Assembly: GCF_025642135.1 (NCBI RefSeq)
Contig: NZ_CP106793.1
Location: forward strand, 3,600,001-3,664,000
Source of the DNA: Streptomyces cynarae
GTDB lineage: Bacteria > Actinomycetota > Actinomycetes > Streptomycetales > Streptomycetaceae
Direction: 5' to 3'
DNA: 64,000 nucleotides
The notes below the pieces were generated by a model. It did no database searches. It was not told the DNA's origin and worked only from the letters and a program-made list of their open reading frames with translations. Position numbers and translations under genes: made by a program. Positions 1-64,000 of this stretch are shown here, piece after piece; within the stretch, counting starts at the first letter, position 1, and each line of letters begins with the position of its first letter.

Positions 1-96
1 ATGGACGGGCTGCTCCTCGTACTGCGGCGCGATGTGCCCTCAGCTTGGCAGACTGTCGTACTCCGGGGAGGGTCAGGGGAAGGACGGTCGGCGTGA
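1..96 (+). other. possible 3' tail of an upstream gene, or spacer
   Basis: One frame is open from the window edge to a TGA that overlaps the GTG of the next gene as GTGA, which would fit translational coupling. The third-position G/C of this tail is weaker than in the neighbouring genes and I recognise no domain, so it may equally be a non-coding leader for the RDD gene. Confidence 0.2.
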
Positions 97-1037
97 GTGA
101 GCTAGTGACGGGTGAGGCGGTGGCGCTGGAGCTGCGCCCCGCGAAGCTGCCGAGCCGGGCGCTGGCCGTGTTGCTCGACCTGGTGGTGGCCGTGCTCGTC
201 TACGTCCTTGTGATGATCGCCCTGGTGGCGTCCACGTCCGGCCTTGACGAGGCCGCGCAGACCGCGGTGTCGATCGCCGCCTTCGTCCTCGTGCCGGTGG
301 GCGGGCCGATCGCGGTGGAGACGCTGAGCCATGGGCGTTCGCTGGGCAAGCTGGCGTGCGGGCTGCGGGTGGTGCGGGACGACGGGGGGCCGATCCGGTT
401 CCGGCACGCGTTGGTACGGGGCGCGGTCGGTGTGGTCGAGATCCTCACGACCTTCGGGGTCGTGGCGTGCATCGCCTCGCTGGTGTCGGCACGGGGGCGG
501 CGGCTCGGTGACGTGTTCGCGGGCACGCTCGTGGTGCGCGAGCGGGTGCCCGCCGGCCGTGCGTCCTTCGTGCCTCCGCCGCCGCCGTGGCTGGCCGGGC
601 GGTTCTCCGCGCTCGACCTCTCGGCCGTTCCGGACGGGCTGTGGTTGGCGATCCGGCAGTACCTGACCCGGATGCACCAGCTGGATCCGCAGGTGGGCTG
701 GACGATGGCGGAACGTCTCGCCGCGGACCTGGCGGCTCGTACGGGCGTGCCGACACCGCCCGGGGTGCCGCCGGCCGCTTATCTGGCTGCGGTGGTGCAG
801 GAACGGCAGGCACGGGAGGCCCGGCGGGCCTCCGGCGGCTGGGGGGCTGTCGAGGCCGTCGAAGGTGGTCCGCAGGCCGGCGCCGCAGCTCAGCAGCCCT
901 ACGCCGCGCCCCAGGCCCCGGTGCCCGTGGCCCCCGTGACCCCGCAGGACCAGCAGCCGGCACCGACGCCGCCCATGCGGCCGACTCCACCCGAACCGCC
1001 GGCTCGGCCCTCCACCGGCTTCGCGCCGCCCGGGTGA
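93..1037 (+). CDS. RDD family membrane protein
   Basis: A 314-residue protein with an N-terminal RDD module. The first 150 residues hold hydrophobic segments near residues 25-47, 55-75 and 115-135, with the usual Arg and Asp residues (SRALAVLLDL; GRSLGKLACGLRVVRDDGGP; RRLGDVFAGTLVV). The rest is a cytoplasmic-looking tail rich in Ala, Pro and Gln. RDD proteins are small membrane proteins, some with transport roles; the substrate here is unknown. I chose the GTG at 93 because an AGGGGAAGG-like Shine-Dalgarno lies about 10 bases upstream; the longer open frame from 45 has no such support. Confidence 0.85.
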   Translation: MSELVTGEAVALELRPAKLPSRALAVLLDLVVAVLVYVLVMIALVASTSGLDEAAQTAVSIAAFVLVPVGGPIAVETLSHGRSLGKLACGLRVVRDDGGPIRFRHALVRGAVGVVEILTTFGVVACIASLVSARGRRLGDVFAGTLVVRERVPAGRASFVPPPPPWLAGRFSALDLSAVPDGLWLAIRQYLTRMHQLDPQVGWTMAERLAADLAARTGVPTPPGVPPAAYLAAVVQERQAREARRASGGWGAVEAVEGGPQAGAAAQQPYAAPQAPVPVAPVTPQDQQPAPTPPMRPTPPEPPARPSTGFAPPG

Positions 1038-1060
1038 CCGCGGTCACCGCCGGGTCGCTG

Positions 1061-1675
1061 TCATGGAAACACCGACGGCGGCGACTGGAGGTCCTCCAGC
1101 TCGATGCCCGGTGCCGCCAGCACCACGTCCCCTGCGATGTGGACAGTGTGCCGCTCGCCCGTGTCCAGGGCTGTGACCTGGTATTCGTCCACGATGAGGG
1201 GGGCGTTGTCAGTGGTGTGTGCTTCTCTTCCGATCAGGGCCCAGGACTGGTCCACGGTGCGCGGGGCGAGGACCGGATCGGTGAAGGCGACGAGGCGTAC
1301 GCGCGTCGCGGAGGAAGAGGGGGTGAGGCGCAGAAGACGGGCGGTGGCGACGAGGAACGCGGGGGATGCGCCGGTGAAGGCGTGGGCGCGGACATTGCCT
1401 TCGGTGGCATGGGTGCCGGTGGGGTCGGTGCGGACCCAGGTGACGCCGTCGAGGGCGGCGCCCCGCACCTGCCAGCTCGAGGCGTGGAGTTCGAGGCGGA
1501 TGGGGCGGCCGAGCTCGTCGAGGGCCAGGTCGACGGAGCCTGCGTGATCGCCGGAGGGGGTGGTCAGTTGGGAGACATAGCGCCAGCCGGTGGGGCCCGG
1601 CGCGCACTGGAAGTGTTCTTCGGCGAGGAGGGTCTGGTCGTGCGGATCGTGGAGCGAATATCTGCCGCGGGGCAT
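1061..1675 (-). CDS. conserved hypothetical protein (unrecognised)
   Basis: A 204-residue acidic protein downstream of ahcY on the same strand. It has no signal peptide and no membrane segment. The sequence alternates short beta-like stretches (GWRYVSQL; VTWVRTDPTGTHATEGNV; APLIVDEYQVTAL), suggesting a beta-rich lipid- or ligand-binding fold, but I recognise no family. The open frame continues upstream into the ahcY region, but that extension is only a shadow of ahcY, so I start at the ATG at 1675. A terminator separates it from ahcY, so it is probably a separate unit. Confidence 0.7.
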   Translation of the reverse strand: MPRGRYSLHDPHDQTLLAEEHFQCAPGPTGWRYVSQLTTPSGDHAGSVDLALDELGRPIRLELHASSWQVRGAALDGVTWVRTDPTGTHATEGNVRAHAFTGASPAFLVATARLLRLTPSSSATRVRLVAFTDPVLAPRTVDQSWALIGREAHTTDNAPLIVDEYQVTALDTGERHTVHIAGDVVLAAPGIELEDLQSPPSVFP

Positions 1676-1742
1676 GAGGGTCCTGGGGCTTGACGGGGCC
1701 GGTCCGCCCAGTGGTCCGGAAGGGCCCAGTGTGTGGAAAGGG

Positions 1743-1777
1743 GGCAGGCCCCCGGCACGGGGGTGCGGGGGCCTGCC
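1743..1777 (-). terminator. terminator of ahcY
   Basis: Perfect 12-bp inverted repeat (GGCAGGCCCCCG / CGGGGGCCTGCC) with an 11-base loop, just after the ahcY stop. There is no U-tract, as is common in Streptomyces. Confidence 0.75.
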
Positions 1778-1794
1778 TTCGGACCGGGGCTCGG

Positions 1795-3578
<1,784 letters not shown>

Positions 3579-4556
3579 TCAGTGTCCGGTGCTCGGTCCC
3601 GGGCCGCCGGGCGTCGCCTCGGGGTCCGGGCCCTTGGTGGCCTCGGCCTCGCTGTAGATGTCGGGCTCGAGGTAGATGACGCGGGCGATGGGGACGGCGG
3701 CGCGGATGCGGGCCTCGGCGGCGTTGATCGCGGAGGCGACCTGGGCGGCCGTGTCGTCGTGCTGCACGGCGATCTTGGCGGCGATGAGCAGTTCCTCGGG
3801 GCCCAGGTGGAGTGTGCGCATGTGGATGAGGCCGGTGACCGTCTCGCCGTCGACGATCGCCGCCTCGATCTGCTTGACCACGTCGACGCCCGCGGCCTCG
3901 CCGAGGAGCAGGGACTTGGTCTCGGCGGCGAGGACCAGGGCGATCAGGACGAGGAGGACACCGATGCAGACGGTGCCGATGCCGTCCCAGATGCCGTCGC
4001 CGGTGAGCAGGGCGAGGCCGACGCCGCCGAGGGCGAGGACCAGACCGATGAGTGCGCCGAAGTCCTCCAGGAGGACGACCGGCAGCTCCGGGGCCTTGGC
4101 CCGGCGGATGAACTGCGCCCAGGAGAGCTTGCCGCGCAGTTCGTTGGACTCCTTTATCGCCGTGCGGAAGGAGAAGCCCTCCGCGATGATCGCGAAGATG
4201 AGGACGCCCACCGGCCAGTACCAGTTCTCCAGGGCGTGCGGGTGCCGGATCTTCTCGTAGCCCTCATAGATGGCGAACATGCCGCCGATGGAGAAGAGGA
4301 CGATGGAGACGAGGAAGGCGTAGATGAACCGCTCGCGGCCGTAGCCGAACGGGTGCTGCGGGGTCGCCTCGCGCCGGGCGCGCTTGCCGCCGATCAGCAG
4401 CAGGAACTGGTTGCCGGAGTCGGCGAGCGAGTGGACGCCCTCCGCGAGCATCGACGACGAGCCGCTGAAGGCGAACGCGACGAACTTCGATGCCGCGATC
4501 GCGAGGTTGGCGCCGAGTGCCGCCACGATCGCCCTGGTGCCGCCTGACGCGCTCAT
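3579..4556 (-). CDS. cation diffusion facilitator (CDF) family transporter
   Basis: A 325-residue integral membrane protein of the CDF family, which exports divalent metals such as Zn(II), Co(II) or Fe(II) by proton antiport. It has several hydrophobic segments in the first 220 residues. The signature SSSMLAEGVHSLADSGNQ holds the metal-site HxxxD (His-Ser-Leu-Ala-Asp). The second half is a cytoplasmic domain of about 100 residues (VTGLIHMRTLHLGPEELLIA). The longer open frame would add 30 residues, but the ATG at 4556 has an AAGGGA Shine-Dalgarno and matches family length. Substrate metal is not decided by the sequence. Confidence 0.88.
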   Translation of the reverse strand: MSASGGTRAIVAALGANLAIAASKFVAFAFSGSSSMLAEGVHSLADSGNQFLLLIGGKRARREATPQHPFGYGRERFIYAFLVSIVLFSIGGMFAIYEGYEKIRHPHALENWYWPVGVLIFAIIAEGFSFRTAIKESNELRGKLSWAQFIRRAKAPELPVVLLEDFGALIGLVLALGGVGLALLTGDGIWDGIGTVCIGVLLVLIALVLAAETKSLLLGEAAGVDVVKQIEAAIVDGETVTGLIHMRTLHLGPEELLIAAKIAVQHDDTAAQVASAINAAEARIRAAVPIARVIYLEPDIYSEAEATKGPDPEATPGGPGPSTGH

Positions 4557-4721
4557 GTGTTCGCGTTGTCCCTTCGTAACCGTCGCGCCCGGGACGACGT
4601 ACCGTACGCCGTCCGGGGCTTTGCCCGTCCTTTGCCGGTGGGCCATTGTTGCAGCAGGCTCCGACAGCGGTGCGCCGGGCCGGGACCGTGACGGCGCCCG
4701 GCCCGGGGCCGGGCTCCGGTG

Positions 4722-5873
4722 TCAGGCGGCGACCGTGGCCCGGAAGACCGTGCCGGCCCCGGACACCTCGGCCTTGTCCTCCGCAGGTACGAACACCGAC
4801 TCGCCGGGCGCTAGCACCTGGTCGCCCGCGCGGACGGAACCGGCCGTGCACAGCAGGATCTGCGGGGTCGCGCGCGTGAGGTCGTGCGGGGCGGCGCCCT
4901 CGGTCACCACGTACCGGGACAGGCGGAACTCGTCGATCGGGGTCTCGTAGACCTCCTCGCCGTCCGCGGAGGCCTCCGGGCGCAAAACGCCGGGGTCGCT
5001 CGCCTCGAAGCGGACGATCCGCAGCAGTTCGGGGACGTCGACGTGCTTGGGGGTCAGGCCGCAGCGCAGGACGTTGTCGGAGTTGGCCATGATCTCGACC
5101 CCGAGGCCGCTCAGGTAGGCGTGCGGGACGCCGGCGCCGAGGTAGAGGGCCTCGCCCGGCTGCAGTCGGACGTGGTTGAGCAGCATCGCGGCGATCACAC
5201 CCGGGTCACCGGGGTAGTGGTGGGCGATGTCGGCGTACGGGGCGTAGGCGCCGCCGAGGCGGGCGCAGGCGGCCGCCGCCTCGGTGACCGTGTGGGTCAT
5301 CTCCTCGGGGTCGGCGCTCAGCACGGCGGTGAGGACCTCGCGCAGGGCGGCGTCCTCGGGATGGGCGTGCAGCACGTCGACGTACGGCTTGAGGGAGTCG
5401 ACGTCGAGTCCGGCGAGCAGGTCGGCGGCGGCGTCGGGGGCCCGGAAGCCGCACAGGCCGTCGAACTCGGTGAGGGCGCAGATCAGTTCGGGCTTGTGGT
5501 TGGCGTCCTTGTAGTTGCGGTGGGCCGCATCCACCGGGATGCCGCGGCGCTCCTCGTCGGCGTAGCCCGCCTTCGCCTGCTCCAGGTCGGGGTGGACCTG
5601 GAGGGAGAGCGGGGCGCCGGCGGCGAGGATCTTCAGCAGGAACGGCAGCCGGGGGCCGAACCGGGCGAGAGTCCGCTGTCCCAGCTCGCTCTCGGGTGCT
5701 TTGTCGATCACCTCGTTGAGCGGGCCGCGCGGGGTGCGCGACGGCGCGCCCGGGTGGGCGCCCATCCACATCTCCGCCTGCGGTTCACCGGTCGGCGCCA
5801 CGCCGAGGAGCCGGGGGATGGCGGTGGTCGAACCCCAGGCGTAGGGGCGGATGGTGTTGTCGAGGCGATCCAT
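4722..5873 (-). CDS. manA: mannose-6-phosphate isomerase, class I
   Basis: A 383-residue zinc enzyme that interconverts fructose 6-phosphate and mannose 6-phosphate, the entry step to GDP-mannose. Family marks are visible: YAWGSTTAIP near the start, FLLKILAAGAPLSLQVHP with the Gln and His zinc ligands, YKDANHKPEL with Glu and His, and PGEALYLGAGVPHAYLSG with the last His. It sits downstream of manB, the Trm112-like gene and the broken SIS gene, consistent with one mannose-metabolism transcription unit on the minus strand. Confidence 0.95.
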   Translation of the reverse strand: MDRLDNTIRPYAWGSTTAIPRLLGVAPTGEPQAEMWMGAHPGAPSRTPRGPLNEVIDKAPESELGQRTLARFGPRLPFLLKILAAGAPLSLQVHPDLEQAKAGYADEERRGIPVDAAHRNYKDANHKPELICALTEFDGLCGFRAPDAAADLLAGLDVDSLKPYVDVLHAHPEDAALREVLTAVLSADPEEMTHTVTEAAAACARLGGAYAPYADIAHHYPGDPGVIAAMLLNHVRLQPGEALYLGAGVPHAYLSGLGVEIMANSDNVLRCGLTPKHVDVPELLRIVRFEASDPGVLRPEASADGEEVYETPIDEFRLSRYVVTEGAAPHDLTRATPQILLCTAGSVRAGDQVLAPGESVFVPAEDKAEVSGAGTVFRATVAA

Positions 5874-6012
5874 GAGTTTTCTTCGTCTCCGTACGTACGC
5901 TCCCGGTCGGCGCCGCTCTGGACGGGTCGACCGGTGCGCGCTGGTCAGATGGTGTGAGCCTAGTGCTGTGGCCGAAAGGTCTGCGGTGGACCTCTCCGGT
6001 GACAGCGCCAGG

Positions 6013-7138
6013 TCAGGCCCCGAAGGCGAGCGCCACGTAAACGGCGGCGAAATCCGTGATGGCGATCAGTTCCGCGAGGGTCTCCAGCTCGTCGCCGTCC
6101 TCGGGTTCGAGTTCGCTGATCGCCGTGTCGTGGCTGAGGGCCAGGTCTCGGGCGGCGGGGGCGGCGCTCAGGCCGCCGATGGGACGGTCCCGCAGGAGTA
6201 CCACGCGCGCGTGCAGGGCTTGTGCCTCCTCGACGCGGTCGCGGAAGAAGTCGTCGGGGTCGGCGCCCGCGGCGAGTGGGCCGGAGAGCAGCACGCCGTG
6301 CGCGGCGAGTGCTTCCGGCAGCTGCGCGGTGAGCGCGGGACGGCCGCCAGCTCGGCGAGCGCGGCGGTGAAGCGGCGGCCGGCGGGTGCGGCGGAGACGC
6401 CTTCCGTCCAGATCACCGGGAGCGCTTCGGCGAGTTCGGCGGCGAGGCTCTTGGCGGGGTTGCTGTAGGTGGCGATGGCCGGGCCGCAGCGTTCGGCGAC
6501 CTGGTCGAGGCGGTCGGCGACCTTCTCCAGGGCGTCGGGCGGCGCGGAGAGCAGGCCGGTGCGGTCCAGGAGGGCGAGCAGCGGGGTGAGCAGGGCCCAC
6601 AGGACGCCGGGCGCGGAGGCGGCGAGGGGTTCCTCCTGCTCGTACGGGGCGGTCGCCATGGGCACGAACAGGCCGTGGGCGGCGGTCACCGCCTCCGTGA
6701 TCGGAGAGCGGGCGGGGGCCACGGCGACGACGGTGCAGCCGCGGCGGTAGGCCTGCTCGACCAGGATGCCGAGGCCGGGTTCGGAGCCGTCGGGTGTGGC
6801 GATGAGCAGCAGGTCGACGGGCCCGGCCCAGCCGGGCAGCTCCCAGCGCAGGGCGCCGGCGGCGGGGGCGACGCCGGTGGGGTGGATGCGGACGACCGGG
6901 CAGGCGGCGCCGGCGAGGGTGCCGAGCAGTTCGGCGACGCCCACGGAGGCGGTGCCGGGGCCCGCGATGAGCACGGCTCGGGGCGGCCGTCGGGCCTCAG
7001 GTCGTTGACCCCCGCCTCGGTGGCGAACCGCACGGCCGTGCGGACCCGGGCACCTGCCTCGGCGGCGCCCCGGAGCAGTCCGCGTCGGTCGGCGCGCGCC
7101 AGCGCCTCGGGGTCGTCGAGCAGCGATTCGTCGAGCAT
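6013..7138 (-). pseudogene. SIS-domain phosphosugar isomerase-like protein, broken by two frameshifts
   Basis: Three consecutive minus-strand frames together encode one protein of about 375 residues. Part one starts MLDESLLDDPEAL at 7138; part two begins VLIAGPGTASVGV and includes the SIS-type stretch GPVDLLLIATPDGSEPG and PVIWTEGVSAAP; part three (ALTAQLPEALAAHGVLLSG) runs to the stop at 6013 and ends FAAVYVALAFGA. Each join needs one extra base, near 6975-6983 and near 6342-6350. The intact family resembles bifunctional phosphoglucose/phosphomannose isomerases and usually sits between manB and manA, as here. Real decay or sequencing error cannot be told apart from one sequence. Confidence 0.85.
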
Positions 7139-7166
7139 GGGCGGCAGCCTCCGATCGCCGGGTGCG

Positions 7167-7337
7167 TCAGGCGGGGCGGCGGGCTTCGTCGACGAGCAGG
7201 ACCGGGATGCCGTCCCGGACGGGGTAGGCGAGGCCGCAGTCCTGGCCGGTGCAGACCAGCTCGCTCTCCTCCTCCTTGAGCGGTGCGTGGCACGCCGGGC
7301 AGGCGAGGATCTCGAGGAGTCCGGCTTCGAGCGGCAT
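7167..7337 (-). CDS. Trm112-like small zinc-ribbon protein
   Basis: A 56-residue protein, [19 protein letters not shown] at the start and [19 protein letters not shown] at the end. It carries a four-cysteine zinc ribbon: CPAC near residues 13-16, then C29 and C34. This is the bacterial Trm112p-like family, partner or chaperone of methyltransferases in other organisms; its bacterial role is not settled. It lies 28 bases upstream of the SIS gene and downstream of manB on the same strand, the usual Streptomyces arrangement. Confidence 0.85.
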
Positions 7338-7464
7338 GACGGGTCCCTTCGGGCTGGTGCGCTTGGCCTGGTCAGACTACCGCTGCGGGCGGCGGCATGC
7401 GGGGGTTGGCCGGGGCGGGCGCTGCCGTGCGCCCGCCCCGCCCGGCGCGGCGTGTGGTGGGGCG

Positions 7465-8829
7465 TCAGGCGCGGATGATCTCCAGTGCCTCGTCCCGGAT
7501 CTTCGCCATGGTCGCCTCGTCCCTCGCCTCGGCGTTCAGGCGCAGGAGCGGTTCGGTGTTGGACGGGCGGACGTTGAACCACCAGTCGGCGGAGGAGACG
7601 GTCAGGCCGTCCAGCTCGTCCAGTTCGATGCCCTCGCGGCCCTCGTAGGCGGCCTTGATGGCGGCGAGGCGGCCCTTCTGGTCGTCGACCGTGGAGTTGA
7701 TCTCGCCGGAGCCCGCATAGCGGTCGTACTCGGCCACGAGCTGGGAGAGCGGGCCCTCCTGGCCGCCGAGGGCCGCGAGGACGTGGAGCGCGGCGAGCAT
7801 GCCCGTGTCGGCGTTCCAGAAGTCCTTGAAGTAGTAGTGCGCGGAGTGCTCGCCGCCGAAGATGGCGCCGGTGCGGGCCATCTCGGCCTTGATGAAGGAG
7901 TGGCCGACGCGGGTGCGGACCGGCGTGCCGCCGTTCTCCCGGACGACCTCGGGCACCGACCAGGAGGTGATCAGGTTGTGGATGACCGCGCCCTTGCCGC
8001 CGTGCTTGGCCAGTTCCCGGGCTGCGACCAGCGCGGTGATCGCGGACGGGGTGACCGGGTCGCCGTGCTCGTCGACGACGAAGCAGCGGTCCGCGTCGCC
8101 GTCGAAGGCGATGCCGATGTCGGCGCCCTCTTCGCGCACCCGCTTCTGCAGGTCGACGATGTTCTTCGGGTCGAGCGGGTTGGCCTCGTGGTTCGGGAAG
8201 GTGCCGTCCAGCTCGAAGTACATGGGAACCAGGTCGACGGGCAGCCCGGCGAGGACGGTCGGCACGGTGTGGCCGCCCATGCCGTTGCCGGCGTCCACGA
8301 CGACCTTCAGTCGGCGGATGGAGGTCAGGTCGGCGAGCGAGCGCAGGTACGCCGCGTAGTCGTCCAGCGTGTCGCGCTGGGTGATCGTGCCCGGCGTCTC
8401 CACGGGCTGCGGCGCCTCCCCGTCCAGCCACTCCTCGACCAGAGCGCGGATCTCGGCGAGGCCCGTGTCCTGGCCGACGGGCGCGGCGCCCGCGCGGCAC
8501 ATCTTGATGCCGTTGTACTTCGCCGGGTTGTGCGAGGCGGTGAACATGGCGCCCGGCAGGTTCAGCGCGCCCGACGCGTAGTACAGCTGGTCCGTCGAGC
8601 ACAGGCCGATCTCGGTGACGTCCGCACCGCGTCCGGCGGCTCCACGCGCGAAGGCGTCCGCCAGGCCCGGGGAGGAGGGCCGCATGTCGTGGCCGATCAC
8701 GATCGCGTCCGCACCGGTCACCTGGGCGAAAGCCGCGCCGAACAGCTCGGCCAGCGTCTCGTCCCACTGGTCCGGGACCACCCCGCGTACGTCGTACGCC
8801 TTCACGATCTGCGACAGATCAGCAGCCAC
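7465..8829 (-). CDS. manB: phosphomannomutase/phosphoglucomutase
   Basis: A 454-residue alpha-D-phosphohexomutase that interconverts hexose 6-phosphate and hexose 1-phosphate and feeds GDP-mannose synthesis. The catalytic phosphoserine loop is TASHNPAKYNG, the metal-binding loop DGDADRCF, the sugar-specificity loop GGEHSAHYYF, and the phosphate-binding loop near the C-terminus RPSNTEPLLRL. A TTG six bases further upstream is possible, but it directly abuts the GGAGGG Shine-Dalgarno, so the GTG at 8829 with a six-base spacer is the better start. It heads the manB-Trm112-SIS-manA group. Confidence 0.95.
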   Translation of the reverse strand: MAADLSQIVKAYDVRGVVPDQWDETLAELFGAAFAQVTGADAIVIGHDMRPSSPGLADAFARGAAGRGADVTEIGLCSTDQLYYASGALNLPGAMFTASHNPAKYNGIKMCRAGAAPVGQDTGLAEIRALVEEWLDGEAPQPVETPGTITQRDTLDDYAAYLRSLADLTSIRRLKVVVDAGNGMGGHTVPTVLAGLPVDLVPMYFELDGTFPNHEANPLDPKNIVDLQKRVREEGADIGIAFDGDADRCFVVDEHGDPVTPSAITALVAARELAKHGGKGAVIHNLITSWSVPEVVRENGGTPVRTRVGHSFIKAEMARTGAIFGGEHSAHYYFKDFWNADTGMLAALHVLAALGGQEGPLSQLVAEYDRYAGSGEINSTVDDQKGRLAAIKAAYEGREGIELDELDGLTVSSADWWFNVRPSNTEPLLRLNAEARDEATMAKIRDEALEIIRA

Positions 8830-9034
8830 GGCCAACCCTCCTGAGTTCTCAACGATGCCCCCAAATTACCTGCTGGAGCCGGTGCCCAGCCGCGGGCCCC
8901 CGGGGTCCGCCCAACAGTTCGAACGGAGTTCATACCGGATATCACCGGCACGCAGGTACGCGGAACCGCACCTGACAGGGGCAGGGAGTGCGATCAGGGG
9001 GTGCAAAGGAGGGGTGACGAGGAGGGGTGGACGC

Positions 9035-9415
9035 TCAGTTGTCGGGTGAGCGCAGGACGCGCAGATGGCCGCGGCGTGCGACCTCCATCGGGTCGGCCGT
9101 ACGGGCGCTGCCGCCGCCGCCCGCCTCGGCCGTGCGCTGGTGCGGGCGGGCCGCCTCGCGGACCGCGTTGGCCAGCGCCTCGAGGTCGTCGCCGCTCGGG
9201 CGCGTGGGGGCCGATCCGTCCAGCAGCCGGACGACCTCCCAGCCGCGCGGCGCGGTCAGCCGCTCGGAGTGCTCGGCGCACAGGTCGTAGCAGTGGGGTT
9301 CGGCGTAGGTGGCGAGCGGGCCGAGGACCGCGGTCGAGTCGGCGTAGACGTACGTCAGCGTCGCGACGGCGGGTCGGCCGCAAGCGGTGCGCGAACAGCG
9401 ACGTACAGGGCTCAC
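9035..9415 (-). CDS. DUF3499 family protein
   Basis: A protein of about 126 residues with the actinobacterial DUF3499 pattern: CSRTACGRPAVATLTYVYAD and GPLATYAEPHCYDLCAEHSERLT, giving two Cys pairs and a His that look like a zinc site. The C-terminus is less ordered. I start at the GTG at 9415 just before the conserved SPVRRCSRT; it has no clear Shine-Dalgarno and the frame stays open for another 27 codons, with a GGGGGAG motif near 9460, so a longer form is possible. Function unknown. Confidence 0.75.
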   Translation of the reverse strand: MSPVRRCSRTACGRPAVATLTYVYADSTAVLGPLATYAEPHCYDLCAEHSERLTAPRGWEVVRLLDGSAPTRPSGDDLEALANAVREAARPHQRTAEAGGGGSARTADPMEVARRGHLRVLRSPDN

Positions 9416-9805
9416 GACGTTGGACGGTACCGCACTCTTGAGCGGGCCGCGACGACTCTCCCCCAGGTCACTCCACCGTGTCGTGCTGTGAAACACCCCA
9501 CACCCCCTTTCGGGGCCGCTTGGCTGACCTGCGCGGACAGCCCATGACGAGATACCGGACAGCTCTGAAAGCGGTCACCACTTGGTACAAACCTCGTCAA
9601 AGTTCATGAGCTCGACGGTCCCGGAGGGATACGGAATCGAGCCCAAGCTTGGCTGGAATGGTCATCCGGCGACATGCCGTGTGGCCTCCGCTCGCCCGGG
9701 GCCGGACCGTCCGGGGCGAGTCGGCCGGACGGGCGCGGCCGAAGCGGCGTGGGTTCGCGTGGGGCCGAGCGTGGCGTCCCGGCGGGGACTACGCTTCTTT
9801 CAGTG
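9416..9805. other. divergent intergenic region
   Basis: A 390-bp gap between the divergent DUF3499 and metallopeptidase-like genes. It is AT-richer than its neighbours around 9480-9660 (for example CACTTGGTACAAACCTCGTC) and must hold both promoters. No gene or terminator is evident. Confidence 0.4.
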
Positions 9806-10255
9806 ATGGACACCCCCGTACCGCCCCGCGCCGCCGCACCCGCGCCCCGCCGCCGTGACCGCCACGGCCGAGGCATGCGCGGCCCCGTCGCACCGCCCCA
9901 GGTGCCGCTCTCCGCGAGCCGCGCCGAGGTGTTCGCGGATCTGGTGCAGGACTCCGTGGAGCGCCTGGAGCGGCGCTGGCCGCAACTCGCCGACATCGAC
10001 TTCCTGGTTCTGGAGGTGCCGCGCCTGGACGGCCCCGGCGCGGGCTGGAGCGACGAGGCCGTACCTCTGGGAGGCACCGTCCCGGCCCGCGACGGCCGCC
10101 ACGCGCGCGTGGTGGTCTACCGGCGCCCGGTCGAGATCCGGACCAAGGGCCGCGACGAGCGTGCCGCCCTGGTCCACGAGGTGGTCGTGGAGCAGGTGGC
10201 GGAGCTGTTGGGTCTGACACCGGAGACGGTGGATCCGCGCTACGGCGAGGACTGA
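9806..10255 (+). CDS. metallopeptidase (minimal zincin) family protein with altered active site
   Basis: A 149-residue protein of the small zincin-like family (PF06262/DUF1025 type). Residues 38-75 (RAEVFADLVQDSVERLERRW, DIDFLVLEVP) and the C-terminal PRYGED are family-like. The helix that normally reads HExxH is H124-E125-V126-V127-V128-E129, so the second zinc histidine is absent. Without it, ordinary peptidase chemistry is unlikely unless another residue binds the metal. The ATG at 9806 is preceded in frame by a GTG at 9803; either could be used. Confidence 0.75.
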   Translation: MDTPVPPRAAAPAPRRRDRHGRGMRGPVAPPQVPLSASRAEVFADLVQDSVERLERRWPQLADIDFLVLEVPRLDGPGAGWSDEAVPLGGTVPARDGRHARVVVYRRPVEIRTKGRDERAALVHEVVVEQVAELLGLTPETVDPRYGED

Positions 10256-10260
10256 GCCCC

Positions 10261-10300
10261 GCACCCTCACGGATCCTTCCGCACCCTCACGGATCCTTCC
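10261..10300. repeat. 20-bp perfect tandem duplication
   Basis: The 20-mer GCACCCTCACGGATCCTTCC occurs twice head-to-tail between two convergent genes. It ends just before the stop codon of the DUF5719 gene. Confidence 0.9.
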
Positions 10301-10301
10301 G

Positions 10302-11825
10302 TCACTTCTCCAGCAGCACCGACAGGTCCTGTCGTGTCTCCGGCACGGCCACCGTGCCCCGGTCGTCCGGCAGGGTCTGCACCGTGAACGCCGACAGCCC
10401 CTCGATGGTCGTCTGGAGGGTGCGGGAGGCGTAGACGGGGCCGCCGGAGAGCGTCTCCACGGTGAGCGCGTAGGTGCCCTTCAGGCCGCTCGGCACGGGC
10501 ACCTCCACGTCCTGTGTCGTGCCACCCTTGATCGTGTACTGCTTCGTCACGGCCGTGCCGCCCTCGCTGCCCGCGGACGCGGTGACCTTGACGGTGGCTG
10601 TGGCGCCCGGTGCTGCCAGCGCGAGCGTGGTGCCCTTGGAGCTGTTGTCGGCGACCGACGCACGCGAGCCGACCGGCGCGGTGGCCGGGATGAACGCCGA
10701 CTCCTGCCCGCCGCCCTTGCCCCGCACCACGCGCAGCGCGGCGACCACCGGGACCGGGGTGTCGCTGGGCGTCAGCACCAGGGAGCCGGCCTCGCCGCGC
10801 GTGATGCCGCCGAGGTCCACCGCGGTGGTCATGCCGGCCTTCACGTGCACCGTCTCGTTCCCGGCCGGGGTGATCTCCCCGGAGGGCGAGGCGAGGCGCA
10901 CCTTGAGGTCGGCGTCGGAGTCACCGGGCGTGAAGACGACCAGACGCACGTCGGTGGCGTCCTTGGGGATGCCGGGCAGCACCAGGGACCCCGCCGGGTC
11001 CGTGGAGGCGGGCAGCCAGTCGCCGCCCAGCTTGTCGTCCAGGGCCTGCACGGCGGCGCCGACCCGGCCGCTGCGGACACTGACGTGGACCGTGAGGTCG
11101 CTCTCCTTCGCTGCGGTGAGCGTGGACAGCAGAACCGGTTCGCTGGAGTGCGGCTGGACGGTGATGCCCTCGCCGACCGCCGACTTCAGGTTGCCGTCCT
11201 TGCCGTACAGCTCGATGTCGACGACCGCGGCGGAGTCGTCGGGGTTGGTCAGGTGCACGTAGTCGGTGCGCGAGGCGGCGGTGCTGGCGCCCGGGAACCA
11301 GAACTCGGTGTCGGGTGCGGTGCAGTTGACGCCGAGCAAGCCGCGCCCGGAGCCGGCGGCGACCGCGGTGGTCTCCTGGACCGTCCAGCCGGGCGCGAAC
11401 CTGCCCGTGGCGGTGCCGATCAGCGCGGGCGTGTCGGCGCCCGAGCCGTCCCCGGTGGCCGGGGTGCCGGGCTGCTTGGGGGTCACTGTCGGCGCGTCGG
11501 ACTGCTTCTTGCCCTTGCCCTTGCCCGCCTTGCCGCTCTTGCCGGTGTCCGTGCTGTCCGCCGACTGCTCGGCGGCCGCGGTCAGTTGGGCCTTGCCGCT
11601 GCCGCCGGTGCCCTGCGCGACCGGCGTGAAGGACGTGTACGAGGTGTCGGCGATGTCCGAGTTGCTCGGCTGGGGACACAGCAGCCGGGTCTGCTCCACC
11701 GGCAGCCGTGCGGCCGCCTTCGGGGTGTCGCTGCCGGAGGCGGCCGGCGCGCCGAGTGCCGCGAATCCGGTGACGGCGGCGAGCGCGGTCGCGCCGACGA
11801 TCAAAGACAGGGTCGTACGGTTCAC
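10302..11825 (-). CDS. DUF5719 family secreted protein
   Basis: A 507-residue exported protein. It has an N-terminal signal-like segment (TLSLIVGATALAAVTGFAAL, then AxA-type Ala-rich cleavage region near 25-30), a low-complexity Lys/Gly stretch around residues 95-110 (GKSGKAGKGKGKK), then repeated beta-rich domains without membrane segments. Only two Cys remain in the mature chain. Its ATG overlaps the stop of the upstream glycosyltransferase by four bases (ATGA), so the two are translationally coupled and probably work together at the cell surface. Function unknown. Confidence 0.85.
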   Translation of the reverse strand: MNRTTLSLIVGATALAAVTGFAALGAPAASGSDTPKAAARLPVEQTRLLCPQPSNSDIADTSYTSFTPVAQGTGGSGKAQLTAAAEQSADSTDTGKSGKAGKGKGKKQSDAPTVTPKQPGTPATGDGSGADTPALIGTATGRFAPGWTVQETTAVAAGSGRGLLGVNCTAPDTEFWFPGASTAASRTDYVHLTNPDDSAAVVDIELYGKDGNLKSAVGEGITVQPHSSEPVLLSTLTAAKESDLTVHVSVRSGRVGAAVQALDDKLGGDWLPASTDPAGSLVLPGIPKDATDVRLVVFTPGDSDADLKVRLASPSGEITPAGNETVHVKAGMTTAVDLGGITRGEAGSLVLTPSDTPVPVVAALRVVRGKGGGQESAFIPATAPVGSRASVADNSSKGTTLALAAPGATATVKVTASAGSEGGTAVTKQYTIKGGTTQDVEVPVPSGLKGTYALTVETLSGGPVYASRTLQTTIEGLSAFTVQTLPDDRGTVAVPETRQDLSVLLEK

Positions 11826-14800
11826 TGCTGGCTCCCGTCGGGGCGCTCACTGTCGGTGCCGTGCGCCGGGTCGTACGGCGCGGCGTAGCCCTGGGTGTAC
11901 GTCGGGTCGTACGGCGCCGTGTTGCCGTACCCGTACGGGTCGTACTGGGCGCCCTGATAAGGGTCGGCCTGGTACTGCTGCTGCTCGTAGGCGCCCGGCG
12001 CGTACTGCTGGGGGACGCCCTGGTAGTGCTCGCCGCCGTAGGAGCCGTACTCGGTGTCCGCGTAGCCCGTCGTGTCCCACTCCCCGTACGCCGGCTGGTG
12101 CGGGACGGCGGCGGGGGGCTCCTGCGGAGGGGCGGGCGGGGTGTCGGCGTCCTGGGCGGGCTCTTCCGCCTCGGCCTGCGCCCGCAGCCGGCGGGCGCGA
12201 CGGCCCTCGCCGGTGGTGTCCTGGGCGGGCACCACCCGCTCCTCGGGGAGGTCGTCGTCGACGTCACGGCGGCGCCCGGGCAGGGCGAGCACCACCAGGA
12301 CGACGGCGAGCGCGCCCTGTGCCCACAGCCAGGCGGTGTGGCCGAACGGGGTGTCGTAGGTGACGTCCAGCCTGCCGCCCGATGCGGGCAGTTTGAAGCC
12401 CTGGGCCCAGCCGTCCACGGTGGTGGCGGTGAGCGGCTTGCCGTCCAGGGTGGCGGTCCAGTCCCGGTCGGCGGTGTCGGCGATCCGCAGGATGCGGCCC
12501 TCGCCGCCCGAGGGGATCGTGGCGTGGATCTCCACGGGCCCGGCCGCGACGGGCTGCGGCGCGCCCGTGCCGCCGACGATCGCGGCGCGGGAGACCTCGT
12601 GGTCGACGCGCCACAGGGCGCTGCCGTCCTGCTGGCTGAGCCGGGTCAGGCCGGGTGTGGCGTCCAGGATGCGGCTGATGTCGCGGGGCGCGCCCTTGCG
12701 GACGAGGACGTAGCGCACGGCGAAGCCGCCGAGTTCGTCGGCCTGGTCGGCGCCGGAACCCGCGACGAGGTTGGCGACGACCTTGTCGAGCTGCTTGTTC
12801 TCGCCGTCCTCGGCGGCGAGTTCGCCGTCGCCCAGGCGGGCGCCGGAGCCGCGGACCAGGGTGTAGCCCACGCGCACGGTGGATTCGCCGTCGAGGACGA
12901 GAGTGCGGGCCTGGTCACTGGTGCCGCTCTCCTCGGCGACGAACGCGGGCACCTGCACGGGGTCGCGCCGCTCCAGCGGCCCGTCCGCGCCGCGGATCAT
13001 CCACCCGGCGGCGATGAGCAGTGGCCCGGCCGCGGACGCGAACGCGATGAGCGCGGCGACGGGCTGGCGCCAGCCGAAGCTCTGCTCGGCCACGCGAGCA
13101 CGTGCGCCGTCCGCACCGACCGCCGCGGCGGCCAGCAGCGCGAGGCCGTAGGCGAGGGTCGCTGGTCCGGCCCAGGCGGAGCGGTTGGACAGGACCGCGA
13201 AGACGAGCGCCACCAGGGCGGCCGCCCACGCCGTCCAGACGGCGGCCTGGCGCTCGCCGCGCATCAGGGCGGCCAGCGCGGCGAGGACGACGCCGATGAG
13301 CATGAGCCCGCTGACCGTCCCCGGTCCGCCCGGGCTGGCGCCGAGCAGGTCCGAGGCGGAGGCCGCACTCGCGCCGTACGCCAGACCGGCCTCCTTGAAG
13401 AAGCCGAACGGCAGCAGCGACAGCGACCAGGGGGCGAGCAGCAGCAGCGGGGTGCCGACCTGGGCGAGGAAGCGCAGACCGTAGGCGACGATGTCGTCGC
13501 GGCGCACGACGAGCAGCGCGACGCCCAGGACCACGGCGATCGGCCACACGATCGGGGTGAACGCGGTGGTGATCGTCAGCAGGAGTGCGTAGGCCCAGGT
13601 GGCGCGCCAGCTGCCACGCGCACCGGAGGCGTGGGCGAGACCGCTGGCCGCGATGCCCGCGCGCGCGATGAGCGGCAGCAGGACCGCGAGGGCCGCGGTG
13701 CCGATGCGGCCGCCGGCGAGGGCGCCGGTGGCGGCGGGCAGGAAGGCGTAGGCGACGGACGCCCACGCGCGCAGCAGCCGCGACTCGACGAGGGGACGCG
13801 AGGCGAAGTACGCGGTGAACCCGGCGAGCGGCACCGAGCAGACGAGCAGCACCGTGACCGCGAGACCGGTGGAGCCGAGCAGCACCGAGGCGAGCAGGGC
13901 GACGAGTGCCAGATAGGGCGGCGCGGAATGCGTACCGCCGGCGCCCACCGGATGCCAGGCGTCGAGATAGCGCGACCACAGCTCGGAGGAGTCGGCGGGC
14001 GCGGGCAGCAGCGCGCCGCCCGCGAGCGCGCCGCCGCCGAGCAGCGCGCGGCAGGCGACGAGCGAGACGAGCAGGAGGACGCCGAAGAGCACCGGTCCGG
14101 GCTTGCGGGCGATGCGCTTGAGTCGGGCGAACTGTTCGACCTCCAGGAAGTCGGCGTCGTCGCCTCCGGGTCCGGACTCCAGGCCGCCGCCGTGCCGGCC
14201 GGCCGAGGACACCTCGGGGTCGGAGCGGCCCACCAGGTTGCTCGCGACCTGTTCGACGGTGGCCCGGACGGTCGCTCCGGGTGGCGGGAACAACGCGCGC
14301 AGCTCGCCCTTGTCGACCTGCGGGCGGCCGCGCCTGCGGCGCCCGGCGATGATCCGCTCGGGCCGCAGCAGTGTCCCCAGCAGGCCGCGGATCTCGTCGA
14401 GGGCCTGCCCGGGCACCTTGCCGACGAGGTACGCCACCGTGCGTAGCAGGGTGCCGAGCACCAGACGGAGCAAGATCCAGGGCAGCTGTGCGGAACGGGC
14501 GTTGACGAGGAGGGTATAGACGGCGCCCGCCTTGTCGACCTTGTGCGGGGAGGCCGCGGTGCGGCCCACGCAGTCGACGGTGCGGCGCTCGCGGGAGGCC
14601 GCCTCGGCGTGTCGTACGACCGCGTCGGGGGCGACGAGGACGCGGTGGCCGGCGGCCTGGGCGCGCCAGCACAGGTCGACGTCGTCACGCATCAGGGGCA
14701 GGTTCCGGTCGAATCCGCCGAGCTGATCGAAGACATCACGCCGGATCAGCATGCCGGCGGTGGACACGGACAGTACCGGGCGGATGTGGTCGTGCTGGCC

Positions 14801-15433
14801 CTGGTCCTGTTCACGGCGGTCCAGGCCGGTCCAGCGACGGCCGGAGTTGGCGATGGTGACGCCGACCTCGAGCAGCTGCCGGCGGTCGTACCAGCCGCGG
14901 AGCTTCGGGCCGACGACGGCGACCTCGCGACCCAGCTCGGCCTCGTGCTCCACGACGCGCAACAGCTCGGCCAGTGCGCCCGGTTCGGGGGCGCAGTCGT
15001 CGTGCAGGAGCCACAGCCACTGCACCGGCTCGCCGTACGGCAGCTCGGGCATGTCGTAGGCCTCGTCCCGCCAGGTGCGGGTCACGGGGTCCCAGCCGCT
15101 GGGGCGCTTGAGGTACGGCAGGTCGTCCGGGGTCGGTACGGGCGCGGAGCGGTTCGCCTCCTCGACGGCCTGGCCGAAACCGGTGCGCCGGGCCAGGTGC
15201 AGGACGCGGTCGGGGCCGAGGGCGTCGGTGAGCAGCTGGGCGGAGTCGTCAGCGCTGCCGGTGTCGGCCGCCACGGCGTTCTGCACGGGGCGCTCCTGGC
15301 CGAGCAGCCCTGCGAGCGCGTCGGGCAGCCAGCGGGCGCCGTCGTGGGCGACGAGCACCGCGGTGACCACGTGACGCGGGAACTCTGGTGGAGACGGGTC
15401 GTGTTGGACCGCCGTATGGCTGTGCACGGACAT
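11822..15433 (-). CDS. large membrane glycosyltransferase, family 2 catalytic domain
   Basis: A 1203-residue protein. The N-terminal 330 residues form a GT2 domain: VTAVLVAHDGARWLPDALAG, the DxD-like WLLHDDCAPEPGAL, the acceptor motif FDRNLPLMRDDVDLCWRAQ. The middle, from about residue 390 to 960, holds more than ten hydrophobic segments, and the C-terminal part has an extracytoplasmic beta domain, one more membrane segment and a Gln/Tyr/Pro-rich tail. It probably transfers sugar from a nucleotide or polyprenyl donor to a cell-envelope polymer. Start: ATG at 15433, with a GTG two codons later as an alternative; the frame stays open further upstream without support. Confidence 0.85.
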   Translation of the reverse strand: MSVHSHTAVQHDPSPPEFPRHVVTAVLVAHDGARWLPDALAGLLGQERPVQNAVAADTGSADDSAQLLTDALGPDRVLHLARRTGFGQAVEEANRSAPVPTPDDLPYLKRPSGWDPVTRTWRDEAYDMPELPYGEPVQWLWLLHDDCAPEPGALAELLRVVEHEAELGREVAVVGPKLRGWYDRRQLLEVGVTIANSGRRWTGLDRREQDQGQHDHIRPVLSVSTAGMLIRRDVFDQLGGFDRNLPLMRDDVDLCWRAQAAGHRVLVAPDAVVRHAEAASRERRTVDCVGRTAASPHKVDKAGAVYTLLVNARSAQLPWILLRLVLGTLLRTVAYLVGKVPGQALDEIRGLLGTLLRPERIIAGRRRRGRPQVDKGELRALFPPPGATVRATVEQVASNLVGRSDPEVSSAGRHGGGLESGPGGDDADFLEVEQFARLKRIARKPGPVLFGVLLLVSLVACRALLGGGALAGGALLPAPADSSELWSRYLDAWHPVGAGGTHSAPPYLALVALLASVLLGSTGLAVTVLLVCSVPLAGFTAYFASRPLVESRLLRAWASVAYAFLPAATGALAGGRIGTAALAVLLPLIARAGIAASGLAHASGARGSWRATWAYALLLTITTAFTPIVWPIAVVLGVALLVVRRDDIVAYGLRFLAQVGTPLLLLAPWSLSLLPFGFFKEAGLAYGASAASASDLLGASPGGPGTVSGLMLIGVVLAALAALMRGERQAAVWTAWAAALVALVFAVLSNRSAWAGPATLAYGLALLAAAAVGADGARARVAEQSFGWRQPVAALIAFASAAGPLLIAAGWMIRGADGPLERRDPVQVPAFVAEESGTSDQARTLVLDGESTVRVGYTLVRGSGARLGDGELAAEDGENKQLDKVVANLVAGSGADQADELGGFAVRYVLVRKGAPRDISRILDATPGLTRLSQQDGSALWRVDHEVSRAAIVGGTGAPQPVAAGPVEIHATIPSGGEGRILRIADTADRDWTATLDGKPLTATTVDGWAQGFKLPASGGRLDVTYDTPFGHTAWLWAQGALAVVLVVLALPGRRRDVDDDLPEERVVPAQDTTGEGRRARRLRAQAEAEEPAQDADTPPAPPQEPPAAVPHQPAYGEWDTTGYADTEYGSYGGEHYQGVPQQYAPGAYEQQQYQADPYQGAQYDPYGYGNTAPYDPTYTQGYAAPYDPAHGTDSERPDGSQQ

Positions 15434-15703
15434 CGAGGTACGGGCCCCGGTTCGTTGGACTGCGGTGGACGCCTGTGCCCCGGGGGGCAGCGGGACGTCT
15501 CGGACGGAGGCCCACACTAACGGCTGGACAAGATCACGGCCCGCCGCCTGTGGACAACCCACCTGCGACGGGCCATTCGTTACGAAAGGATGTGCGGCTT
15601 TTCGCCGCTCGCCGGGCGAGCCGGCCGCCACACCCGCGTGCGACTGCTTTACGACGTCCTGAACGACTCTTTTCGGGCAGTGTCGACGGTGACCACGGCG
15701 ACG

Positions 15704-15967
15704 TCAGACGGCGGCCTTCTTCAGACGGCGGCGCTCACGCTCGGACAGGCCGCCCCAGATGCCGAACCGCTCGTCGTTGGCGAGCGCGTACTCGAGGCAC
15801 TCGGAGCGAACCTCGCAGGCGAGGCAGACCTTCTTGGCCTCGCGGGTGGAGCCGCCCTTCTCGGGAAAGAAGGACTCGGGGTCGGTCTGGGCGCACAGCG
15901 CGCGCTCCTGCCAGCCGAGTTCCTCGTCCGCGTCGTCGACCAGCAGTTGCTGCACCAGCTCGGTCAT
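15704..15967 (-). CDS. whiB: sporulation transcription factor WhiB
   Basis: An 87-residue Wbl-family iron-sulfur protein. Cys25, Cys48, Cys51 and Cys57 (CLACEVRSEC) ligate the [4Fe-4S] cluster; GIWGG at 69-73 and the basic tail ERERRRLKK contact sigma factor and DNA. The sequence is what I remember for S. coelicolor WhiB, which partners WhiA to switch on septation and chromosome segregation genes in aerial hyphae. It is monocistronic here. Confidence 0.97.
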   Translation of the reverse strand: MTELVQQLLVDDADEELGWQERALCAQTDPESFFPEKGGSTREAKKVCLACEVRSECLEYALANDERFGIWGGLSERERRRLKKAAV

Positions 15968-16670
15968 GTGCGCCCCTCGTCTGTCTTTCGCGTCCCCGTG
16001 ATGTAGCCGTTACCGAATCCGGCTGAACGACACGAGTGAAATTACAAGTGTGCCGATCCGGGCCAGTCAAGCCGAGATCTGCTATTGGGCCCCTTATTCA
16101 CTCTGCGGAACCAAGGCTATGCGGAAAGTGTTCAAATCGGCATAAACCCTGACAGCCTGTGGGGGCCCAGGTGGCCCTGTCACCCCTCACCGAGAAGGAC
16201 GCCCAGCAGTTCGATCTCGTTCCGACACGCACGCCGAAGCGAACCGGATCACATTCGGATCACGAGATCGCAACGACGTCCACGCGCCCGGCGGTGCGCC
16301 ATGTGTCCCCCCGACCGCGCTGAACAAACCTTTCCTCTGCAGGATGAACCGGATGAGGTGAAACAGCTCCCACATGGCGGACGTCAAGTTGACAGGGGAA
16401 GGTGTGAACCGATGTGCTAGTGGGCATGCTCGCGAACTCGGCACTCACCCAGACCCGCACCGCCGGGTCCCACGGTGCTGCCCGCGCTCGCTGTAGCTGT
16501 TGCTGTTCCGGCTGTTGAGCCTTCCCCCGCGCTCCGGCCGCTCCCGGGTCCACATGGCCCGGCTGCAGTTCCCTCCGCCCGCACCAGGGCTCGCGTCATG
16601 CCCGTGACCCGGGTGGACGACACGCGACACCCCACCCCCCGCACTCTCCCGCCGAGGAACCACCGCATCC
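15968..16670. other. whiB upstream region
   Basis: A 703-bp divergent gap between whiB and the cysteine dioxygenase-like gene, unusually long and AT-richer around 16030-16400 (for example GTGTTCAAATCGGCATAAAC). whiB in Streptomyces is known to have more than one promoter, so the length fits developmental control. I see no convincing gene on either strand. Confidence 0.5.
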
Positions 16671-17177
16671 ATGAACAGCGACAGCGACCTCCAGATCGCC
16701 GGCGACATCCTGGAAGTACCGCACCTGCTTCAGCCGCCACGCGAGCACCCGGTCACCGTGGCCGAGTTCGCCGGGCTCGCCCGCTCCATCGCCGCCGACC
16801 GCTCCCGGTGGGAGGACCTGGTCCGGTACGACGCGACCTCCCGCTGGTACCACCGGCTGCAGACCGGACCCGGCTACGAGGTGTGGCTGCTGTCCTGGGT
16901 TCCCGGGCAGGGCAGCGGGCTGCACGATCACGGGCGCTCCTCGGGCGTACTGACCGTCCTGCACGGCGCACTCACGGAGCGCACGGAGCGCGGCACGCGC
17001 GCACTGCGCACGGGGGCGCAGCGCGTGTTCGCGCCCGGCTACGTACACGAAGTGGTGAACGACGCGCTGGAACCGGCGGTCAGCCTGCACGTCTACTTCC
17101 CCGGGCTGACGGAGATGCCGATGCACACCAGGGCGTGCACGGCGGAGCGCGGCACGGTGGACACGGTCACGGCCTGA
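16671..17177 (+). CDS. cysteine dioxygenase family protein
   Basis: A 168-residue cupin enzyme. The first motif GLHDHGRSSGVLTVLHGAL gives two His ligands; the second, FAPGYVHEVVND, gives the third, forming the three-His ferrous site of thiol dioxygenases. Bacterial relatives oxidise cysteine, or 3-mercaptopropionate in some clades, to the sulfinate. Start is the ATG at 16671; the leader is GC-rich with a GAGGAACC motif about 13 bases upstream. Confidence 0.85.
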   Translation: MNSDSDLQIAGDILEVPHLLQPPREHPVTVAEFAGLARSIAADRSRWEDLVRYDATSRWYHRLQTGPGYEVWLLSWVPGQGSGLHDHGRSSGVLTVLHGALTERTERGTRALRTGAQRVFAPGYVHEVVNDALEPAVSLHVYFPGLTEMPMHTRACTAERGTVDTVTA

Positions 17178-17313
17178 GAGCCCCCGGAAGGAAGAAGAGG
17201 AGCCCCGGCGGAAGGGGAGCCCGGCGGCGGCCGGGACCCGCCCGGTGCCGGGCGGCGTCGCGGGTGTCACCGCCGGGTCACGCGTTGTCGCAGGCGCCTG
17301 CAAGACTGCATCC

Positions 17314-18297
17314 ATGCGCATTGTGGTTCTGGCAGGCGGCATCGGCGGTGCTCGGTTTCTGCGGGGTCTGAAGCGGGCCGTGCCCGACGCGGAGATCACC
17401 GTCATCGGCAACACCGGCGACGACATCCACCTCTTCGGGCTGAAGGTCTGCCCGGACCTCGACACGGTGATGTACACGCTCGGCGGCGGCATCAACGAGG
17501 AACAGGGCTGGGGCCGGGCCGACGAGACCTTCCATCTCAAGGAGGAACTCGCGGCGTACGGCGTCGGGCCGGAGTGGTTCGGGCTCGGTGACCGCGACTT
17601 CGCCACGCACATCGTGCGGACCCAGATGCTGGGCGCGGGCTACCCGCTGAGCGCGGTGACGGAGGCGCTGTGCGACCGCTGGAAGCCGGGGGTCCGGCTC
17701 ATCCCCATGTCGGACGACCGCGTCGAGACCCATGTCGCCGTCACCCTGCCCGACAGCGGCCCAGCCGCGGGCTCGGGCGAGCGCAAGGCGATCCACTTCC
17801 AGGAGTACTGGGTGCGGCTGCGCGCCTCCGTCCCGGCCGAGGCGGTCGTGCCGGTCGGCGCCGAGCAGGCGAAACCCGCGCCGGGTGTCCTGGAGGCGAT
17901 CGCCGAGGCGGACGTGATCCTCTTCCCGCCGTCCAACCCCGTCGTCTCCATCGGCACGATCCTCGCGGTCCCCGGCATCCGGGAGGCCATCGCGGACGCC
18001 GGGGTCCCGGTGGTGGGACTGTCCCCCATCATCGGTGACGCTCCGGTGCGCGGGATGGCCGACAAGGTGCTCGCCGCGGTCGGCGTGGAGTCCACGGCCG
18101 CGGCGGTGGCCGAGCACTACGGCTCGGGGCTGCTGGACGGCTGGCTCGTCGACACGGTCGACGCGGCCGCCGTGGAGCGCGTGGAGACGGCGGGCATCCG
18201 CTGCCGCGCGGTACCGCTGATGATGACGGACCTGGAGGCGACGGCGCGGATGGCCCGGGAGGCCCTCGCGCTGGCGGAGGAGGTGCGGGGGGCTTGA
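17314..18297 (+). CDS. cofD: 2-phospho-L-lactate transferase (coenzyme F420 biosynthesis)
   Basis: A 327-residue enzyme (CofD, called FbiA in mycobacteria) that joins the activated phospho-lactate or phosphoenolpyruvate donor to Fo, giving F420-0 or its dehydro form. Recognisable parts are the N-terminal [45 protein letters not shown] and [14 protein letters not shown]. The start ATG at 17314 matches the family N-terminus; the longer open frame has none. Its TGA overlaps the TTG of fbiB (TTGA), so the two are coupled. Confidence 0.95.
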
Positions 18298-18860
18298 GCG
18301 GCGGGCTTTCCATGGATGCCGGGGCCGGTGGCGGGACTCCCGTCGCGGCGCCCGCCTACCGGGTCTGGGCGCTTGCGGGGCTGCCGGAGATCCGTCAGGG
18401 CGACGACCTCGCCAAGGTGATCGCCGCGGCCGAGCCGGGGCTCGTCGACGGCGACGTCCTGCTCGTCACCTCCAAGATCGTCTCGAAGGCGGAGGGACGC
18501 GTCGTCCGGGCGGACGACCGGGAGGCCGCCATCGACGCGGAGACCGTGCGGGTCGTGGCCCGACGCGGTCCGCTCAGGATCGTGGAGAACCGGCAGGGCC
18601 TGGTGATGGCCGCCGCCGGTGTCGACGCCTCCAACACCCCGGCGGGCACCGTGCTGTTGCTGCCCGAGGATCCCGACGCGTCCGCGCGCGCCATCCGCGA
18701 GGGCCTGCGGGACACGCTCGGCGTGGAGGTCGGCGTGATCGTCACGGACACCTTCGGGCGGCCCTGGCGCACCGGGCTCACCGACGTCGCCATCGGGGCC
18801 GCGGGCGTACGGGTCCTCGACGACCTGCGCGGCGGCACGGACGCGCACGGCAACCGTTGA
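18294..18860 (+). CDS. fbiB: F420-0:gamma-glutamyl ligase domain of FbiB (N-terminal part of a split gene)
   Basis: A 188-residue N-terminal half of FbiB, which adds glutamate residues to F420-0. Motifs: [47 protein letters not shown] and [21 protein letters not shown]. It stops at TGA 18860 straight after GGTDAHGNR, where intact FbiB would read on into [13 protein letters not shown] in the next frame. One base appears to be missing near 18850-18857. Start is TTG at 18294 with a GGAGGAGG Shine-Dalgarno; ATG at 18312 is an alternative. Confidence 0.85.
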
Positions 18861-19642
18861 GCGCGACCGTCGTCGCCACCGCCGACGAGCTGGCGGCCGC
18901 GGGCGACCTGGTCAAGGGCAAGGCAGCCGGGCTGCCCGTCGCGGTGGTCCGCGGGCTGCCGCACGTGGTGACCGGTGACCACGGCGACGGCGCGCGGGCG
19001 ATGGTGCGCGGTGCGCGCGACGACATGTTCCGGCTGGGCACGTCCGAGGCGGTACGGGAGGCGGTGGTCCAGCGGCGTACGGTGCGCGCGTTCACCGACG
19101 AGCCCGTCGACCCCGGTGCCGTGCGCCGTGCGGTGGCCGCCGCCGTGACGGCTCCTGCGCCGCACCACACCACACCGTGGCGGTTCGTGCTGCTGGAGTC
19201 CGAGGAGTCGCGGACGCGGCTGCTCGACGCGATGCGGGACGCGTGGATCGCCGACCTGCGCCGGGACGGGAAGACCGAGGAGTCCATCGCCAAGCGCGTC
19301 CGGCGCGGCGACGTGCTGCGCAACGCGCCGTACCTCGTCGTGCCGTGCATGGTCATGGACGGCTCCCACACCTACGGCGACGTGCGGCGGGACGCCGCCG
19401 AGCGGGAGATGTTCGTGGTCGCTACGGGCGCGGGCGTGCAGAACCTCCTCGTCGCGCTCGCCGGGGAGCGGCTAGGCTCGGCGTGGGTGTCCTCGACGAT
19501 GTTCTGCCGGGACGTCGTGCGCGAGGTGCTGGAACTGCCGGCGAACTGGGAACCGATGGGCGCCGTGGCGGTGGGGCATCCGGCTGAGGAACCGAAGCCG
19601 CGGCCGCAGCGGGATGCGGGGGCGTTCATCGAGGTGCGGTGA
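18857..19642 (+). CDS. fbiB: nitroreductase-like domain of FbiB (C-terminal part of a split gene)
   Basis: Residues that normally form the C-terminal half of FbiB, about 261 codons. It opens with the end of the ligase domain ([28 protein letters not shown]) and continues into an FMN-binding nitroreductase fold ([47 protein letters not shown]) that reduces dehydro-F420-0. The nominal TTG start overlaps the preceding TGA as TTGA but has no Shine-Dalgarno. Either a frameshifted single gene or a functional split. Confidence 0.8.
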
Positions 19643-19688
19643 GCGGGGGCGCAGCCGCAAGGCGCCCGGAGCCGGGCACGCGCCCCCT

Positions 19689-19747
19689 ACCCTCGTAGGA
19701 CGACAACCGGAACCCTCGTGGGACCACGCCCAGAACCCTCGTAGGAC
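19689..19747. repeat. three 13-bp direct repeats, 23-bp period
   Basis: ACCCTCGTAGGAC at 19689 and 19735 and ACCCTCGTGGGAC at 19712, spaced exactly 23 bp apart and ending about 40 bp before the glycosylase start. Either a short tandem duplication or an operator array. Confidence 0.85.
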
Positions 19748-19785
19748 GCAACCCGAACACCACGACACCCACCAGGACCTCATCC

Positions 19786-20787
19786 GTGGCCGGACGATTC
19801 GCTCCCCGCCCCACCCCCACGACCGCGCGCGGTGGGCATGTCGTCGTGCCCGCGGGTGTGCCGCGGCCGGCCGCGGCACCCGGACGGCAGCGGACCTGGA
19901 CCCCGCCCGGACCACTGGACCTGGGCCTGGTGCTCGGGCCGCTGCGGCGAGGGCCCGCCGATCCCACCTTCCGGGCGACGCCCGACGGCTCGGTGTGGCG
20001 GGCCAGCCGTACGCCTCTCGGTCCGGGCACGCTGCGGGTCGCGCTCCGGGATGGGGTCGCCGAGGCGGAGGCCTGGGGGCCCGGTGCGGAGTGGCTGCTG
20101 GACCAACTGCCGGAACTGCTGGGCTCGTTGGACGATCCCGACGCCTTCGAGCCACGGCACCGACTGGTCGCGCTGGCACGGCACCGCCGGCCGGGACTGC
20201 GGCTCACCCGGACCGGCCTGGTCCTGGAGTCGCTGATTCCGTCGATCCTGGAGCAGAAGGTCACGACGGACGAGGCCTACCGGGCGTGGCGGCTGCTCGT
20301 ACGGAAGTTCGGGGAACCGGCGCCGGGACCCGCGCCGGGGCGGATGCATGTGATGCCGGCGCCGCGGACGTGGGCGCTCATTCCGTCCTGGGACTGGCAC
20401 AGGGCCGGGGTCGACAACAAGCGGGCGTCGACGATCCTGCGGGCCGTGCGGGTCGCCGCCCGGCTGGAGCAGGCGGTGGGGATGGAGCCGGCCGAGGCGC
20501 AGGCGCGGCTCGAGGTGGTGCCCGGCATCGGGCCGTGGACCTCGGCGGAGACCGTGCAGCGCAGTCACGGGGCGGCGGACTCGGTGACCGTCGGGGACCT
20601 GCATCTGCCCGGGATCGTCGGATACGCGCTGGCCGGGGACCGGGACGCGGACGACTCCGTGATGCTGTCGTTGCTTCAGCCGTACGCCGGCCAGCGGCAC
20701 CGGGCGGCACGGCTGATCCTGTTGAGCGGGTGTGCGCCGCCGCGGCGCGCCCCGCGGATGCGGCGGGGCGACATCGGGCGGTTGTAG
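19786..20787 (+). CDS. DNA-3-methyladenine glycosylase, AlkA type
   Basis: A 333-residue base-excision repair glycosylase of the HhH-GPD superfamily, which removes alkylated purines. Core features are the helix ESLIPSILEQKVTTDEA, the hairpin-helix-hairpin region EVVPGIGPWTSAETVQRS and the following catalytic Asp in SVTVGDLHLPG (Asp of GDLHLP). Residues 1-70 are Pro-rich and variable. Start is the GTG at 19786, supported by family-like spacing; there is no strong Shine-Dalgarno. Confidence 0.85.
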   Translation: MAGRFAPRPTPTTARGGHVVVPAGVPRPAAAPGRQRTWTPPGPLDLGLVLGPLRRGPADPTFRATPDGSVWRASRTPLGPGTLRVALRDGVAEAEAWGPGAEWLLDQLPELLGSLDDPDAFEPRHRLVALARHRRPGLRLTRTGLVLESLIPSILEQKVTTDEAYRAWRLLVRKFGEPAPGPAPGRMHVMPAPRTWALIPSWDWHRAGVDNKRASTILRAVRVAARLEQAVGMEPAEAQARLEVVPGIGPWTSAETVQRSHGAADSVTVGDLHLPGIVGYALAGDRDADDSVMLSLLQPYAGQRHRAARLILLSGCAPPRRAPRMRRGDIGRL

Positions 20788-20788
20788 C

Positions 20789-20830
20789 ACGACGCCGGGT
20801 GCCCACATGACACAGGGCACCCGGCGTCGT
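20789..20830. terminator. bidirectional terminator
   Basis: Perfect 16-bp inverted repeat (ACGACGCCGGGTGCCC) with a 10-base loop, between the convergent glycosylase and nucleotidylyltransferase genes. Confidence 0.9.
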
Positions 20831-20839
20831 CGAAAGGCG

Positions 20840-21925
20840 CTACTGCTGGTCCGAGGAGAAGCGCACCGCGCCCGGCGGGATCCGCGCGTCGCACCAGACC
20901 CGTACTCCTTCTCGGAGTTCGTTGTCCGCGCCGACCACCGCGCCGTCACCGATGACCGCGCCCGTGACGATCGAGCGCTCGCCGATGCGGGAGCCGGCGC
21001 CGATCAGGGAGTCCGTGATGACCGCCCCGGGCTCCACGACGGCGCCGGAGAGCACCGTGCTGCCGGAGATCCGGGCGCCCTCTCCGACGAACGCGCCCTC
21101 GCCCACGACCGTGCCGCCCGTCAGCTTCGCGTCCGACGCGACCGAGGCCGTCGGCAGGATCAGGCGGTCGCCGCAGCGGCCGGGCACGGCCGGGGACGGC
21201 GCCCGCCCGAGGACCAGGTCCGCCGAGCCGCGCACGAAGGCCCCCGGGGTGCCCAGGTCCAGCCAGTAGGTGGAGTCGACCATGCCCTGCAGATGGGCTC
21301 CCGCCGCCAGCAGGTCCGGGAACGTCTCGCGTTCCACCGACACCGGGCGGCCCACGGGAATCGTGTCGATCACCGAGCGGCGGAAGACGTACGCGCCGGC
21401 GTTGATCTGGTCGGTGACGATCTCCTCGGGTGTCTGCGGCTTCTCGAGGAACGCCGTCACCCGGCCCGTCTCGTCGGTGGGGACCAGGCCGAACGCCCGC
21501 GGGTCCGTCACCTTCGTCAGGTGCAGCGACACGTCCGCGCCCGTCGACTGGTGGGTGTGGACCAGGGCGCTGATGTCGAGGCCCGTGAGGATGTCCCCGT
21601 TGAAGACCAGTACCGGGTCTTCGGGACCGGAGTGGAGGCGGCTTGCCACGTTGCGGATGGCGCCGCCCGTGCCGAGGGGCTCCTCCTCCGTGACGTACTC
21701 GAGGCGGAGGCCGAGGGACGAGCCGTCACCGAAGTACGGCTCGAAGACCTCTGCCAGATAGGAGGTGGCGAGCACGATGTGCTCCACGCCCGCCGCCTTC
21801 GCCCGCGCCAGCTGGTGTGTGAGGAACGGGACCCCGGCCGCCGGAACCATCGGCTTGGGGGTGTTCACCGTGAGCGGGCGAAGTCGGGTGCCTCTACCGC
21901 CGACCAGGAGGATCGCTTCTGTCAC
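20840..21925 (-). CDS. sugar-1-phosphate nucleotidylyltransferase (mannose-1-phosphate guanylyltransferase type)
   Basis: A 361-residue two-domain enzyme. The Rossmann-like nucleotidyltransferase part has the signature AILLVGGRGTRLRPLTVNTPK, EEPLGTGGAI and VLVFNGDIL. The C-terminal third carries hexapeptide repeats of a left-handed beta helix (VVGEGAFVGEGARISGSTVL, VITDSLIGAGSRIGERSIV). It makes NDP-sugar from sugar 1-phosphate; GDP-mannose is the likeliest product given manA and manB in the window, but specificity is inferred. Start is GTG at 21925. Confidence 0.88.
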   Translation of the reverse strand: MTEAILLVGGRGTRLRPLTVNTPKPMVPAAGVPFLTHQLARAKAAGVEHIVLATSYLAEVFEPYFGDGSSLGLRLEYVTEEEPLGTGGAIRNVASRLHSGPEDPVLVFNGDILTGLDISALVHTHQSTGADVSLHLTKVTDPRAFGLVPTDETGRVTAFLEKPQTPEEIVTDQINAGAYVFRRSVIDTIPVGRPVSVERETFPDLLAAGAHLQGMVDSTYWLDLGTPGAFVRGSADLVLGRAPSPAVPGRCGDRLILPTASVASDAKLTGGTVVGEGAFVGEGARISGSTVLSGAVVEPGAVITDSLIGAGSRIGERSIVTGAVIGDGAVVGADNELREGVRVWCDARIPPGAVRFSSDQQ

Positions 21926-22074
21926 CTGTCGTCTCTGCTTCCTGCCGGGACCGGCCAAACTGTCAATCGGCCGACCAGTGTATGCAGACCGTGTTGCGAG
22001 GACCGCAAGGGGCGTTATGAGGACCGTGAGAGACGTCCCTCTCAGGCACCTTCGTCGTGCGGCGGCCTCCGTCC

Positions 22075-23667
22075 TCAGCGGCCCTGCAGGCGGGCCGCGG
22101 TGGAGCGGATCGTGGAGAGTTTGCCGTAGAGCTGCGCTCCAGGACAGTCCGTGGCATACCCGTCGCGATGGCCGGAGAGCACGTTCAGTCGCGCCTTCTG
22201 CCCCTTTGGGTACAGATTGCCACCCCCGGACACCAGGTAGGTCGTGCCGCGCGGATCCATGCCGTACAGACCGAGTTTCCACGCGGCCAGTGCGCCCACG
22301 CCGTCCAGCGTCTGGGTCGGCGGCTTGGTGTTGCCGGAGTAGGTGCCGATGACGGCGACGCCCATGCTGTCGCTGTTGAACCCGAGGGTGTGGGCGCCCA
22401 GCACGGGCTTGTCGATGCCTCCGGCGCGGCCCTCGTAGATGGTTCCGCACTTGTCGACCAGGAAGTTGTAGCCGATGTCCCGCCAGCCGTTACTCACCAC
22501 GTGGTAGCGATAGATACTGCGGATGACGGAAGGGGCCTGCGCGCAGGTGTAGTTGTTGCCCGACGCCGTGTGGTGCACGAACGCCACCTTCACGCTGTCC
22601 GTGTAGACGAAGCCCGCCTCGCGCAGGGTCTCGTCGGCGCCCCAGCCGCTGCGGGTGACGATTTTCGGGCGAGGGGCGGTGTGGGTCGCCTCCTTCGCGG
22701 GGCCGGCGGTGTCCGCGGGGTTCGCGGGGTTCGCGGGGTTCGCGGTCTCCTTTGCCGGGTTTGTAGTCTCCTGTGCCGGATTCGCGGTCCCGTTCGTCGA
22801 GTTCGGGGTCTCCTTGGCGGGGCTCGGGGTCTCCTCGGTGGGATTCGGGGCCTCCTTGGCGGGATTCGCCGTCCCCTGCGCAGGGTCGGCGGTCTCCTCC
22901 GCCGCGTCCGAGGGTTCCTTCGCCGTCCCCTGCGGTCTCTGCGTTTCCTTCACCCCTTGCGGCTCCTTCCCCTCGCGCGAGGGCGACGGGACCGTGCTCT
23001 CGTTCAGGGACGCGCGACCGGCGTCCCGGCCGAACGCGTTCGAGCCCGCGCCGGCCACGGTGTCGGGTGCGCCCCCGTTCGACGGTTCCGGCACGGCGGC
23101 GTGGGCGGTGGGGCCGGGGGCGCCCGCCTTCGCATCCACGCCGGGGTCGACCAGTTCGACACGGAGTCCGTTGGGGAGGGCCGGTGATCGTGTCGTTCCG
23201 GCGTCGTCCCCCTCGGTGCTCACCCGTACCGCCACTCCGTCCGAGTCGCCGACCCACAGCGGCGCGGTCGCCCCGTGCGCCCTGCTGGACCGGCCCTCCG
23301 CGGTGCCGGGGTCGGGGCCGTGGCCGCGGTGGTGCGTTTCGAGTTCCTGCCACTCGGACCACTGGTGCGTCCCGCTCGCGCGGGTACGGACCTCGACGTG
23401 ACCGTGGATTTCGGTGCCCGGGTCGTCCCAGACGACGCCGACGAGCGAGAAGGAGCGCACCGCCTGCGGGGTCAGGCCCGCTTCGACCACCGCCCCGGCG
23501 GCACGGGTGAAGGGCACGAGGGGGAAGGACTGGGTACTGCCGGGGACGGCCGCCGAAGCCGACGGACCCCGCACACCCGTTCCGGCCACCGCGGCCGGGA
23601 TCGTGAGCGGAAGGGTCAGTACCGCCGCGCAGGTGGCGCCGATCGAAGAAGCAAGATATCCACGCAT
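22075..23667 (-). CDS. secreted peptidoglycan recognition protein / N-acetylmuramoyl-L-alanine amidase
   Basis: A 530-residue exported protein. After a signal peptide (residues 1-27, ending TIPAAVAG) comes a beta-rich domain (about 35-165), then a repetitive linker (about 235-330) built from degenerate ETxNPAK-like units, then an Amidase_2/PGRP domain (about 340-530). Zinc ligands are visible in AFVHHTASGNNY and in LSGHRDGYATDCPG; the conserved Tyr is in YNFLVDKCGTIYEGR. It should cut the lactyl-amide bond of peptidoglycan outside the membrane. Start is the ATG at 23667. Confidence 0.9.
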   Translation of the reverse strand: MRGYLASSIGATCAAVLTLPLTIPAAVAGTGVRGPSASAAVPGSTQSFPLVPFTRAAGAVVEAGLTPQAVRSFSLVGVVWDDPGTEIHGHVEVRTRASGTHQWSEWQELETHHRGHGPDPGTAEGRSSRAHGATAPLWVGDSDGVAVRVSTEGDDAGTTRSPALPNGLRVELVDPGVDAKAGAPGPTAHAAVPEPSNGGAPDTVAGAGSNAFGRDAGRASLNESTVPSPSREGKEPQGVKETQRPQGTAKEPSDAAEETADPAQGTANPAKEAPNPTEETPSPAKETPNSTNGTANPAQETTNPAKETANPANPANPADTAGPAKEATHTAPRPKIVTRSGWGADETLREAGFVYTDSVKVAFVHHTASGNNYTCAQAPSVIRSIYRYHVVSNGWRDIGYNFLVDKCGTIYEGRAGGIDKPVLGAHTLGFNSDSMGVAVIGTYSGNTKPPTQTLDGVGALAAWKLGLYGMDPRGTTYLVSGGGNLYPKGQKARLNVLSGHRDGYATDCPGAQLYGKLSTIRSTAARLQGR

Positions 23668-23690
23668 GCACACGATCTTGAACATAGTCA

Positions 23691-23702
23691 GACATATATG
23701 TC
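23691..23702. promoter_or_regulatory. 12-bp AT-rich palindrome in a divergent promoter region
   Basis: GACATATATGTC is a perfect palindrome 24 bp upstream of the amidase ATG, in an otherwise GC-rich gap between divergent genes. It may be an operator or part of a -10 region. Confidence 0.4.
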
Positions 23703-23804
23703 CATTTGGAATCTGACGACCCGTCGACCACACTCGGCCGAACCGGTGGCGCCCCACACCCCGCCACCGACGCGCGCACGTCCGCCCCCGCGTACTCTTG
23801 CGCC

Positions 23805-24563
23805 GTGAACGCCACCGATCGCACCCCCGCCGACCTGCTGCGATCCGCGCTCGCCGCGGACCCCGCGCGCCCCCTGGTGACCTTCTACGACGACGCCACG
23901 GGCGAACGCGTCGAACTCTCCGTGGCCACCTTCGCCAATTGGGTGGCCAAGACCGCCAATCTCCTTCAGGGCGACCTCGCCGCCGAGCCCGGCGACCGGG
24001 TCGCGCTGCTGCTGCCCGCGCACTGGCAGACGGCGGTGTGGCTGCTCGCCTGCTCGTCCGTGGGCGTCCTCGCGGACGTCGGCGGCGATCCGGCCGCCGC
24101 CGACCTCGTGGTCAGCGGACCCGACACGCTGGACGCGGCGCTCGCCTGTTCCGGAGAGCGCGTGGCCCTCGCGCTGCGCCCCCTCGGCGGCCGCTTCCCG
24201 CAGACCCCGGACGGCTTCCTCGACTACGCCGTCGAAGTGCCGAGCCAGGGCGACCGCTTCCAGCCGTACGCCCCCGTCGACCCGGACGAGCCGGCGCTGA
24301 TCGTCGCCGGGGCCGAGTGCACGGCGGCGGAGGTCGTGGAGCGGGCCCGGGCGGACGCGCTGCCCCTCGGGCTGACGGGGCCGGGGGCGCGGTTGCTGTC
24401 GGGGTTGCCGTATGACACGTGGGCGGGGCTGAGCGCCGGGTTGTACGCGCCCTTGGCCGCGGGGGGCTCGGTCGTCCTGTGCCGGCATCTCGAGCGGCTG
24501 GGAGAGGAAGGGCTGGCCAAGCGGATCGAGAGCGAAAAGGTGACGGCGACGGCTGTCAGCTGA
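23805..24563 (+). CDS. TIGR03089 family protein (AMP-binding-like)
   Basis: A 252-residue actinobacterial protein that looks like the N-terminal part of acyl-CoA synthetases (FADWVAKTANLL-like FANWVAKTANLL, GDRVALLLPAHWQTAVWLLA) without the adenylate-forming core motifs. It ends SEKVTATAVS at 24563, as I expect for this short family, so it is probably not truncated. Start GTG at 23805. Function unknown; it precedes the LCP gene cluster. Confidence 0.8.
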   Translation: MNATDRTPADLLRSALAADPARPLVTFYDDATGERVELSVATFANWVAKTANLLQGDLAAEPGDRVALLLPAHWQTAVWLLACSSVGVLADVGGDPAAADLVVSGPDTLDAALACSGERVALALRPLGGRFPQTPDGFLDYAVEVPSQGDRFQPYAPVDPDEPALIVAGAECTAAEVVERARADALPLGLTGPGARLLSGLPYDTWAGLSAGLYAPLAAGGSVVLCRHLERLGEEGLAKRIESEKVTATAVS

Positions 24564-24767
24564 TCAGCGGCGCGCGGCTCCCGCCCCTTGTCCGACCGCT
24601 CGTCCTTATGCGGCTGATCACGCCACGCCGCGGAGCCGCACGATCGTCCCGGCACCGCGCCCCTATAGAGGCGCGGTCGGCGTCCATCCGGACCAGTAGC
24701 GGACGCCCCGCAACCCGGCCCCGGGCCATGGTCGTAACAGCAGCTCACGCTCATACGACGCAAGGCG

Positions 24768-25925
24768 GTGGACCCGGCAGTGAGAGCACGTCATCGGCGG
24801 TGGCGCTGGGTGCGGTGGTGTGCGGTCGGGCTGGCCGCGCTCCTGCTGGGTGCCGCCGGGGCCGGGTGGGTCGCGTACGAGAAGCTGGACTCGAACATCA
24901 CCGCGGACGAGGCCGCCGCCGCCGAGCTCGCCCGGTACGAGAAGGAGCGGCCCGCTGCGCTCGTGCGCGGCGCGCGGAACATCCTGCTCATCGGGTCCGA
25001 CTCGCGTGCGGGCGCCGGCAACGGCCGGTACGGGCGGGATTCCGGGACGGAGCGGTCCGACACCACGATCCTGCTGCACCTCGCGGCCGACCGGCGCAGC
25101 GCCACCGCCGTCTCCCTGCCCCGTGACCTCATGGTGAACGTGCCGAGCTGCGGCCGGCCGGACGGCAGCCGCAGCGAGGCACAGTTCACCATGTTCAACC
25201 ACGCCTTCGCGACCGGGGGTTCGGCCTGCACGGTCCGTACCGTCGAGAAGCTGACGAACATCCGCATCGACCACCACTTGGTCGTCGACTTCAACGGCTT
25301 CAAGAAGATGATCGACGCGCTCGGCGGCGTCCGGGTGTGTCTGAGGCAGCCGATCGACGACACGGCCGCCAGGCTCAGACTGCCCGCGGGCAAGGTGACG
25401 CTCGACGGCGAGCAGGCGCTCGGCTACGTGCGGGCCCGCAAGAGCCTCGGCGACGGCAGCGACACCGAGCGGATGGAGCGCCAGCAGCGTTTCCTCGGCG
25501 CGCTGGTGACCAAGGTGCGCAGCAACGGCGTCCTGCTCAACCCGGTGAAGCTGTATCCCGTGCTGGACGCGGCCACCAAGGCCCTCACCACGGACCCGGG
25601 TCTGGCGAGTCTGCGCGGACTCTACGCACTCGTGCACGGGCTGGGGAACCTCTCCGCCCAACATGTGCGGTTCCTGACGGCCCCGCGCACCCCATACCCG
25701 GGCGACATCAATCGTGACCAACTCGTGCAGCCGGCGGCGGACAGACTCTTCGGGCGCCTGCGCGCGGACCAGCCGGTCGAGGTCAGCAAGGAAGTTCCGG
25801 GTAATTCAGTCGCAAAAACGAGCAATACACCGCCCGGCTCCGGGCCCGGCTCCCAGAAGAAGACACCCCCTGGACCGGCGCCCACTTTCACCGGCAACAC
25901 CGCCGCCCAAGACGCCTGCGGGTAA
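24768..25925 (+). CDS. LCP (LytR-CpsA-Psr) family wall glycopolymer transferase
   Basis: A 385-residue type II membrane protein: basic N-terminus, one membrane segment (about 17-36), then the LCP catalytic domain. Hallmarks are NILLIGSDSRAG, RSDTTILLHLAADR, VSLPRDLMVNVP, HLVVDFNGFKKMIDALGGV, DGEQALGYVRARKS and the Arg-rich EERMERQQRFLGAL-like RMERQQRF. LCP proteins move undecaprenyl-linked polymers to peptidoglycan. It lacks the C-terminal LytR_C domain seen in the next two genes and ends in a Pro/Lys tail. GTG at 24780 is an alternative start. Confidence 0.92.
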   Translation: MDPAVRARHRRWRWVRWCAVGLAALLLGAAGAGWVAYEKLDSNITADEAAAAELARYEKERPAALVRGARNILLIGSDSRAGAGNGRYGRDSGTERSDTTILLHLAADRRSATAVSLPRDLMVNVPSCGRPDGSRSEAQFTMFNHAFATGGSACTVRTVEKLTNIRIDHHLVVDFNGFKKMIDALGGVRVCLRQPIDDTAARLRLPAGKVTLDGEQALGYVRARKSLGDGSDTERMERQQRFLGALVTKVRSNGVLLNPVKLYPVLDAATKALTTDPGLASLRGLYALVHGLGNLSAQHVRFLTAPRTPYPGDINRDQLVQPAADRLFGRLRADQPVEVSKEVPGNSVAKTSNTPPGSGPGSQKKTPPGPAPTFTGNTAAQDACG

Positions 25926-26164
25926 AGCGCACCCCATGGCGGGGAACGCGTGAGCTAAGAAGTGTCTGAGAAATAGGGCGGATTGCCCGGTTGTAGGGAA
26001 GTGGAATTTGTCACCGCCGTCGCTCGAGGCTGAACTGGGCGGATAGTGTGAGCGATCCGGTGCCACGCCCCGAGGTCCGTCCCGGGCACACGCACTGGCT
26101 GAAGAGACCCGAGCGCCTCGAGGGGGAAGGCGCCGCGTGGCCCCGACGGAGGATTCGGACAACC

Positions 26165-27897
26165 GTGGACGCGCAAGGCCGTGGGCGGGCGGACAACATC
26201 GACCCCGCAGACCAGTGGGTGCTCAACCCGAACACCGGCGAATACGAACTGCGACTGGCCGCTCCCGGAGCGCAGTCGTCCGTGCCGAGACCGCGCAGGG
26301 GAACCCCCGCCGGCAGCGCGCAGGGGGGCACCCGCACGGCACCCGGCCGCGGGGAACCGGCCCCGGACGTCCTCCCCGGCCAGCGCCGCCGCCGTGGCGC
26401 GCCCCGGAGCCGCCGGGGCGCCGCCGGGGCCGTACCAAGCCCAAGAAGGGCAAAGCGAAGAAGATACTGTTGTGGACCGGCGGCAGCATGGCGTTCGTGC
26501 TCGTCGCGGTCACGGCGGCCGGTTACTTCTACCTGCAGCACCTCGAGGGCAACGTCTCGACGACGGACGTGGGTGACGCCGCGAAGAACGGCTTCAGCAA
26601 GGACGAGGCCTTCAACATCCTGATCATCGGTACCGACAAGCGCACCGGCAAGGGCAACGAGGGCTACGGCGACACGGGCAGCGTCGGCCATGCCGACACC
26701 AACATCCTGCTGCACGTCTCCAAGGACCGGACGAACGCGACCGCGCTGAGCATCCCCCGCGACCTGATCGTCAACGTCCCGGACTGCCCGACCAAGCAGC
26801 CCGACGGCACCACCAAGGTCATCCCCGGCACGCAGAACGTCCGCTTCAACACGAGCCTCGGGCAGGACGGCCGCGACCCGGGCTGCACCATGCGCACGGT
26901 GAAGGAGATCACCGGGGGCATAGAGCCCGACCACTTCATGATGCTCGACTTCAACGCGGTGAAGACGCTGACGACGGCGGTGGGCGGCGTCGACGTGTGT
27001 CTCAAGCACGCGGTCGACGACCCGAAGTCGCACCTCAAGCTGCCCGCCGGCCCGTCCAAGATCGAGGGCGAGCAGGCCCTCGCGTTCGTGCGCACGCGGC
27101 ACGCCTGGGGCAACCAGGGCGACCTGGACCGGATCAAGGTGCAGCAGCAGTTCATGGGGTCGTTGATGCGCAAGATGGCCTCGAGCGACACGCTGACCGA
27201 CCCGACGAAGCTGCTCGACCTCGCCGAGGCCGCCACCAAGGCGCTGACCGTCGACACGGGCCTGCACAAGGTGAGCACGCTCAAGGACGTGGCCCTGGAG
27301 CTCAAGAAGGTGCCGACGAAGAACATCACCTTCCTGACCGTGCCGGTGCTCGACAATCCGGCGGACGGCCCGGTGCACAAGACGGTCATCGTCGACCCGA
27401 ACTCGGCTCCCGAGGTCTTCGACGCGATCAAGAACGACGTGTCCTTCACCACGGTGAAGAAGAAGGAGAAGGCGGCGAAGACCGCCGCGAACGACCCCCT
27501 CAAGGGCTCCCGCTCCGCCGCCGCCGACATCCGCGTCGACATCTACAACGGCGGTGCCCCCGCCGGCAGCGCACAGGCGACTCTGAGCTGGCTGCAGAAC
27601 AACGAGGGCGTGACCAAGTCCAGCCAGCTCGGCAACGCGGGCAAGACACTCAGCAAGACGACGCTCGAATACTCTCCCGACCAGGCCGACCAGGCGCGGA
27701 AGCTGGCGGACATCATGGGATTGCCCGCTTCGGCGTTGAAGCCGGGCAAGAGCGAGAAGAACGACCAAGGGCTGCCCGCGATCGTGCTGACCCTCGGACA
27801 GGACTTCCAGGGCCCGGGCACGCCGCTCACCGCTCCGACCAAGGCACCGGACGTCCCCAACAAGTCCACAGCGGACAAGGTTCAGTGCGCCAGTTGA
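26165..27897 (+). pseudogene. LCP family transferase, frameshifted in its N-terminal linker
   Basis: The N-terminal cytoplasmic segment reads DAQGRGRADNIDPADQWVLN and continues to GQRRRRGAP in one frame; the family then continues in another frame at PEPPGRRRGRTKPKKGKAKK, followed by a membrane segment, the LCP domain (NILIIGTDKRTG, ALSIPRDLIVNVP, GEQALAFVRTRHAWG) and a C-terminal LytR_C domain. One missing base in the CCCC run at 26402-26405 explains it; the restored protein would have about 577 residues. An ATG at 26137 in the second frame could still yield the catalytic part with an altered N-terminus. Start chosen: GTG at 26165 after GGAGG. Confidence 0.85.
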
Positions 27898-27987
27898 GCG
27901 CACAGCGCCACCTTATGGGCCGGTCGTGCGTCTAACAGGACGCCTGACAGGCCCGTCAGGTGCCGCAAGGGTGGGGAGGATGGGTAG

Positions 27988-29640
27988 TTGACGCAGTACG
28001 GTCTGCGCGGGGAAGCATCTGCGGTCGAAGAGGCCATGTCCCTCTCACCTCAGGGACGACACACGACGGACGACCATGGCTCGGGCGGGGGGCCACGGCC
28101 CGGCAAGGGCGGACGCGGCGGCGGCAGCAGACGCCGCAGAAGGCGTGCGCTGCGGTGGTCGGCGACGGTTCTGTCGGTCGTGATACTCGGCACGGCCGGC
28201 GCCGGATACCTCTACTACCAGCACCTGAACGGCAACATCCGTAAGGGCGAGCGCAGCAGTGGCGACTCCAAGGCACAGAAGAGCCAGCCGAACGCCGCCG
28301 GCCAGACGCCGATGAACATCCTGCTGATCGGCTCCGACAGCCGTAACTCCGACGCGAACGTGGCGCTGGGCGGCAGCAGGGACAACCGTGGCAACCCGCC
28401 ACTGGCCGACGTCGAGATGCTGATCCACCTGTCCGCCGACCGCAAGAGCGCGGCCGTGGTGAGCATCCCCCGCGACACCCGGGTCGAGATCCCCAAGTGC
28501 AAGGATCCCGCGACCGGCCACGAGTACCCGCCGACCAACGCCATCATCAACGAGTCGCTGGCCCGCGGCGGCCCCGGCTGCACGCTGGCCACCTGGCAGA
28601 ACCTGACCAAGGTCTACATCGACCACTGGATGATGATCGACTTCGCGGGCGTGGTGAGGATGGCGGACGCCATCGGCGGCGTCGACGTCTGCGTGAACCA
28701 GAACGTCTGGGACCGCCCGCTGCCCAAGGCGCCCGGCGGTTCCGGCCTGAAGATGACGACCGGCACGCACAACATCAAGGGCGTACAGGCCCTGCAGTGG
28801 CTGCGCACCCGGCACGCCTGGGGCAGTGACCTGCTGCGGGCCAGGGCTCAGCACATGTACCTGAACTCGATGATCCGCACGCTGAAGAGCCAGAACGTCT
28901 TCACCGACACCGGTCGGCTGATGAACCTGGCCGAGGCGGCCACGAAGTCCCTGCAGGTCTCCGAGGAGATCGGCTCGGTCAAGAAGCTCTACGACCTGGC
29001 CATGCAGCTCAAGACGGTCCCGACGAACCGCATCACCATGACGACGATGCCCAACGTCACCGACCCGCAGAACGACGACCACGTGGTCCCCGACGGTGCC
29101 AACGCGGACAAGATCTGGGAGATGATCCGCGACGACGTGCCGTTCGACGACAAGGGCACGACGCCGGCGCCGAAGAAGACGACGAGCACGAGCCAGGCGG
29201 CGAAGGCTCCCTCGGCCACGGTCGCGGCCGACCGGTTGGGCGTGGTGGTGCAGAACGCCACCAGGACGTCCACACAGGCCCCGGTGCCCCGCCGGGCGCG
29301 CGACATCAGCCAGGTGCTCGTGGAGAAGGGCTTCAGCAGGGCGGTGTTCGACTCCACCGCGGGACTGTCCGAGGACCAGACGGTGGTGCGCTACCCGAGC
29401 GCGGACCTGGAGGGCGATGCCCGGAGCGTCGCCAAGGCATTGGGCATTCCCATGAGTGCCGTGAAGAAGTCGACCGACGTGTCGGGCGTCACCGTAACCG
29501 TCGGCTCCGACTGGCGTACCGGCTCCAGCTACCCGAAGCAGTCCACACCGAAGCCCGGGGACATCCCCAGCAACTCCGACGCCATCAACGGCTCGGACAC
29601 CGGCCAGTGCATGGACGTGTACGCGCCCTACCGTTGGTGA
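27988..29640 (+). CDS. LCP family wall glycopolymer transferase with LytR_C domain
   Basis: A 550-residue protein: basic Gly/Arg-rich cytoplasmic leader, membrane segment near 58-75 (ATVLSVVILGTAGAGYLYY), LCP domain (NILLIGSDSRNSD, VVSIPRDTRVEIP, VYIDHWMMIDFAGVVRMADA, ALQWLRTRHAWGSD) and a C-terminal LytR_C domain from about 405 (LGVVVQNATRTS ... VTVTVGSDWR). The TTG at 27988 has a GGGGAGG Shine-Dalgarno eight bases upstream; the ATG at 28036 has worse spacing. It is 90 bases after the previous LCP gene. Confidence 0.9.
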   Translation: MTQYGLRGEASAVEEAMSLSPQGRHTTDDHGSGGGPRPGKGGRGGGSRRRRRRALRWSATVLSVVILGTAGAGYLYYQHLNGNIRKGERSSGDSKAQKSQPNAAGQTPMNILLIGSDSRNSDANVALGGSRDNRGNPPLADVEMLIHLSADRKSAAVVSIPRDTRVEIPKCKDPATGHEYPPTNAIINESLARGGPGCTLATWQNLTKVYIDHWMMIDFAGVVRMADAIGGVDVCVNQNVWDRPLPKAPGGSGLKMTTGTHNIKGVQALQWLRTRHAWGSDLLRARAQHMYLNSMIRTLKSQNVFTDTGRLMNLAEAATKSLQVSEEIGSVKKLYDLAMQLKTVPTNRITMTTMPNVTDPQNDDHVVPDGANADKIWEMIRDDVPFDDKGTTPAPKKTTSTSQAAKAPSATVAADRLGVVVQNATRTSTQAPVPRRARDISQVLVEKGFSRAVFDSTAGLSEDQTVVRYPSADLEGDARSVAKALGIPMSAVKKSTDVSGVTVTVGSDWRTGSSYPKQSTPKPGDIPSNSDAINGSDTGQCMDVYAPYRW

Positions 29641-29681
29641 ACGTCCGGAGCCGGTCCGAGGGGCCGGCTCCGGTGACGCGT

Positions 29682-29716
29682 CGAGGGGCTCACCGTGCTT
29701 CACGGTGAGCCCCTCG
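29682..29716. terminator. strong bidirectional terminator
   Basis: Perfect 16-bp inverted repeat (CGAGGGGCTCACCGTG) with a 3-base spacer, preceded by a second, 8-bp GGAGCCGG/CCGGCTCC hairpin at 29647-29672. It separates the LCP gene from the convergent DUF2690-type gene. Confidence 0.9.
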
Positions 29717-29756
29717 TCCGTTGCCCCTCAGCCGCCTCCGGCGGCGCGCCGCCGGA

Positions 29757-30227
29757 TCAGTAGGCGGCGGTACGGGTGATGACCGTCCCGAGTGCCGTGT
29801 CGACGGCCCCCTGGGCGAACGACGTCATGCCCTTGTCGTAGACCATCGGCGTGTAGCACTGCGACTGACCCTGGTAGATGGTGCAGCTGTAGGTGCGGCC
29901 GTCGTTGTTGCGGATGACCTCCGCGTTCGCGCAGGCATAGCCCGCGGAGGCGTTGCCGCACGCTCCCTGGGTGTAGTTCAGGGTCAGTCTCGCCCAGGCG
30001 GTGTGGCAGGCCAGGCTGTATCTGAGCTCGATCGTGCCGAACGTGGCGTTGCTGTTCTTGACGGTCGCGGACTCCACCGTGGTGGCGCCGGAGGAGCAAC
30101 CGGTGGACGACGGGTCGGAGCCGTCGTACGTGTAGGCCTGGGCGCCCCCCGTGGCCGCGATCATCGCAAGGCCGAGTCCCCCGGCCACCACACCGGCCCG
30201 CGCAAGAGCCCTCTTTGTCGTGCGCAT
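29757..30227 (-). CDS. small secreted DUF2690-type protein, copy A
   Basis: A 156-residue precursor with a signal peptide (basic start, hydrophobic AGVVAGGLGLAMIAATGG, cleavage after AQA near 31). The mature part begins YTYDGSDPSSTGC and has six Cys, so up to three disulfides; GTIELRYSLACHTAWARL matches what I know as the DUF2690 pattern. Function unknown. GAGGGGGA precedes the ATG at 30227. Most of the gene is nearly identical at DNA level to the copy at 31249-31719. Confidence 0.8.
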   Translation of the reverse strand: MRTTKRALARAGVVAGGLGLAMIAATGGAQAYTYDGSDPSSTGCSSGATTVESATVKNSNATFGTIELRYSLACHTAWARLTLNYTQGACGNASAGYACANAEVIRNNDGRTYSCTIYQGQSQCYTPMVYDKGMTSFAQGAVDTALGTVITRTAAY

Positions 30228-30584
30228 GTCTTCCCCCTCTTGGGCATGCCTGAGAAGCCGACAGGCAAGTCGCCCGCCAGCCCAAACGAAGACGATCAAA
30301 AGCGTGCACATTCGATCACCACCGCAAATGCCGGTCAACCATCTTTGTACAAAGGCAACTTGACGCCGTGACAGGTGTGGATTTCCGGTCAACTTGCGAT
30401 CATTTACAGACATGGTCGCGTCAGGCCGATCGGTGCTCCGCGGATGGATGGTGTGATCCACCCGGCCATTCACCCCCAGTCGGCCCAGGAGCGGAGCCCG
30501 TTCGGTCGACCGGCATCGTCATCAAGGTCCCTGGGCAGTCGACACCACCCTCCGAGTGACACCTACAGAACAAGGGGAGAAACC
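30228..30584. other. divergent intergenic region
   Basis: A 357-bp gap between two divergent secreted-protein genes, AT-richer than its surroundings around 30280-30420 (for example CATCTTTGTACAAAGGCAAC, which contains TTTGTACAAA, a 10-bp palindrome). It must contain both promoters. No gene seen. Confidence 0.4.
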
Positions 30585-31061
30585 TTGCTTGGCACGCTGC
30601 GTACGCGCATCACGTCTGCTGCCGGAGCCGTCGCCCTGCTCACCGCCGGTCTGGTGGGCCTGTCAGCCGGACAGGCCGACGCCATGTCCCGGGTGAACTA
30701 CTGTGGCAGCGCCTACAGTTACGTCAGATCATGGGCCATCACCGATGGCTGGTCCCCCTGGCCCACCGTCGGCTACATCGATGTCTATTACAACAGCTCG
30801 AACGGCTACAACTGCGTCATCACCCGGGCGAACGACAGCGAAGTGAGCGGCGCGAACCACATCGTGGCCGGCATACGCAAGAGCGGTACCAGTACCTGGA
30901 ACCTCGACGGGACGAATTCCAACTACACCTCGTACGCCGGGCCGGTCTACGCCTACGCACCTGGCAGTTGCATCGACATCTACGGCGATCTCAGGTACAC
31001 CAGCGGCGGCACCGGCTCCCACGGCGGTACCGCCGTGTACACCGGAGTCGCATGCGGCTGA
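30585..31061 (+). CDS. secreted SapA-like (spore-associated protein) family protein
   Basis: A 158-residue precursor with a signal peptide (LRTRITSAAGAVALLTAGLV, cleavage near AGQADA). The mature chain has four Cys and reads NYCGSAYSYVRSW, NGYNCVITRANDSE, SYAGPVYAYAPGSCIDIYG, resembling the Streptomyces spore-associated proteins as I remember them (CGSGY, KNCVVT, SYAGPVY). Probably a spore-wall or hyphal-surface protein; role unknown. Start is the TTG at 30585, which has a clear AAGGGGAG Shine-Dalgarno. It sits between the two DUF2690 copies. Confidence 0.72.
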   Translation: MLGTLRTRITSAAGAVALLTAGLVGLSAGQADAMSRVNYCGSAYSYVRSWAITDGWSPWPTVGYIDVYYNSSNGYNCVITRANDSEVSGANHIVAGIRKSGTSTWNLDGTNSNYTSYAGPVYAYAPGSCIDIYGDLRYTSGGTGSHGGTAVYTGVACG

Positions 31062-31192
31062 GCCGTACACGCGGGATCGGCGCCCCGTCCACACCGTGCT
31101 TCGACGACCGGGGCGTCGGCCGGCCCGGTCGCCGGCAGGGCCACGGCCCGTAGGGGCGGTGCGGCCGACGGGGCCGTGTGACGCACGACAAG

Positions 31193-31222
31193 AGGGGCCT
31201 GCCGCCTCGGCGGCAGGCCCCT
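31193..31222. terminator. bidirectional terminator
   Basis: Perfect 14-bp inverted repeat AGGGGCCTGCCGCC around a 2-base centre, between the SapA-like gene and the convergent DUF2690 copy B. Confidence 0.85.
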
Positions 31223-31248
31223 TCAACCGCCCTCGCGACGGGGACGGA

Positions 31249-31719
31249 TCAGTAGGCGGCGGTCCGGGTGTTGGCGCTGCCCGCCGCGGAGTCGATGGCC
31301 GCCTGGGCGAACGACGTCATGCCCTTGTCGTAGACCATCGGCGTGTAGCACTGCGACTGACCCTGGTAGATGGTGCAGCTGTAGGTGCGGCCGTCGTTGT
31401 TGCGGATGACATAGGCGTGGGCGCAGTCGTAGCCCGCGGAGGCGTTGCCGCACGCTCCCTGGGTGTAGTTCAGGGTCAGTCTCGCCCAGGCGGTGTGGCA
31501 GGCCAGGCTGTATCTGAGCTCGATCGTGCCGAACGTGGCGTTGCTGTTCTTGACGGTCGCGGACTCCACCGTGGTGGCGCCGGAGGAGCAACCGGTGGAC
31601 GACGGGTCGGAGCCGTCGTACGTGTAGGCCTGGGCGCCCCCCGTGGCCGCGATCATCGCAAGGCCGAGTCCCCCGGCCACCACACCCGCACGAGCGAAGT
31701 TCCTCATCTTGGAACGCAC
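31249..31719 (-). CDS. small secreted DUF2690-type protein, copy B
   Basis: A 156-residue precursor like copy A. It differs in the first signal-peptide residues (MRSKMRNFARAG), in a six-residue patch (GYDCAHAYV versus GYACANAEV) and in the last 20 residues; the remainder of the mature chain is identical, with the same six Cys. The DNA from 31303 to 31684 matches 29811 to 30192 with only one short divergent patch, including silent positions. Function unknown. Confidence 0.8.
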   Translation of the reverse strand: MRSKMRNFARAGVVAGGLGLAMIAATGGAQAYTYDGSDPSSTGCSSGATTVESATVKNSNATFGTIELRYSLACHTAWARLTLNYTQGACGNASAGYDCAHAYVIRNNDGRTYSCTIYQGQSQCYTPMVYDKGMTSFAQAAIDSAAGSANTRTAAY

Positions 31720-31966
31720 TTGGTCCCCTCCTGGGCATGCGTGCTGAGCCTGGGGCTGGTGGCCGCAGGCGATGTGAGAGTGGAAAGCGCGTCAATCCGA
31801 TCATGAGCACGACACCCCGTCAACTGCCTTTTCTCTTACCGGACTTGGCGGGTACGGGTGCCGAGCCAGAGGCAGGAACGGCGCTCGCCTCACAGGGCAG
31901 ACGGCGTCAAGCTCCCTACTCGGTAAGACCTTTCACTTATTGATCTCTTATGCAAGCATCCAGCCC

Positions 31967-32395
31967 ATGAACATCACTAAAAAGATCGGAACAGTTCTTA
32001 CCTCCCTCGCCGCGCTCATCGGCATCGGCGTCGTCGTAGCCCCCAGCGCCTCCGCCTCCACGCCGTCCTCGTGCTCGAGCGTCTCCCAGGTGGGGACCAC
32101 GCGCGTTCTCACCGTGGGCGGCATCCAGGCCGCGTCCGTCAAGCAGTACTACGGCTGCGGCTACAACTACGCCTACATCTACGTCTGGCAGCAGTACCGC
32201 GACACGCACTCTTCCTGGGACCTCTATGTGAAGATCGTCAACGAGGCGGACTCCGGCACCGACTACGGCCAGGCCACCCTGAACAACACCACGCGTTCCG
32301 AGCTGTGGGGTCCCGCGGCCAACACGGCCGCGTACTGCACGCACGCCACCGGCTACCTGAACTCGACCGGGGGATCGACCAGCTCCGTGTGCTGA
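31967..32395 (+). CDS. small secreted cysteine-containing protein (unrecognised)
   Basis: A 142-residue precursor with a signal peptide (NITKKIGTVLTSLAALIGIG, cleavage near SASA at about 30). The mature part has four Cys (PSSCSS, YYGCGYN, AAYCTH, SSVC at the very end) and is rich in Tyr, Thr and Asn. No family recognised; size and Cys number resemble the SapA-like neighbour, with no clear alignment. Start is uncertain: ATG 31967 lacks a good Shine-Dalgarno, and a TTG at 31940 is in frame. The upstream 60 bases are AT-rich. Confidence 0.7.
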   Translation: MNITKKIGTVLTSLAALIGIGVVVAPSASASTPSSCSSVSQVGTTRVLTVGGIQAASVKQYYGCGYNYAYIYVWQQYRDTHSSWDLYVKIVNEADSGTDYGQATLNNTTRSELWGPAANTAAYCTHATGYLNSTGGSTSSVC

Positions 32396-32408
32396 CCCCC
32401 ATCCCGTG

Positions 32409-32446
32409 CATCAGCCCCGGAGAACGCTGGGTTTCCGGGGCTGATG
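32409..32446. terminator. bidirectional terminator
   Basis: Perfect 13-bp inverted repeat CATCAGCCCCGGA with a 12-base loop, between the secreted protein and the convergent glycosyltransferase. Confidence 0.9.
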
Positions 32447-32480
32447 TGTGTCTGCCGGCGGCTCCGGGCAGTCGGTCCGG

Positions 32481-33509
32481 TCAGGCCTGGCCGACCACTG
32501 CCGGCCGCCGGGACGCGATGACCTTCCTCGCCAGGGACCTGGGGCTCGTCAGGAAGCCCCAGCCCCACGACATGTGCATCGTGGCGAGGGCGACGGGGAT
32601 CTGCAGACGGGCCTTCAGCGGCAGGCCCCTGCCCGCCGGGATCGAGCCCAGGGCGATCGCCGCGAGATAGCCGCCGGGGATCACGAAGCCCCACGGGGTG
32701 ATCGCGGCGCCCGCCACGATGCCCGCAGCGATCCCGCACACGGCGGCCGGCGGGGCGAGGTAGCGCAGGTTGATGGAGCCCTCGTGGTAGCGGGCGACGA
32801 CATGGCGCCAGCGGCCGTAGTCCTTGTACTGCTTGGCGAGCGCGCGTACCGAGGGCCTAGGCCGGTACGACACCCTCAGCTCCGGTGAGAACCAGATCAG
32901 GCCGCCGGCCTCGCGGATGCGGAAGTTCAGCTCCCAGTCCTGGGCCCTGATGAACTCCTCGTTGTAGCCGCCCTGCTGCTCGAGGGCCTCCCGGCGGAAG
33001 ACGCCGAGGTAGACCGTCTCCGCGGGGCCGGCCTCGCCGCCGGTGTGGAAGGCGGCGTTCCCGACCCCGATCCTCGAGGTCATGGCGGCGGCGACCGCGT
33101 GCTCCCAGTCGTTCTCGCCCTCGGCGTGCATGATGCCGCCGACGTTCTGCGCGCCGGTCTCCTCCAGGAGGCGTACGGCGGTCGCGATGTAGTTCGGCGA
33201 GAGCATGCCGTGGCCGTCGACGCGGACCACGATCGGGTGCCGGGAAGCCTTGATCGCGGCGTTGAGCGCGGCGGGTGTGCGGCCGGTCGGGTTCGGGACC
33301 GTGTGCACGCGAGGGTCCTCCCGGACCAGCTCGGCCGCGATCTCGTCCGTGCGGTCCGTGGACGGGCCGAGCGCGATCACGACTTCCATCTCGCCGCCGT
33401 ACTCCTGCGCGAGGATCGCTCGGACGGCTCCGCGCAGATGCCGCTCCTCGTTGAGCACGGGCATGATCACGGACACGGCAGGCAGCTGCAGGTCGGGCTT
33501 GGCGTTCAT
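32481..33509 (-). CDS. glycosyltransferase family 2 membrane protein
   Basis: A 342-residue GT2 enzyme. VSVIMPVLNEERHLRGAVRA starts the nucleotide-binding fold, IVVRVDGHGMLSP gives the DxD-like Asp-Gly-His, and FIRAQDWELNFRIREAGG gives the catalytic Asp region. Two or three hydrophobic segments near residues 255-300 anchor it. It probably adds a sugar to a lipid-linked envelope polymer; it is divergent to the next LCP gene, so the two may share a pathway. Acceptor unknown. Confidence 0.87.
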   Translation of the reverse strand: MNAKPDLQLPAVSVIMPVLNEERHLRGAVRAILAQEYGGEMEVVIALGPSTDRTDEIAAELVREDPRVHTVPNPTGRTPAALNAAIKASRHPIVVRVDGHGMLSPNYIATAVRLLEETGAQNVGGIMHAEGENDWEHAVAAAMTSRIGVGNAAFHTGGEAGPAETVYLGVFRREALEQQGGYNEEFIRAQDWELNFRIREAGGLIWFSPELRVSYRPRPSVRALAKQYKDYGRWRHVVARYHEGSINLRYLAPPAAVCGIAAGIVAGAAITPWGFVIPGGYLAAIALGSIPAGRGLPLKARLQIPVALATMHMSWGWGFLTSPRSLARKVIASRRPAVVGQA

Positions 33510-33607
33510 AGGAGCCTCACGTTACCGCGAACGGGGGACACCGGTGCGCGCCGCCCGGGCGCCGCCGAGGGCCGAAGATCACGGGGGCCTACGGTGCTCG
33601 CGGACCC

Positions 33608-35149
33608 ATGCCCAGCCCCGCGGAGGTCTCCCCCGTGCCCACGCCCACCCGCTCGCCCGCGCGCCGCGAGCCGGTCCGCCGCTCCCCCGCCAGGCGGCCG
33701 CCCGTCCGGCCGCGGAAGCGCGGCTGGCCCGTGCGGATGACCACAACCCTCTCGGTCGTGGTCCTGGTCGCGGCGGGCATCGGGCACGCGGTGATCACCA
33801 GCCTCGACGGCGGGATCTCCCGCATCGACCCTTTCAGGGACATGAAGGACCGTCCCGCGGCGGGGAACGGCATGAACGTCCTCCTGGTCGGCACCGACGG
33901 GCGCGACAGGATCACGGAGAAGGAGCGGCGGGCGTTCCACCTGGGCGGGGAGCCCTGCCACTGCACCGACACGATCATGATCGTGCACATCTCGGCGGAC
34001 CGGGAGCGGGCGACCGTGGTCAGCCTGCCCCGTGACTCCTACGCGGAGGTGCCGGAGCACACCGACGAGGCGACGGGGCAACGGCGCGCCACCCATCCGG
34101 TCCGGCTGAACGCGGCGTACGCGGAGGGCGGGCCGAACCTGACCGTGCGGACGGTCGAGGACATGACCCATCTGAAGATCGACCACTACCTGGAGGTCGA
34201 CTTCATCAGCTTCATGAAGACCGTGGACGCCCTAGGCGGGGTACGGGTGTGCACCGCACAGCCGCTGAAGGACACGTACACCGGGCTCGATCTCGCCGCG
34301 GGCACCCACGTGCTGAGCGGCGGGCAGGCCCTGCAGTACGTGCGGTCCCGGCATGTGGACGGGGCGTCCGACCTGGGGCGGATGCAGCGGCAGCAGAGGT
34401 TCCTGGCCGCGCTGATCGACCGGGCGACGTCGTCGGGTGTGCTGCTGAACCCGGTGAAGCTCCGGGACGTGGCCCAGGCGGCGCTCGGGGCGGTGCGGGC
34501 GGATCAGGGGTTCGGGACGGACCAGTTGCTGGACCTGGGGCGGGCGATGCGGAACTTCTCGCCGCGGTCGTCGGAGTTCACGACCGTGCCGATCGGGCGG
34601 ATGGAGTACGAGGTCAAGGGGCTGGGGTCGACGGTGAAGTGGGACGACGCGAAGGCGAAGACGTTGTTCGACTCACTGCGGGAGGACCGGCCGCTCGCTC
34701 CTCGCGAGGCGCAGCCGAAGGGGCAGGCGAAACCGGAGGCTTCTGCCCGGGGACCCGCGACGGCGGAGGTGGAGGTGCCTCCGCAGCAGATCCAGGTGCG
34801 GGTGGAGAACGGCACGCTGACGGAGGGGCTCGGCAGGCGGGCGGACGACGGGCTTGCGGCCGCCGGGTTCCGGACGACGCGGCAGCCGGCGAACGCGGCG
34901 GAGCGCGGAGTGCGGCGCACGGTCGTGATCTACGACCCCCGCTGGGACCGCTCGGCGAAGGTCCTGGAGGCGGCGTTGCCGGGGAGCGAGCTGCGTGCGG
35001 TGCCGGGGCAGGGGGCGACCCTGCGGGTGATCGTGGGAGCGGACTTCAAGGAGGTGCGGCCCGTGCGGGTGCGGACGCCGGAACCGCAGGCTTCGCCGAC
35101 GCCGCAGCAGGCGGTGGTGACCGGGGACCAGGTGGTGTGCCCGGCGTAG
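33608..35149 (+). CDS. LCP family wall glycopolymer transferase with LytR_C domain
   Basis: A 513-residue protein: Pro/Arg-rich cytoplasmic leader, membrane segment near 44-62, LCP domain (NVLLVGTDGRDRI, VVSLPRDSYAEVP, YLEVDFISFMKTVDALGGV, GGQALQYVRSRHVDGASD, MQRQQRFLAAL) and a C-terminal LytR_C domain (QVRVENGTLTEGLGRRADDG ... LRVIVGADF). The loop after the first LCP motif has a CHCTDT stretch with two Cys, not seen in the other copies here. Divergent from the GT2 gene. Confidence 0.92.
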   Translation: MPSPAEVSPVPTPTRSPARREPVRRSPARRPPVRPRKRGWPVRMTTTLSVVVLVAAGIGHAVITSLDGGISRIDPFRDMKDRPAAGNGMNVLLVGTDGRDRITEKERRAFHLGGEPCHCTDTIMIVHISADRERATVVSLPRDSYAEVPEHTDEATGQRRATHPVRLNAAYAEGGPNLTVRTVEDMTHLKIDHYLEVDFISFMKTVDALGGVRVCTAQPLKDTYTGLDLAAGTHVLSGGQALQYVRSRHVDGASDLGRMQRQQRFLAALIDRATSSGVLLNPVKLRDVAQAALGAVRADQGFGTDQLLDLGRAMRNFSPRSSEFTTVPIGRMEYEVKGLGSTVKWDDAKAKTLFDSLREDRPLAPREAQPKGQAKPEASARGPATAEVEVPPQQIQVRVENGTLTEGLGRRADDGLAAAGFRTTRQPANAAERGVRRTVVIYDPRWDRSAKVLEAALPGSELRAVPGQGATLRVIVGADFKEVRPVRVRTPEPQASPTPQQAVVTGDQVVCPA

Positions 35150-35185
35150 GGGACGCCGGGCCCACCGAAACGGAACCACCGTGCG

Positions 35186-35758
35186 TCAGTCCTCGAAACC
35201 CTCCGCCGCCCTCTTCTCCCTCAGTTCCTTGATCGCTCGGCGGCGGGCCAGGCGGTGGGTGCGGCGGATCTGAGCCTCCTGGTAGCGGCGCCTGTCCCGG
35301 TCCGTCTCCGGGATCACCGGCGGGACCGGTCGGGGCTTGCCGTCCGCGTCGACCGCCGCGAAGACCAGGTAGGCAGAGCCGACCTGGGTGGGCGGGGTCG
35401 ACTCGTTCCAGCGTTCGGCCAGGACCCGTACGCCGACCTCCATCGACGTCCGGCCCGTCCAGTTGACCTGCGCTTTCACATGGACCAGGTCGCCGACCCG
35501 GACGGGCTCCAGGAACACCATCTCGTCCATGGACGCCGTCACCGCGGGCCCGCCGCTGTGCCGGCCGGCCACCGCGCCCGCCGCGTCGTCGACGAGTTTC
35601 ATGATCACGCCGCCGTGCACCGTGCCCAGCAGGTTGGTGTCGTTGTGGGTCATGATGTGGCTGAGCGTGGTCCGGGACGCGCAGGTGGGCTTCCCGGGGA
35701 GTGCAGCCTCTGTTTCGCCCAGAATTTCTGATTCCGGGGCGGGGGCCTGGTCTGTCAT
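35186..35758 (-). CDS. acyl-CoA thioesterase (hotdog fold)
   Basis: A 190-residue single-hotdog thioesterase. HIMTHNDTNLLGTVHGGVIMKLVDDAAG is the active-site region, with Asn and Asp as in the YciA/BACH type; VHVKAQVNWTGRTSMEVGVRV forms the strand-exchange part. The basic C-terminus (RRRRYQEAQIRRTHRLARRR-like) is an extension. It hydrolyses medium or long acyl-CoA to the free acid. Start ATG at 35758; the upstream open frame is unsupported. Confidence 0.9.
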   Translation of the reverse strand: MTDQAPAPESEILGETEAALPGKPTCASRTTLSHIMTHNDTNLLGTVHGGVIMKLVDDAAGAVAGRHSGGPAVTASMDEMVFLEPVRVGDLVHVKAQVNWTGRTSMEVGVRVLAERWNESTPPTQVGSAYLVFAAVDADGKPRPVPPVIPETDRDRRRYQEAQIRRTHRLARRRAIKELREKRAAEGFED

Positions 35759-35877
35759 GGCCTCCACCTTATGCCGCGGCACGATCCGGAGACTTTGTGT
35801 CGGCTTCGCAACAGCCCTGACCCTGTTTTTCCTCGGCTCTTGTACGGCCCACAGCCCGACCCTGCACACTGGGGCGC

Positions 35878-37164
35878 ATGAACGATTGGCCTGAGGGATG
35901 GTCCGACGACAGCCGCGGCAACCGCTACGGACGCGGCAGCACCAGCGCTCAGCCCGAGGGCGCGCGCGTGATGCGGCAGGTCCGGCGCACGCCCGGCGGA
36001 CCGGGCGGCCCCCAGGCCGCGCCGCCGTACGGCGGGGTGCCGCAGCAGCCGACGTACGACGACCAGGGGTACGGCGGCTACGACAACGGCTATGACAGCG
36101 GTTACAACACCGGCCAGGTCTACGGCAGCCCGGCCGGCAGACCCCACGGACCGGGCGGCGGGGGAACCGGCGGGGCGCGCCCCGCGCCCAACTGGCGCCG
36201 CCGGATCAAGTGGACCGCGATCACGCTGGTCACCGCCTTCGCGGTGACCTCGATCGCCACCTACTTCTGGGCCGACTCCAAGCTCCACCGCGACGTCGAC
36301 CTCTCCAAGGTCATCGACCGGCCCGCTGCGGGCAAGGGCACCAACTACCTGATCGTCGGCTCCGACAGCCGCGCCGGCATGTCGGACGCGGACAAGAAGA
36401 AGCTGCACACCGGGTCCGCCGAGGGCAAGCGCACGGACACGATGATGATCCTGCACGTCGGCGACAACGGCGACACGCTGATCTCGCTGCCGCGCGACTC
36501 GGACGTGGAGATACCCACGTACAAGGGGTCCACGTCCGGCAAGGTCTACCAGGGCACCGGACGCCATGTGAAGCTGAACGCGGCCTACGCGGAGGACGGC
36601 CCGGAGCTGCTGGTCCGCACGATCGAGTACAACACCGGGCTGCGCATCGACCACTACGCGGAGATCGGCTTCGACGGCTTCGCGAACATCGTGGACGCGG
36701 TCGGCGGTGTCACGATCACCATCGACAAGGGCTTCAAGGACAAGTACTCGGGTGCCGACTTCCAGGCGGGCACGCAGACACTGAACGGCGAGCAGGCCCT
36801 CGCCTTCGTCCGCACCCGGCACGCCTTCGCGCAGAGCGACCTGCAGCGCACCAAGAACCAGCAGAAGTTCCTGGCGGCGCTCGCCCACCAGGTCGCGACC
36901 CCGTCGACGGTCCTCAACCCGTTCAAGCTCTACCCGACGATGGGCGCCGGCCTGGACGCGCTGACCGTGGACAAGGACATGTCCCTGTGGGACCTGGGCT
37001 CCATGTTCTGGGCGATGAAGGGCGTCAACGGCGGCGACGGCAAGTCCATGAACATGCCGATCTCCGGTTCGACCGGCGGCAACCTGCTGTGGGACAAGGC
37101 CAAGGTCAAGACGCTGGTGGACGAGCTGAAGAACGACCAGACGGTGACGGTCTCCGGCAACTAG
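35878..37164 (+). CDS. LCP family wall glycopolymer transferase
   Basis: A 428-residue protein with a long cytoplasmic Gly/Tyr/Gln-rich leader (residues 1-108), a membrane segment (about 110-132) and an LCP domain: NYLIVGSDSRAGMS, TDTMMILHVG, LISLPRDSDVEIP, HYAEIGFDGFANIVDAVGGV, GEQALAFVRTRHAF, QRTKNQQKFLAAL. There is no LytR_C domain; it ends soon after the catalytic domain at DQTVTVSGN. Divergent from the thioesterase with about 120 bp between. Confidence 0.93.
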   Translation: MNDWPEGWSDDSRGNRYGRGSTSAQPEGARVMRQVRRTPGGPGGPQAAPPYGGVPQQPTYDDQGYGGYDNGYDSGYNTGQVYGSPAGRPHGPGGGGTGGARPAPNWRRRIKWTAITLVTAFAVTSIATYFWADSKLHRDVDLSKVIDRPAAGKGTNYLIVGSDSRAGMSDADKKKLHTGSAEGKRTDTMMILHVGDNGDTLISLPRDSDVEIPTYKGSTSGKVYQGTGRHVKLNAAYAEDGPELLVRTIEYNTGLRIDHYAEIGFDGFANIVDAVGGVTITIDKGFKDKYSGADFQAGTQTLNGEQALAFVRTRHAFAQSDLQRTKNQQKFLAALAHQVATPSTVLNPFKLYPTMGAGLDALTVDKDMSLWDLGSMFWAMKGVNGGDGKSMNMPISGSTGGNLLWDKAKVKTLVDELKNDQTVTVSGN

Positions 37165-37200
37165 GGCCTCTCGTCTGGAGCGGCGCAACACCGACGCAGG

Positions 37201-37989
37201 TCAGGACCCGTCCGGCTGGCACCGCGGGCACCACACCGTCCCGCGCCCCGCGACCCGCGAACGACGCAAGGTGTCGCCGCAGCGCGGGCAGGCCGGGTAC
37301 GGGTCGTCGCGGTGGCCGGTGAGCCAGGAGTCGCGTGGGGGCACGCAACCGGCGGCGACCGCGGACCGCAGGGTGCGGCGCATGTGTGTGTACAGGCGCC
37401 GGAGTTCGGCCTGGGTGAGATCGCTTGCCCGGCGGGTGGGGTGAAGCCCGGCGCGCCACAGGATCTCGTCGGCGAGCAGATTGCCCAGTCCGGCCAGGAC
37501 GGACTGGTCCATGAGGACGCCTTTGACGCACCCGCGGCGGGAAGAGAGCGCGGCCTCGAACTCCTCGCCGTCCACCGCCATGGCATCGGGGCCTTGGCGG
37601 CCCAGCAGCCGGGCGACGTCGCAGTCGTCGGCCAGCCAGAGTCCCTGAAGCTTGCGCTGGTCGCGGTAGCGGAGCTGGCGGTCGCCGTCCACGCTGAACA
37701 GGACGCGGTCGTGGGCCCCGACCGCGTCGTCGGGGCGAGCGCAGACCAGCCGACCCGTCATTCCGAAGTGCAGCAGGAGCGTGGGACCGTCGCCGGTGCG
37801 GGCGAGCAGCCACTTCCCGTGCCGCTGCGGCTCGGTGAACCGCCGGCCTTCCAGCGCGGCGCGCAGCCGCCGCACGCCCACCCCGTGCAGGACGCCTGCG
37901 TCGCGCACGTCGACGCGTTGGACGACTCTGCCCTTCGCACAGGACTCGAGCACCTTCCGGAATCCCTCGACGTCTGGCAGCTCAGGCAT
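37201..37989 (-). CDS. Fpg/Nei family DNA glycosylase
   Basis: A 262-residue base-excision repair enzyme that removes oxidised bases and nicks the abasic site. The N-terminal MPELPDVEGF supplies the catalytic Pro2 and Glu3; the helix-two-turn-helix is DQSVLAGLGNLLADEILWRAGLHP; the zinc finger is CPRC ... CPRC near 236-258. PELPD rather than PELPE and the extra Gly-Phe suggest a Nei-like or actinobacterial subgroup rather than classical MutM. Convergent with the LCP gene, 36 bp apart, no hairpin seen. Confidence 0.88.
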   Translation of the reverse strand: MPELPDVEGFRKVLESCAKGRVVQRVDVRDAGVLHGVGVRRLRAALEGRRFTEPQRHGKWLLARTGDGPTLLLHFGMTGRLVCARPDDAVGAHDRVLFSVDGDRQLRYRDQRKLQGLWLADDCDVARLLGRQGPDAMAVDGEEFEAALSSRRGCVKGVLMDQSVLAGLGNLLADEILWRAGLHPTRRASDLTQAELRRLYTHMRRTLRSAVAAGCVPPRDSWLTGHRDDPYPACPRCGDTLRRSRVAGRGTVWCPRCQPDGS

Positions 37990-38074
37990 GAGGAACGCCC
38001 TTCAGCCGGCCGGTGCCCGGCGCGCCCTGGGGCGGCCGCATCCGAGATGCGTCGCCCCCTTCCCTGACATCTCC

Positions 38075-38122
38075 TTCATTCCCCGTCGGCTTCATTCCAC
38101 GTCGGCTTCATTCCACGTCGGC
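38075..38122. repeat. 16-bp tandem repeat, three copies
   Basis: TTCATTCCMCGTCGGC in three head-to-tail copies (38075, 38091, 38107); only the first copy differs, by one base. It lies between the Fpg/Nei gene start and the acyl-CoA dehydrogenase terminator. Confidence 0.9.
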
Positions 38123-38193
38123 TCCGTCCGGTCCCCACCGGCCACGTTCCAACCGGCCGCCTGGACGCCTCTCGGCCTGGTCACCCATGCGAA

Positions 38194-38219
38194 CGGCCCC
38201 CGGGCGATGCCGGGGGCCG
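38194..38219 (-). terminator. terminator of the acyl-CoA dehydrogenase gene
   Basis: Perfect 10-bp inverted repeat CGGCCCCCGG / CCGGGGGCCG with a 6-base loop, 30 bp past the stop. Confidence 0.8.
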
Positions 38220-38249
38220 AGGTGTTTCCGCAGACGAAGGCGGTTGTCG

Positions 38250-39407
38250 CTAGGGAAGGTTCCTGGCCATCACGATCCGCTGGACCTGGTTCGTGCCTTC
38301 GTAGATCTGGGTGATCTTCGCGTCGCGCATCATGCGCTCGACCGGGTAGTCGCGGGTGTAGCCGTAGCCGCCGAGCAGCTGGACGGCGTCCGTGGTGACC
38401 TCCATGGCCACGTCCGAGGCGAAGCACTTGGCGGCGGCGCCCTGGAAGGTGAGGTCCGAGTCGCCGCGCTCGGACTTGGCGGCGGCCGCGTAGGTCAGCT
38501 GGCGGGCGGCCTCGATCTTCATCGCCATGTCGGCGAGCATGAACTGGATGCCCTGGAAGTCGGCGATCGGCTTGCCGAACTGCTTGCGCTCCTTGACGTA
38601 GTTCTTGGCGTAGTCGAAGGCGCCCTGCGCGACACCGAGGGCCTGGGCGGCGATGGTGATGCGGGTGTGGTCGAGGGTCTTCATCGCCGTGGCGAAGCCG
38701 GTGCCCTCCTCGCCGATCATGCGGTCGGCGGGGATGCGGACGTTGTCGAAGTAGACCTCGCGGGTGGGCGACCCCTTGATGCCGAGCTTCTTCTCCGGGG
38801 CGCCGAAGGACACGCCCGGGTCCGACTTCTCGACGACGAAGGCGGATATGCCCTTGGACCGCTTCTCCGGGTCGGTCACCGCCATGACCGTGTAGTACTC
38901 GGAGACGCCCGCGTTGGTGATCCAGCGCTTGACGCCGTTGAGCACCCAGTGGTCGCCGTCGCGCACGGCCCGCGTCTTCATGCCGGCCGCGTCCGAGCCC
39001 GCCTCCGGCTCGGAGAGGCAGTACGAGAACATCGCGTCGCCCTTGGCCAGCGGCGCGAGGTACTTCTTCTTCAGCTCCTCGGAGCCGGACAGGATCACAG
39101 GCAGCGAGCCGAGCTTGTTCACGGCCGGGATGAGGGAGGAGGACACGCAGACGCGGGCCACCTCCTCGATCACGATGACGGTGGCGAGCGCGTCCGCGCC
39201 GGCGCCGCCGTACTCCTCCGGTACGTGGACCGCGTGCAGGTCGTTCGCGACCAGGGCCTCGAGCGCCTCCTGCGGGAAGCGGGCCTCCTCGTCCACCGCC
39301 GCGGCGTGCGGCGCGATCTTCGCCTCGGCCAGCGAGCGGATGGCGTCACGGAGCATGTCGTGCTCTTCGGACGGGCGGTACAGGTCGAAGTCAGCCGATC
39401 CGGCCAA
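38250..39407 (-). CDS. acyl-CoA dehydrogenase
   Basis: A 385-residue FAD flavoenzyme that introduces the alpha-beta double bond into an acyl-CoA. Signatures: AMFSYCLSEPEAGSDAAGMK in the middle domain, QLLGGYGYTRDYPVERMMRDA in the C-terminal domain, and the catalytic Glu in QIYEGTNQVQRIVMAR. Length and domain order are typical. Which acyl chain it uses is not visible; a short/branched-chain substrate is common for this type. Monocistronic by spacing. Confidence 0.93.
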   Translation of the reverse strand: MAGSADFDLYRPSEEHDMLRDAIRSLAEAKIAPHAAAVDEEARFPQEALEALVANDLHAVHVPEEYGGAGADALATVIVIEEVARVCVSSSLIPAVNKLGSLPVILSGSEELKKKYLAPLAKGDAMFSYCLSEPEAGSDAAGMKTRAVRDGDHWVLNGVKRWITNAGVSEYYTVMAVTDPEKRSKGISAFVVEKSDPGVSFGAPEKKLGIKGSPTREVYFDNVRIPADRMIGEEGTGFATAMKTLDHTRITIAAQALGVAQGAFDYAKNYVKERKQFGKPIADFQGIQFMLADMAMKIEAARQLTYAAAAKSERGDSDLTFQGAAAKCFASDVAMEVTTDAVQLLGGYGYTRDYPVERMMRDAKITQIYEGTNQVQRIVMARNLP

Positions 39408-39587
39408 GGTGTCTCACGCTCCAGAAGACGCAGTGTCGGTGACGCTAATTACCGTTAAGTAACTGGAATTTTAGGGGGCCGCCCACGGGACGGGTACGTG
39501 AGCTTGGCGACAGCTGGGAAATTGCCCCGCGGAGGGCCCGGCTATGCTCGGGCACCGATTCACCGCCCTACCCGTTCTGGAGCACCC

Positions 39588-40931
39588 ATGAGCCTCAAGA
39601 TCACCGTGATCGGCACCGGCTATCTCGGCGCGACGCACGCCGCGGCCATGGCCGAGCTGGGGTTCGAGGTGCTGGGGCTGGACGTCGCGCCGGAGAAGAT
39701 CGAGAGGCTCAGGCGGGGTGAGGCCCCGATGTACGAGCCCGGTCTGGAGGAGTTGCTGCGCAAGCACGTCGCGGGGATCGAGGGCTCCAGCGGGCGGCTG
39801 CGCTTCACGATGGACTGGGCGGAGCTGGGCGAGTTCGGCGATGTCCACTTCGTCTGTGTGAACACCCCGCAGAAGCACGGCGAGTACGCCTGCGACATGT
39901 CGTACGTCGACGCCGCGATCTCCTCCCTCGCGCCGCACCTGAAGGGCCCCGCGCTCGTCGTCGGCAAGTCGACCGTGCCCGTCGGCTCCGCGGACCGCCT
40001 CGCCGCGTACCTCGCGGAGCACGCGCCCGCCGGCGGGGACGCCGAACTGGCCTGGAACCCGGAGTTCCTGCGCGAGGGCTTCGCCGTCGAGGACACGCTG
40101 CACCCGGACCGGATCGTGGTCGGCGTACGCAGCGAGCGCGCCGAGAAGCTGCTGCGCGAGGTGTACGCGACGCCGCTCGCCGAGGGCACGCCGTTCGTGG
40201 TGACCGACTTCCCGACCGCCGAGCTGGTGAAGACCGCCGCGAACTCCTTCCTCGCCACCAAGATCTCGTTCATCAACGCGATGGCGGAGGTGTGCGAGGC
40301 AGCGGGCGCTGACGTGGCCAAGCTGGCGGAAGCCATCGGGTACGACGACCGGATCGGCAAGAAGTTCCTGCGCGCCGGGATCGGCTTCGGCGGCGGCTGT
40401 CTGCCGAAGGACATCCGGGCCTTCATGGCGCGCGCCGGTGAGCTGGGCGCCGACCAGGCGCTGACGTTCCTGCGCGAGATCGACTCCATCAACATGCGCC
40501 GACGTGGCCAGATGGTGGAGATGGCGCGTGAGGCGCTGGGCGGCGGTCCGTTCCTCGGCAAGCGGGTCGCGGTGCTCGGTGCCACCTTCAAGCCGGACTC
40601 CGACGACGTCCGTGACTCGCCCGCGCTGAACGTGGCCGGGCAGATCCACCTCCAGGGCGGCCAGGTCACGGTCTACGACCCCAAGGGCATGGACAACGCC
40701 CGACGGCTCTTCCCGACGCTCGGCTACGCCGACTCGGCGCTGGAGGCGGTGCGGGGCGCCGATGTCGTCCTGCACCTGACCGAGTGGCGCGAGTTCCGCG
40801 AGCTCGACCCGGCGGAGCTGGGCGAGGCGGCGGCCTCCCGGGTCCTCCTCGACGGCCGCAACGCGCTCGACCCGGAGGTATGGCGCCGGGCCGGGTGGAC
40901 GTACCGGGCGATGGGCCGCCCCACCGCATAG
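39588..40931 (+). CDS. UDP-glucose/GDP-mannose 6-dehydrogenase
   Basis: A 447-residue NAD-dependent enzyme that oxidises a nucleotide sugar twice to the uronic acid. N-terminal Rossmann motif ITVIGTGYLGATHAAAM, VNTPQKHGEY, middle domain with the NPEFLREGFAVED loop, Lys in ELVKTAANSFLATKISFINAMAE, catalytic Cys in GFGGGCLPKDIRAF, and the C-terminal domain TFKPDSDDVRDSPALNVAG. UDP-glucose is the likeliest substrate by motif type. Start ATG 39588 after TCTGGAG. It may supply uronic acid for the envelope polymers. Confidence 0.92.
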   Translation: MSLKITVIGTGYLGATHAAAMAELGFEVLGLDVAPEKIERLRRGEAPMYEPGLEELLRKHVAGIEGSSGRLRFTMDWAELGEFGDVHFVCVNTPQKHGEYACDMSYVDAAISSLAPHLKGPALVVGKSTVPVGSADRLAAYLAEHAPAGGDAELAWNPEFLREGFAVEDTLHPDRIVVGVRSERAEKLLREVYATPLAEGTPFVVTDFPTAELVKTAANSFLATKISFINAMAEVCEAAGADVAKLAEAIGYDDRIGKKFLRAGIGFGGGCLPKDIRAFMARAGELGADQALTFLREIDSINMRRRGQMVEMAREALGGGPFLGKRVAVLGATFKPDSDDVRDSPALNVAGQIHLQGGQVTVYDPKGMDNARRLFPTLGYADSALEAVRGADVVLHLTEWREFRELDPAELGEAAASRVLLDGRNALDPEVWRRAGWTYRAMGRPTA

Positions 40932-40955
40932 ACGTACCGCATAGACGTAAGGGAG

Positions 40956-40994
40956 ACGCCGGTCCGGCCGAGGCTCAGTCGGCCGGACCGGCGT
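40956..40994. terminator. bidirectional terminator
   Basis: Perfect 16-bp inverted repeat ACGCCGGTCCGGCCGA with a 7-base loop, between the dehydrogenase and the convergent CGNR gene. Just before it, a 13-bp unit CCGCATAGACGTA is duplicated across the dehydrogenase stop codon. Confidence 0.9.
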
Positions 40995-41048
40995 CCTGTT
41001 GCATTCTGCACCACCGGGTCACCGGCCGACCGGTGAACTCTCTGTGGA

Positions 41049-41552
41049 TCACGCCTCCTTCGCCCGGTACCGCCGCATCTTCGCGCGCGCCCCGCAGACC
41101 GACATCGAGCACCAGCGGCCGCGTCCGGCCGGACTGCGGTCGTAGTACGCCCAGTGGCAGGTCACGGCCTCACAGGCCTTCAGACGGCCCCAGGTGCCCG
41201 CGGTCAGCGCCTCTGCCACGGCGACCGCCACGCGCGCGTGCAGGGAGTCGTCGGTGGGCGTCAGGCAGGCCGAGCCGTCGCGCTGGTCGACGGCCACATA
41301 CAGCGGGGCCCGCGCCAGCAGCCGGGTCAGCGGGGTCACCTCGCGGTGCGGCGGGTGGCCCGCGTGGGCGAGCAGCGCGGCACGCAGCGACTCGCGCAGT
41401 TCGCGGGCGCGCGGCAGCTCGTCCTCGGTGAGAGCGAAACGGGCCCGACCCTCCACGGTGTCCAGCGAGTCGGTGCCCGACTCGATGTCCAGCGTGTTCA
41501 CCAGGGCCTGGACGAGTTCCAGGCCTCCGGGAGCGGGCGATCTCTCACTCAT
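41049..41552 (-). CDS. CGNR zinc-finger putative transcriptional regulator
   Basis: A 167-residue protein: an ABATE-type N-terminal domain (VQALVNTLDIESGTDSL, ELRESLRAALLAH) and a C-terminal zinc finger with C-x4-C (KACEAVTCHWAYYD) and CSMSVCGARAKMRRYRA, where the family CGNR motif appears as CGAR. It is thought to bind DNA or RNA. Start ATG at 41552. It is divergent to two VOC genes across a 200-bp region rich in GGTAAC motifs, which it may control. Confidence 0.8.
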   Translation of the reverse strand: MSERSPAPGGLELVQALVNTLDIESGTDSLDTVEGRARFALTEDELPRARELRESLRAALLAHAGHPPHREVTPLTRLLARAPLYVAVDQRDGSACLTPTDDSLHARVAVAVAEALTAGTWGRLKACEAVTCHWAYYDRSPAGRGRWCSMSVCGARAKMRRYRAKEA

Positions 41553-41559
41553 GCCCGCG

Positions 41560-41735
41560 ACGTTACCTCCGGCACGCACCGATGCGGTAACCGAGGCGTA
41601 ACCGAGGCCGGTCGGCGTGTACCTCTTGCGCTGCCACCTCATGACCGGGAGCATGAGCATGCGGTGACCGTTACCGGTTACTCGCTGCTATCGGTAACAG
41701 CGCTCGTCGGTGACGGCGCCCTATCGGTAACTGCG
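41560..41735. promoter_or_regulatory. cluster of GGTAAC/GTTACC motifs
   Basis: Several GTTACC/GGTAAC half-sites lie in the divergent region: at about 41562, 41586, 41598 (GTAACC), 41670-41681 (GTTACCGGTTAC), and two copies of CTATCGGTAAC at 41688 and 41721, exactly 33 bp apart. Likely operators. Confidence 0.55.
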
Positions 41736-41752
41736 ATCTGGAGGAGGAAGTC

Positions 41753-42112
41753 ATGGCTCTCGCCAAGCTCGGCCCCGTCGTCCTGGACTGCCCCGACCCG
41801 GGCGCGCTCGCCGCCTTCTACGCCGAGGTGCTCGGCGGCAGCGTCGAGGGCGAGGGGGACTGGGTGGACCTGCGGGTGCCCGGCGGACAGGCGCTCGCCT
41901 TCCAGGCGGCGCCCGGATTCGTACCGCCGAAGTGGCCCGCGCCCGACCACTCGCAGCAGTTCCACCTGGACCTGGTGGTGGAGGACCTGGACGCGGCCGA
42001 GAAGGGGGTGCTGGAGCTGGGCGCGAAGCCGCTCGACGCGGAGGACCGCTCGCGCAGCTTCCGCGTTTACGCGGACCCGGCCGGGCACCCGTTCTGTCTC
42101 TGCGCCGGCTGA
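41753..42112 (+). CDS. VOC (glyoxalase/dioxygenase-like) family protein 1
   Basis: A 119-residue single-domain VOC protein. Two beta-alpha-beta-beta-beta units are visible: VVLDCPDPGALAAFYAEVLGG and QQFHLDLVVEDLDAAEKGVLELGAKPL, with the C-terminal YADPAGHPFCLC. His in QFHLDL and possible Glu ligands suggest a metal site, but the substrate is unknown. GGAGGAGG precedes the ATG by about 8 bases. It is 18 bp upstream of a paralogous VOC gene, forming one operon. Confidence 0.88.
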   Translation: MALAKLGPVVLDCPDPGALAAFYAEVLGGSVEGEGDWVDLRVPGGQALAFQAAPGFVPPKWPAPDHSQQFHLDLVVEDLDAAEKGVLELGAKPLDAEDRSRSFRVYADPAGHPFCLCAG

Positions 42113-42130
42113 CGCCGAAGGAGGCCCCTC

Positions 42131-42523
42131 ATGCCCGCTGTGGCGCGTTTCCGCAACGTGGTGATCGACTGCCCGGACCCGCGCGCGCTCGCCGAGTTCT
42201 ACGCCCGCGTGGGCGGCGGCACACCCAAGGCCGAGGACGAGGAGTGGGTCGTCCTGCGGATCCCCGACGGGCCGCGGATCGGGTTCCAGCGGGTGGAGGG
42301 ATACACCCCGCCCGAATGGCCGCGCGCGGACCGCAACCCGCAGCAGTTCCACCTCGACTTCGACGCCGGTTCCACCTGGGAGGAGGTGGACGCGGCGCAC
42401 GAGAAGGTGCTGGCGCTGGGCGCGCGGCCGCTGGACGTGGAGGACCGGGAGAAGAAGGACTTCATGGTGTACGCCGACCCGGCGGGACACCCCTTCTGCC
42501 TGTGCCGGATCGAGCACGCCTGA
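42131..42523 (+). CDS. VOC (glyoxalase/dioxygenase-like) family protein 2
   Basis: A 130-residue paralogue of the preceding protein: VVIDCPDPRALAEFYARVGGG, PEWPRADRNPQQFHLDFDAG and YADPAGHPFCLCRIEHA. The same His in QFHLDF and the same ending suggest a duplicated pair. Substrate unknown; some VOC proteins bind or inactivate antibiotics, but nothing here shows that. Shine-Dalgarno GAAGGAGG. Confidence 0.88.
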   Translation: MPAVARFRNVVIDCPDPRALAEFYARVGGGTPKAEDEEWVVLRIPDGPRIGFQRVEGYTPPEWPRADRNPQQFHLDFDAGSTWEEVDAAHEKVLALGARPLDVEDREKKDFMVYADPAGHPFCLCRIEHA

Positions 42524-42536
42524 ACCGGCCGTCGCC

Positions 42537-42572
42537 CTGCCCGGCCCGGCTGTCGACAGCCGGGCCGGGCAG
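42537..42572. terminator. perfect 36-bp palindrome, probable bidirectional terminator
   Basis: Eighteen bases followed at once by their exact reverse complement, centred on GTCGAC at 42552-42557, with no unpaired loop. It lies between the VOC pair and the convergent dipeptidase. Confidence 0.85.
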
Positions 42573-42622
42573 ACGGCGGTTCGGGCCCGGTGGGACGTAC
42601 AGGACCGTCCCGCTCCGGACCG

Positions 42623-43807
42623 TCAGCCGTCGAGGTCCTCGATGGTCGCGTGGGACGGCGCGCGCCTGGTCTGCACGTCGCGCGCCACGTCCTCGGCCGC
42701 GCCCAGCACCCGTACCGCGTTCTGCCAGGTCAGCTTCGCCAGGTCGGCCCTCGACCAGCCGCGGTCCAGCAGCTCCGCGATCAGGTTCGGGTAGCCGGAG
42801 ACGTCGCCCAGGCCGTCCGGGGTGAAGGCCGTGCCGTCGTAGTCGCCGCCGATGCCGACGTGGTCGATGCCCGCCACCTCGCGCATGTGGTCGAGGTGGT
42901 CGGCGACCGTCGCGACCGTGGCGACCGGGCGCGGAGTGCGCTCCTCGAAGGCGCGGTGGACCTTCATCGCCTCGGGGGTGGTGTCGAGGGGGTGCAGGCC
43001 GTGCGCGCGCATGTTGTCGTCCGCCGCGGCCGTCCAGTCGACGGCCGCCTGGAGGACGAACTTCGGCACGAAGGTCACCATCGCCACACCGCCGTTGGCG
43101 GGCAGGCGTTCGAGGACGTCGTCGGGGACGTTGCGCGGGTGGTCGCACACCGCGCGGGCGGAGGAGTGGGAGAAGATCACCGGCGCTTCGGTGGTGTCCA
43201 GCGCGTCGCGCATCGTGGTCGCCGCCACATGCGAGAGGTCGACGAGCATGCCGAGGCGGTTCATCTCCCGGACCACCTCACGGCCGAAGTCCGAGAGGCC
43301 GCCGACGCCCGGTTCGTCCGTCGCGGAGTCCGCCCACGCCACGTTGTCGTTGTGGGTGAGGGTCATGTAGCGCACGCCGAGCCCGTACAGGCCGCGCAGC
43401 GTGCCGAGCGAGTTCGCGATGGAGTGGCCGCCCTCGGCGCCCATGAGGGAGGCGATCCGGCCGTCCTTGCGCGCCGTCTCCATGTCGGCGGCGGTCAGGG
43501 CCGGGGCCAGGTCCGCCGGGTAGCGGGCGAGCAGCTGCCGTACGCAGTCGATCTGTTCCAGCGTCGCGGGCACCGGGTCGGGCAGGTCGCACGGCACGTA
43601 CACCGACCAGTACTGGGCGCCGACCCCGCCCTCGCGCAGACGGGGCAGGTCGGTGTGCAGGCGGGCGTTCTGGTGCCGGGCGATGTCCAGGGCGTCGAGG
43701 TCGTAGCGGGCCTGCTTGCGCATCGCCCAGGGCAGGTCGTTGTGCCCGTCGACGACCGGGAACTCCCGCAGCAGTTCCCGGGCGGCCTGCAAGGACGGCG
43801 AGGTCAT
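42623..43807 (-). CDS. membrane dipeptidase-type peptidase (M19)
   Basis: A 394-residue amidohydrolase-fold zinc enzyme. [14 protein letters not shown] holds the Hx[17 protein letters not shown] and [19 protein letters not shown] the middle ligands; [19 protein letters not shown] and [10 protein letters not shown] the remaining His and Asp. Renal-dipeptidase relatives cleave dipeptides, including D-amino-acid ones. It has no signal peptide here, so it is probably cytoplasmic. It begins 5 bases after purE and could be cotranscribed with it. Confidence 0.92.
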
Positions 43808-43811
43808 CGCG

Positions 43812-44342
43812 TCACTTCCCCGAGTTGAAGCCGAAGCCCGCCGCCGCTCCCTCGACCTTGGAGCGCAGGCGCTTGCCCTTCTCGGTGGCCTGGTCGTTGA
43901 GGTCCTGCTGGAACTCCCGCATCCGCTGCAGGAGTTCCTCGTCGTGCGCGGCGAGGATGCGCGCCGCGAGCAATCCGGCGTTGCGGGCGCCTGCGACGGA
44001 CACGGTGGCCACGGGGACACCGGCCGGCATCTGCACGATCGACAGCAGCGAGTCCATGCCGTCGAGGTGCTTCAGCGGGACCGGGACGCCGATGACGGGG
44101 AGCGGGGTGACGGAGGCGAGCATGCCGGGCAGGTGGGCGGCGCCGCCGGCGCCCGCGATGATCACCTTCAGACCGCGGTCCGCCGCCTGCTCGCCGTATG
44201 CGATCATCTCGCGCGGCATACGGTGCGCGGAGACGACGTCGACCTCGTACGCGATCTCGAACTCGTCGAGGGCCTTGGCCGCGGCCTCCATGACGGGCCA
44301 GTCGGAGTCCGACCCCATGACGATGCCAACAACGGGGCTCAT
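43812..44342 (-). CDS. purE: N5-carboxyaminoimidazole ribonucleotide mutase
   Basis: A 176-residue class I PurE of de novo purine synthesis. [13 protein letters not shown] and [11 protein letters not shown] form the active site with the catalytic His; [15 protein letters not shown] and [22 protein letters not shown] are typical. Its ATG overlaps the purK stop by four bases (ATGA), so the two successive enzymes are translationally coupled. Confidence 0.97.
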
Positions 44343-45478
44343 TCGGTGATCGTGCCTCTCAGGTAGCCGGCTGCGTGACGGGCGCGCTCCAGCACGTCGT
44401 CGAGGTCGTCGCCGTAGGTGTTGACGTGGCCCACCTTGCGGCCGGGCTTCACGTCCTTGCCATACATGTGGATCTTGAGCTTCGGGTCCCGCGCCATGCA
44501 GTGCAGGTACGCCGAGTACATGTCGGGGTAGTCGCCGCCGAGGACGTTGACCATGACCGTCCACTTGGCGCGCGGGCGCGGGTCGCCGAGCGGGAGGTCG
44601 AGGACGGCCCGCACGTGGTTGGCGAACTGCGAGGTGATCGCGCCGTCCATCGACCAGTGGCCCGAGTTGTGCGGGCGCATCGCCAGCTCGTTGACCAGGA
44701 TGCGGCCGTCGCGGGTCTGGAACAGCTCCACGGCGAGGTGACCGACGACGCCGAGTTCCTTGGCGATGGTGAGCGCGAGCTGCTCGGCCTCGAGGGCCAG
44801 CTCGTCGTCCAGGTCGGGGGCCGGGGCGATCACGGTGTCGCAGACGCCGTCCACCTGCCTGGACTCCACGACCGGGTAGGCGACGGCCTGCCCGTGCGGC
44901 GACCGTACGACGTTGGCGGCCAGCTCCCGGACGAAGTCGACCTTCTCCTCGGCGAGGACGGGGACGCCGGCGCGGAAGGGGTCGGCGGCCTCCTCGACGG
45001 AGTCCACCACCCACACGCCCTTGCCGTCGTAGCCGCCGCGGACGGTCTTGAGGACGACGGGGAAGCCGTCGCCCTCGGCGGCGAACGCGGCGACGTCCTC
45101 CGGGTCGCTGACGATCCGGTGCCGCGGGCACGGCACACCGATCGCGTCGAGTTTGGCGCGCATCACGCCCTTGTCCTGGGCGTGCACGAGCGCGTCCGGA
45201 CCGGGACGCACGGCGATGCCGTCCGCCTCCAGTGCCCGCAGGTGCTCGGTGGGCACGTGCTCGTGATCGAAGGTGATCACGTCACAGCCCCGCGCGAAGG
45301 CACGCAGCGTCTCCAGATCGCGGTAGTCGCCGACGACGACGTCGCCGACGACCTGTGCCGCGGAGTCCTGAGGGGTGTCACTGAGGAGCTTGAACCTGAT
45401 GCCCAGCGGGATGCCTGCCTCGTGGGTCATACGGGCGAGCTGGCCACCGCCGACCATGCCTACTACCGGGAACGTCAC
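44339..45478 (-). CDS. purK: N5-carboxyaminoimidazole ribonucleotide synthetase
   Basis: A 379-residue ATP-grasp enzyme that carboxylates AIR at N5 using ATP and bicarbonate, the step before PurE. N-terminal [13 protein letters not shown], then [12 protein letters not shown]-grasp [43 protein letters not shown] near the metal site. The GTG at 45478 gives the family N-terminus; the longer open frame upstream overlaps the spacer and gtrA-like gene in opposite sense. Confidence 0.96.
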
Positions 45479-45736
45479 GCACCCAGGGTATCGGCCCGGC
45501 CGGGGAGGCCGGTTTCCGTCCCCGCCCGGGGCGTTTGGAGGGCCGTTTCCGAGGGGCTTTCGAAGGGGTACCCGATGGAAATCCATGAAGGGTTTCCGGC
45601 AGGGGGTCCAGGTGGCTTTCTTTCCGTCCTCATGTATGGTCCCCGGACATCGTTCACCGGCGCTCGTTAGCATGGCCGGGTTGACGGAGCCGTTAGGCGC
45701 TTTCGGCCGAGGGTCCGGTACAACCGATCGACACGA

Positions 45737-46333
45737 ATGAGACGACGGATGCAACCGAGTACGACCGACCCGACGGGGGCTGGCGACACGATGGGCAGTG
45801 GTTCCACAAGTCTGCAGGACAGGCCCCAGGCCGCAGTGCGCCGGAAGTTCGACCGGCTGCTGCGCGAGATCGCCAAGTTCGGCGCGGTCGGCGGGGCGGG
45901 ACTGCTGGTCAACCTCCTGGTGTTCAACCTCGTGCGGAATGTCACGGGGCTCCAGGTGGTCCGGGCGAGCATCATCGCCACGGTCGTCGCGATCGCCTTC
46001 AACTACATCGGCTTCCGCTACTTCACCTACCGGGACCGGGACAAGAGCGGGCGCACCCGCGAGATGACCCTGTTCCTGGTGTTCAGCGCGGCCGGGCTGG
46101 TGATCGAGAACGGCGTGCTGTTCCTGGCCACGTACGGGTTCGGCTGGGACAGCCCGCTGCAGAGCAACGTGTTCAAGTTCCTCGGCATCGGCCTCGGGAC
46201 GCTGTTCCGTTTCTGGTCCTACCGCAGCTGGGTGTTCAAGGCCATGCCGGCGGCGTCGGCGGTGGCGGGCGCCGAGTCGATCCTCCACGAGGCAGAGAAT
46301 CAGCGCCGCCACGACGAGCACGTGAACCGCTGA
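45737..46333 (+). CDS. GtrA family membrane protein
   Basis: A 198-residue protein with four membrane segments between about residues 45 and 165 (FGAVGGAGLLVNLLVFNLV, VRASIIATVVAIAFNYIGFRY, LFLVFSAAGLVIENGVLFLA, NVFKFLGIGLGTLFRFWSY). The family probably flips or presents polyprenyl-linked sugars for wall polysaccharides. ATGs at 45749 and 45791 are alternative starts; none has a strong Shine-Dalgarno. Confidence 0.88.
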   Translation: MRRRMQPSTTDPTGAGDTMGSGSTSLQDRPQAAVRRKFDRLLREIAKFGAVGGAGLLVNLLVFNLVRNVTGLQVVRASIIATVVAIAFNYIGFRYFTYRDRDKSGRTREMTLFLVFSAAGLVIENGVLFLATYGFGWDSPLQSNVFKFLGIGLGTLFRFWSYRSWVFKAMPAASAVAGAESILHEAENQRRHDEHVNR

Positions 46334-46366
46334 CCGTCGTCGCGCCCTGACAGGCGCGTGAGCAGA

Positions 46367-46495
46367 ACATCGCCCTGGCGCAGTGCGGCGAAGAGCATCG
46401 CCCGGCGCCGTGCGGTACATCCCCGGCGCCGTGCAGTGAACGTCCCCGCGTCGTGCGGCGGAGAACGTCGCCCAGCCTGGGGCGGCGAAGAAGTC
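46367..46495. repeat. degenerate tandem repeat, five units of about 22-30 bp
   Basis: Successive units share a YCSCCCKGCGCMGTGCGG-like core (for example CGCCCGGCGCCGTGCGG and CCCCGGCGCCGTGCAG). The array fills the gap between the GtrA gene and the convergent histidine kinase. Confidence 0.6.
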
Positions 46496-46531
46496 CCGAC
46501 CGACCGCTGCACCGGGCCCCCGCTCCCCGGT

Positions 46532-47809
46532 TCACCTCACCGTGCGTTCCGGTTCCTCCGGTTCGGCGGGCACCTTCAGCGGGGTGCGGGACAGGAACAG
46601 GCCGAAGACCGGGGGCTTGGCCTGGAGCATCTCCAGACGGCCGCCGTCGGCCTCCGCCAGGTCACGCGCCACCGCGAGACCGATGCCCGTGGAGTTACGG
46701 CCGCTGATGGTGCGCTCGAAGATGCGGGAGCCCAGTTCCGGCGGCACCCCCGGTCCCTCGTCCGTGACCTCCACGACCGCCTGGTTGCCGGTGACCCGGG
46801 TGCGCAGGGCGACCGTGCCGCCCCCGTGCATGAGCGAGTTCTCGATCAGTGCCGCCAGCACCTGGGCGACCGCCCCGGGCGTCCCCACGGCCCGCAGGTG
46901 CCGTTTGCCGGAGCTGACGATCGCACGTCCCGCGCTGCGGTAGGCGGGCCGCCACTCGGCGAGCTGCTGCTGGATGACCTCGTCCAGGTCGAAGGAGACG
47001 GCGGAGCCGGTGCGCGGGTCGCGGGCGTTCGTCAGCAGCCGCTCCACGACGTCCGTGAGCCGCTCCACCTGCGTCAGCGCGATCGTCGCCTCCTCCTTCA
47101 CCGTGTCCGGGTCGTCCGTGAGCGTGATCTCCTCCAGACGCATGGACAACGCCGTCAGGGGCGTGCGCAGCTGGTGCGAGGCGTCGGCCGCCAGGCGCCG
47201 CTCGGCGGTCAGCATGCGGCCGATCCGCTCGGCGGAGGCGTCGAGCACATCGGCGACCCGGTCCAGCTCAGGGACGCCGTACCGCTTGTGGCGCGGGCGC
47301 GGGTCGCCGGAGCCGAGGCGCTCGGCGGTCTCGGCGAGGTCGGTGAGCGGGGAGGCCAGACGGTTGGCCTGGCGCACCGCGAGCAACACCGCCGCGATGA
47401 TCGCGAGCAGCGCCACCAGGGCGATGATCAGCAGCGTACGGCCGACTTCACGCGTGACGGCGGAGCGGGGCTCCTCGACGCGGACCGTCTCCCCCTCCTC
47501 GCCCTTGGTCGTGGAGTGGATGACGTCACCGGCGGGCTGGTTGCCGACCCGGATGGTGGGCTGGCCGGGGATGTCGATCACCGCGTACCTGTCGCCGGTG
47601 ACCTGGTCCTTGAAGACCGCGGCACTGACCTTCTCGTCGCCGAGGATCCGGCTGTCCACGATGCTGGCCAGCCGCAGCGCCTCGGAGTCGACGCGCTCCT
47701 GGGCGCTGTTGCTGATCGTCCGGGTCTCGACGATCACGAGGGAGACGCCGAAGACCGCGATCACCACGAGGACGACGGCGAGGGTGGACTGGATGAGACG
47801 ACGACGCAC
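46532..47809 (-). CDS. two-component sensor histidine kinase
   Basis: A 425-residue membrane kinase. Two membrane segments (about 8-28 and 125-147) flank an extracytoplasmic sensor of about 95 residues; then HAMP, the phosphoacceptor His in ADASHQLRTPLTAL, the N-box ENSLMHGGG, and G-boxes DEGPGVPPE and STGIGLAVARDLAE. GGAGG stands five bases before the GTG at 47809, fixing the start. It follows its response regulator by about 210 bp. Signal unknown. Confidence 0.93.
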   Translation of the reverse strand: MRRRLIQSTLAVVLVVIAVFGVSLVIVETRTISNSAQERVDSEALRLASIVDSRILGDEKVSAAVFKDQVTGDRYAVIDIPGQPTIRVGNQPAGDVIHSTTKGEEGETVRVEEPRSAVTREVGRTLLIIALVALLAIIAAVLLAVRQANRLASPLTDLAETAERLGSGDPRPRHKRYGVPELDRVADVLDASAERIGRMLTAERRLAADASHQLRTPLTALSMRLEEITLTDDPDTVKEEATIALTQVERLTDVVERLLTNARDPRTGSAVSFDLDEVIQQQLAEWRPAYRSAGRAIVSSGKRHLRAVGTPGAVAQVLAALIENSLMHGGGTVALRTRVTGNQAVVEVTDEGPGVPPELGSRIFERTISGRNSTGIGLAVARDLAEADGGRLEMLQAKPPVFGLFLSRTPLKVPAEPEEPERTVR

Positions 47810-47915
47810 GGAGGCCTCCGGCGGGGAACAGGTACGACGACCAGTGTGCCCCTGGTTGGTGTGGCACCCGGTGCCGGGGCTGGGCGGGGGTGGGTTGCGC
47901 TCCGGGCGCTCGCCG

Positions 47916-47953
47916 GTGCCTCCCCCAAGCTCTGCGAGCAGGGGGTGCCCCCA
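47916..47953. repeat. dispersed Streptomyces-type small palindromic repeat
   Basis: GTGCCTCCCCCAAGC and GAGCAGGGGGTGCCCCC flank a short centre, forming an imperfect hairpin. I recognise this CCTCCCCC/GGGGG(T)GCCCCC form as a common intergenic repeat of Streptomyces genomes. It lies between the response-regulator and kinase genes. Confidence 0.6.
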
Positions 47954-48020
47954 GCGCCCACCCGTGCCGCCCTGCGGCACGACCGCCCGCAGCTACAGCG
48001 ACGTCAGCCGACCGACGCGG

Positions 48021-48698
48021 TCAGTTCTTCTCGAACCGGAAGCCCACACCCCGTACCGTCGCGATGTACCGCGGGTTCGCCGCGTCGTCGCCCAGCTTCT
48101 TGCGGAGCCAGGAGATGTGCATGTCCAGGGTCTTCGTGGACGACCACCACGTCGTGTCCCAGACCTCGCGCATCAGCTGGTCGCGGGTGACGACCCGGCC
48201 CGCGTCCCGTACCAGGACCCGGAGCAGGTCGAACTCCTTCGCGGTGAGCTGCAGCTCCTCGTCGCCCATCCACGCCCGGTGCGACTCCACGTCGATGCGC
48301 ACGCCGTGCGTGGCGGGCGGCTGCGCGGGCTCGGTGGCGCCGCGCCGCAGCAGGGCACGGACCCGGGCGAGCAGTTCCGCCAGCCGGAACGGCTTGGTGA
48401 CGTAGTCGTCGGCGCCCGCGTCGAGGCCGACGACGGTGTCCACCTCGTCGGCCCGTGCGGTCAGGATCAGGATCGGAACGGTGTGGCCGTCGGCGCGCAG
48501 CCGGCGGGCCACCTCCAGACCGTCCATGCCGGGCAGCCCGAGGTCCAGCACGACCAGGTCGACGCCGCCCTGCATTCCGGCGTCGAGCGCGGTGGGTCCG
48601 TCCTCGCGCACCTCGACCTCGTAACCCTCCCGGCGCAGGGCACGGGCCAGCGGCTCCGAGATGGACGCGTCGTCCTCGGCGAGCAGTACACGGGTCAT
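48021..48698 (-). CDS. OmpR/PhoB family response regulator
   Basis: A 225-residue regulator. The receiver domain has acidic Glu8-Asp9-Asp10, phosphoacceptor Asp52 (LVVLDLGLPGMDG) and Lys102 (DDYVTKPFR). The C-terminal winged helix has LTAKEFDLLRVLVRDAGRVV, VWDTTWWSSTKTLDMHISWLRKKLG and IATVRGVGFRFE. It is upstream of the kinase on the same strand, so they form one pair. Start ATG at 48698. Confidence 0.95.
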   Translation of the reverse strand: MTRVLLAEDDASISEPLARALRREGYEVEVREDGPTALDAGMQGGVDLVVLDLGLPGMDGLEVARRLRADGHTVPILILTARADEVDTVVGLDAGADDYVTKPFRLAELLARVRALLRRGATEPAQPPATHGVRIDVESHRAWMGDEELQLTAKEFDLLRVLVRDAGRVVTRDQLMREVWDTTWWSSTKTLDMHISWLRKKLGDDAANPRYIATVRGVGFRFEKN

Positions 48699-49232
48699 GG
48701 GGTGATGGTAGTCCGCCCAGGGCGAGAGCAAAGGTGTGAGCGCGGGTGTGATGGGGATGCGAATTCTTACCTGGACCTGGGACGATGCGGTGGCGCCGCC
48801 GTCCGTGACGCTGCGTGGTCACGCCTGCACCTCTTGGGGGCCATTTGGGCGTAGACCTTCGAATGGGTGACCATAGTTCCGTAACTACCTGTGATCCGTG
48901 TCTCAAGTCCTTCCATATCCGGCTGTGCCGTGCCGTATGGTGAGGAGAACGCCTGTAGCACCAGCAGGGACCTTTGGCGGTAGCTCGACGCTGAAGGTCT
49001 CTTTTGTGTGCGGGCTGGCCTCCTCCCAGCCTTGAAGGAATGACCTGTGGCCGGGCCTTGAGCGCTCAACGCGCGTAGAGGCGTGGATCCCGGTGGTCGT
49101 CGTCCACCGCTCCGTGATCCGGGGCGGACACCCCGTGGGCGTGGGGCGGACGTCCGATCCCGCCGGTGCCGGCCGTCCCCCCACGGGCGCGTGACGCTCG
49201 TGCCAGCGCGTCCCGACCAGCAAGGAACGACC
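48699..49232. other. long divergent leader region
   Basis: A 534-bp gap between the response regulator and the peptide transporter. It holds an inverted GACCTT/AAGGTC pair at 48969-48999 followed by CTTTT, a rare T-run here, resembling a weak terminator or attenuator in the transporter leader. No gene seen. Confidence 0.4.
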
Positions 49233-50729
49233 ATGGCGTCCAGCCTGACGAAGGACTCGGTCCGCCCGGGCACCCCCGGGTCCGAGAAGACCTTCTTCGG
49301 CCACCCCCGCGGACTGGCCACCCTCTTCATGACCGAGATGTGGGAGAGGTTCTCCTACTACGGCATGAAGGCCCTCCTCCCGCTGTACCTGGTGGCACCG
49401 GGCGGCCTGCACATGAGCGCGGCCACCGCTACCGCGATCTACTCGGTGTACCTGTCGCTCGTATACCTGCTCGCCCTGCCGGGCGGCTGGTTCGCCGACC
49501 GGGTCCTCGGTCCGCGCAAGACGGTCGCCGTGGCGGGCTTCGTCATCATGCTGGGCCACCTCACGCTGGCCCTGCCCACCGCCGGTACCTTCTTCGCCGG
49601 TCTCGGCCTCGTCGCGATCGGCTCGGGCCTGCTGAAGGCGAACATCTCCACGATGGTCGGCCACCTCTACGAGGGCCCGGACGACCCGCGCCGCGACGGT
49701 GGCTTCACCCTCTTCTACATCGGCATCAACCTCGGCGCCTTCGCCGCGCCGCTGGTCATCGGCACCGTCGGCCAGAACGTCAACTGGCACCTGGGCTTCG
49801 CGCTCGCCGCGCTCGGCATGGCGCTCGGCCTCGGCCAGTTCCTGCTCGGGGGCCGTCACCTCAGCTCCCACTCGCAGGTCGTCCCGACCCCGCTGACGGC
49901 CGAGCAGAAGAAGGCCACCCTGACCAAGGCCGCCCTGTGGGCGGGCGTCGCGGTCGTCTTCTACGCGATCGTCGGTTTCTCCGGCGTCTACACGCTGAAC
50001 TGGCTGCTGGTCCCGATCACCCTCGCCGGCCTGATCATCCCGGTCCTGGTCATCGCCCGCATCAAGCGGGACAAGGAGCTGGACCGCACCGAGCAGTCGA
50101 AGATGACGGCGTACATCTGGTTCTTCGTCGCCGCGGCCGTATTCTGGATGATCTACGACCAGGGCGGCTCGACGGTGTCGCTGTTCGCCGACTCCTCGGC
50201 GAAGAACACGATCTTCGGCTGGAACTTCCCGGTCTCCTGGTACCAGTCGGTCAACCCGGTCATGATCATGGCGCTGGCCCCGGTCTTCGCCTGGGCGTGG
50301 CTGGCGCTGGCCCGGCGCGGCAAGGAGCCGAGCACCGCGGTGAAGTTCGCGATGGGCCTGGTCCTGATCGGCGCGTCCTTCTTCCTCTTCCTCGCCCCGC
50401 TGGGGATCGCCGACGGCGGTCACAAGGCGGCCGCGATGTGGCTGGTGGCGATCTACTTCGTGCAGACGATCGGTGAGCTGACGCTGTCGCCGGTGGGTCT
50501 GTCGGTCACCACGAAGATGGCGCCGGCGAAGTACGCCTCCCAGATGATGGGTGTCTGGTTCCTGGCCGTCACCGCCGGTGACGCCACGACCGGTCTGCTG
50601 TCCATCGCGGGCGTCGACCTGAACAAGACGGGCATCGTGGCCCTGCAGGCCGCGCTCGCCGTGCTCGCCGGTCTGGCGGTGTGGATGTACCGCAGCAAGG
50701 TCAAGGAGCTCATGGGCGACGTGCACTGA
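49233..50729 (+). CDS. POT/PTR family proton-coupled oligopeptide transporter
   Basis: A 498-residue, roughly 12-14-segment symporter for di- and tripeptides. The ExxERFxYY motif is EMWERFSYYG; the loop motif GGWFADRVLGPRKTV and the second POT signature FTLFYIGINLGAFAAPLVIG are clear; FVQTIGELTLSPVGLSVTTKMAP is the conserved late helix. AAGGAA precedes the ATG at 49233. The longer frame upstream is low-quality leader. Confidence 0.95.
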   Translation: MASSLTKDSVRPGTPGSEKTFFGHPRGLATLFMTEMWERFSYYGMKALLPLYLVAPGGLHMSAATATAIYSVYLSLVYLLALPGGWFADRVLGPRKTVAVAGFVIMLGHLTLALPTAGTFFAGLGLVAIGSGLLKANISTMVGHLYEGPDDPRRDGGFTLFYIGINLGAFAAPLVIGTVGQNVNWHLGFALAALGMALGLGQFLLGGRHLSSHSQVVPTPLTAEQKKATLTKAALWAGVAVVFYAIVGFSGVYTLNWLLVPITLAGLIIPVLVIARIKRDKELDRTEQSKMTAYIWFFVAAAVFWMIYDQGGSTVSLFADSSAKNTIFGWNFPVSWYQSVNPVMIMALAPVFAWAWLALARRGKEPSTAVKFAMGLVLIGASFFLFLAPLGIADGGHKAAAMWLVAIYFVQTIGELTLSPVGLSVTTKMAPAKYASQMMGVWFLAVTAGDATTGLLSIAGVDLNKTGIVALQAALAVLAGLAVWMYRSKVKELMGDVH

Positions 50730-50746
50730 CGTCGCTCCCGGGCTCT

Positions 50747-50786
50747 CGGAGGGCCGCCGCACCCACGTGGATGCGGCGGCCCTCCG
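50747..50786. terminator. bidirectional terminator
   Basis: Perfect 15-bp inverted repeat CGGAGGGCCGCCGCA with a 10-base loop, between the peptide transporter and the surface-protein operon. Confidence 0.9.
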
Positions 50787-50799
50787 CCGTTCTCCGGGG

Positions 50800-52218
50800 T
50801 CAGCGGACGCGGCGGGGCAGGAACGCGAAGACCGCGCCGCCCAGCAGGATCGCCGTGCCCGCCACCAGGCCGAGGGCCTTGAGGGTTCCGTGGTCGTCCG
50901 TGCCCGTCTGGGCCAGGCCGCCGCCTGTCGTACCCCCGGCCGTCGTACCGCCGCCCGTCGTACCGCCCGACGACGTGCCTCCGGACGTCCCGCCCGGCTG
51001 CTGGGCGGTGCCGAGCGTCAGCGACACCTCCGTCTTCGTCGGTGTGCACGTCGTGGTCGTGCCGAGGGCCTTGATGGTCAGCACGCCCGGCGACAGCGTC
51101 GACTCCCCGCTCGCGCCCGGTTTGTACGTTCCCGTCAGGTCCGGGATCTCGATCGGATCACCCGACTTGACGTCCTGCGTGTTCGCCGGGCCCTCGACAT
51201 GGACCGTGCCCTTGTCCGCGCCGCCCACCACGACCTCCATCGACGGTTTCACCGAGCCCTTCGGGATGTCCACCGGGCTGTTCATCACCGACTTCTTGAA
51301 CCGCACGGTGAGATCGAAGTTCCCGCCGTCCTTCTTGGCGTTGATCTGCACCGGCGACGTGGCGCTCTTGTCGCCGATGGGCGTTTTGCAGGCGTACGGG
51401 ACCTGGACCTCCTTGCCCGTGAAGTCCGTCTGCCCGCCGCCGTCGCCGCCGGTCGCACTCGCGCTCGCGGTCGGGGACGTCGACGCGGAGGAGGTGGCCG
51501 TCGGGGACGTCGCGGTGGAGGACGCGGTCGGCAGGCCCGTCGGCGGGTTGGTCGGGAGGAGTGTCGTCGGCACCACCGTCGGCAGCCCGCCCGTCGTACC
51601 GCCCACTCCCCCGCTCCCGCCGGTCACCTTGATGGCCGCCGCCGGTCCAACCCTCTCCTTCGGGGTGCACTTGGTGTCCGTGGAGATCGGCTTGTTGACG
51701 TTGATGGTGTAGGCGTCCGGGGTCAGCGTCACCTCGCCCGCCGACGTCAGCTTCAGGGTGCCCGTCATGTCGGACAGCTTCATGTCGCTGTTCTTGGGGA
51801 TCGGCGGGTTCGACCGCGGCCCCGCCATGGCGATGCCGGCGGTCTGCGCGCCGCTCGCCTTCAGCGTGCCGGTCGGCTTGACGGTGTCCTTGTCCAGGTC
51901 GAGCACGTCGGGGTTCTTGGAAGCGGCCTGCACGAACTTCCAGGTGACCGTGACCTCGTCGCCGACCTTGGCCTCGGCCGGTGCCGTGATCTCCACCTTC
52001 GTGGTGCCCTCGACCGGAGGCAGCCCGGAGATCGGGGGCGGGATGCATTCGGTGGCGTACGACACCTCGGCCGCCTGGGCCGGTGCCGCGGCGACGCCGA
52101 GCAGAAGCCCCGCACCGCACAGCATCAGGGCCGCACCTGCCGCGGACGCCCTTCTCCCACTGTCACCGGCCGCGCTGTTTCCGCCCGCCGCCTTGGACAC
52201 TCTCCGTTGCGTTCTCAC
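50800..52218 (-). CDS. sortase-anchored surface protein with two related domains (LAQTG)
   Basis: A 472-residue exported protein. Signal peptide about 1-49 (GAALMLCGAGLLLGVAAAPAQA); domain 1 about 50-215, with Cys in TECIPPP and DTKCTPK; a Thr/Ser/Gly-rich spacer with short TSPTATSSAS repeats; domain 2 (VPYACKTPIGDKSATSPVQI ... ALGTTTTCTPTKTEVSLTL); a GGTTGG-type wall spacer; then LAQTG at 435-439, a membrane segment and RR tail. LAxTG is the motif of class E sortases, which anchor chaplins. Domain 2 resembles the domain of the protein at 54228-54926. Last gene of the operon; GTGA overlap with the preceding one. Confidence 0.85.
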   Translation of the reverse strand: MRTQRRVSKAAGGNSAAGDSGRRASAAGAALMLCGAGLLLGVAAAPAQAAEVSYATECIPPPISGLPPVEGTTKVEITAPAEAKVGDEVTVTWKFVQAASKNPDVLDLDKDTVKPTGTLKASGAQTAGIAMAGPRSNPPIPKNSDMKLSDMTGTLKLTSAGEVTLTPDAYTINVNKPISTDTKCTPKERVGPAAAIKVTGGSGGVGGTTGGLPTVVPTTLLPTNPPTGLPTASSTATSPTATSSASTSPTASASATGGDGGGQTDFTGKEVQVPYACKTPIGDKSATSPVQINAKKDGGNFDLTVRFKKSVMNSPVDIPKGSVKPSMEVVVGGADKGTVHVEGPANTQDVKSGDPIEIPDLTGTYKPGASGESTLSPGVLTIKALGTTTTCTPTKTEVSLTLGTAQQPGGTSGGTSSGGTTGGGTTAGGTTGGGLAQTGTDDHGTLKALGLVAGTAILLGGAVFAFLPRRVR

Positions 52219-53291
52219 GTGTTTCCCTTCGTCGGGGTCGCCGGACTGTCCTCGTGCGGTGCGGAGAGCCGGCCGCTCGCCGCGGTCCCCGGATCCGTGT
52301 CCGGGGTGAACCACGGCAGGGCCGAAGTGGTGCCGGTCCTCGCGGGAGCGGGCGGCTTCGGCGGGCGCAGGGCGACGCCTGGCAGCCGAAGCCCCCGGTG
52401 GCGTACCGCCGCGCCGCGCGGCCGCACCCGGTCCACGACCGTCATGCCGACGCGGAACACAGCCGTCGGCACGACCAGGCAGGCCAGGACCCAGAAGACG
52501 GTCACGCCCCAGGGCCGGCCGACACCCCACGGCTGCTCGGCGAGGACCTTGCCGCCGTACTCGAGGGAGACCGTGTAGTCACCGTGGGCGCCCGCCGTGA
52601 GCTCCACCGGCAGCCTGACCTCCGCCTTCCTGCCGGGCGCGACCGTGCCGTGCCACTGCCGCTCGTCCCACTGCGGCGCGAACACGCCGTGCGAGGTGCC
52701 GACCCGGAAGACGGGATCCCTCACCGGCGACGAGCCGACGTTGCCGACCGTGAACACGAGTGTGCGCTGCGGCGGCGCCCCGAACCAGGTCAGCAGCCCA
52801 CTGGAGCCGTCGAGACGGGTGTCCGTCAGCACCGAAAGCCGCCCGGCGGCGGACTCGGCGGGCAGCGGCCTGACGGCATGCCCGGCGACCTGGAAGGCCG
52901 CGTCGGCGGTGGCCCCGGCCCCGGTGACGGTGGCGACGTGCACCACGCAGGGGCACGGCGCGGGCGGCTCGGCCACCGGCAGCTTCCTGCTGAAATGGCC
53001 CCGCGCGTCGGTCGTGACGGCCCGTCCGTCCGCGTTGGCGCAGGAGTTGGTGCCGCCGATCACCCCCCGGGACGGCGTGGCCTGCCCGCAGATGAGGATC
53101 ATCAGCAGCGTCTTCGCCCGCCAGCCGCTGCCGGACACGGTGAGCGAGCCGCCGGTACCCGCCTGGGTCGCGGACAACTCGACGGCCGGTTTGCCGGCGC
53201 CCCAGGCGGGCGCCGCCAGGGGCGCCAGGACGAGCGCGAGCACCGCCACGGGCGCCAGCACCGCCACCAGTGCGGAGATACGCCCCTTCAC
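52215..53291 (-). CDS. secreted membrane-anchored protein, neocarzinostatin-like N-terminal domain
   Basis: A 358-residue protein: signal-like segment (about 5-32), a beta domain (about 33-135) with LTVSGSGWRAKTLLMILICG, GGTNSCANADGRAVTTDARG and PCPCVVHVA whose strand and Cys pattern resembles the neocarzinostatin-like fold, a second beta domain (RTLVFTVGNVGSSPVRDPVF), one membrane segment (about 270-290) and a Pro-rich cytoplasmic tail. It overlaps both neighbours by four bases. The fold assignment is inference. Confidence 0.75.
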   Translation of the reverse strand: MKGRISALVAVLAPVAVLALVLAPLAAPAWGAGKPAVELSATQAGTGGSLTVSGSGWRAKTLLMILICGQATPSRGVIGGTNSCANADGRAVTTDARGHFSRKLPVAEPPAPCPCVVHVATVTGAGATADAAFQVAGHAVRPLPAESAAGRLSVLTDTRLDGSSGLLTWFGAPPQRTLVFTVGNVGSSPVRDPVFRVGTSHGVFAPQWDERQWHGTVAPGRKAEVRLPVELTAGAHGDYTVSLEYGGKVLAEQPWGVGRPWGVTVFWVLACLVVPTAVFRVGMTVVDRVRPRGAAVRHRGLRLPGVALRPPKPPAPARTGTTSALPWFTPDTDPGTAASGRLSAPHEDSPATPTKGNT

Positions 53292-54199
53292 CTCAGCGCT
53301 CCCGTCGACTCGGGGTCCGGACGCGGCCGTTCACCGGTCTGTCCGTCCGGCGGCCGGTGCCTGCGACGCCGTACGGCGACACCGGTGACCGCGGCCGCGA
53401 GCAGCCCCGCCCCGCTGCCCGCCACCGCGCCCCACGGCACGAACCGCGCCGACGCCGACCCGGAAGCGTGCGCCCCGCCCGCCGCCGTGACCGTGACCTG
53501 GACGTGCACCGCATCGAGCACCGGGTGGTGCGGCCACGGCTCGGTGAGCCGGACCCGGCGGCCGGGCGGCAGGTCGAGGGACAGGGTGCGCTCGGGGCGG
53601 TCCAGGACCCGGCCGAGGACACCGTCGGCGCGCACGGCGAGCCTCGGGGTCAGCACGGTCGTACCGCGGTTGACCAGCTCGTAGGTGATCCGTCCGCCGT
53701 GCACCGCCATGTGCTCCACGGTCAGCGCGGACAACGTCGGTCCGACGACGCGGAGTCGGAGGCGTACGGCGGTGGAGCGGCCGCCCGCGCTCGCCACGAC
53801 CGAGCCCGCGTGGTCACCGGGCGCCGCTCCCGCGGGCACCGCCACGGTGAACGGCACGTCGGCGCGGGAACGGGCGGGCACGGTCACCGAGACGGTGCGC
53901 ACCGGGAGCCGGTGCCCTCCCGTCGTGCCGGCGAAGGCGATCCAGGGGCCGGAGTCGCCCGGTGCCCCCCGAGCCTCGTGGGCGCCGCTCAGCCGGACGG
54001 TCAGCGGCCGCCCGCCCGGGTTGCGCACCGAAACGGCGTCCTCGAGGACCGTCCCGGGCTCGCCCTCCGCGTACACGTACGGCCGCCCGCCCGCACCGCC
54101 CAGGGACCAGCCGGCGTCGGCGACGGCGGGCGCGGCGGCCAGCGGGCTCGCACAGGCGACGGCGAGAGCGAGGGTGGAGGCGGGGCGGACGTACGGCAT
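53288..54199 (-). CDS. secreted WxL-interacting (DUF916)-like protein
   Basis: A 303-residue protein: signal peptide (cleavage near APAVADA at 28), a DUF916-like beta domain (PGTVLEDAVSVRNPGGRPLTV, VPARSRADVPFTVAVPAGA, PGDHAGSVVASAGG), a following DUF3324-like domain (LSALTVEHMAVHGGRITYEL, VNRGTTVLTPRL), one membrane segment (about 254-275) and a basic tail. This architecture resembles the peptidoglycan-binding partners of WxL surface proteins in Firmicutes. No WxL protein is visible nearby. Confidence 0.72.
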   Translation of the reverse strand: MPYVRPASTLALAVACASPLAAAPAVADAGWSLGGAGGRPYVYAEGEPGTVLEDAVSVRNPGGRPLTVRLSGAHEARGAPGDSGPWIAFAGTTGGHRLPVRTVSVTVPARSRADVPFTVAVPAGAAPGDHAGSVVASAGGRSTAVRLRLRVVGPTLSALTVEHMAVHGGRITYELVNRGTTVLTPRLAVRADGVLGRVLDRPERTLSLDLPPGRRVRLTEPWPHHPVLDAVHVQVTVTAAGGAHASGSASARFVPWGAVAGSGAGLLAAAVTGVAVRRRRHRPPDGQTGERPRPDPESTGALR

Positions 54200-54227
54200 G
54201 GGGACTCCTGCTGGTACGGAGGTCGGC

Positions 54228-54926
54228 TCAGCGGCGTACCGCCTGGTTGCGGCGGGTCAGCCACAGCACCCCGGCCGAGCCGGCGAGCAGGACGGTGCTG
54301 CCGAGGGTGCCGAGGGCGACCACGGAGTCCTCGGGTCCGGTCTGCGGCAGCTGCCCGCCGGAGGCGGAGCCGCTTGCGCCGGAGCCGCTCGGGGCCGAGC
54401 CGGAGGTGCCGCCGCCGGCCGCGGTGACGTCGAGGGTCAGGGACGGGCCCGGGTGGCCGGCGGGCGTGCACGTGGTCGTCGTACCGAGCGCCTTGATGGT
54501 GAGCACACCCGCGGTGAAGGTGACCTTGCCGGTCTTCCCGGGCGTGTACGTGCCGCTCAGGTCGCTGATCTTGATGGGGGTGTCGGCGGGGATCGCCGCC
54601 TGGTTGGCCGGGCCCGTGACCGTCAGGGTGCCGCTGTCGGCGCCGCCCAGCACGATGGTGGCGCTCGGGTTCATCGCGCCCTTGCCCAGTTCGACCGGGC
54701 TGGAGGAGACGCCCTTCTGCCAGGACATGGTGATCCTGTAGACGCTGCCGCTCCGGACGCCCTTGATGTCGATGGGCGAGACGGCGCTCTTGTCGCCGAT
54801 CGGCGTCCTGCACTGGTAGTCGATGTCGACGACGTCGGCCCTGGCCACGTGAGCGGCCGTCAGGACCGCCGAGCCGGCCAGGACGGCGGCGGACGCGAGC
54901 GCCGCGCTTCGTTTGTGGTACGACAC
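54228..54926 (-). CDS. sortase-anchored surface protein (LPQTG), single domain
   Basis: A 232-residue exported protein: signal peptide (ALASAAVLAGSAVLTAAHVA), one domain (IDYQCRTPIGDKSAVSPIDI ... LKIKALGTTTTCTP-type ending, two Cys), a short Ser/Gly spacer, LPQTG at 193-197, membrane segment and RRNQAVRR tail. The domain is clearly paralogous to domain 2 of the 472-residue protein (shared TPIGDKSA, VVxGGADxGT, TIKALGTTTTCTP). First gene of the operon, 28 bp ahead of the WxL-interacting-like gene. Confidence 0.85.
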   Translation of the reverse strand: MSYHKRSAALASAAVLAGSAVLTAAHVARADVVDIDYQCRTPIGDKSAVSPIDIKGVRSGSVYRITMSWQKGVSSSPVELGKGAMNPSATIVLGGADSGTLTVTGPANQAAIPADTPIKISDLSGTYTPGKTGKVTFTAGVLTIKALGTTTTCTPAGHPGPSLTLDVTAAGGGTSGSAPSGSGASGSASGGQLPQTGPEDSVVALGTLGSTVLLAGSAGVLWLTRRNQAVRR

Positions 54927-55107
54927 GGTCCCCTCATTCCTGACGGCACATCAGATCGGGCCGTCAAGGTACGCCCGGGGCCTTGGGGAGGGAAGACACA
55001 GTGCGCGCGGGATCCGTGGCAATCGGGCGCGCGAGGCGTGTCCTACGAAGAAGGGTTCGAACCGTGGGTAACCGGAGGTCAGCCACCCACGAGGCGACCG
55101 AGCCGCG

Positions 55108-55650
55108 TCACGCGGGTGCGCCGAGCTCCGCCCACACCGTCTTGCCGGCGACGCCGGGGGTCCTGACGACGCCCCAGTCCAGGCAGAGCCGCTGCACGAT
55201 GAACATCCCGTGGCCTCCGGGTCGTCCGGCGCGGTGCGGGGTACGCGGGGCGGGCTGTCCGGTGCCCCGGTCGGAGACCTCGATGCGCAGCACCTTGTTG
55301 TCGCACGCGATCCACAGCTCTTCGGGACCCTCGGCGTGCAGGCACGCGTTGGTGACCAGTTCGGAGACGACGAGCAGCACGTCCTCGGCCGCGGCCCGCT
55401 GGTCGGCGGTGGCGGCGGGCAGCCAGCCCCACGCGTACAGCGCCTGGCGGGTGAAGTCGCGGGCGAGCGGAACGACACCGCTCTCGCCCGCGAAGCTCAT
55501 CCTGCGGACCTGCCGGGCGGAGGAGGACGTCGCCGTCCCGGGCGCACCGGACGAGGCGCCCTCGCCCGACGGGCCCTGCGCGGACGTTCCGGAAGCGCCG
55601 CTGGGCTCGGGGCCGCGGTCGCCCGGCGGGTAGGGCCGGGTGGTGCTCAT
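55108..55650 (-). CDS. anti-sigma regulatory serine kinase (RsbW/HATPase type)
   Basis: A 180-residue protein with a Pro/Gly/Ser-rich leader (1-45) and a GHKL ATPase domain: LVVSELVTNACLHAEG (N-box), EVSDRGTG (G1) and GGHGMFIVQRLCLDWG (G2). Such proteins bind and inhibit SigB/SigF-type sigma factors, or phosphorylate an antagonist. It is near a STAS protein and a sigma gene, so it is the likely anti-sigma; in S. coelicolor I recall a similar trio around sigI. Confidence 0.85.
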   Translation of the reverse strand: MSTTRPYPPGDRGPEPSGASGTSAQGPSGEGASSGAPGTATSSSARQVRRMSFAGESGVVPLARDFTRQALYAWGWLPAATADQRAAAEDVLLVVSELVTNACLHAEGPEELWIACDNKVLRIEVSDRGTGQPAPRTPHRAGRPGGHGMFIVQRLCLDWGVVRTPGVAGKTVWAELGAPA

Positions 55651-55904
55651 CAGCGCTTCACCTCACCGATTCACCAGTTCACGATTCAAGACTCAGTACG
55701 GGGTCGACGCGGTATCCGTCGATTGTTGCTCGTGCCGTGCGTTCGAGGCCCTTTTCTTGCGGCTTCCGCCCTCACCGCCGACATGGTCAGCATGTCTCCT
55801 GCCCGACCGGACCGCTGGAACACCCATGGATTCGGCCGGGGACCTGTGACGCGCGTAACGTGCCGATAACGCGGAGGGACCCGGGGCGCGAAGCATCGGC
55901 GGCG

Positions 55905-56273
55905 TCACTCGGCCAGTGCCGCGTCCAGCGTGTCGTGGACGGTGAAGACGGCGTCCGCCCCGGTGATCTCGAAGACCCGGGCCACCACCGGCTGCATCCC
56001 CACGAGATGGACCCCACCACCCCCGGACTCGGCCTTCAGCCGGGCGGAGAGCAGGACGTTGAGCCCGGTGGAGTCGCAGAACTCCAGCCTCGAGCAGTCG
56101 ACGACCAGGCGCGAGAACCCCTTCTCGAGGCAGTCCTCGAGAGGTTCGCGCAGCAGATCGGCGGTGTGGTGATCCAACTCACCCGCCGGGGTCACGACGG
56201 CACTCGTGCCTTCTTGTCGCACCTCGACCAGAAGCCGGCCCGACTGTGCGCTGCCGACCGTCCCGCGGTCCAT
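55905..56273 (-). CDS. STAS-domain anti-sigma factor antagonist (RsbV type)
   Basis: A 122-residue protein. VVTPAGELDHHTADLLREPL starts the STAS fold and VVDCSRLEFCDSTGLNVLL contains the target Ser (DSTGL), whose phosphorylation by the kinase would switch binding off. Divergent to the sigma factor gene, 251 bp apart. Together with the kinase gene it forms a partner switch. Confidence 0.9.
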   Translation of the reverse strand: MDRGTVGSAQSGRLLVEVRQEGTSAVVTPAGELDHHTADLLREPLEDCLEKGFSRLVVDCSRLEFCDSTGLNVLLSARLKAESGGGGVHLVGMQPVVARVFEITGADAVFTVHDTLDAALAE

Positions 56274-56524
56274 GCCGTCTCTCTCCCGACCGTCGTGGTT
56301 GATGCTGGACGCCCTCGAACATTACGCCCTCTGTGCGCCTCTCGGCACCCGAACAACCCTACCAATTCGGACATTTCGCCACAGTACGCACTTGCGAACG
56401 GTCAACGAAAGCGGGTAGGCCTAGTAGAGACACTTATTCAACACGGCCGGCTTTGGAGGGCGCCGCACACCGCAGTGCACATATGGGCATCGGCGGCCAT
56501 ATGCCGACAACGATGGAGGACATC

Positions 56525-57445
56525 ATGTCACCCCGGCTCGACGCATCGCAGACCCAGAGGGCGACGTCGACAACCCCCCTGGAACGACCGGACCACGGCT
56601 ACGGCCTGGCCGACCACGAAGGCCCGACCGGGCCCGACGGCCTCGCCGACCTACCGGAGATTCCCCCGTACGACGAAGTGGGACCGGTTGACGCCCGGGC
56701 CCTTTCCAAGACTCTCTTCGAGAGGCTCGAGTCACTCGAAGAAGGCACACACGAATATTCGTACGTGCGCAACACGCTCGTCGAACTGAACCTGGCCCTG
56801 GTGAAGTTCGCCGCCTCCCGCTTCCGCTCGCGCAGCGAGCCGATGGAGGACATCATCCAGGTGGGCACGATCGGCCTGATCAAGGCCATCGACCGGTTCG
56901 AACTCAGCAGAGGCGTCGAGTTCCCCACCTTCGCGATGCCGACGATCGTCGGTGAGATCAAGCGCTTCTTCCGCGACACCTCCTGGTCGGTCCGTGTCCC
57001 GCGCCGGCTCCAGGAACTCCGCCTCGACCTGGCCAAGGCCGGCGACGAACTGGCCCAGAAGCTCGACCGCGCACCCACGGTGGCCGAGTTGGCCGAGCGC
57101 CTCGGCATCTCCAACGAGGAGGTCGTCGAGGGCATGGCCGCGTCGAACGCGTATACGGCCAGCTCCCTCGACGCCCAGCCCGAGGAGGACGACTCCGAGG
57201 GCGCGCTCGCGGACCGCATCGGCTACGAGGACCACGGACTCGAGGGCATCGAGTACGTCGAGTCCCTGAAGCCGCTGATCGCCGAACTTCCGCAGCGTGA
57301 CCGGAAGATCCTCTCGCTGCGCTTCGTGGCCAACATGACGCAGTCGGAGATAGGCGAGGAGCTGGGCATCTCGCAGATGCACGTGTCACGACTGCTGTCC
57401 CGCACCCTGGGACGCCTGCGGAAGGGCCTCACCGTCGAGGAGTGA
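56525..57445 (+). CDS. RNA polymerase sigma factor, SigB/SigF/SigG type
   Basis: A 306-residue group 3 sigma factor. Region 2 (YVRNTLVELNLALVKFAASRF, EDIIQVGTIGLIKAIDRFEL, EFPTFAMPTIVGEIKRFFRD), region 3 (VPRRLQELRLDLAKAGDEL, TVAELAERLGISNEEVVEGM) and region 4 (ELPQRDRKILSLRFVANMTQ, GEELGISQMHVSRLLSRTL) are complete. The first 65 residues are variable. The ATG at 56525 has GGAGG six bases upstream; the frame upstream is unsupported. Probably controlled by the adjoining anti-sigma and STAS proteins; SigI is possible. Confidence 0.92.
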   Translation: MSPRLDASQTQRATSTTPLERPDHGYGLADHEGPTGPDGLADLPEIPPYDEVGPVDARALSKTLFERLESLEEGTHEYSYVRNTLVELNLALVKFAASRFRSRSEPMEDIIQVGTIGLIKAIDRFELSRGVEFPTFAMPTIVGEIKRFFRDTSWSVRVPRRLQELRLDLAKAGDELAQKLDRAPTVAELAERLGISNEEVVEGMAASNAYTASSLDAQPEEDDSEGALADRIGYEDHGLEGIEYVESLKPLIAELPQRDRKILSLRFVANMTQSEIGEELGISQMHVSRLLSRTLGRLRKGLTVEE

Positions 57446-57772
57446 GCCCCGCTGCGGTGGGCAGCGAGTGAAGCCTGCCGCGATGCGCGGTGAGTGACGC
57501 GCGCCACGTGGCACCTGCCGAGTGGTACCAGCCGCCCGGTGTCCGGCCGAATCCCAGAACTCGACCGGGCACCGGGCGACTTGCGTTCGACAGTCCTCTC
57601 ACAGGTCGTTCCCCGGCCGTTCATCACCTGCTCACAACGGGTTGCCCGGTTACCCGCGGGAACCCCTTTTCCCGCAGGGTGACTTCCCTCACTATGGTCA
57701 CCCCATACCGGCCGGTACGTCTGGGTCCCAGGCGTGCCGGCCGGCACACGCGGGCTGCGAGGAGGCAGCGGG
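57446..57772. other. intergenic region
   Basis: A 327-bp gap before the lectin-fusion gene, same strand as the sigma gene. It has GGTTACCCGCGGGAACC, a 17-base imperfect palindrome, near 57647-57663. I saw no gene or clear terminator. Confidence 0.4.
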
Positions 57773-59332
57773 ATGACCCGGGCGGAGCGGGACGACGAGG
57801 ACGACGTCGAGGCCGGCGGCGGTATGCACGGTACGGTGCCCGACGCCCGCCTCACCGAACTGCTGAGAACGGACACCCCGACCGCGTATCCAGCTCTGCG
57901 CGAACTACGCATGCGCCATCGCACCGCCGTCCTCGGCTACGCACGGCTGTGCACGGTCGACGAGACGGCGGCCCGGCAGCTGACCGCGCAGGCGTTCGCG
58001 CTCGCGGCCCGCGACACCGCCCGCGGCGCCGACCCGCGCGGCCCCTGGCGTCACCAACTCCTGCTGCTCGCGGGCCGGGTGACACAGTCCTGGGCGACGG
58101 ACGAGCGCGCCGCCCGGCTCGATCCTGGGCTGCCGGCGCATCTGCGCGCGGTCGGACCCGAGGGCGTGGCTCCGGCGATGCTGGCGGCGTTCCAGGCGCT
58201 GCCGGTCCGGGTGCAGGGGCTGGTCTGGTACGGAGTCGTCGACCAGGAGCCGCCGGAACGCACGGCGGTCCTGCTGGGCATGTCCCCGCAGGACGTGGCG
58301 TACGACATCGAACCGGCGTTCAAGGCGCTGCGCGAGTCGGTCCTGAAGACCCGGCTCGCCGGCTCGGGCAACCCCCGCTGCCAGGACTTCCGGCGGCTCA
58401 TCGAGGAGTCCGTGCGTCCGGACAAGCCGCGCTACAGCGCCGATCTGCACGCCCACATGGCGTACTGCGTGCACTGCGCCACCGCGTACGAGGAGCTGTC
58501 GCACCTGCGCGACGCCCCGCGTACGGCACTGGCGGAGGGGCTGCTGCCGTGGGGCGGCGCCGCGTACGTGAGGGGCGACGGGGAGGAGCAGAGCGCGGCC
58601 GCCGGGGCCGGGCTCGCCGACTGGTGGCCGTCGCGGCGGTTCGCGCTGGCGGCGACGGCCGTGGGCGTGGCGCTGGCTCCGCTGCTGGTCTACCTGATGG
58701 CCTCGGGCGGTTCGCAGCCGGCGCGGGCCGCGAGCGAGATCCGCAGGCCGACGCCGCTGCCCGCCGTGACGGTGACGACGACGGTCTCGGTGACGCCGTC
58801 GGCCTCGTCCTCCCCGTCCCCCTCCCCCACTCCGGCGACGACGTCACCGAGACCGACGCCGAGGCCCTCGCGCACGGCGACCACGCACCCGGCGTCCCCG
58901 AAGCCGAAGCCCCCCGCTCCGCACCCGCCGAACGGCACGTACGCCCAAGTCGTGAACGTCGCCTCGGGTCTGTGCCTGGACATCCGCGACGGGGTGATGG
59001 ACCTCGGCACGGACGTCATCACCGCCCCGTGCACCTCGTCCCCGACGCAGCGCTGGCGCGTCGACACCTCGCGCGATGTCCTGCAGTCGGAGGCCGACCC
59101 CGCCTTCTGCCTGGACAGCCGCGGCTCCACCTACCGGGGCGTCGGCATCTGGGAGTGCTCCTCGGTCGACGGCCGCAACGGGCAGAACCTGCGCTTCACG
59201 GTCGACTCCCGCGGAGTGATCCGCCCGGCGATCGCTCCGGACCACGCGGTGACGCCGTACGGCGGCGACACGGTGTTCCTGATGTGGGACCAGGGCGGCG
59301 ACGAACAGCGCTGGAAGGCGGGCGCCGCCTGA
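57773..59332 (+). CDS. sigma-like/zinc-finger/transmembrane/ricin-lectin fusion protein
   Basis: A 519-residue protein. Residues 25-80 look like ECF sigma region 2 (LTELLRTDTPTAYPALREL, TVDETAARQLTAQAFALA); 138-192 like region 4 (FQALPVRVQGLVWYGV, LGMSPQDVAYDIEPAFKALR); 203-245 like an anti-sigma zinc finger (C203, H228, C232, C235 in HAHMAYCVHC). Then one membrane segment (289-309), a Ser/Thr/Pro linker (325-388) and a ricin B-type trefoil (390-519; ASGLCLDIRDG, PTQRWRV, GGDEQRW). The ATG has GGAGG upstream. Possibly a one-piece carbohydrate-responsive regulator; function inferred. Confidence 0.85.
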   Translation: MTRAERDDEDDVEAGGGMHGTVPDARLTELLRTDTPTAYPALRELRMRHRTAVLGYARLCTVDETAARQLTAQAFALAARDTARGADPRGPWRHQLLLLAGRVTQSWATDERAARLDPGLPAHLRAVGPEGVAPAMLAAFQALPVRVQGLVWYGVVDQEPPERTAVLLGMSPQDVAYDIEPAFKALRESVLKTRLAGSGNPRCQDFRRLIEESVRPDKPRYSADLHAHMAYCVHCATAYEELSHLRDAPRTALAEGLLPWGGAAYVRGDGEEQSAAAGAGLADWWPSRRFALAATAVGVALAPLLVYLMASGGSQPARAASEIRRPTPLPAVTVTTTVSVTPSASSSPSPSPTPATTSPRPTPRPSRTATTHPASPKPKPPAPHPPNGTYAQVVNVASGLCLDIRDGVMDLGTDVITAPCTSSPTQRWRVDTSRDVLQSEADPAFCLDSRGSTYRGVGIWECSSVDGRNGQNLRFTVDSRGVIRPAIAPDHAVTPYGGDTVFLMWDQGGDEQRWKAGAA

Positions 59333-59359
59333 CGGCTGATGGCGGCTACCTGACCGCTG

Positions 59360-59520
59360 GGGTCCTTCGTTTGGATCAGGCCGGATCAGGGAGCGGGGCC
59401 TGGTGCCGTGCATCGCAAGGCGGAGGAGGGCGCCATGGCGGAGCCATGGCAACCGACGACAACGCGTCGAGGCGCGGTGCCAGGCCCCGCGAGCCCGGCA
59501 TGATCCAAACGAGAGGCCCT
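59360..59520. repeat. MITE-like long inverted repeat, about 160 bp
   Basis: The left arm starts near 59361 (TTCGTTTGGATCAGGCC, then GCGGGGCCTGGTGCCG) and the right arm ends at 59520 (GCGGTGCCAGGCCCCGC, then TGATCCAAACGAGAGG). The arms are imperfect inverted copies of about 45 bp around a hairpin GCCATGGCGGAGCCATGGC. It lies between convergent genes and could also act as a terminator. No transposase is inside. Confidence 0.7.
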
Positions 59521-60691
59521 AGGCGACCCTACGGCCCCGCCGCCACACCTCGTCGACCAGGGGCACGCCCGGGCGGTAGGCCAGGTGGACGTGGCTCGGG
59601 GCGTCGAGGAACGCCAGGTCCGCGTAGGCGCCCGGGGAGAGGCGGCCGACGTCCGTGCGGCGCAGGGCGCGGGCCCCGCCCGCCGTGGCCGACCAGAGCG
59701 CCTCGTCCGGGGTCATCCGCATGTCCCGCACGGCGAGCGCGATGCAGAACGGCACGGAGGACGTGTAGGACGAGCCGGGGTTGCAGTCGGTGGACAGGGC
59801 GACCGTGACGCCCGCGTCGAGGAGGCGGCGGGCGTCGGGCCACTCGGCGCGGGTGGAGAACTCGGCGCCCGGCAGCAGGGTGGCGACCGTGTCGCTGTTC
59901 GCGAGGGCGTCCACGTCGGCGTCCGTCAGGTGCGTGCAGTGGTCGGCGCTGGCCGCGCCGAGTTCGACGGCGAGCTGCACGCCCGGGCCGTACGACAGCT
60001 GGTTGGCGTGGACCCGCGGGTGCAGGCCCTTCTCCCGGCCCGCGGTGAGGATCGCGCGGGCCTGGTCGCCGTCGAAGGCGCCCTTCTCGCAGAAGACGTC
60101 GATCCAGCGGGCGTGCGGCGCGCAGGCGTCGAGCATCTCGCCGGTGACCAGGGCCACGTAGGCGGCCGGGTCGTCGGCGTAGTCGGGGGAGACGATGTGG
60201 GCGCCGAGGTAGGTGACCTCGTCGGTGTGCGCGGAGGCGATCCGCAGGGCGCGTTCCTCATCGTGGACCGTGAGGCCGTAACCGGACTTGGTCTCCAGGG
60301 TGGTGGTGCCCTGGCGGAGGGCCTCGGTGAGGTGGCGGACGAGGTTGGTCTCCAGTTCCGCGTCCGTCGCGGTCCGGGTCGCCGCCACCGTGGTGCGGAT
60401 GCCGCCCGCCGAGTAACCGCGGCCCGACATGCGGGCGTTGAACTCCTCGGTGCGGTCGCCCGCGAAGACCAGGTGCGAGTGGGAGTCCACGAAGCCCGGG
60501 ATCACCGCGCGGCCGTCGGCGTCGACCCGATTGTCAGTGGCGGGTGCTTTGCTCGACTCACCGGTCCACGAGACGCGGTCGCCGTCGATGACGAGGGCCG
60601 CGTCCCGGATCAGTCCAAGGGGGGACCTGTCACCGAGGGAGGGGTCGTTGGTGACCAGGCTGGCGATGTTGCTGATGACGGTGCTGCTCAT
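59519..60691 (-). CDS. hutI: imidazolonepropionase
   Basis: A 390-residue amidohydrolase-superfamily enzyme that opens imidazolone-5-propionate to N-formimidoyl-L-glutamate in histidine breakdown. [21 protein letters not shown] carries the Hx[37 protein letters not shown] and [14 protein letters not shown] give the further His and Asp ligands. Last gene of the hut group; the stop lies within the MITE-like element's right end. Confidence 0.95.
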
Positions 60692-60753
60692 GAGTTCCTC
60701 GTGGGTGGCCGGGCCGTCGGCGGGCGGCGTCGCGGACGTGTGGCTTCGGGTCG

Positions 60754-62088
60754 TCAGGCGCGCAGGGCTTCGACGGCGTCCGCCAGCGCGCGTGGCACGT
60801 CCGGTACGAGCAGGTGGGCTCCGTCGCGGACGACGTGCCGGCCGCCCACGACCGTATGGCGCACATCCGCTGCCGTCGCGGCGAATACGGCCGTCTCGGC
60901 GCCCAGCCGTGGCAGGGGCCCCGCGGTCCTGACCGAGTCGAGCGCGATCGTCGTGAAGTCGGCGAGCGCGCCCGGCTCCAGGGCGCCCGCGCCGTCCCAG
61001 CCGAGCGCGGCGTGCCCGTCGGCGGAGGCGGCCCGCAGCAGGGCTGCCGCCGTCCAGTGGCCGCGGGTGCGGGTGCGCAGCCGCTCGTTCAGCTCCATCG
61101 CACGCGCCTCCTCGAACAGGTCGATGACGGCGTGGCTGTCGGAGCCGAGTGACAGCGGCGAGCCGGCCGCCTGCAGGGCCGGGGCCGGACCGATGCCGTC
61201 GGCGAGGTCCCGCTCGGTGGTGGGGCACATGCAGGTGCCGGTGCCGGTGGAGCCGATCAGCTGGATGTCCTCGTCCGTGAGGTGCGTGTTGTGCACCCCG
61301 GTGGTGCGCGGCCCGAGGACGCCGTGGTCGGCGAGGAGCCGGGTCGGGGTGCGGCCGTGTGCCTTCTGGCAGGCGTCGTTCTCGGCCGTCTGCTCGGACA
61401 GGTGCACATGCAGCGGGGCCCGCCGCTCCTGCGCCCAGCGCGCCACCGTCGCCAACTGTTCGGCGGGCACCGCCCGTACGGAGTGGATCGCCGCACCGAT
61501 CCGTGCGTGATCGCGTTCCTTGAGAACTGAACAGCGTTCGGCCCAGGCCTCGGCCGTGCCGTCGGAGAAGCGGAGCTGGTGGGTGTTGGGCGGCTGTCCG
61601 AAGCCGGCGGACAGGTAGGCGGTGTCGAGGAGGGTGATACGGATGCCGGCCTCGGCGGCGGCCGCGATCAGCGCCTCCCCCATGGCATTGGGGTCGGTGT
61701 AGGGGGTGCCGCCGGGGGCGTGGTGCACGTAGTGGAACTCGCCGACGGCGGTGACCCCGGCCAGCGCCATCTCCGCGTACACGGCGCGGGCGAGCGCGTG
61801 GTACGTGTCGGGGGTCAGTCTGTCCGCGAACGAGTACATGACCTCCCGCCAGGTCCAGAAGGTCCCCGAGCCGATCTGGACGGTGCCGCGCAGGGCGCGG
61901 TGGAAGGCGTGGCTGTGGGCGTTGGCGAGCCCGGGGAGGGTCAGCCCGCGCAGGACCTCGGCGCCGGGCGGTGGGGCGTCGACGCCGGTGCGGACCGCGG
62001 TGATGCGCCCGTCGGCCATCTCCAGGGCGACCCCCGGCTCGACGGCCGGGTCGAGCCAGGCGTGCTCCAGCCAGTACGTCCGTGTCAC
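60754..62088 (-). CDS. hutF: formimidoylglutamate deiminase
   Basis: A 444-residue amidohydrolase-superfamily enzyme that deaminates N-formimidoyl-L-glutamate to N-formylglutamate. Markers: [64 protein letters not shown] and [18 protein letters not shown]. The GTG at 62088 overlaps the stop of the M20 gene as GTGA; a GTG two codons earlier (62094) is also possible. It lies between the M20 hydrolase and hutI in the operon. Confidence 0.92.
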
Positions 62089-63302
62089 CTGCACACCAGC
62101 CCTTCCAGTACGTCGGCGAGTGCGGCCACCCCGGCCAGGCAGTCGTCCTCGGCGGCGTACTCGGCCGGGGAGTGCGACACGCCCGTGGGGTTGCGCACGA
62201 ACAGCATGGCGGTGGGGATGCTCCCGGAGAGGATCCCGGCATCGTGTCCCGCCCCGGTCCCGAGGACGGGCACGGTCAGGTCGGTGTCCCGGCCGAGGAT
62301 GCGGGCCAGTTCGTCCCGCAGGGCGTGGTCGAACTCGACGACCGGCGTGAACGACTCGCGCACCACCTCCAGATCGACACCGTGTGCCTCGGCGCACTCC
62401 CGGGCCGCCTTCTGGATGCCGCCGAGCACGGTGTCGAGGCTCGCCTGGTCGGCGGCACGGGAGTCGAGCCAGCCACGGACGAGGGACGGGATCGCGTTGA
62501 CCCCGTTGGGCTCGACGGCGATCTTCCCGAAGGTGGCGACGGCACCGGCGAGTTCGGCCTCGCGACGGGCGGCGAGCACGGTCTCGGCGTACGGCAGCAT
62601 GGGGTCGCGCCGGTCGGCGAGCCGCGTGGTCCCCGCGTGGTTGGCCTCGCCCCGGAAGTCGAACCGCCACCGGCCGTGCGGCCAGATGGCACTGGCGACC
62701 CCGACGGCGTCCCCGCCGATGTCGAGCGCCCGCCCCTGCTCGACGTGCAGCTCGACGAACGCGCCGATACGGCCGAGCCGCTCGGGATCGGGCCCGATGG
62801 CGTCGGGGTCGTACCCGGCGGCCTCCATGGCCCGCGGCAAGGTGACCCCGTCTCCGTCGGTCAGCCGGTGGGCCTGCTCGCGGGTGAGCTGCCCGGCGGC
62901 GAGCCGCGACCCGACGCAGGCCAGCCCGAACCGGGCGCCTTCCTCGTCGCCGAAGTTGACGATGCCGAGGGGCTTGGCGAACCGGACGTTCCTGCGCCGA
63001 AGCTCGTCGAGCGCGGCGAAGGCGGACACGACCCCGAGAGGCCCGTCGAAGGCCCCGCCGTCGGGCACGGAGTCGAGGTGGGACCCGGTGACCACGGCAT
63101 CCCCCTCGGCGGGGTCGCCGAGCCACGCCCACTGGTTCCCGTTCCGGTCGACTTCGTGGACCAGCCCCCGCGCTTCGGCCTGCTCCTCGAACCAGGCCCG
63201 GCACTCCGCGTCGGCACCGGTCCAGGCGAAGCGGCGGTAGCCACCGGAGGCGGAGTCGCGGCCGACCGGCAGCAACTCCGCCCACATGCTGTGGAAGGTC
63301 AC
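62085..63302 (-). CDS. M20 family amidohydrolase (allantoate amidohydrolase-like)
   Basis: A 405-residue binuclear-metal amidase. [19 protein letters not shown] and [11 protein letters not shown] provide the metal-binding His, Asp and Glu; [13 protein letters not shown] the lid region with His; [14 protein letters not shown] the final His. The family hydrolyses N-carbamoyl or allantoate-type substrates. It overlaps hutU by four bases and hutF by four, so it belongs to the histidine pathway, where an N-formylglutamate amidohydrolase is otherwise not visible. The exact substrate is inference. Confidence 0.88.
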
Positions 63303-64000
63303 GCGTCGTCACCCTCGCGCATCGGAACCCGAACGCCCCGATCCTCGGCGACGGACTCCGCGATGTCGTACCCGGCGTCGACATGCCGGATGACACCCAT
63401 CCCGGGGTCGTTGGTGAGCACCCGGCGGATCTTCTCGCCGCCGAGCCTGGTGCCGTCGGCCACCGTCACCTGTCCGGCGTGGATGGACCGGCCCATCCCC
63501 ACGCCACCACCGTGGTGGATGGACACCCACGACGCGCCGGACGCCACGTTGACCATGGCGTTCAGCAGCGGCCAGTCCGCGATCGCGTCCGACCCGTCGA
63601 GCATCGCCTCCGTCTCGCGGTACGGCGAGGCGACGGACCCGCAGTCGAGGTGGTCGCGGCCGATGACGATCGGCGCGCTCAGCTCCCCACTAGCCACCAT
63701 GTCGTTGAACCGCTCTCCGGCCTTGTCCCGCTCCCCGTACCCGAGCCAGCAGATACGTGCCGGAAGCCCCTGGAAGTGGACCCGCTCACCGGCCATCTTG
63801 ATCCAGCGCGCGAGGGACTCGTTCTCGGGGAAGAGCTCGAGGATCGCCTTGTCGGTCTTCGCGATGTCCGCCGGGTCGCCCGACAGCGCCGCCCAGCGGA
63901 AGGGGCCCTTGCCCTCACAGAACAGCGGCCGGATGTAGGCGGGGACGAACCCGGGGAAGGCGAACGCCCGCTCGTAGCCCGCGAGCTGCGCCTCGCCGCG
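63299..64000 (-). CDS. hutU: urocanate hydratase, C-terminal part (cut by window edge)
   Basis: The reading frame is open from the window end (first codons [13 protein letters not shown]) to the stop at 63299, giving 233 residues. [60 protein letters not shown] and [19 protein letters not shown] are typical of the NAD-binding C-terminal half of urocanase, which makes imidazolonepropionate from urocanate. ATGA overlap with the M20 gene. The 5' part is outside the window. Confidence 0.95.

Follow-up and report, generated by a model that had tools for sequence, protein, structure and literature searches.

The closest described systems to the locus analyzed here are the WxL/WxLIP (csc) clusters of Lactobacillales and Bacillales, in which a WxL-domain protein is encoded beside a WxL-interacting protein (WxLIP) of the DUF916 family. 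The DUF916 protein has a signal peptide, two Ig-like domains and a membrane helix, its partners are exported and wall-associated, and the available parts of two reports state that these clusters in Firmicutes often encode, along with the WxL proteins, a small LPxTG protein (PMC1534035, PMC9772566). Most reports of WxL systems concern Bacilli; in the available part of one survey, over 91% of 938 WxL sequences belonged to Firmicutes and 99% of those to Bacilli (PMC9772566). Sortase signals are likewise found on the exported wall proteins ChpA-C (chaplins), CwpA/CwpB of Actinoplanes and SspA, which are sometimes encoded in a two-gene operon. One such operon of two sortase substrates is important for morphogenesis in Actinoplanes missouriensis, and the accessible portion of the report names no membrane partner for it (PMC13251363).

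Here we describe a surface operon of Streptomyces cynarae (positions 50800-54926 of a 64,000-nucleotide stretch, hereafter the window), which looks, from its sequence, like a relative of the WxL systems of gut bacteria in which two proteins with predicted covalent sortase anchors have taken the place of the wall-binding WxL partner. Our main reading, with a probability of roughly 0.6, is that it encodes a surface complex spanning membrane and wall that arose a single time from a WxL/WxLIP cluster through exchange of the wall anchor.

Organization and conservation of the operon

The operon consists of four genes, G1 to G4 (Table 1). G1 and G2 are separated by 28 nt, and the G2/G3 and G3/G4 junctions are each a 4-base overlap, GTGA. 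The first-pass annotation had listed the four open reading frames with their strands and their LPQTG and LAQTG anchors, as well as both overlaps, all of which are as it stated. Where the analysis picked genes by codon-position G+C, this served as a guide only. Signal peptides of all four products are predicted from hydrophobic N-termini.

Table 1. Coordinates in the window of the operon genes, their motifs and the flanking elements.
Feature	Position	Strand	Description or basis
G1	54228..54926	-	232 aa; one D domain, predicted LPQTG sorting signal, hydrophobic N-terminus
LPQTG motif of G1	54336..54350	-	sequence and NCBIfam LPXTG_anchor
G2	53288..54199	-	303 aa; two beta-sandwich domains, C-terminal membrane helix; likely of the WxLIP (DUF916) family
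F and G strands of G2 with tight turn	53750..53818	-	residues G128-R150; alignment
G3	52215..53291	-	358 aa; neocarzinostatin-like domain with four Cys, second domain, membrane helix
G4	50800..52218	-	472 aa; two D domains, disordered linkers, predicted LAQTG sorting signal
LAQTG motif of G4	50902..50916	-	sequence and conservation
Conserved non-coding element	54940..54998	-	just upstream of G1
Strong hairpin	50748..50785		between convergent transporter gene and G4

To assess conservation, we compared the match tables of G3 and G4 queries in 61 Streptomyces genomes, where the G4 query also picks up G1. Both queries matched the same 44 genomes and missed the same 17, and an operon-type G2 was present in 41 of the 44 genomes having G3 and G1/G4, a pattern that points to conservation of the operon beyond chance. 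(Locus L063 gave no match in one search and a match in another, in which L111 gave none.) We conclude that the four-gene operon is real, conserved and common in Streptomyces. A text search of the literature for SCO3176-SCO3179 returned no link to it.

The same comparison bears on whether the four proteins still act together. They may share ancestry with WxL clusters and yet form no complex now, with G1 and G4 acting as independent wall coat proteins like the chaplins or CwpA/CwpB and with G2 and G3 left over in the membrane. The A. missouriensis pair, which matters for morphogenesis with no membrane partner named in the available text, fits such an arrangement (PMC13251363), as do three genomes that have kept G1 and G3 without G2 and G4. 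However, the complete set of parts is present in 37 of 42 judged genomes, G2 and G4 are absent jointly, G4 was never seen without G2 in the judged genomes, and the genes overlap translationally, all of which argues for continued joint use and leads us to regard the coat-protein arrangement as unlikely. With chaplins, CwpA/CwpB and SspA the operon shares sortase signals on exported wall proteins; the portions of the literature available on those proteins mention no DUF916 or G3 partner.

G1 and G4 are predicted sortase substrates sharing a domain

The C-terminus of G1 consists of LPQTG, a hydrophobic stretch and the basic tail RRNQAVRR; it scores 23.4 bits against NCBIfam LPXTG_anchor (cut-off 15.9) and 16.9 bits against Pfam Gram_pos_anchor, under the cut-off of 20. 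G4 ends correspondingly in LAQTG, a hydrophobic stretch and RRVR. Neither Pfam nor NCBIfam finds an anchor family in G4, so its assignment as a sortase substrate is by motif and conservation: LAxTG ends all 86 aligned G4-family proteins among the matches listed (the window protein and 85 others, from the best 120 of 1736 homologues). LPxTG ends each of the 26 single-domain (G1) proteins found in 27 operon loci. The predicted anchors are divided within the operon, LPxTG on G1 and LAxTG on G4, in a genome with nine sortase matches above cut-off.

G4 had been described as a two-domain LAQTG protein, and its two domains proved to be copies of the G1 domain, which we call D: the second copy is 51% identical to that of G1 over 118 aa and the first 31% over 106 aa. 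No Pfam family matches G4 at E <= 1, and its sole NCBIfam match (E 0.036) is to an unrelated family. We disregarded the scattered, weak Pfam matches among the 86 family members (best E 0.0035, in one of the 86), any single family matching at most seven of them among the matches listed. A PDB sequence search with the G4 family gave nothing convincing, and in a structure comparison the best of the listed PDB matches by VIA-align was 3lso.

Kinship of G2 with the WxLIP family

G2 has hydrophobic peaks at residues 9 and 258 and a helix at residues 256-274 of its predicted model, which together suggest the signal peptide and C-terminal membrane helix of a WxLIP, and it has two Ig-like domains as in the solved WxLIP. 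The profile search proposed in the first-pass annotation did not place it in the family directly: G2 scores 12.6 bits (E 0.14) against the DUF916/PGBD profile PF06030, whose cut-off is 27.3, and no DUF3324/HBD match is listed by Pfam at E <= 1. We therefore extended the comparison to 113 aligned proteins including that of the window, taken from the best 120 of 942 homologues after seven short, partial or near-duplicate entries were left out by hand; one of the homologues listed is from S. avermitilis. Among the matches listed at E <= 0.1, PF06030 matches 36 of the 113 (best E 1.9e-4), and DUF3324 is absent from the 12 families listed.

Less direct comparisons bear out the earlier description of G2 as DUF916-like. 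A G2 paralogue in the same genome scores 35.8 bits against PF06030, over the cut-off, and the actinobacterial DUF916 family of this paralogue matches the G2 family in a profile-profile comparison at E 4e-61. When that family's profile was run against PDB sequences, EfmWxLIP1 was the sole match. The highest-ranking PDB matches of the G2 model belong to Enterococcus faecium WxLIP, with the unrelated chain 8jmw at an equal Z. PDB sequence searches gave nothing convincing with the G2 family and nothing with a distant DUF916 protein. G2 could in principle be a generic two-Ig membrane protein whose likeness to DUF916 reflects convergence of beta-sandwiches, yet this is hardly credible given the profile-profile match to a family some of whose members exceed the PF06030 cut-off, and given that this family matches EfmWxLIP1 by sequence. 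Sequence and model thus support G2 as a member or close derivative of the WxLIP family.

Along with the missing DUF3324 profile match, G2 differs from the WxLIPs of csc clusters in a shortened hairpin between strands F and G. In alignment-based measurements, this hairpin spans 18-26 residues in all 24 sortase-operon proteins (window included), 21 residues in locus L115 and 21-25 residues in all 113 G2 homologues among the matches listed, versus 29-43 residues in all 66 other DUF916 proteins. The short form is, by these alignments, confined to the G2 clade. A general rule that hairpin length tracks the presence of a WxL gene was rejected because 15 DUF916 loci with no WxL gene found nearby have long hairpins. 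Shortening of the hairpin would also agree with G2 being a leftover membrane protein.

Domain D and G3 accompany a WxL anchor elsewhere

A WxL profile run over all six frames of the window gave no match at E <= 10, beside G2 or elsewhere. Of 296 Actinomycetota genomes sampled, 54 have DUF916 proteins. From 32 of these 54 genomes we fetched 40 DUF916 places outside the building set of the profile, which detected a WxL-like gene near 25 of them. The paralogue in the S. cynarae genome (L052) adjoins a protein combining D with a WxL-like domain, four further loci (L053-L056) hold the same pair, and in Thermomonospora echinospora and Actinomadura sp. BRA 177 a single cluster holds D-WxL, WxLIP and G3. 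The first WxL motif (GWSL or GWDV) is present in 12 of 12 actinobacterial WxL-like proteins, and the second lacks its W, reading LTL or similar. Against Pfam WxL, two of ten other proteins reach the cut-off, six fall below it and two are unmatched; none of eight proteins tested received an NCBIfam WxL name, and neither the D-WxL profile nor L101 had a convincing match among PDB sequences.

These comparisons support the view that D serves elsewhere as cargo of WxL-like proteins whose genes adjoin those for DUF916 proteins, and that G3 is a third partner of D-WxL/WxLIP clusters in several actinobacteria outside Streptomyces; D and G3 would thus go with a WxL anchor elsewhere. The actinobacterial clusters share D and the DUF916 family with the operon, and some of them G3, but have a WxL-like anchor in place of LPxTG/LAxTG, and a long F-G hairpin in L052-L056 and L101. 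We met no description of them as a system in the portions of the literature available. The first-pass proposal that sortase substrates replace the WxL partner gains support, because D-WxL adjoins DUF916 in the same genome and in other actinobacteria and no WxL was found in the window. A sortase substrate in a WxL-type cluster is not in itself new, since Firmicute csc/WxL clusters often hold an LPxTG protein according to the parts of those reports available (PMC1534035, PMC9772566). What is unusual in the operon is the absence of WxL and the placement of a WxL cargo domain on two sortase anchors; relative to the csc clusters it also has G3.

The neocarzinostatin-like N-terminal domain of G3 is a ligand-carrier fold. 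Its match to Pfam neocarzinostatin PF00960 is below threshold (21.7 bits, cut-off 25, E 2e-4), as is that to NCBIfam NF040680 (30.6 bits, cut-off 86), and a PDB sequence search gave nothing convincing. Four Cys, invariant in eight distant relatives, are shared with the neocarzinostatin-type chromoproteins, from which G3 differs in having an extra domain and a predicted membrane anchor (hydrophobic peak at residue 263).

A proposed surface complex with exchanged anchors

In our main reading, the ancestor would have been a cluster of D-WxL, WxLIP and G3, and on a single occasion, in the lineage from which many Streptomyces descend, sortase signals would have taken over from its non-covalent WxL wall anchor. 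G2 and G3 would lie in the membrane, with G1 and G4 covalently fixed to peptidoglycan and their D domains displayed outward. G2 and G4 would act most closely together, and G1 and G3 could persist after both are lost. With the WxL partner gone, the F-G hairpin of G2 may have shortened, and G2 would now dock D or G3 instead of WxL. This seems to be one surface machine switching its mode of wall attachment. More tentatively, at odds somewhat below even, we suggest that D became separated from its WxL anchor, duplicated and was distributed over LPxTG and LAxTG, that two sortase routes place it at different points of the hyphal wall, and that the WxLIP gave up the hairpin on which WxL docked and came to serve as a dock for D.

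If true, this would make WxL/WxLIP display a platform of ancient origin in Gram-positive bacteria, whose anchors and cargo (D, HtaA, GH18 chitinase, phosphatase) can be exchanged. The operon looks like an experiment of nature, with the wall anchor exchanged and the kinship of cargo and scaffold retained, so that the role of a WxLIP after loss of its WxL partner becomes testable. It would also place sortase substrates of Streptomyces whose role is unknown within a system, and the LPxTG/LAxTG split within one operon offers a ready in vivo test of sortase specificity.

The biochemical role of the complex is probably ligand capture or presentation at the hyphal surface. In two related clusters, L107 and L109, an HtaA haem-binding domain (170 and 145 bits) is part of the WxL protein encoded next to DUF916 and G3. 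A more specific version, in which D or the neocarzinostatin-like domain binds a small hydrophobic ligand such as haem and passes it across the wall to a transporter, would suit these clusters and the ligand-carrier fold of G3, as well as the Peripla_BP_2 binding protein adjoining L109 and L106 and the FecCD permease adjoining L109, both from families of haem and siderophore transport. We consider such a relay improbable, as no HtaA gene was found in the S. cynarae genome, three examined neighbors of L107 are not transport genes, and the transporter gene adjoining G4 is convergent rather than co-directional with the operon. The reading of D as an HtaA-like domain gained no support, PDB relatives of HtaA being absent from the G4 structure matches listed.

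Flanking elements

Within the conserved element upstream of G1, GGCGTACCTTG and ATCTGATG each occur in 22 of 26 upstream regions, window included, and the element is probably the promoter region of G1. At the other end of the operon, the minus strand of 50720-50800 folds at -56.8 kcal/mol (z -6.1), with none of 200 shuffles equally stable, which makes its hairpin a probable terminator. The transporter gene beyond it reads as a putative member of the POT family.

A four-gene unit with two predicted sortase substrates

On the minus strand of the window (G000:C1:3600001-3664000, in a genome of 9.36 Mb on two contigs), four genes follow one another in the order G1 (an LPQTG protein), G2 (a DUF916-like protein, related to the WxL-interacting proteins of Firmicute WxL clusters), G3 (neocarzinostatin-like and membrane-anchored) and G4 (an LAQTG protein). 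The first-pass annotation had described a four-gene unit with 4-base overlaps at two junctions, and this was borne out, as GTGA overlaps are present at both G2/G3 and G3/G4. The gap between G1 and G2 is 28 nt, GGCGTACCTTG and ATCTGATG are each present in 22 of 26 G1 upstream regions, and a strong hairpin separates G4 from a convergent transporter gene. Given the short gap, the overlaps, the conserved upstream element and the hairpin after G4, co-transcription of G1-G4 is likely. By eye, the window copy of the upstream element contains an inverted repeat, TGACGGC/GCCGTCA. All named G2 relatives among the best 120 of 942 matches listed are from Streptomyces.

Features of the operon in window coordinates
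Feature	Position	Strand	Description
G1	54926-54228	minus	GTG start, 232 aa
G2	54199-53288	minus	ATG start, 303 aa
G3	53291-52215	minus	GTG start, 358 aa
G4	52218-50800	minus	GTG start, 472 aa
Conserved non-coding element	54940-54998		~60 bp, just upstream of G1

G1 carries one copy, and G4 two copies, of a common domain, D. In 27 operon loci, LPxTG ends all 26 single-D proteins (Q in 16, K in 6, R in 4) and LAxTG all 21 double-D proteins; LAxTG also ends 86/86 aligned G4-family proteins (the window protein and 85 from the best 120 of 1736). As in vitro cleavage of LAxTG peptides by Streptomyces class E sortases has been reported (PMC5148588), G4 fits these enzymes as a predicted substrate. The window genome contains nine sortase matches.

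Joint absence of G2 and G4 in three Streptomyces genomes

We searched 61 genomes (the window genome and 60 of its genus) with G2, G3 and G4 as queries, the last of which also picks up G1. G3 was detected in 44 genomes and the G4 query matched 44; when the tables were compared, the same 44 were positive and the same 17 blank. The G2 query matched 43 genomes, with only distant relatives in G010 and G027, and operon-type G2 was present in 41 of the 44 G3-positive genomes, the query finding none in G009, G014 and G026. A double-D G4 was present in 37 of the 44 and was not found in those three, G018 or G035; G002 and G060 fall outside this count because contigs end there. Among the 42 genomes judged, G2 and G4 occurred together in 37, G2 without G4 in two, neither in three, and G4 without G2 in none. 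On the G3 tree, the three genomes lacking both require two changes, forced by well-supported branches. As G3 separates the two genes, their joint loss hints at joint function.

Only G1 and G3 are left of the operon at L112, L113 and L114, the non-adjacent G2 and G4 being gone on two G3-tree branches. At another operon locus (L048), G1 is not in place, and the same genome encodes a separate D protein (G012:C1:6863155-6863718) with 47% identity to the second half of G4. L115, from a genus member outside the 61, has G2 and G3 and no recognisable D protein. In two genomes, G013 and G035, the matched stretch of the operon-type G2 includes an in-frame TGA.

Sortase substrates probably stand in place of a WxL partner

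G3 connects the WxL and sortase forms of the cluster. Searching 296 genomes from the class gave 12 G3-like loci, which come from 11 genomes of other genera. DUF916 and WxL genes were both present at 10 of these 12, with the qualification that our scanning profiles were built partly from these loci, making scores there partly so by construction; Pfam results are independent. The G3 match was only weak at L110, and the locus scan gave none at L111. WxL, DUF916 and G3 genes are co-directional at five loci (L101, L106-L109); at L100 and L102-L105, one family with three near-identical members, DUF916 and G3 adjoin, with the WxL gene close by on the other strand. The order D fused to a WxL-like domain (D-WxL), DUF916, G3 is seen in L101 (Thermomonospora echinospora DSM 43163), in the related Actinomadura sp. 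BRA 177 and in L070, a 5.2-kb contig of a genus assembly that might be contamination. Such clusters could show what the ancestor of the window operon looked like. The phylum-wide sample held more sets of WxL, DUF916 and G3-like genes (L120 and L123, one family).

In a midpoint-rooted DUF916 tree (51 rows, hairpin columns excluded), one clade (support 100/99) holds all 24 sortase-type proteins and only L115 besides; the AU test also allows a clade that excludes L115 (p-AU 0.20). The WxL versus sortase setting requires one change with L115 unscored and two with L115 as its own state. Across the phylum, a WxL gene was present in 25 of 40 further DUF916 loci and D in none, and from this spread of WxL we infer that its setting is ancestral. 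One actinobacterial genome, G175, has seven DUF916 matches, with a WxL-like gene at all six loci fetched (L117, L118, L122, L125, L126, L128).

The hairpin of strands F and G in the first G2 beta-sandwich domain measures 18-26 residues in 24/24 sortase-operon proteins, 21 in L115, 31-40 in 26/26 WxL-linked DUF916 proteins and 29-43 in 25 additional ones. A DUF916 hairpin strand, not specified as F-G, has been predicted to enter WxL (PMC10599100). Fifteen DUF916 proteins with no WxL gene found nearby have 30-35 residues, demonstrating that a long hairpin needs no WxL neighbour; the short hairpin is therefore a mark of the sortase clade, and a tie to WxL loss is plausible.

The first-pass reading that sortase substrates replace the WxL partner is supported by D fused elsewhere to a WxL-like domain beside DUF916, and is sharpened here. 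The operon itself is confirmed; the complex, sorting routes and ligand are putative. Among the open-licence PMC papers listed for WxL, DUF916, HtaA and Streptomyces sortase substrates, none has an entry describing the operon or such an anchor exchange.

Predicted display, cargo and phenotypes

Judging from their parts, G2 and G3 would be platforms held in the membrane, and G1 and G4 wall-held proteins displaying D. As related clusters bear other cargo on WxL-like proteins, we expect by analogy that D binds an outside ligand. One WxL protein in each of L107 and L109 carries an HtaA haem-binding domain. Fec/haem/siderophore-type transport genes adjoin L106 and L109, and none was found among three L107 neighbours examined. 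Beside DUF916 genes, a GH18 chitinase (L124:6398-8446, minus strand) and a purple-acid-phosphatase-like protein (L062:3214-5652, plus strand) end in WxL-like domains; DUF916 has been noted next to metallophosphatases, with a metal-binding protein close by (PMC12537917).

Actinoplanes reportedly shows altered colony spreading when two sortase-anchored proteins are lost, and altered sporangium formation when one of the two is lost; loss of CwpG, sortase-anchored with a neocarzinostatin-like domain, is described as without effect on mycelial growth on the agar tested (PMC13251363). These results offer phenotypes to look for in this operon, plus a caution.

DUF916-Era fusions, described as hard to interpret, occur in some Streptomyces (PMC10582724). 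At five loci of the genus (L058-L061, L069), a DUF916 ORF continues stop-free into an apparent GTPase Era. Next to this ORF lies a WxL-like gene, which at four of these loci is of the D-WxL type, and this neighbour may be a clue to the Era fusions.
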